Positions 1-20,434 of a stretch of DNA of 20,434 bases are shown here, piece after piece. Within the stretch, counting starts at the first letter, position 1. Every line of letters starts with the position of its first letter. This stretch comes from Caryophanales bacterium UBA3260 (lineage in GTDB: Bacteria > Bacillota_I > Bacilli_A > RF39 > UBA660). The notes under the pieces were generated by a model. The model was not told where the DNA came from. It worked only from the letters and a program-made list of their open reading frames with translations, and ran no database searches. The translations under genes were made by a program, and so were the position numbers. The stretch covers positions 1-20,434 of the forward strand of contig DEUO01000086.1 in the NCBI GenBank assembly GCA_002362595.1. Direction: 5' to 3'.

Positions 1-1008
1 AGAAAAAACATTAATAACAAAATATCTCCTTTGTAAATCATCTATATCTAACTTAATATTTAAAGATTCTACTAATTTTTTATCTTCTTCTTTATATCTT
101 CCAATAGAACATAAATAATCAGTATCAGCTAAAACAGATAAATATATTAATGTTTTTTCTTCATTACTAAATTCATACTTATCTTTAAATAATTCATATA
201 TAAATAATGCTGTACTAGAACTTTCTACTTCTAAAGTATCATATACTTCATTAGTTATCATATGATGATCAAAAGCCCCAATAACATTATCTTTATCTAG
301 ACCTTCTAAATTGTTATGATCTACTAATATAAACTTATTATCTTTGGATACAGTAACAGGTATACATGGTAAATAATCATCTATAAGTAACTTAGATTCA
401 GAAGCATATTGATATTCATTATCTAAAATAGCCATCTTAGCATTAATTCCTTGGCTTTTTAAAATATTAGCTAATATATAACTAGAAAACATTGAATCAG
501 CATCTGGTCTTTTATGTCCTATAACATAAACTTCACTACAACATTCAGCTTTACTTAATATTGATTCTAATATTTCTTCTTTTATCTTTTCTCTTACCTT
601 AACCAAAATCTTACCTATTTCATTTTGACCATTTCTTTTTGTACCTATTCCCCAGTAATATTCATCTTTAGTAGCTTCAGCAATCATCTGTGATCTAGTC
701 TCAATTAACTTATAAGCTATCTCTCTATTCTGACGAAACTTTTCTAAAACCCCTTCATACATTACATCATTCTTTATCATTTTAAAATTAGGTCGACGAA
801 TATTACTTCTATCTCGACCTATTAAAGAAGCTTCCTTTGGTGTAGGAGCTTCTATTATTCTATTTTTAATTATTTCATCTAAAAACTTTTCTGATTGATA
901 ATAATGTTCAACTGTTTTATAAAGAATTCCATTTTTAACAAAACTATGATTAGAATAGTTCGCTAAATAACCTAAATCACCAAATTCTTTATAAAACTCA
1001 ATTGCCAT
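1..1008 (-). CDS. NADAR (YbiA-like N-glycosidase) / DHH-family phosphoesterase fusion protein, 3' end outside window
   Basis: This gene is partial: 336 codons are present with no stop before the window edge. Residues 1-145 form a NADAR/YbiA domain, seen as EHYYQSEKFLDE (34-45), GRDRSN (64-69), YWGIG (118-122) and a closing QNEIGKILVKVRE stretch. Known NADAR proteins cleave N-glycosidic bonds of riboflavin-pathway intermediates or reverse ADP-ribosylation of guanine bases. From about 158 on, a DHH domain resembles family II Mn-dependent inorganic pyrophosphatase: GHKRPDADS (164-172), a VDH motif (229-231), DHH (247-249) and LADTD (293-297). All the usual metal ligands appear to be present: H165, D169, D171, D230, H248, H249 and D295. 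The ATG at 1008 lies 4 nt after the radical SAM stop, so the two are probably co-translated. The domain calls are firm; the substrate and the purpose of the fusion are unknown. Confidence 0.85.
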   Translation of the reverse strand, partial: MAIEFYKEFGDLGYLANYSNHSFVKNGILYKTVEHYYQSEKFLDEIIKNRIIEAPTPKEASLIGRDRSNIRRPNFKMIKNDVMYEGVLEKFRQNREIAYKLIETRSQMIAEATKDEYYWGIGTKRNGQNEIGKILVKVREKIKEEILESILSKAECCSEVYVIGHKRPDADSMFSSYILANILKSQGINAKMAILDNEYQYASESKLLIDDYLPCIPVTVSKDNKFILVDHNNLEGLDKDNVIGAFDHHMITNEVYDTLEVESSSTALFIYELFKDKYEFSNEEKTLIYLSVLADTDYLCSIGRYKEEDKKLVESLNIKLDIDDLQRRYFVINVFS

Positions 1009-1012
1009 AATA

Positions 1013-2647
1013 TCACTCTTTCATTCCTGGATATAAATATTTTACTTCTTTTTCATCTACTCTTTTATTAAATTCTGGCATTATTATATCATATCTAAAT
1101 GATGTTTGTCCTTCTTGTGAAGCAGTTTTAAATAAATCTAATTTTTCTATATTTACAACATTATCAAACCCACAAGCCAACTTCCAAACATAATTTTCTT
1201 GTTTCATTGTACTACAATGACGTCCATAATTACGTTCATGATTAGGAGTTAAAGGTTCATTAATAAAATTAGTTAAACCTTTAAAATAATTAATAGCTCT
1301 TCCTAAATTACATATCATTCCTGTATCTATTGTAAATTTAGAATCAAAGAAACAATCAGAAGGATATCCAGCTAATTTTAAAGCCTCAACATATAATTCT
1401 ACAACTGGTAATATGTGTTCTAATATATAATCAGCTTTATCATTCTTACCCTTGCGGCGATAATAACTAGAAGCTTTTTTAACAATACTTAGTACTTCTT
1501 TAACATCATTCCAATTACTCTTTTTATATTTATCACGTAAATTCATATTAAATTTACTCTTAAATTTATATAAAGCATTAAGTAAGAATCTTTCTGTTAC
1601 TATATATCCACTTTTCTTTCTTATATCTGTAATAGGATATATATTAAATCCATAATTACCTGTATTCTTTATTCTTGGTTCTATAGCATAATACTTACCA
1701 TCTCTATTAGAAAACATATACATTTCTACTTCTTTTTCTCTGTCTATTTTATCAGTACTATCTAAATATTCTACTATCTCTTCTTTACTATTAAAAACTT
1801 TAGGTAAATTATATTCAGTAAATAAAATAGGTTTTTCTGTTATATCTAAAGCATGAATATAAGGATTATCAATAAACGCTTCATTAAATGTAATATTTTC
1901 ATCTTTAGATATAAACATATAATTACCAGTAACAATAACATATTTATTCTTATAACTAAATTCATAAACAGAAGAATTAACAACTAATGGATTATATCTA
2001 AGTTCAACACACATCTTTCTAGAACCAGATCCAAACATATCAAAATATGGTCTATATATAGATAAGAAATTAGCCATATCTTTCATATAATCATCTAATG
2101 AATTGCCTCCATTTTTATCTTCCCATACTCTACCATATTGACTTACTGATAATCTTACACCAGCTAGTGCAAACAAAGATGCAGATGAATTAATCTTGCG
2201 ATGAATTCTATTTAATTCTTCATTAAAACGACTATAACCGACAGTAGAAATTCTTGTTCTAGCACCTAATTCCTTATAACATAAATCAATATACTTATCT
2301 AAATAAGGGTAAGAACCTATATCATTATTCAAATAAGGAAATACAACACCTACTCTATGTTCTTTTCTATCCCAAGCTAACAACAAATCATCAGATGTAT
2401 AATTAAGTGCTGTATATTTAATCGCACTTATTATATTACGCAAATTCTTTTCATCCCAATAATCGCTTTTACATACAGAGAATTTACTGCAAAAACCACA
2501 GTTATTAAAACATCCTACTTGTGGTTGAAAATGACGCATTTTAGATAAAAACTCTTCTGGTAAATTCATAAATTCGTCATATAATTTTTTTCTTATAGCT
2601 AAATCACTATTTGTTATTGTATCTTCATCGCTTAATAAAAAATTCAT
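1013..2647 (-). CDS. radical SAM protein of unrecognised family
   Basis: The 544-residue protein carries a canonical CX3CX2C cluster motif (C46, C50, C53 in GCFNNCGFC), the mark of a [4Fe-4S] radical SAM enzyme, with a further cysteine at 59. A later stretch (RTRISTVGYSR) looks like a radical SAM barrel strand. The remaining ~400 residues match nothing I know. They contain scattered cysteines near the C-terminus (HCSTM, LACGF) that could bind a second cluster or metal, but they do not form a standard SPASM or twitch pattern. The ATG directly abuts the LysR stop (TAGATG), with AGGTGA upstream as ribosome site. It is followed after 4 nt by the NADAR-DHH gene, so the three genes form one transcription unit. 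The reaction is unknown. A role modifying a nucleotide-like small molecule or a macromolecule is only inference from the neighbouring NADAR domain. Confidence 0.8.
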   Translation of the reverse strand: MNFLLSDEDTITNSDLAIRKKLYDEFMNLPEEFLSKMRHFQPQVGCFNNCGFCSKFSVCKSDYWDEKNLRNIISAIKYTALNYTSDDLLLAWDRKEHRVGVVFPYLNNDIGSYPYLDKYIDLCYKELGARTRISTVGYSRFNEELNRIHRKINSSASLFALAGVRLSVSQYGRVWEDKNGGNSLDDYMKDMANFLSIYRPYFDMFGSGSRKMCVELRYNPLVVNSSVYEFSYKNKYVIVTGNYMFISKDENITFNEAFIDNPYIHALDITEKPILFTEYNLPKVFNSKEEIVEYLDSTDKIDREKEVEMYMFSNRDGKYYAIEPRIKNTGNYGFNIYPITDIRKKSGYIVTERFLLNALYKFKSKFNMNLRDKYKKSNWNDVKEVLSIVKKASSYYRRKGKNDKADYILEHILPVVELYVEALKLAGYPSDCFFDSKFTIDTGMICNLGRAINYFKGLTNFINEPLTPNHERNYGRHCSTMKQENYVWKLACGFDNVVNIEKLDLFKTASQEGQTSFRYDIIMPEFNKRVDEKEVKYLYPGMKE

Positions 2648-3550
2648 CTATCTTTCACCTGCCTTACTACTTGTCATATATTCTATAAACTTAGATAATG
2701 TTGTTGTTGCAAACTCCTCAACATATACAGCACAAACATCTACAGCAGGAAGCTCATTTTCAAAAGTAACTACTTCAAAATTATCTTTATCATTTTGTGT
2801 ATCTATAACATTCTTTATAAAATATCCAATTCCTACACCACGTCTAACCATCTCTAACATCATTTCTGTTGTCCAAGATTCAAATACTGGATATAATTTA
2901 GTATTACGTGATTCCATAAATTCATCTAATTTTAATCTTATAGATGATGTAGCACTAGGTAAAACTAATGGATATTTCTTTAAATCATCAACAGTATTTA
3001 TAATTCCTTTAGGAAATGCATCTTTATTATAAGCGAAACAATTATATAGTCTTGCTAAAGATACCTTTTTAACTGTTTTCTTTGTCGTTGATATTGGTAA
3101 AGTATCGACAATTAAATCAATCTTTCTCGTTTCTAGCATATCAACCATATCAGCCGTCGATTTACTTATTATTTCAAATTTTATTCCTGGATAAATATTT
3201 CTAAAATCAGCAATAAAACGTGATAAATAAAATATACCAATATGTGATGGCGTACCTATCTTTATACACCCAATATTTAAGCTATTTAAATTCTTAATAT
3301 GCTCTTCTCCAGATTTTAAGATATTAAATGCAGTAGAAACATAAGAATATAATTCTTTTGCTTCCATTGTTGGCTCAATACCTTTTGAGTTACGGTAAAA
3401 TAACGTATACCCTAATTGATTCTCTAATTCTTTTAAACTATAGCTAATTGCTGGTTGTGACACATAAAGCAAATTAGCTGTCTTTGAAATACTTTTTTGT
3501 TCATATAAATATAAAAATATTTTATATAAATTACAATCAGTATTATTCAT
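2648..3550 (-). CDS. LysR-type transcriptional regulator
   Basis: The 300-residue length is typical of the LysR family. The N-terminal winged helix-turn-helix is clear at residues 15-60 (ISKTANLLYVSQPAISYSLK, then ELENQLGYTLFYR). A periplasmic-binding-like effector domain follows at about 88-290 (IKIGTPSHIG, RKIDLIVDTLP, GVGIGYF). I chose the ATG at 3550 because AAGGGGTG lies 8 nt upstream; an in-frame GTG at 3559 is a weaker alternative. LysR regulators usually sit divergent from their target. Here the regulator is the first gene of the unit and its stop touches the start of the radical SAM gene, so it probably controls itself and the two downstream genes. A perfect palindrome inside its promoter is a candidate operator. 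The effector is unknown. Confidence 0.9.
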   Translation of the reverse strand: MNNTDCNLYKIFLYLYEQKSISKTANLLYVSQPAISYSLKELENQLGYTLFYRNSKGIEPTMEAKELYSYVSTAFNILKSGEEHIKNLNSLNIGCIKIGTPSHIGIFYLSRFIADFRNIYPGIKFEIISKSTADMVDMLETRKIDLIVDTLPISTTKKTVKKVSLARLYNCFAYNKDAFPKGIINTVDDLKKYPLVLPSATSSIRLKLDEFMESRNTKLYPVFESWTTEMMLEMVRRGVGIGYFIKNVIDTQNDKDNFEVVTFENELPAVDVCAVYVEEFATTTLSKFIEYMTSSKAGER

Positions 3551-3572
3551 ATACTTCACCCCTTGGGAATGT

Positions 3573-3601
3573 ATTATATGTGATAATTATCAATTAGTCA
3601 A
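3573..3601 (-). promoter_or_regulatory. sigma-A-type promoter of the LysR operon with a palindrome in the spacer
   Basis: On the minus strand TTGACT (3596-3601) and TATAAT (3573-3578) are separated by exactly 17 nt. The spacer holds the perfect 12-bp palindrome TGATAATTATCA (3581-3592), which fits the T-N11-A-like dyads bound by LysR proteins. A regulator bound there would compete with RNA polymerase, so autorepression is likely. The start codon lies about 23 nt below the -10 element. Confidence 0.75.
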
Positions 3602-3630
3602 ATATTATAAGCCAATTTTATAACAAATAT

Positions 3631-3690
3631 AAAAAAAATAAATGGATAAAGAAAAAAACCAATTAATCATAATTTCTCTTTATCCATTCC
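3631..3690 (-). terminator. intrinsic terminator of the superoxide reductase operon
   Basis: The arms at 3641-3652 and 3677-3688 pair over 12 bp, and G-U/A-U pairs can extend the stem. On the minus strand a run of eight T follows. The coding end and stop codon of the DUF4186 gene lie inside the hairpin. Confidence 0.8.
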
Positions 3691-4031
3691 ATTATTAGAC
3701 ATACAATATAATTTATTTCATTATCGCTTAGCTCTCGCCCTTTACTAATATGATGCCATTTTTCTAAACAACCGCGACAACAAGTTGCTGTTGCATGTTG
3801 AGCTATAAAAACTGGATGATTCTTCATTGGAGTTTGCTTTCCATCATTTTCCGGTTCTTTTACTGCTAACTTACATCTAACAAAATCATAAGCGTGTTCT
3901 TTTATTTTTTCCATTCCTACTTTATCAATATACGCTATTTCTTTCTTTCGTAAATGAAAACTAGAACGAAACTTACTTTTATTCAATTCTTTTAACTTCT
4001 TATCTACTATTATATTTGCATTTCTATTCAT
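3663..4031 (-). CDS. DUF4186 family protein
   Basis: The 122-residue protein matches the DUF4186 family along its whole length as I remember it. It begins LNKSKFRSSFHL, continues with HAYDFVR and NDGKQTPM, and has the family hallmark HPVFIAQHATATCCRGC (72-88) followed by KWH. It ends with IMEWIKR. The histidines and the CC/C cysteines suggest metal or thiol chemistry, but no function is established for the family. The ATG at 4031 overlaps the VOC stop (ATGAATAG). A TTG at 4034 is also possible but less likely. It is the last gene of the superoxide reductase operon, so a link to oxidative or thiol stress is a reasonable inference. Its final codons form one arm of the terminator. Confidence 0.85.
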   Translation of the reverse strand: MNRNANIIVDKKLKELNKSKFRSSFHLRKKEIAYIDKVGMEKIKEHAYDFVRCKLAVKEPENDGKQTPMKNHPVFIAQHATATCCRGCLEKWHHISKGRELSDNEINYIVCLIMEWIKRNYD

Positions 4032-4443
4032 CAATATCTTTACTACCTAAGTCTTCTGAAAATCTTAATAAATAACCATCAGGATCTTTAACTAAAAATT
4101 CTTTATTACCAAGCAACTTATTATCCTGACGATACCAGTTTTCTTCAATATCAAAACTAATTTCATACCCATTATCTTTTAAAGATTCATATATAGGCAA
4201 AATAGAATCTACTTCTAACTGGAAATTAATTCCTCTTCCAAAAGGATATTCTAAAATACCTACCTGCCATTTATCATCTTTATCTATTTCTTGTAACATA
4301 AATTGTATCTCACCTAAAGAAATAAAAGCAAACTTATCTTCTTTTCTTTCATATTCTATTTTAAATCCACAGACAAGATAAAACTTTAAAGATAATTCCA
4401 AACTAGTTACACTTAGTTCAGGAATATTCTTATTAAAACACAT
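4024..4443 (-). CDS. VOC family protein (glyoxalase/bleomycin-resistance-like)
   Basis: The 139-residue protein has the fold signature of the vicinal oxygen chelate superfamily. The first half is IPELSVTSLELSLKFY (8-23) and the central strand is PFGRGINFQLEV (67-78). The C-terminal strand is FLVKDPDGYLLRFSE (116-130), where the final glutamate is a usual metal-ligand position. Members act as lyases, dioxygenases or drug-binding proteins, and this one cannot be assigned a substrate. I place the start at the ATG at 4443, which overlaps the superoxide reductase stop as TAATG and has GAAAGAG upstream. An upstream in-frame ATG at 4464 would overlap the previous gene by 22 nt and add residues atypical of the family. 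The stop overlaps the DUF4186 start, so all three genes are translationally coupled. Confidence 0.8.
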   Translation of the reverse strand: MCFNKNIPELSVTSLELSLKFYLVCGFKIEYERKEDKFAFISLGEIQFMLQEIDKDDKWQVGILEYPFGRGINFQLEVDSILPIYESLKDNGYEISFDIEENWYRQDNKLLGNKEFLVKDPDGYLLRFSEDLGSKDIDE

Positions 4444-4811
4444 TAATCTATCTCTTTCATCCATAAACCATGTAAATTACAATAAGCATAAACTTTCATA
4501 CCTGGTTCATAATCAAATATAATATCTATCTCTTCTCCAGGATGATATTCATACTTAATAATAGAATCACTATATTCAGCTATAACATACATTATATAAT
4601 GGTTTTCGTCCATTGGATGCTTTTGACTACCAACAGTCACTAATACAGTTTCATCTTCTACTTGACAAAAAGGAACATGTTTTTCATTACTTGCATCAGT
4701 ACTATTAGGAATTAATTCCTTCATTTCCTCCCCACAGCAACTTAAAATACCATCCTTCTGATCAAGCATTTCTACAACATTTCCGCATTTATTGCATCTA
4801 TAAAATTTCAT
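4443..4811 (-). CDS. dfx: superoxide reductase (desulfoferrodoxin, two-centre type)
   Basis: The 122-residue protein matches two-centre desulfoferrodoxin. The N-terminal desulforedoxin domain binds Fe through C6, C9, C25 and C26. The catalytic domain shows EKHVP (43-47), HPM (65-67), H71 and CNLHG (111-115), giving the four-histidine, one-cysteine centre II. The Glu-Lys before HVP is the usual catalytic pair. The enzyme reduces superoxide to hydrogen peroxide in the cytoplasm without releasing oxygen, which is typical of anaerobes. The start has GAGGTGAT 6 nt upstream. It is the first gene of an operon with a VOC protein and DUF4186, with its own promoter just below the terminator of the metal transporter unit. 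No peroxide-regulator (PerR) box was obvious. Confidence 0.95.
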   Translation of the reverse strand: MKFYRCNKCGNVVEMLDQKDGILSCCGEEMKELIPNSTDASNEKHVPFCQVEDETVLVTVGSQKHPMDENHYIMYVIAEYSDSIIKYEYHPGEEIDIIFDYEPGMKVYAYCNLHGLWMKEID

Positions 4812-4828
4812 ATTATCACCTCAATACA

Positions 4829-4857
4829 ATTCTACCATAAATAAAATATTGGTACAA
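4829..4857 (-). promoter_or_regulatory. promoter of the superoxide reductase operon
   Basis: On the minus strand TTGTAC (4852-4857) and TAGAAT (4829-4834) are separated by 17 nt. The start codon of the first gene lies about 18 nt below the -10 element. No operator was recognised. Confidence 0.65.
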
Positions 4858-4860
4858 TTA

Positions 4861-4891
4861 AAAACCTATAACTTTTAAAATTATAGGTTTT
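4861..4891 (-). terminator. intrinsic terminator after the cation efflux gene
   Basis: The perfect 11-bp arms AAAACCTATAA (4861-4871) and TTATAGGTTTT (4881-4891) are followed on the minus strand by a T run. The stop codon of the efflux gene (4881-4883) is part of the stem. Confidence 0.8.
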
Positions 4892-5768
4892 CTTTATTAT
4901 TTACATCTATTGGATTAACGTGTATAACCGTTAAATAAATCTCATCTACATTAGCTTCTATTTCTCTTTCCAACTTATTAGCGATTTCATGGCTCTGAAA
5001 AGTCGACATATTCCCATCAACAAATATCGTAAAAGATATTTGATATTTATATCCAACTGGAGTTGCATTAAAATGATTAATTTTATATATATCATCATGT
5101 GCTTTAATTATTTCCATAACTTTCTCTTTCGTCTCAGATGAAATAACTTTATCCATTAAAATATCATAACTATCTTTAAATATCTTTACTCCTGTATATA
5201 TTATCCATAAAGATATTCCTATTCCAACAACTCCATCTATATATTTAACATTAAATAAAGATAAACATGCTGATATTAAATTAAATAAAGTAATACCACA
5301 ATCATTACGATGATCTTTAGCATTAGCTTCTACTAATAAATTCTTATATTTTTTACCTATTCTTGATGTATAAAGGAAAAGTCCCAACTTAACAAGTATT
5401 GTAACTATACAAACAACAATTAACCATATTGTAAAATGATATTCATTACTTTTAAATAAAGAATTTACTGCACTTATTAATATCTTACTACCAAGTAGAA
5501 TCATCATAATACTTATTAACATTGAATATATATACTCTGCTTTACCATGCCCTAAATTATGATCTTCATCTGCTGGTGCTGATGATATCTTATTACCAAC
5601 ATAAGTCATAATTGAACTAAATATATCAGAAGCACTATTCATTGCATCTGCAATCATTGCTTGACTATTTGAAATAATTCCTACAATTATTTTTATAATA
5701 AATAAAAATATATTACCAACAATCCCTACTATACTAGCTCTATTAGCTGCTTTAAATCTATCATCCAT
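4881..5768 (-). CDS. cation diffusion facilitator family transporter, probable Mn2+ type
   Basis: The 295-residue length and layout are those of a CDF efflux protein: six transmembrane helices in the first ~205 residues and a cytoplasmic ferredoxin-like domain at the C-terminus (HFNATPVGYKYQISF, later YLTVIHVNP). Helix 2 reads ADAMNSASD, giving N44-x3-D48. Helix 5 reads KDHRND, giving D152-x3-D156. Zn-type CDFs usually carry HxxxD at these places, whereas N/D-x3-D with D-x3-D is the pattern described for manganese exporters of the MntE/MneP kind. HNLGHGKAEY (70-79) is the conserved loop after helix 2. The ATG has AAGGAG 7 nt upstream. It follows the ZIP gene after 39 nt and may also have its own promoter in that gap. 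Metal specificity is inferred. Confidence 0.9.
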   Translation of the reverse strand: MDDRFKAANRASIVGIVGNIFLFIIKIIVGIISNSQAMIADAMNSASDIFSSIMTYVGNKISSAPADEDHNLGHGKAEYIYSMLISIMMILLGSKILISAVNSLFKSNEYHFTIWLIVVCIVTILVKLGLFLYTSRIGKKYKNLLVEANAKDHRNDCGITLFNLISACLSLFNVKYIDGVVGIGISLWIIYTGVKIFKDSYDILMDKVISSETKEKVMEIIKAHDDIYKINHFNATPVGYKYQISFTIFVDGNMSTFQSHEIANKLEREIEANVDEIYLTVIHVNPIDVNNKENL

Positions 5769-5793
5769 AATAATTCTCCTTCATTGTCTAATC

Positions 5794-5821
5794 ATTATAA
5801 CACACATTTAACCTAATACAA
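5794..5821 (-). promoter_or_regulatory. possible internal promoter before the cation efflux gene
   Basis: On the minus strand TTGTAT (5816-5821, inside the end of the ZIP gene) and TATAAT (5794-5799) are 16 nt apart. This could let the exporter be expressed without the ZIP transporter. Confidence 0.5.
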
Positions 5822-6530
5822 CATCTAATACCATCATTATAATAAATCCAATTAAAAAACCTAAAACATTTATTCTATTTTTACTGTCAGATTCTGGTAT
5901 AAGTTCTACTACTACAACATAAAACATTGCTCCTGCTGCAAGTGATAACAAATATGGCATCAAAACACTTACTATATTCGTAAATAATAAAGTAATTAAA
6001 GCTCCTAATAACTCAAATACAGCTGATATAACACCATATAAAAAAGCTTTATTCTTACTAAATCCTTTTTTCTTTAAAGGAAAAGAAACAATACTACCTT
6101 CTGGAAAATTCTGAATAGCTATACCTATCGCTAAAGCATAACAAGCAGCTAAATTAATACCTCCCTTAAGATAAGAAGCAAAAGAAATACCAACTGCCAT
6201 TCCCTCAGGTATATTATGAATCGTTATAGCTAGCATCAAATTATCCACTTTACCGGCAATTTTCCTTCTGTCCAAAAAATAATCCAAAAAATAAAATAGT
6301 AAAATTCCTATAACTAAACCACAACTAGCAGGAAACCATATATATGAATCTAACATTTCCATAGATGGAATAAGCAAAGACCATATTGAAGCGGCAATCA
6401 TAACACCTGCTGCAAATCCTAAAATAAGATTCTCCCATTTCTTAGACATATTATCTTTCAAAAAATAAACCATTAATGATCCTAAAGTTGTCCCAATAAA
6501 AGGAATCATTATACCTATTAATACCTTCAT
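5808..6530 (-). CDS. ZIP family metal transporter
   Basis: The 240-residue membrane protein has the two ZIP signature helices that form the binuclear metal site: HNIPEG (105-110) in helix 4 and QNFPEG (140-145) in helix 5. AVFELLGA in the next helix supplies the usual additional glutamate. About eight hydrophobic helices are visible. The family moves Zn2+, Fe2+ or Mn2+ across the cell membrane, usually into the cytoplasm, and this one resembles the bacterial GufA/ZupT branch. The start has GGGAGA upstream. The gene lies 5' of the CDF exporter in the same direction, so an importer/exporter pair for the same or competing divalent metals is likely. The short gap upstream has no convincing promoter; the preceding unit ends in a terminator at 6579-6606. 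Confidence 0.9.
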   Translation of the reverse strand: MKVLIGIMIPFIGTTLGSLMVYFLKDNMSKKWENLILGFAAGVMIAASIWSLLIPSMEMLDSYIWFPASCGLVIGILLFYFLDYFLDRRKIAGKVDNLMLAITIHNIPEGMAVGISFASYLKGGINLAACYALAIGIAIQNFPEGSIVSFPLKKKGFSKNKAFLYGVISAVFELLGALITLLFTNIVSVLMPYLLSLAAGAMFYVVVVELIPESDSKNRINVLGFLIGFIIMMVLDVVLG

Positions 6531-6578
6531 AACTAATCTCCCATCACTATAGTCTATTCAAAGTATTAATTTTGGCAA

Positions 6579-6606
6579 TTAAAAAAGTTTAGATAAAACC
6601 AAACTT
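6579..6606 (-). terminator. intrinsic terminator after the lipoprotein gene
   Basis: On the minus strand AAGTTTGG pairs with CTAAACTT (one G-U pair) around a 6-nt loop and is followed by a T run. The stop codon of the lipoprotein gene overlaps the arm. Confidence 0.65.
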
Positions 6607-7063
6607 ATAAACATTTTTCTATTATTGAAATATGACCAGTATCATCAACTTCCAATTCTATCGTTTTAATTGATTTAACTGTAACTTCTCCATTACTGCC
6701 ATAAGAATCCCTTGTATAATCTTCATAAACCATTAAAACATTATCTTTATATACATATTGTATAACCATCGGATCCCCCTCAACTGTATACTTAACAATT
6801 GTTAAAACTCCATCTTTATTATCTAAATACTTTTGATAAAACTCCTCTATTCTATCTTCATTTTCTATACCACTATGAGTATAAACTACATATCCATCTT
6901 CTATAGCATTCTTAAAATCATAATCGCTATCAACTGTATAATAATCCATACTTAATTTTTCGTTTTCTAAAGTTAAATTAAAATCCTTATTTTTGCATCC
7001 ACCAACAAAATTCATACATAACAACAAAAATATACTAAATCTAACTTTCCTTACCACAATCAT
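6605..7063 (-). CDS. predicted lipoprotein of unknown function
   Basis: The 152-residue protein starts with a basic segment (RKVR) and a hydrophobic run ending in the lipobox VGGC (C23), so it should be lipid-anchored on the outer face of the membrane. The mature part is acidic and ends VDDTGHISIIEKCL. It contains no domain I recognise. I chose the ATG at 7063 because it gives a normal signal peptide; in-frame GTG and TTG codons just upstream are alternatives. No start has a strong ribosome site. It is the third gene of a unit behind two paralogous membrane proteins, which suggests that the three act together at the membrane. Confidence 0.7.
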   Translation of the reverse strand: MIVVRKVRFSIFLLLCMNFVGGCKNKDFNLTLENEKLSMDYYTVDSDYDFKNAIEDGYVVYTHSGIENEDRIEEFYQKYLDNKDGVLTIVKYTVEGDPMVIQYVYKDNVLMVYEDYTRDSYGSNGEVTVKSIKTIELEVDDTGHISIIEKCL

Positions 7064-7092
7064 CACCAATTTTAATTATATCACAATATTTA

Positions 7093-7716
7093 CTACTGAG
7101 GTTTCTTTATTTTAGAATAATTAACTTTAATATCTTTTGGATCTGATCCCATATCCTTCATTTGACCTACCATTCTATCTATTTCTATAATAGAAGATGA
7201 ATCAAGTTGATGTTTATCTATATCACTAATTGGCATAATATATCTTTCTGCTCCACTCTTCTTATCATAATATTTAAAATTATTTAAATGCTTAAGATAC
7301 TCTTTATAGGCAAATGCTACAATTGAATCATCTTCTATACTAACAAGTCCTAATTGTGTTAAAAATAAATTAACTGCTTCGCCTGCTAAAATTAATATCG
7401 TAAGAATTATCTTTATTATTATATGAATATCTACATTATAAGAAAAATATAAACCAACAATTCCTCCAAGTAATAAACCATATCTTACTGCTTGAGTTTT
7501 AATCCATTCTATACCTAAAGAATTAATCATTGGATCAGCATAATCAATTACTTGATTTACCATCTTACCTTGATAAAATCCATAATTATGATCTGAATAC
7601 TTTTCTTTTTCAACTCTTCCACTTGCATAAGTTATAACCATATTCCCATCATCAGTCAAACTTACATCTACAACATAATCATCTTGTTCTTCAACATATT
7701 CTGTCATATCTAGCAT
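7093..7716 (-). CDS. membrane protein of unknown function, paralogue A
   Basis: The 207-residue protein has an N-terminal soluble part with YASGRVE (30-36) and SDHN (41-44), two hydrophobic segments at about 76-93 and 97-120, and a C-terminal soluble part with YDKKSGAERYIMPISDID (150-167). The same order of elements recurs in the next gene upstream, so the two are paralogues from an old tandem duplication. I do not recognise the family. The ATG at 7716 has AGGTGA at good distance and begins 2 nt after the stop of paralogue B, so they are cotranscribed. The two close helices suggest a hairpin-type membrane anchor with both soluble ends on the same side. Nothing in the sequence indicates catalysis. 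Confidence 0.75.
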   Translation of the reverse strand: MLDMTEYVEEQDDYVVDVSLTDDGNMVITYASGRVEKEKYSDHNYGFYQGKMVNQVIDYADPMINSLGIEWIKTQAVRYGLLLGGIVGLYFSYNVDIHIIIKIILTILILAGEAVNLFLTQLGLVSIEDDSIVAFAYKEYLKHLNNFKYYDKKSGAERYIMPISDIDKHQLDSSSIIEIDRMVGQMKDMGSDPKDIKVNYSKIKKPQ

Positions 7717-7718
7717 TA

Positions 7719-8357
7719 TTATTCACCTGCTCTCCCATATATTTTTTTAAGTACCTTATTAGTTCTTTGCGCCTCTTCTTCCTTTATAGAACTATTTAAT
7801 CCATTGCCAATTAAACTAAGTTGCTTCGGTGATGCAAATTCTTCTATTTCTGATAGAGTAACTAAGTACCAATCTTCTTCTGATTTAGTTTTAGGATCAT
7901 AAACTTTTGTTATAAAATTACTCTTACTTTTCAAATATTCAGAAGCAACCGCAATAACATTCTCTGATGAATTACAAACCCCTAAAGCTTTACTTTTATT
8001 CTTCTGATAATACAAAGAACAAATAATTATAATCAAATCTATTAGTGCTTTTAAAACTCCCGGAAATGGCATCGCTGTTGTTAAAAAAATTCCGACAATA
8101 GCTAAAAAACATTCCTTTAACTTCGCTATATTTAATTTCAATCTATATTGTTCTATTTTATCCAAATATTCATCTTTATATTCTAGAAATTGTCTTTCCA
8201 TCATTAAAAAAGTTGCATTTAAATTATGGACAGAAAAATCTCTAACTTCTTCACGACCACTAGCATATATAACATGATAAAAAGGACTTTCATCATCCAT
8301 AAACACCTTAGTTATAAAACTATCTTTATCTTTTGCATTTGTAGTTAAATCAATCAT
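7719..8357 (-). CDS. membrane protein of unknown function, paralogue B
   Basis: The 212-residue protein has the motif YASGREE (31-37) followed by FSVHN (41-45), two hydrophobic segments at about 83-116 and a C-terminal soluble part (YDPKTKSEEDWYLVTLSEIEE). These match paralogue A element by element although overall identity is low. It is the first gene of the unit, with AGGGGG about 8 nt before the ATG and a well-formed promoter above. No known family was recognised. Conservation of the YASGR-E...HN block between diverged copies suggests that it is the functional core of the soluble domain. Confidence 0.75.
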   Translation of the reverse strand: MIDLTTNAKDKDSFITKVFMDDESPFYHVIYASGREEVRDFSVHNLNATFLMMERQFLEYKDEYLDKIEQYRLKLNIAKLKECFLAIVGIFLTTAMPFPGVLKALIDLIIIICSLYYQKNKSKALGVCNSSENVIAVASEYLKSKSNFITKVYDPKTKSEEDWYLVTLSEIEEFASPKQLSLIGNGLNSSIKEEEAQRTNKVLKKIYGRAGE

Positions 8358-8381
8358 TACAAATCCCCCTAGACAAGCTTT

Positions 8382-8410
8382 ATTTTACACCTGTATATAT
8401 AAATTAACAA
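8382..8410 (-). promoter_or_regulatory. promoter of the paralogue/lipoprotein operon
   Basis: On the minus strand TTGTTA (8405-8410) and TAAAAT (8382-8387) are separated by 17 nt. It begins immediately after the terminator of the lepA unit. Confidence 0.65.
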
Positions 8411-8435
8411 GAAAAAAAGCTCAACCAGAGCTTTT
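8411..8435 (-). terminator. intrinsic terminator of the lepA unit
   Basis: On the minus strand AAAAGCTC (8428-8435) and GAGCTTTT (8415-8422) pair around a 5-nt loop and are followed by more T. It begins 5 nt after the stop of the 8441-9151 gene. Confidence 0.8.
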
Positions 8436-8440
8436 ATACC

Positions 8441-9151
8441 TTACACTTTAGCTAAAACACTACCAGTATTTTCTAAACTTTCCATATATTCTTCTATTTC
8501 TTTTACTAAACTTAAATCATTGTTTTTTCTAGCATAATCTAAAAGAGTACCTGCATCTAACCCAAAATCTTTAACCATCATAAAAGCTCTTCTAAGTCCA
8601 TACTTAGAATCTCTTAAAATAATACTATATACTATCGAATTAAATAATCTATTCTTAATTTCTAATTGAATATCATAATTATCTAAAGCTTTATCCATAA
8701 ACCTAGTATCTATATCTATTCCATTACTTTCAATAAATAAAATAGCATCTCTAATATTCATTCCTATTAATTCATCTATAATATATTTACCATTTTCACT
8801 TGATACAATATTACCATCTTCATCTAAATTAATATTGAAAATAGTTCCCTTACTTGAAGATTTAACCATATTAACATATCTAGTCTTTAATAAATAAAAT
8901 CTTTCATACCATGGTAAAGATAGTAATAACTCATCTATTGAAAAAACTTCTTCATTACTTTTTCTTACTCCACTTAAAACATCTTCATTATATTTAAATT
9001 CATACCATACTTCTATTTTATTAATTAACTTAGCCATATCAACAATAGGAAAAAATTGTCCAATATCTGTTGTACTATATTTAATAGCATCATTACTAAA
9101 CCAATTAATAAAATCATCAATATAACTTTGCTCTTTATTTATTTCTCCCAT
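8441..9151 (-). CDS. conserved-looking hypothetical protein downstream of lepA
   Basis: The 236-residue protein is soluble, acidic and mostly helical, with no signal peptide, membrane segment or motif I recognise. Features are an aromatic-rich N-terminal half (FINWFSN, WYEFKY, LPWYERFYLLKTRY), a strand-like central piece (GTIFNINLDEDGNIV) and a helical C-terminal half ending with EEIEEYMESLEN-like acidic turns. I place the start at the ATG at 9151 because GGAGGGG lies directly upstream; a TTG at 9163 is in frame but would sit before that ribosome site. It begins 18 nt after the lepA stop and is followed at once by the terminator, so it is the second gene of a lepA unit. Function is unknown. 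Confidence 0.75.
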   Translation of the reverse strand: MGEINKEQSYIDDFINWFSNDAIKYSTTDIGQFFPIVDMAKLINKIEVWYEFKYNEDVLSGVRKSNEEVFSIDELLLSLPWYERFYLLKTRYVNMVKSSSKGTIFNINLDEDGNIVSSENGKYIIDELIGMNIRDAILFIESNGIDIDTRFMDKALDNYDIQLEIKNRLFNSIVYSIILRDSKYGLRRAFMMVKDFGLDAGTLLDYARKNNDLSLVKEIEEYMESLENTGSVLAKV

Positions 9152-9169
9152 ATTCCCCTCCAAAAATAA

Positions 9170-10966
9170 TTATTTATCAGCTTTTAAAACAGATAAAAAA
9201 GCTTCTTGTGGAACTTCAACACGTCCAACCATTTTCATTCTTTTTTTACCTTCTTTTTGTTTCTCTAATAATTTCTTTTTACGAGAAATATCTCCACCAT
9301 AACATTTAGCGAGTACATTCTTTCTCATTGCACTTATATTTTCACGTGCAATAACTTTACTTCCAATACTTGCTTGTAATGGTACTAAAAATAACTGATG
9401 AGGAATAATATTTTTTAAATTCTCTACAATTTTCTTTCCCCTATTATATGCTGCATCTTTATGAACAATAACACTTAAAGCATCAACAACTTCTCCATTA
9501 ATTAATATATCCATCTTTACAAGATCAGAAGCCTTATATCCACATAATTCATAATCAAAAGATGCATACCCTTTAGTTGTACTTTTTAACTTATCAAAAA
9601 AATCATAAACAATCTCAGCAAGAGGTATTTCATAGTGAATATTAACCCTAGTAGGATCAATATAATCCATACCTATATAATCTCCTCTTTTATCCTGACA
9701 TAACTCCATTATTGGTCCAATAAATTCACTAGGTACAAATATATTAGTTCTAATATAAGGTTCCCTTATCTCTTTTATTTTAGCTCTTTCTGGTAACTTA
9801 GTAGGACTATCTATCTCAATTACATCTCCATTAGTTAATTCTACATTATAAATAACAGAAGGAGAAGTAGCTATTACATCTAAAGAAAATTCTCTTTCTA
9901 ATCTTGTCATAATAATATCCATATGCAAAAGACCTAAAAAACCAGTTCTAAAGCCAAAGCCTAATGCTTCGCTCGTTTCAGGTTCAAAAACCAAAGAAGC
10001 ATCATTTAATTGTAATTTCTCTAATGCTTCACGCAAAGCTGGAAACTTATTAGGTTCAATTGGAAATATTCCACTATATACCATAGGTTTCATTGGTTGA
10101 TATCCAGGCAATTGAGTAATAGCTTCATTATTTAAAGTAGTCAAAGTATCTCCTACTCTAACACTTCTAATATCTTTAATTGAACCACTTATCCATCCTA
10201 CTTCTCCAGATACTAATTCATTCTTTATTTCTTCCTTTGGATGATTAACTCCTAATTCAACAACATCGTATTCATCTTTAGTAGCTAACATCTTTATTGA
10301 ATCTTTGCTTGTTATTTTACCGTCAAATACTCTAACTAAAGCAATAACCCCACGATATGGATCAAAATGACTATCGAATATTAACGCTCTTGTAGCAGCA
10401 TCATTATTAATCTTCGGAGCTGGAATTCTTGTTACAATCGCTTTAATTAAATCTTCAACCCCTTCGCCTGTCTTACCACTACATAGTATTACTTCATCTT
10501 CATTAAAACCTAAAACATCCTTTAACTCTTTTAATACCTTAGGAATATCTGCATTAGGTAAATCTATTTTATTTATAACTGGAATAATAACTAAATCATC
10601 TTCCATTGCTAAATAAAGATTAGCTAATGTCTGTGCTTCAATTCCCTGCGCCGCATCAACAACCAAAACCGCTCCTTCACAAGCAGCCAAACTTCTTGAT
10701 ACTTCATAACTAAAGTCTACATGACCTGGGGTATCTATTAAATGCAAAGTATAATCTTCACCATTATATTTATATGATAACTGAACAGCATTTAACTTAA
10801 TAGTAATTCCTCTTTCCCTTTCCAAATCCATACTATCAAGCATTTGTGCTTTCATATCATGTTTATCTACTCCACCAGTAATTTCTAATATTCTATCTGC
10901 TAAAGTACTTTTACCATGATCTATATGTGCAATTATAGAAAAATTTCTAATATTTTCCTGTTTCAT
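9170..10966 (-). CDS. lepA: elongation factor 4 (LepA), translational GTPase
   Basis: The 598-residue length is that of intact LepA. GTPase motifs are in order: G1 AHIDHGKST (13-21), G2 RGIT (52-55), G3 DTPGH (78-82) and G4 NKID (132-135). EF-G-like domains follow, and the C-terminus carries the LepA-specific end ([19 protein letters not shown], then [10 protein letters not shown]). LepA binds ribosomes, favours back-translocation in vitro and affects initiation and stress fitness in vivo. The start has AGGTGA upstream and a -10-like TATAAT about 22 nt away. The usual Bacillota neighbours of lepA (hemN, hrcA) are not next to it here. A short unknown gene is cotranscribed downstream. Confidence 0.97.
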
Positions 10967-10987
10967 AAAATCACCTAACTACAAGAA

Positions 10988-10993
10988 ATTATA
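10988..10993 (-). promoter_or_regulatory. probable -10 element of the lepA promoter
   Basis: A consensus TATAAT on the minus strand lies about 22 nt before the lepA start codon. The -35 match 17 nt upstream (TAGTTA) is poor, so only the -10 is called. Confidence 0.4.
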
Positions 10994-11031
10994 ACATAAT
11001 ATAAAACATTTAACTACAAATAAATAAAAGT

Positions 11032-11060
11032 TTGTTTTTTATTTCTAAATATGTTATTAT
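11032..11060 (+). promoter_or_regulatory. promoter of the plus-strand gene
   Basis: TTGTTT (11032-11037) and TATTAT (11055-11060) are separated by 17 nt. The start codon at 11083 has AAAGGAG 7 nt upstream. The promoter is back to back with that of lepA. Confidence 0.6.
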
Positions 11061-11082
11061 AGCAGTCAAAAGGAGAATATAT

Positions 11083-11820
11083 ATGTTTAAAAGTAAAAAT
11101 AATAATAAATATATTGAATACATCGACTCTCTTATAGAACAACTAAAAAATACTTTACATAATAGTGAACAACTAGATTGTATTATCGGTAAACTGCGTT
11201 ATGCAAAACAAAATATAACAGATTTTAACATCACAATAAATGGTAATAGTTTCTATGCTTATAATAAAGATAATCAAGATTCTTTTTCTCTTGAAATAAC
11301 AGATAATGATATAATAATATATCTAACTTATTGGAATAATCATCATCATGAAACAAGAGCTATAAAATATGATGGCCCTATTACTGTAGTAAGACAAGAT
11401 GAAACAACTCATTATATTATGTCTGGTACAGAAGAACCATCAAGTACACTTCGTAAACAAAAAATAGAAGTATATAAAGATAATGAAATACTATATATTA
11501 GAGAATACTCATCAGAAACTTCTGCTAGACTAGATTCTTTAACAAGTTTATCAACTATTTCTGAAACATACATTAATGATCAAAGAGAAGCTATCAAGAA
11601 AACAATTAATATAGGTGATGAAAATGCCTTTAGTAAAACAGGTGTTGAATACTTCTTTACTCCTAATTTTGAAGCTCCGCCATTTAATGATACATCTTGT
11701 AAACAAAAAGTATTTATGTATGGAATGAGTACAACTTCTGAAGAATTCTATAATAGTTTCTTATCTCAATTTAAATTTAATAGTAAAGCATTAAAATACT
11801 TACCACCAAAACAAAACTAG
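11083..11820 (+). CDS. hypothetical protein, divergent from lepA
   Basis: This 245-residue protein is the only plus-strand gene. I chose the ATG at 11083 for its AAAGGAG ribosome site; the frame is open further upstream to 11032, but that region is promoter. There is no signal peptide or membrane segment. The N-terminus is a basic helical segment (KSKNNNKYIEYIDSLIEQL). The middle is strand-rich (FNITINGNSFYAY, FSLEITDNDIIIYLTYW) with a HHHE run. The C-terminal part has a TGVEYFFTPNFEAPPF stretch. I do not recognise the family. It has its own promoter and terminator and so is a single-gene unit. Confidence 0.75.
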   Translation: MFKSKNNNKYIEYIDSLIEQLKNTLHNSEQLDCIIGKLRYAKQNITDFNITINGNSFYAYNKDNQDSFSLEITDNDIIIYLTYWNNHHHETRAIKYDGPITVVRQDETTHYIMSGTEEPSSTLRKQKIEVYKDNEILYIREYSSETSARLDSLTSLSTISETYINDQREAIKKTINIGDENAFSKTGVEYFFTPNFEAPPFNDTSCKQKVFMYGMSTTSEEFYNSFLSQFKFNSKALKYLPPKQN

Positions 11821-11839
11821 CTTAAATGCTAGTTTTTTT
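11813..11839 (+). terminator. intrinsic terminator between convergent genes, possibly bidirectional
   Basis: AAAACTAGC (11813-11821) pairs with GCTAGTTTT (11828-11836) around a 6-nt loop and is followed by T. The stop codon of the plus gene lies in the left arm. The reverse strand also reads into a T-rich stretch, so it may serve the convergent gene ending at 11850. Confidence 0.8.
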
Positions 11840-11849
11840 AAATTTATAA

Positions 11850-12710
11850 TTACTTACATGTATATCCTTGTTCTATAAAATCTCTTTTAGTTACATCATA
11901 AGACATTTCTCCACCAATCTTATATTCGTCAGGATAATACTTTCTTAGTTCTGGAGCAGTACTAGAATAAGATAATTCTATTATATCACCAGTCTGCCAT
12001 GTTTCAAATTTAAATCCTGGTATACTTTCTATACTACCTTCTATCTCTTTTTTGAATTCTTTAATTTCACTATCAGTAAAATTAAAACTAGACAAATCCA
12101 TATAAGATGTCATAATAATTGACCAAGGTAACTTAGTAGAATCATAAAAAGACATTGTAACAATCTGTTTAGTAGGTATATCATCTTCATTAGGTAAATC
12201 AATAGAACAAACTAAAGATGTCATCGTATCATTCTCTTTAGGTATAGTTGGATCTACAATAACTGGTTTATCTGGAAGTGGTTGTACTACTGGTTCATCT
12301 TCCTTAGGTGGTGTTACTGGTTTATCTTCCTTAGGTGGCGTTACTGGAGTATTCTCATTTTTAGTATCATTACCACCAGTACTACTTGGTTTATTATTAT
12401 TTTTATCGCTACTTGGATTTTTATCATTACTTGGTTTATCATTAGCTTCACTATTTTTATCTTCTGCCTTCACTTCTTCAGGCTTCACTTCTTCAGGCTT
12501 CTCTACATTTTCTTCTTTTTTATTCTCTTCTTTAGGAGAATCTACAACATCTTCTTTTTTATTTTCTTCCTCTGTATTATTATCTCTTTTATCTATAGTA
12601 TTACTATCTCTTCCACTAAAAAAATCTGTTTTTACGGCGAAGAAAATGCCTCCACTCAAACCAATAACCACAAATACTAAAACTAATATTATTATAATAT
12701 CTTTTCTCAC
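11850..12710 (-). CDS. membrane-anchored protein with acidic, proline-rich repeat linker and C-terminal extracytoplasmic domain
   Basis: The 286-residue protein has an N-terminal transmembrane anchor at about 4-26. A long disordered linker follows (about 30-160), rich in E, K, N, D, P and S, including doubled PEEVK units (72-81) and doubled VTPPKED units (123-138). The C-terminal ~120 residues form a folded domain, strand-rich at first (TSLVCSID, IVTMSFYD). It ends EYKIGGEMSYDVTKRDFIEQGYTCK-like, with cysteines C168 and C285 at its two ends that might form a disulfide. The domain recalls small lipoprotein-like domains of Mollicutes-type genomes, but I cannot name it. The start is a GTG with a weak ribosome site. 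It has its own promoter and shares a terminator with the convergent gene. It probably projects through the cell envelope. Confidence 0.75.
   Translation of the reverse strand: MRKDIIIILVLVFVVIGLSGGIFFAVKTDFFSGRDSNTIDKRDNNTEEENKKEDVVDSPKEENKKEENVEKPEEVKPEEVKAEDKNSEANDKPSNDKNPSSDKNNNKPSSTGGNDTKNENTPVTPPKEDKPVTPPKEDEPVVQPLPDKPVIVDPTIPKENDTMTSLVCSIDLPNEDDIPTKQIVTMSFYDSTKLPWSIIMTSYMDLSSFNFTDSEIKEFKKEIEGSIESIPGFKFETWQTGDIIELSYSSTAPELRKYYPDEYKIGGEMSYDVTKRDFIEQGYTCK
12292..12345. repeat. tandem 27-bp repeat, two copies, coding the VTPPKED linker
   Basis: Units at 12292-12318 and 12319-12345 differ at two bases. They code for repeated nine-residue V-T-P-P-K-E-D-x-P units in the linker of the 11850-12710 protein. 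A shorter 15-bp doubling that codes for PEEVK lies near 12467-12496. Confidence 0.75.
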
Positions 12711-12734
12711 ACTATCACACTACTTTACACCCTA

Positions 12735-12763
12735 AGTATATCCTACAAAATTTTTAAATACAA
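12735..12763 (-). promoter_or_regulatory. promoter of the anchored repeat-linker protein
   Basis: On the minus strand TTGTAT (12758-12763) and TATACT (12735-12740) are separated by 17 nt, just below the topA terminator. Confidence 0.6.
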
Positions 12764-12786
12764 TAAAAAGACGAATTAATCGTCTT
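12762..12786 (-). terminator. intrinsic terminator after topA
   Basis: On the minus strand AAGACGA (12780-12786) pairs with TCGTCTT (12768-12774) around a 5-nt loop and is followed by T. The topA stop codon forms part of the loop. Confidence 0.75.
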
Positions 12787-14800
12787 CATATTTACATTCA
12801 TCGTTACTACATATAATCTTTTTACCTTTATCTAGTAACATACTACCACATTCTGGACACATTTTATCAATTGGTTTATACCAATAAGCTGTCTTACATT
12901 TAGGATAATTATTACATCCATAAAATATTTTACCTTTACGGCTTTTCTTTTCAACAATCTTTCCATTACAATTAGGACAATTACATATATCTATAACTGG
13001 AACTTCTTCCTTTTTTATATATTTACATTCAGGATAATTTGAACAAGCAACAAATTCCCCATATCTACCAGTTCTAATAACAAGTGGATTACCACATTCT
13101 GGGCAAGATTCTCCCGTTTGTTCTGCTTCCTTTTTCTCCATCGTTTTAAATGCATCTTCAACAAGTGGTTCAAATTTATCATAAAAATCTCTTAATACTT
13201 TAACATTATTGATTTTTGCTTCTGCTATTTCATCTAAATCATTTTCCATATTAGCAGTATACTCAACATTTATAATATCACTAAAACCTTCTTGTAACTT
13301 ATCTGTTGTTTCGATTCCAATCTTAGTAGGAACAAACTTTTTATCTTCTACAATAACATAATCTCTAGCTTTAATAGTTTCCATTATTGTTGCATAAGTT
13401 GAGGGTCTACCTATTCCTAACTTTTCTAATTCCTTGATAAGTGAACTTTCTGTATATCTTGGAGCTGGTTTTGTAAAATGTTGTTCTTTAAGTACTTCAT
13501 CAGCTTCTAATACTGTAATACCAGTTAAATCTGGTAATATAACATCTTCAGAAGATTCATACATACCATATACTTTTAAATATCCATCAAAAATTAAAAC
13601 ACTACCAGTTGCTTTAAAAAGATAATCATTATTAAGTAATGTTACTGCTGTTGCTTTAACTTTAGCATCAGCCATTAAACAAGCCAAACTTCTAGCATAA
13701 ATTAAACTATATAATTTATATTCATCTGCACTTAAATACTTTTTCAAAGACTCTGGAGTACGATAAGCGCTAGTCACACGAATACCTTCATGTGCATCTT
13801 GCATATTTTCATTTTTCTTTTGTTGCTTTACAGCACCAACATACTTATCTCCATAAGTTTCTTTAATATATTTAAAAGCTTCATTAACAAATACTGGTGA
13901 CAATCTTTCACTATCTGTTCTCATATAAGTAATAAGACCAACAGTTTCACTACCTATATCAATACCTTCATAAAGTTTTTGTGCAATACGCATCGTCTTA
14001 CTACTAGGAAAATTAAGACGATTAACTGCTGTTTGTTGTAAAGTACTAGTCTTAAAAGGCATTACTCCTTTTTTATTCTTCTCTTTACATTCTATATCTG
14101 TTATATGATATTCTTTACCTAAAGAATTAATAACTTTATCAGTTTCTTCTTCATTATGTAATTCTATCTTTTTATTCTTATATTTTTCTAATTCAGCTTT
14201 CATTTCACCAAATAAAGCTGTAATACTCCAATATTCTTCTGGTATAAAAGCTTCTATTTCTCTTTCACGATCAACAATTAACTTTAACGCAACACTCTGT
14301 ACACGTCCAGCACTCTTTCCACCCGTCTTAGATTGCATTAATTTAGATAGTCTAAAACCAATAATACGATCTAATATTCTTCTAGTTTCTTGACTCTTAA
14401 CCAAATCCATATCAATATCTCTTGGATTTTCAAAAGCACTCAAAATTACATCTTTAGTTATTTCGTTAAATGTAACTCTTTCATAATTTTTCTTAATTCC
14501 TAAAGCTTCCTTTAAGTGCCAACTAATTGCTTCTCCCTCACGGTCAGGGTCAGTAGCTAGATAAACTTGTTCAGCTTCTTTAGTTAATTTTTTTAAATCT
14601 GTAATTACTTTCTTTTTGCCTTTCATAGGTATATAAGATGGTAAAAAATCATTATCTACATCTACACCTAATCCGAATTTACCAGTCGTAGCTAAATCTC
14701 TAATATGTCCCATACTAGCAACAACTTTAAAGTCATTGCCTAAATACTTTTCAATAGTTTTACTTTTACTTGGAGATTCCACTATAACCAATTTTTTCAT
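12776..14800 (-). CDS. topA: DNA topoisomerase I (type IA)
   Basis: The 674-residue enzyme relaxes negative supercoils by single-strand passage. The Toprim domain is at the N-terminus (VIVESPSKSKTIEKYL, with DPDREGE at 84-90). The active-site tyrosine is Y292 in GLITYMRTDS. GRPSTYATI is the conserved segment after the gate. The C-terminal ~100 residues contain three four-cysteine zinc ribbons (CPECG..CSNYPEC, CPNCNG..CNNYPKC, CPECG..CSNDEC), the usual tail of bacterial TopA. The start has GGAAGGAG 8 nt upstream. It lies 24 nt after the LtaS-like gene and ends the operon. In Bacillota topA normally follows dprA; here that place is taken by the LtaS-like gene. Confidence 0.98.
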   Translation of the reverse strand: MKKLVIVESPSKSKTIEKYLGNDFKVVASMGHIRDLATTGKFGLGVDVDNDFLPSYIPMKGKKKVITDLKKLTKEAEQVYLATDPDREGEAISWHLKEALGIKKNYERVTFNEITKDVILSAFENPRDIDMDLVKSQETRRILDRIIGFRLSKLMQSKTGGKSAGRVQSVALKLIVDREREIEAFIPEEYWSITALFGEMKAELEKYKNKKIELHNEEETDKVINSLGKEYHITDIECKEKNKKGVMPFKTSTLQQTAVNRLNFPSSKTMRIAQKLYEGIDIGSETVGLITYMRTDSERLSPVFVNEAFKYIKETYGDKYVGAVKQQKKNENMQDAHEGIRVTSAYRTPESLKKYLSADEYKLYSLIYARSLACLMADAKVKATAVTLLNNDYLFKATGSVLIFDGYLKVYGMYESSEDVILPDLTGITVLEADEVLKEQHFTKPAPRYTESSLIKELEKLGIGRPSTYATIMETIKARDYVIVEDKKFVPTKIGIETTDKLQEGFSDIINVEYTANMENDLDEIAEAKINNVKVLRDFYDKFEPLVEDAFKTMEKKEAEQTGESCPECGNPLVIRTGRYGEFVACSNYPECKYIKKEEVPVIDICNCPNCNGKIVEKKSRKGKIFYGCNNYPKCKTAYWYKPIDKMCPECGSMLLDKGKKIICSNDECKYEDD

Positions 14801-14823
14801 ATTGCTGCTCCTTCCAATGTATA

Positions 14824-16932
14824 TTACTCTTCATTTGCTTTCTTTTGGTCCTCTATATCTTTTATTCTCATTTCTTCTCTATTAGCTTCTAAAACATTAA
14901 AATAATTTGATTTAATAGCTAATCTAGACATAGATAAACGCTCTTTTACTACTTTATTTATATCTTTTATTTCTCCGTCATTATATTTTCTATTAACATC
15001 ATAGAAATTAATTGTACTTTTAACCCCATCATAATAAGCTTTATTATCTTTCCATGAACCATCAACAAATATTACTCTATTATCATAACTTGGTGATAAT
15101 ACATCTTTGCCCATATATAACCTTGGATCATAATCTAAATCAAATAAATTAGCAATTGTAGGAACAATATTAATAGTTGATATATTTTCTTTAAATTTTT
15201 GTCCCTGCATTCCAGTATTATATATTATAAAAGGACTTTTATCTATATTTTTTTCTAAACTTACATCTTCATCTAAATATTTACTAACACTTTTACTATC
15301 TAAAGTATATGGAGTATGTGACGAATATAGAACAATAACAGTATCATTTAACTTATCTTGTGTTTCTAATCCTTTTAATAATACCCCAATAGCATCATCT
15401 AATTCTTTTATCTTAGATAAATATCTTCTTATTGATATATCATATGGTAAATCCGCAAATAACTCTAAGTTCTTATCTCCATATTCACTACTAACATCAT
15501 AAGGTAAATTAGTTGCCGAAGTGGTTAAAAATGATACAAATTTATTCTGAGTACTTATTATTCTTAAATATTTTTCCATTAATTCCTTATCACTAGGCCA
15601 TTCACTATATTTACTATTATAAGGAATACTTAAAGCTTGTACTCCATAATACTTATCACTACCTAAATTAGGACTAATAACAGGCCTATTAAAGAAATGT
15701 TCGGAATAATTATGAAAACTATTAACTACATATTCATTCTTTTTAAATAGTTTAAATAAAGATTCTGGATAGACGTTTCTAACATACTTATTAGCTGTAC
15801 AATCATTAGATATTGGATACAAACTAGTAATAGCACTTAATTCATTATCTATTCCCGAACAAGAAGAACGTAAACTATAAGAATTATCCCAAGACCAACC
15901 TTCTGTATACAATTTATATATATTTGGAAAATACTCTTCATTAATTGCCATATTATTTATAGCAGCCATAGATATAATTATTAAATTCTTATCTTTAAAA
16001 AAACCTGTAAAATCATTCTTATCAGTTATTTCTTGACTAATAAAATAATTATTTAAAGTAGTATAACTCTTACTTCCACCATTATTAATCAATCTCTTCC
16101 ACATCGTATCATCAAGACGTCTTTTATAATCACTTTCTATTTGTTCCTGGATAGTATACTTATTGTTATATTCTGACTCTATACTATTATCATTTAACAC
16201 CATAGCTTTTATATCATTAAAAGCATATCCTAAAACCCCAAATTTATTTATAGCTAAATAAGAATTATTAGGATTAGTAAATAATTCCATATTTGATTCT
16301 AACTGATAATTAGCAGTCATATTAGGGCTTATCAATAAAAAGTAATAAAGTCCTGCAAATCCACAAGAAATAACTAATGCATTAGCTTTACTATTCCACC
16401 ATGCTTTTCTTTTCTTTCTTGCAAGTGCAGCTTCATTTAACTTTTTTCGCTCTTCACTATCAAACTTATCAGCAAAATCTATCTCATCATTTTTCTCTAA
16501 TACTTTTATTCTATAATCACAAGTAATATAAAAAATTCCTAGTATTAAAAGAGGAACAAAAATAAGGGCATCTAAAAAACTAAAAGAATGAATATATTGA
16601 ACAATAAAATCTTTCGTTGATTCTAACTGAGATAACATTGAAATAGAAGGAAAAGCCCCTAATATCTTAAAAAATCCTATCTGTAAAAAATAATATATTG
16701 AACATAAAAAACCAACAATGAAAGTCAAAATATTTGAAGCAAGTCGACCAAAAAATGAAAAAGCTGCTGCTAATACTAAACTAAATAAATTTATTCCTAC
16801 TAGAATTCTTAGTACAGAAAAATCAATAATTCCTAAGCCAACACACAATCTAAATATTACTTCTTCTATAAATAAAGTTAACATTAATAAAAAATAATTT
16901 TTAAATGTATCATTATAGAATAACTTAATCAT
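14824..16932 (-). CDS. LtaS/sulfatase-superfamily membrane protein with degenerate catalytic site (probable pseudoenzyme)
   Basis: The 702-residue protein has the LtaS architecture: about five transmembrane helices before residue ~205, a linker, then an extracellular sulfatase-fold domain (about 310-650). The alignment with lipoteichoic acid synthase is easy to follow. NLIIISMAAINN stands where LtaS has its ...LES..., so the metal-binding Glu is A323. SGIDNELSAITSLYP stands for the GKTSDAEF..NSLYP block, so the nucleophilic Thr is G360 (S359 adjacent). LYSSHTPY stands for MYGDHYG, so the metal-binding Asp is S538 while H539 remains. SFHNY and FFNR keep other conserved residues. With three of four key residues gone, glycerol-phosphate polymerisation by the normal mechanism is unlikely. 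The gene starts 4 nt after the rnhB stop and is intact, so it is probably retained for another role such as binding or scaffolding in the envelope. Confidence 0.8.
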   Translation of the reverse strand: MIKLFYNDTFKNYFLLMLTLFIEEVIFRLCVGLGIIDFSVLRILVGINLFSLVLAAAFSFFGRLASNILTFIVGFLCSIYYFLQIGFFKILGAFPSISMLSQLESTKDFIVQYIHSFSFLDALIFVPLLILGIFYITCDYRIKVLEKNDEIDFADKFDSEERKKLNEAALARKKRKAWWNSKANALVISCGFAGLYYFLLISPNMTANYQLESNMELFTNPNNSYLAINKFGVLGYAFNDIKAMVLNDNSIESEYNNKYTIQEQIESDYKRRLDDTMWKRLINNGGSKSYTTLNNYFISQEITDKNDFTGFFKDKNLIIISMAAINNMAINEEYFPNIYKLYTEGWSWDNSYSLRSSCSGIDNELSAITSLYPISNDCTANKYVRNVYPESLFKLFKKNEYVVNSFHNYSEHFFNRPVISPNLGSDKYYGVQALSIPYNSKYSEWPSDKELMEKYLRIISTQNKFVSFLTTSATNLPYDVSSEYGDKNLELFADLPYDISIRRYLSKIKELDDAIGVLLKGLETQDKLNDTVIVLYSSHTPYTLDSKSVSKYLDEDVSLEKNIDKSPFIIYNTGMQGQKFKENISTINIVPTIANLFDLDYDPRLYMGKDVLSPSYDNRVIFVDGSWKDNKAYYDGVKSTINFYDVNRKYNDGEIKDINKVVKERLSMSRLAIKSNYFNVLEANREEMRIKDIEDQKKANEE

Positions 16933-16935
16933 TGT

Positions 16936-17634
16936 CTAATCACTACCATTCATCTTCTTAATTAAATCACTAACAGGCTTATAAGTAAACCTATATTCAT
17001 CTAAAACTCCATATTTTTCCATATTTTGTAAATGAGCTTTAGTTGGATAACCTTTGTGTTTAGCAAATCCATATTCTGGATGAAGACGATCGTATTCAAT
17101 CATCATTCTATCTCTTGTAACTTTAGCAATAACACTTCCTGCAGCTATTGACAAAGATAAAGCATCTCCATGAATAATGTCTTTATAAGGAATAGTAATA
17201 TTATCAAGTTTCATAGCATCACTTAAAACATATTCTGGTTTTACTGGCATATTTTCTATAGCTAATTTCATTGCTAAACGTGATGCTTCTAAAATATTTA
17301 TTTCATCAATTGTCTTTGCATCAACTATTCCAACCCCTACACTAATAGCTTCCTTCATTATTATATCATATAATTGCTCTCTTTTCTTTTCTGAAAGTTT
17401 TTTACTATCGTCAAGTCCGGGTAAATCATAATTTACTGGTAAAATTACACAACCTGCTACAACTGGTCCAACTAAAGGTCCACGACCAGCCTCATCAACC
17501 CCAGCAATAAGAGTAATACCTTGATCATAAAGCTCTTTTTCATACTTTAATAAATCTCTATCATCACTAGTCTTCCCCATTTTTTTATTATTTAAACTTT
17601 TCTTATTAACTAAGTCCTTTTTTTCTTTTTTCAT
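16936..17634 (-). CDS. rnhB: ribonuclease HII
   Basis: The 232-residue enzyme removes ribonucleotides from DNA and RNA from RNA-DNA hybrids. The catalytic acids are all present: D47 and E48 in GVDEAGRG, D139 in LSDAMKL and D157 in HGDALS. DSKKLSEKKRE (76-86), GSVIAKVTRDR and the C-terminal YGFAKHKGYPTKAH are family hallmarks. The N-terminus is unusually lysine-rich for about 20 residues before the fold begins. The ATG at 17634 overlaps the upstream gene by 29 nt and its GAGG sits only a few bases away. An ATG at 17580 is a possible alternative, though it lacks any ribosome site. The position directly in the rbgA neighbourhood is the standard Bacillota arrangement. Confidence 0.96.
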   Translation of the reverse strand: MKKEKKDLVNKKSLNNKKMGKTSDDRDLLKYEKELYDQGITLIAGVDEAGRGPLVGPVVAGCVILPVNYDLPGLDDSKKLSEKKREQLYDIIMKEAISVGVGIVDAKTIDEINILEASRLAMKLAIENMPVKPEYVLSDAMKLDNITIPYKDIIHGDALSLSIAAGSVIAKVTRDRMMIEYDRLHPEYGFAKHKGYPTKAHLQNMEKYGVLDEYRFTYKPVSDLIKKMNGSD

Positions 17635-18250
17635 ACCTCAAGACTATCTCCTTATTAACATCTAAACTTTTAAAAGATTCTATATCTAACTCATCTAATG
17701 ATACTTTTTCTAACCAATTAGCAACTTCTAGAACATCTCCAAATAACTGATAGGGTTTACTATATTCATTTTCTACAAATATCTTCGCAAATTCATTCCT
17801 AGAAGCATGAACTAAAGAATTCCAAGTAAAATTATTATATCCAGATTCACAAATTAACTTATATCTTGCATATACTTGTTGTAACCCAACCATATAATCA
17901 CGTGTTTTACTTAATAACTTACCCTTCCTAATAGTATTACCTTCATCTTCTATAACACCTAAAACTAAATACTTAGTATAAAAATCATCTATTGTATTTA
18001 ATAAATTAGGAAAATTACCTATTATTTTAGCCATTTCTTCATATGTTAAACCAATAGCAAAAGCAATATTAACAAACTTAGATAACTTCTCCTCTAAAAA
18101 TTCTAAAGTTCTACCTTTCATATCATCACTACGATTATGTTGTAAATAAACAGTAATACCTTTTAAAAAATCTTTCTGCTCACCAGGAGTTAATTTCCCA
18201 ACCTGAAGATAACTATAAAACAAATCTATTAATTCATTACTTACCATCAT
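17606..18250 (-). CDS. helical protein of unknown function between rbgA and rnhB
   Basis: The 214-residue all-helical, soluble protein has no signal peptide. The segment GLTYEEMAKIIGNFPNLL (67-84) resembles an mTERF-type helical repeat (leucine-rich, EE..KII...P.LL). A possible second repeat follows, with LGVIEDEGNTIRKGKLLSK, but the similarity is short and I do not assign the family. The start is placed at ATG 18250; a TTG at 18265 is in frame. It overlaps the rbgA stop, and its own end overlaps the rnhB start by 29 nt, so it is firmly inside the operon. A nucleic-acid or ribosome-assembly role is only suggested by its neighbours. Confidence 0.7.
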   Translation of the reverse strand: MMVSNELIDLFYSYLQVGKLTPGEQKDFLKGITVYLQHNRSDDMKGRTLEFLEEKLSKFVNIAFAIGLTYEEMAKIIGNFPNLLNTIDDFYTKYLVLGVIEDEGNTIRKGKLLSKTRDYMVGLQQVYARYKLICESGYNNFTWNSLVHASRNEFAKIFVENEYSKPYQLFGDVLEVANWLEKVSLDELDIESFKSLDVNKEIVLRYEKRKKGLS

Positions 18251-19124
18251 TATCAATCCTATCAAACGTAATATTTTTTACCTTTTCACCCTTAATATCT
18301 TCTAATATAATACGACTTACTCTTTCATAATCAACTTCTCCACCAGAAATAACTGCCCCCATTCTTCTTCCTATCGTTTCATATGCACTAATTAAATCAT
18401 CATTAGAAAACTCTTCTAAATTATATCTATTTTTTAAAATTTCTGGATAATAATTATATAATTTATTTAAAATATGAATAGCTACTTTATCAACAGGTAA
18501 TATTTCTTGTGGAATAGCAGAAAAAGATGCTAAATTTAATGCATATTCTTGATTATCTAACTTTGGCCACAATATTCCAGGACTATCTAAAAGTAATATA
18601 TCACTATTTGTTTTTAACCAATTAAGACTTTTAGTAACACCAGGATTATTACCAGTAACTGCAACTTTTTTACCTGCCATTCTATTAATTAGTGTACTCT
18701 TACCAACATTAGGTATTCCAATAACTAATGCTCTTATTTCTTTTTTAGCAAGGCCCTTACTTTCACGCTTATCCTGTATTTCTTTAGTTATTTCATGAGT
18801 TAAATCAATTATTTCTTTAACTGAATTATTGCTTGATAAATCTACTAAAATAACTTTATAACCCATATCTTGATAATATTTCATCCATCTTCTTGTAATT
18901 ACTTCATCACATAAATCTTTCTTAGTCATAATTAATATTCTAGGTTTATCTTTTAATAATTCATCTATATCTTTTATCTTTGAAGATACTGGTATACGCG
19001 CATCTATTACTTCATAAACAACATCTATTAAGTTATATTTCTCTTTAATTAATCTCTTCGTTTTAGCCATATGACCAGGATACCAATTAATATTTGCCTG
19101 ATTTTGTCTATTATCATTACTCAT
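18237..19124 (-). CDS. rbgA: ribosome biogenesis GTPase RbgA (YlqF)
   Basis: The 295-residue protein is a circularly permuted GTPase needed for late 50S subunit assembly. The N-terminal NWYPGHMAKTKR is the RbgA signature. Motifs come in the permuted order: G4 TKKD (67-70), G1 GIPNVGKS (136-143), G2 PGVT (161-164) and G3 DSPG (180-183). A helical C-terminal domain that binds the ribosome follows. The ATG overlaps the end of the DUF1016 gene by 8 nt (ATGAGTAA), with AAGGTGAT upstream, so its translation is coupled to that nuclease gene. Its end overlaps the next gene. In most Bacillota rplS precedes rbgA; that is not the case here. Confidence 0.97.
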   Translation of the reverse strand: MSNDNRQNQANINWYPGHMAKTKRLIKEKYNLIDVVYEVIDARIPVSSKIKDIDELLKDKPRILIMTKKDLCDEVITRRWMKYYQDMGYKVILVDLSSNNSVKEIIDLTHEITKEIQDKRESKGLAKKEIRALVIGIPNVGKSTLINRMAGKKVAVTGNNPGVTKSLNWLKTNSDILLLDSPGILWPKLDNQEYALNLASFSAIPQEILPVDKVAIHILNKLYNYYPEILKNRYNLEEFSNDDLISAYETIGRRMGAVISGGEVDYERVSRIILEDIKGEKVKNITFDRIDNDGK

Positions 19125-20139
19125 TTACATCACCTTCTTCTAAATCTATGTGGAGATTAATATCTTCTTCTGTGGGTAATTTCTCTAATATATCTTTAGG
19201 AATATATTTTTCAACTTCATAAGATGATACACCGATTGGTTTATCAACACCTTTTAAAGAATATTCAACAGTTAATTTTTCTTTACTTCTACACAATAGC
19301 AATCCAATAGATGGCTCATCCTGTACATCTTTAACTTGTTCATCTAAAACATTTAAATAAAAATTGAGTTGTCCTATAAATTCTGGCTTAAAAGGTACTG
19401 TTTTTAATTCAACAGCAATATAACAATGAAGTTTTAAATGATAAAATAACATATCAATAAAATAATCATTATTTCCAACTATTACTTTATATTGATTACC
19501 AATAAAACTAAAGCCATTACCAAGTTCTAGTAATACATCTCTGATCCTTTCAACCATAGATTCTTCAAGTTCACTCTCAACATATTTTTCTTTTAAAAGT
19601 GGCAAATTAAAAATATAAGGATCTTTTTGTAAATCATTTGCTAAATCACTCTGTGGCGTAACCAATGTATTTTTAAAATTATTGTTTTTATCAGACAATG
19701 CTTTTGTTTCATATAAATTCATATCTATTTGATGATCTAAAACCACTTTAGACCAGTTGCCGTTAGCTGCTTCATTAGCATACCAGAATCTTATGTTTTT
19801 ATCTTTGATTTTTTCTATAAGGATAATATTGTGTGTCCAAGGTAATTTTGCCACTGCTGGTGGCAAAATTTCTTCTTCCTTATACTCGAGATAAAATTTT
19901 TTCATTCTTCTTAAGTTTCTGGCTGAAAACCCTTTTATATTTGGAAAATCTAATCTTAATTCTTTTTCAAGTGTTTCTATAAATTTATCTCCCCATTTTG
20001 AATTATCAGTTATAATTTTACCCAATTTAAAATATAAATTAATAAGCCTAATATTAGCATCACTTAATATCCCCGTTTGTGTACTAATAATTTCATTTTT
20101 AATATTTATAATTGTGTCTTTAAAATCCTTTTCTAGCAT
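19117..20139 (-). CDS. DUF1016 / PDDEXK nuclease family protein (YhcG-like)
   Basis: The 340-residue protein has the two-domain DUF1016 layout. The N-terminal helical domain (about 10-155) includes KWGDKFIETLEKEL and FSARNLRRMKKFY. The C-terminal PDDEXK nuclease domain (about 190-315) shows D229 in YFIDMLFYH, E244-L-K246 in AVELK and Q257 in GQLNFYL. The acidic residues and lysine of the catalytic core are intact, so it should be an active nuclease. Family members occur in defence islands and mobile regions, and their exact role is not settled. The start has AAAGGAG 9 nt upstream. It heads the rbgA-rnhB-topA operon and overlaps rbgA, an odd place for a usually mobile gene. Confidence 0.88.
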   Translation of the reverse strand: MLEKDFKDTIINIKNEIISTQTGILSDANIRLINLYFKLGKIITDNSKWGDKFIETLEKELRLDFPNIKGFSARNLRRMKKFYLEYKEEEILPPAVAKLPWTHNIILIEKIKDKNIRFWYANEAANGNWSKVVLDHQIDMNLYETKALSDKNNNFKNTLVTPQSDLANDLQKDPYIFNLPLLKEKYVESELEESMVERIRDVLLELGNGFSFIGNQYKVIVGNNDYFIDMLFYHLKLHCYIAVELKTVPFKPEFIGQLNFYLNVLDEQVKDVQDEPSIGLLLCRSKEKLTVEYSLKGVDKPIGVSSYEVEKYIPKDILEKLPTEEDINLHIDLEEGDVNE

Positions 20140-20199
20140 AATTTTATTCTCCTTTTTATAAAATGTGTGATATTTTTTTATAAAAATCCCTTTTATTTA

Positions 20200-20298
20200 T
20201 TAAGAGCTCACGAATATTTTTTCTAAAATCCCCACTACCCAATTAATCGAAGGCATAGAAAAATTTTCTGTACTACTATTTTTATTGAATTTTTTCAT
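20200..20298 (-). CDS. small ORF of 32 residues with strong ribosome site
   Basis: The ATG at 20298 has AGAGGTG 7 nt upstream, as good as any gene here. The product is MKKFNKNSSTENF... then a hydrophobic/aromatic half (INWVVGILEKIF) ending in VSS. It could be a leader peptide, a small secreted or membrane-active peptide, or the truncated start of a lost gene. It lies between the promoter at 20359-20387 and the DUF1016 gene, so it is probably cotranscribed with that operon. No family was recognised. Confidence 0.45.
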   Translation of the reverse strand: MKKFNKNSSTENFSMPSINWVVGILEKIFVSS

Positions 20299-20354
20299 AA
20301 AAAACACCTCTTTTTTTTCTATAATTTACTATTTTATTTCAAGTAAAAAGTCCC

Positions 20355-20434
20355 TTATATTATATCACTTTTATACTCGTTTATAAAGTTTCTTAAATCA
20401 AAATATTTATCATCATTAACAATGATATTATCAA
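20355..20434 (-). CDS. C-terminal end of a gene entering from the right edge
   Basis: The frame is open from the window edge to a TAA at 20355-20357 and reads DNIIVNDDKYFDLRNFINEY followed by KSDII. The composition is protein-like, but 25 residues are too few to identify. No terminator follows it, and a promoter for the next unit overlaps its end. Confidence 0.4.
   Translation of the reverse strand, partial: DNIIVNDDKYFDLRNFINEYKSDII
20359..20387 (-). promoter_or_regulatory. possible promoter of the small ORF / DUF1016-rbgA-topA operon
   Basis: On the minus strand TTTATA (20382-20387) and TATAAT (20359-20364) are separated by 17 nt. It overlaps the end of the preceding gene. The interval 20140-20199 between the small ORF and DUF1016 shows only AT-rich sequence and the DUF1016 ribosome site. 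Confidence 0.45.

Follow-up and report, generated by a model that had tools for sequence, protein, structure and literature searches.

Introduction

The queuine lyase QueL is a radical-SAM enzyme of base salvage. The described proteins nearest to the products of the present locus are the radical-SAM enzymes DesII, TYW1, EpeE, viperin and QueE, which are structural neighbours of its central enzyme, the NADAR/YbiA N-glycosidases of riboflavin intermediates and ADP-ribose, and the family-II (DHH) manganese inorganic pyrophosphatases. The physiological roles of NADARs outside DarT operons are called unclear in the accessible part of PMC11125620, in which neither "DHH" nor "radical" occurs; the accessible part of PMC9503650 contains neither "DHH" nor "radical SAM". 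No published description of the operon, and no paper on a prokaryotic viperin with a kinase, was found in the open-licence papers searched.

We analysed a stretch of 20,434 nucleotides (the window), at the left end of which three neighbouring genes apparently constitute a conserved, undescribed bacterial pathway. The chances are about even that they form a LysR-controlled operon encoding a nucleotide-remodelling pathway around a new radical-SAM family. The features are as follows.

1..1008, minus strand: NADAR-DHH open reading frame, open at the left window edge (Pfam NADAR and DHH)
1..534, minus strand: DHH phosphoesterase domain resembling family-II pyrophosphatases, incomplete at the window edge (PF01368, 7e-14)
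580..978, minus strand: NADAR domain with E34, K41 and E111 (PF08719, 6.1e-30; TIGR02464)
1013..2647, minus strand: predicted radical-SAM-fold enzyme of 544 residues, unnamed family (AF2 pLDDT 91.9; Foldseek/VIA barrel)
1337..2002, minus strand: insertion domain inside the barrel, residues 216-437
2489..2512, minus strand: C46-x3-C50-x2-C53 motif, predicted [4Fe-4S]/SAM cluster, invariant in aligned homologues
2648..3559, minus strand: LysR-type regulator (PF00126, 9.1e-16; PF03466, 2e-23)
3573..3601, minus strand: promoter TTGACT-N17-TATAAT (hexamers 3601-3596 and 3578-3573; 11 of 12 consensus bases)
3581..3592, no strand: 12-bp palindrome TGATAATTATCA inside the promoter spacer, from sequence
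3604..3623, minus strand: TTATAA-type boxes, candidate LysR site read from promoters, 5' of the -35 hexamer

The 544-residue protein differs from the known radical-SAM enzymes: its first 20 VIA matches were only 8-15% identical to it, and its barrel carries a conserved insertion of about 220 residues. The NADAR domain shares E34, K41 and E111 with the NADAR/YbiA enzymes, and its best PDB match was YbiA (2b3w, E 3e-33); unlike those enzymes, it is fused to a DHH domain and tied to a radical-SAM enzyme. Similarly, the DHH domain has the motif residues of the family-II pyrophosphatases (9m0m, E 1.7e-14; 1k20, E 5.3e-13), whereas its N-terminal NADAR sets it apart; of a DHHA2 half, there was only a weak trace, in L002. 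A radical-SAM gene adjoining or fused to a gene for a GLDxxG-type P-loop kinase, as found in some relatives, recalls the viperin-CMPK2 pair; however, the operon in the window is without a kinase, and sequence kinship to viperin was not seen.

Organization of the locus

The preliminary description of this DNA had reported three packed genes separated by 0 and 4 nt, and both the open reading frames and the spacing were borne out on the minus strand (LysR/radical SAM, 0 nt; radical SAM/NADAR-DHH, 4 nt). Its identification of the LysR and NADAR-DHH genes agreed with Pfam, which placed both HTH_1 and LysR_substrate in the former, as in LysR-type regulators, and NADAR and DHH in the latter. The NADAR-DHH gene is cut at the window edge, leaving 336 residues against 425-435 in nine relatives. 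Read from the sequence, the ATG at 3550, which AAGGGG precedes, is a more probable start of the LysR gene than the GTG at 3559. Further genes had been thought possible beyond the left edge. This seems likely only locally, since the closest relatives (L001, L002, and L045) have the same next gene past the operon, Mbeg1-like in L001, whereas other loci differ; apart from the three genes, none recurs in every neighbourhood.

A promoter scan of the AT-rich stretch gave 6 promoter-like sites against 3.7 +/- 2.1 expected and therefore proves little by itself. The identical two hexamers with N17 precede the LysR gene in 10 of 12 loci (exceptions L019 and L022), and the first TTATAA box lies at the matching position in 8 of the 10 promoters of this type (exceptions L003 and L045). 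From these promoters we infer that LysR may bind at the TTATAA boxes. Both the consensus promoter and its palindrome exist as first described, but the palindrome was rejected as an operator, since none of the nine further promoters of this type has it in its spacer.

The predicted radical-SAM enzyme

The 544-residue protein, previously called an orphan radical SAM enzyme, had no Pfam match at E <= 0.001 and no NCBIfam match at E <= 0.1; its AlphaFold model showed a radical-SAM barrel broken by an insertion. All 50 VIA matches shown were radical-SAM enzymes, in agreement with a (beta/alpha)6 partial barrel, as were the first eight Foldseek matches, although only one of these was at E <= 0.001 and the TM-scores were low. 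The three cysteines of the CxxxCxxC motif were invariant in two alignments, a narrower one of 61 sequences and a wider one of 42 homologues including actinomycetes. In the wider set, the basic residues R94, H97, R132, R165, R217, R343, R353, K363, and R472 were invariant as well.

Profile evidence was faint: the gathering score of PF04055 was not reached, Radical_SAM appeared weakly in 5 of the 61 members (best E 0.045), and PF04055 was not among the matches of P0002 at E <= 10. Sequence kinship to solved radical-SAM proteins was also rejected, as profile searches of PDB sequences yielded no radical-SAM chain and only chance-level matches to other proteins. The protein is predicted to be a radical-SAM enzyme from its motif and model and, judged from sequence, belongs to an unnamed radical-SAM family uncatalogued in Pfam and NCBIfam. 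One homologue search returned 422 protein clusters.

Comparison of the insertion domain with PDB structures gave nothing convincing, and a weak or missing match is no proof of a new fold. An auxiliary Fe-S cluster at C213, C446, and C492 was considered and rejected, because C213 and C446 were invariant in the 61-sequence set but not in the 42-sequence set with actinomycetes.

The NADAR-DHH protein

The NADAR domain passed both family cutoffs (PF08719, 105.1 bits against 35.1; TIGR02464, 110 bits against 73.7). Alignment with 8bau showed the catalytic Glu/Lys/Glu as E34, K41, and E111; the 8bau positions were equated with E43, K50, and E125 of the accessible part of PMC11543638 by an inferred offset of 2. 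In the DHH domain, the motifs HxxxDxD, D, DHH, and D were all present in the window copy, as were all nine motif residues checked. The DHHA2 half left only a weak trace in L002 (E 0.089), and the window copy is cut by the edge. In L005, N replaces H231 of the DHH domain.

Linkage and module exchange in relatives

Gene context covered 12 Bacilli-type loci and three actinomycete loci or remnants, out of several hundred homologues. The comparison of neighbourhoods proposed in the preliminary description was run: in all 12 Bacilli-type loci, which are related by descent and not independent, LysR precedes the radical-SAM gene (-1), and NADAR follows it (+1) or is fused to it, despite wider flanks of several, partly common kinds. 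This linkage supports the small pathway originally suggested, of a radical enzyme, a glycosidase, and a phosphoesterase under LysR.

NADAR-radical-SAM fusions were found in eight protein clusters (P0125-P0132). Mapped on the tree, the fused state takes no fewer than 4 changes, and a single clade was rejected (p-AU 4.7e-51). The NADAR motifs were intact in 9 of 9 fused entries checked, P0124 and P0125 being one protein. At one locus (L035, genome G669) the NADAR-DHH gene directly follows LysR and the radical-SAM gene is gone; none was found elsewhere in that genome. Its NADAR has lost K41, W119, and G120 by deletion and carries R65K, E111N, and E116K, with E34 kept, and scores 33.9 bits with PF08719, below the cutoff, whereas its DHH residues are intact.

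Two of the 12 loci lack DHH and have in its place a CYTH gene and a thymidylate-kinase-like gene; of 11 genomes, precisely the two without DHH at the locus gave strong matches to CYTH and the kinase. One such locus, L018, falls inside the DHH clade of the tree, beside L007 (98/93). The Thymidylate_kin partner is fused in P0204, and the CYTH partner is CyaB-type (TIGR00318, 1.5e-13, below its cutoff); like NUDIX, both are enzymes of the nucleotide type. Five loci (L003, L005, L006, L007, and L018) have an ABC-2 transporter cassette, typed in L005 only, upstream of LysR, and it may be part of the pathway.

Among the matches listed, 84 protein clusters were actinomycete homologues, with about 30% identity where aligned. 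A NUDIX gene adjoins in all three actinomycete loci or remnants (L036, L017, and L037), in which neither NADAR nor LysR was seen; L036 is the one complete locus. NUDIX is also close by in L022, where the acetate-kinase-like gene is split, and is fused in P0326. P0323, apparently a radical SAM and NUDIX gene pair joined by a frameshift, was taken to indicate adjacency and no more. A phage origin of the family was rejected: P0002, P0203, and P0244 had no match in phages, and five of six viral-contig searches (A1, A2, P0203, P0165, and P0274) were empty, the sixth, with P0244, returning L036.

Proposed pathway and alternatives

In the proposed pathway, LysR would sense a metabolite and turn on its own operon. 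The radical-SAM enzyme would then bind a phosphorylated nucleotide-like substrate, perhaps through basic residues, many of them invariant, in both the barrel and the insertion, and alter it via a 5'-deoxyadenosyl radical. NADAR would hydrolyse the N-glycosidic bond of this product, with release of a base or a sugar phosphate, and DHH would split a phosphoanhydride (pyrophosphate or nucleotide) and so pull the pathway forward. In relatives, CYTH with the kinase, or NUDIX, may take the phosphate steps in place of DHH. The pathway might serve salvage, the synthesis of an analogue, or defence. A wider reading, which we regard as rather doubtful, is an unrecognised radical-SAM nucleotide chemistry across Bacillota and Actinomycetota, in which the insertion would bind the nucleotide, NADAR would be a dedicated partner in Bacillota, DHH, CYTH with kinase, and NUDIX would be interchangeable phosphate modules, and a modified nucleotide, possibly a viperin-like polymerase-blocking analogue, would be made or recycled.

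Several other explanations were weighed. Mere adjacency of functionally unrelated genes would agree with the common ancestry of the loci and their partly common flanks, but is very improbable given the complete linkage across differing neighbourhoods, the repeated fusion, and the decay of NADAR where the radical-SAM gene is gone. Repair, in which ADP-ribose or some other adduct would be taken off a damaged base or cofactor, has in its favour that NADARs free ADP-ribose from guanine, according to the accessible part of PMC11543638, and that NUDIX and DHH could process the released ADP-ribose further. We nevertheless consider it quite unlikely, as no ADP-ribosyltransferase was found in the scanned window genes or the scanned neighbours of L018, L019, L022, and L036, the radical-SAM step would have no clear place, and E111 is a glutamate of the YbiA type, where the same part of PMC11543638 gives an aspartate for DarT1-associated NADARs.

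A viperin-like defence would use the kinase to supply the substrate and an altered nucleoside triphosphate to stop phage polymerases, NADAR with DHH, CYTH, or NUDIX destroying the product afterwards. This is unlikely: viperin tied with EpeE, SuiB, and others in the VIA comparison, so that no special kinship was apparent, the radical-SAM proteins P0002, P0203, and the L036 copy matched no PADLOC model (15 proteins screened), 9 of 11 Bacilli-type genomes had no close kinase match, and control by LysR points rather to metabolism. Biosynthesis of a nucleoside-type secondary metabolite or cofactor is possible, though we rate its probability as low. The actinomycete operon order (kinase-like, ATP-grasp-like, radical SAM, NUDIX), the acetate-kinase-like, Gfo/Idh-like, and NUDIX genes flanking L022, and the ABC-2 cassette as a possible exporter all point to it, but the Bacilli operon has two enzymes only, no fourth gene is shared, and the ABC genes may simply lie nearby.

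The nucleotide-remodelling pathway is directly testable with two purified proteins, because natural fusions, a natural loss of the radical-SAM gene, and a module swap are at hand. It would add an uncatalogued radical-SAM family with an unusual insertion domain and give NADAR a dedicated metabolic partner outside DarT operons. NADAR occurred in 11 of 98 genomes, with the radical-SAM gene adjoining in only two of those 11, so most NADARs do something else.

Structure and conservation of the operon

Three genes forming a run on the minus strand were recognized at the left end of the window.

2648-3559, minus strand: LysR gene (open reading frame; identified by Pfam/NCBIfam)
1013-2647, minus strand: gene of the 544-residue protein (open reading frame; nothing in Pfam or NCBIfam)
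1-1008, open at the window edge, minus strand: NADAR-DHH gene (open reading frame; NADAR and DHH identified by Pfam/NCBIfam)

The tight packing claimed in the preliminary description was confirmed, with all three genes on one strand and gaps of 0 and 4 nt, and the promoter claimed before the operon was found as TTGACT-N17-TATAAT upstream of LysR. The 544-residue protein, a predicted radical-SAM barrel, was assigned to no family by Pfam or NCBIfam.

The comparison of gene neighbourhoods proposed in the preliminary description was then available from related loci. Genome contigs gave relatives at 7 loci out of 27 pattern stretches, and the genome searches gave matches in 3/288, 1/392 (the centre itself), 4/193, 3/241, and 6/367 genomes, these draws overlapping one another and including the centre genomes. 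All loci found with context, the window included, numbered 12. In every one of these Bacilli-type loci (12/12), LysR directly preceded the radical-SAM gene and NADAR directly followed it or was fused to it. DHH was fused to NADAR in ten of the 12, and promoter hexamers and spacing were identical in 10/12. The operon is real and conserved.

As far as the searches show, it is also undescribed. Among the open-licence papers listed, no relevant description of NADAR paired with radical SAM was found, nor any of NADAR linked to DHH; passages of PMC7824862 cover the latter two separately, and the words "DHH" and "radical" are absent from PMC11125620. What is new is the radical-SAM family and the combination of known domains, not the kind of system.

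Probable exchange of DHH and apparent loss of the radical-SAM gene

The two loci without DHH, L018 and L019, both carried a CYTH protein (L018 copy: TIGR00318, 1.5e-13, below cutoff) and a thymidylate-kinase-like protein matching PF02223. When 11 genomes were searched for these two proteins (G772 being left out), strong matches were obtained only in the genomes of L018 and L019 (407 and 188 bits; 428 and 232 bits), all others being at most 25 bits. L018 lies inside the DHH clade as sister to L007 (support 98/93) and has upstream neighbours in common with L007, which points to replacement of DHH at the locus in L018. The thymidylate-kinase-like protein of L018 (8317-8898) also matched the PADLOC candidate model PDC-M51B (2.1e-25).

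NADAR was present in 11/98 genomes (10 over cutoff), and at two of those 11 NADAR loci the radical-SAM gene of this family was found; NADAR without this partner is common. At L035 in genome G669, NADAR-DHH followed LysR after 13 nt with no radical-SAM gene between them, and searches with queries A2 and A6 found none elsewhere in this possibly incomplete genome. Its NADAR (PF08719, 33.9 bits, just below the cutoff of 35.1) kept E34, had K41, W119, and G120 deleted, and had R65, E111, and E116 replaced; its DHH kept 9/9 checked motif residues. This is one case of NADAR decay with radical-SAM loss.

Fusions and distant homologues

Radical SAM was fused to NADAR in P0124/P0125 (one protein) and P0126-P0132, and the Glu-Lys-Glu and WG motifs were intact in all nine fused entries checked. 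On a 47-row tree whose backbone is partly unresolved, the fused state required at least four changes, and a single clade of fusions was rejected (p-AU 4.7e-51). In P0129, of 846 residues, a single protein unites radical SAM and NADAR with a part resembling GreA/GreB.

A remnant on a Streptomyces plasmid led to 84 homologues; those with an organism name came from Streptomyces, Nonomuraea, Kitasatospora, and other actinomycetes, and some UniRef entries are named "Radical SAM protein". Aligned homologues of the actinomycete set showed 28-33% identity to the window protein. Among 42 aligned sequences, 44 columns were invariant, including R94, H97, R132, R165, R217, R343, R353, K363, and R472, of which R343, R353, and K363 lie inside the insertion. 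The one complete actinomycete locus, L036, has the order kinase-like, ATP-grasp-like, radical SAM, NUDIX, with weak assignments (kinase without a PF02223 match; ATP-grasp 25.5 bits vs cutoff 27). The radical-SAM remnants of L017 and L037 adjoin or overlap a NUDIX gene, cluster P0326 is a NUDIX fusion, and in L022 (Bacilli) NUDIX stands two genes before the radical-SAM gene. Neither NADAR nor LysR was seen in the stretches read of L036, L017, and L037. No description of radical SAM, NUDIX, ATP-grasp, and thymidylate kinase together was found in the open-licence literature.

Putative pathway

According to PMC11543638 and PMC9503650, NADAR enzymes cleave the N-glycosidic bond in riboflavin intermediates and in ADP-ribosyl-guanine. 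E34, K41, and E111 of the window NADAR, aligned via 8bau, are taken to correspond to E43, K50, and E125 of PMC11543638, with an inferred numbering offset of 2. The DHH half most resembles manganese pyrophosphatases. Judged by family, the enzymes recurring in or fused to the operon have nucleotides, base glycosides, or phosphoanhydrides as substrates, which suggests that the radical-SAM enzyme would act on a nucleotide-like compound carrying phosphate. From these sequence assignments we infer that NADAR would then cleave an N-glycosidic bond and that DHH or its substitutes would remove phosphate. Where a radical-SAM enzyme is accompanied by a kinase of the thymidylate-kinase-like type, the viperin-CMPK2 pair presented in PMC10058120 is the closest analogue; the structural likeness of viperin to the 544-residue protein is not special, and no description of viperin, thymidylate kinase, and radical SAM together was found in the open-licence literature.

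Flanking genes

By their flanks, the loci fell into {window, L001, L002, L045}, {L003, L004}, {L005, L006, L007, L018}, L019, and L022. The second and third groups partly overlap, the c2-c5-c9 gene set lying upstream in L003 and L005-L007, and two of its three genes in L018; in L005 the set was typed as an ABC ATPase, a protein that Pfam does not recognize, and an ABC-2 membrane protein. An ABC-2 transporter cassette stands upstream of LysR in 5/12 loci (L003, L005, L006, L007, L018; 6406-9003 in L005). The next gene after the operon is the same in L001, L002, and L045 (Mbeg1-like in L001) and is predicted to be the next one left of the window edge.

Upstream of the operon, window 3663-6530 holds DUF4186, desulfoferrodoxin, CDF efflux, and ZIP transporter genes and a 146-residue open reading frame with glyoxalase matches below cutoff; most of this neighbourhood recurs beside the operon in L001, L002, and L045. 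In L022 (1597-4748 and 8882-9982), acetate-kinase-like genes flank the operon on both sides, the downstream one split, and a Gfo/Idh-like gene (match below cutoff) and a NUDIX gene lie upstream. In L018 (12698-15890), LysR adjoins two divergent ATP-grasp genes, one of them for a glutamate-cysteine ligase/ATP-grasp protein, and L007 has related genes at the same place. Elsewhere in the window are a 262-residue open reading frame without a Pfam match (11032-11820, plus strand) and one of 286 residues (11850-12710) whose sole match, below cutoff, is transmembrane.
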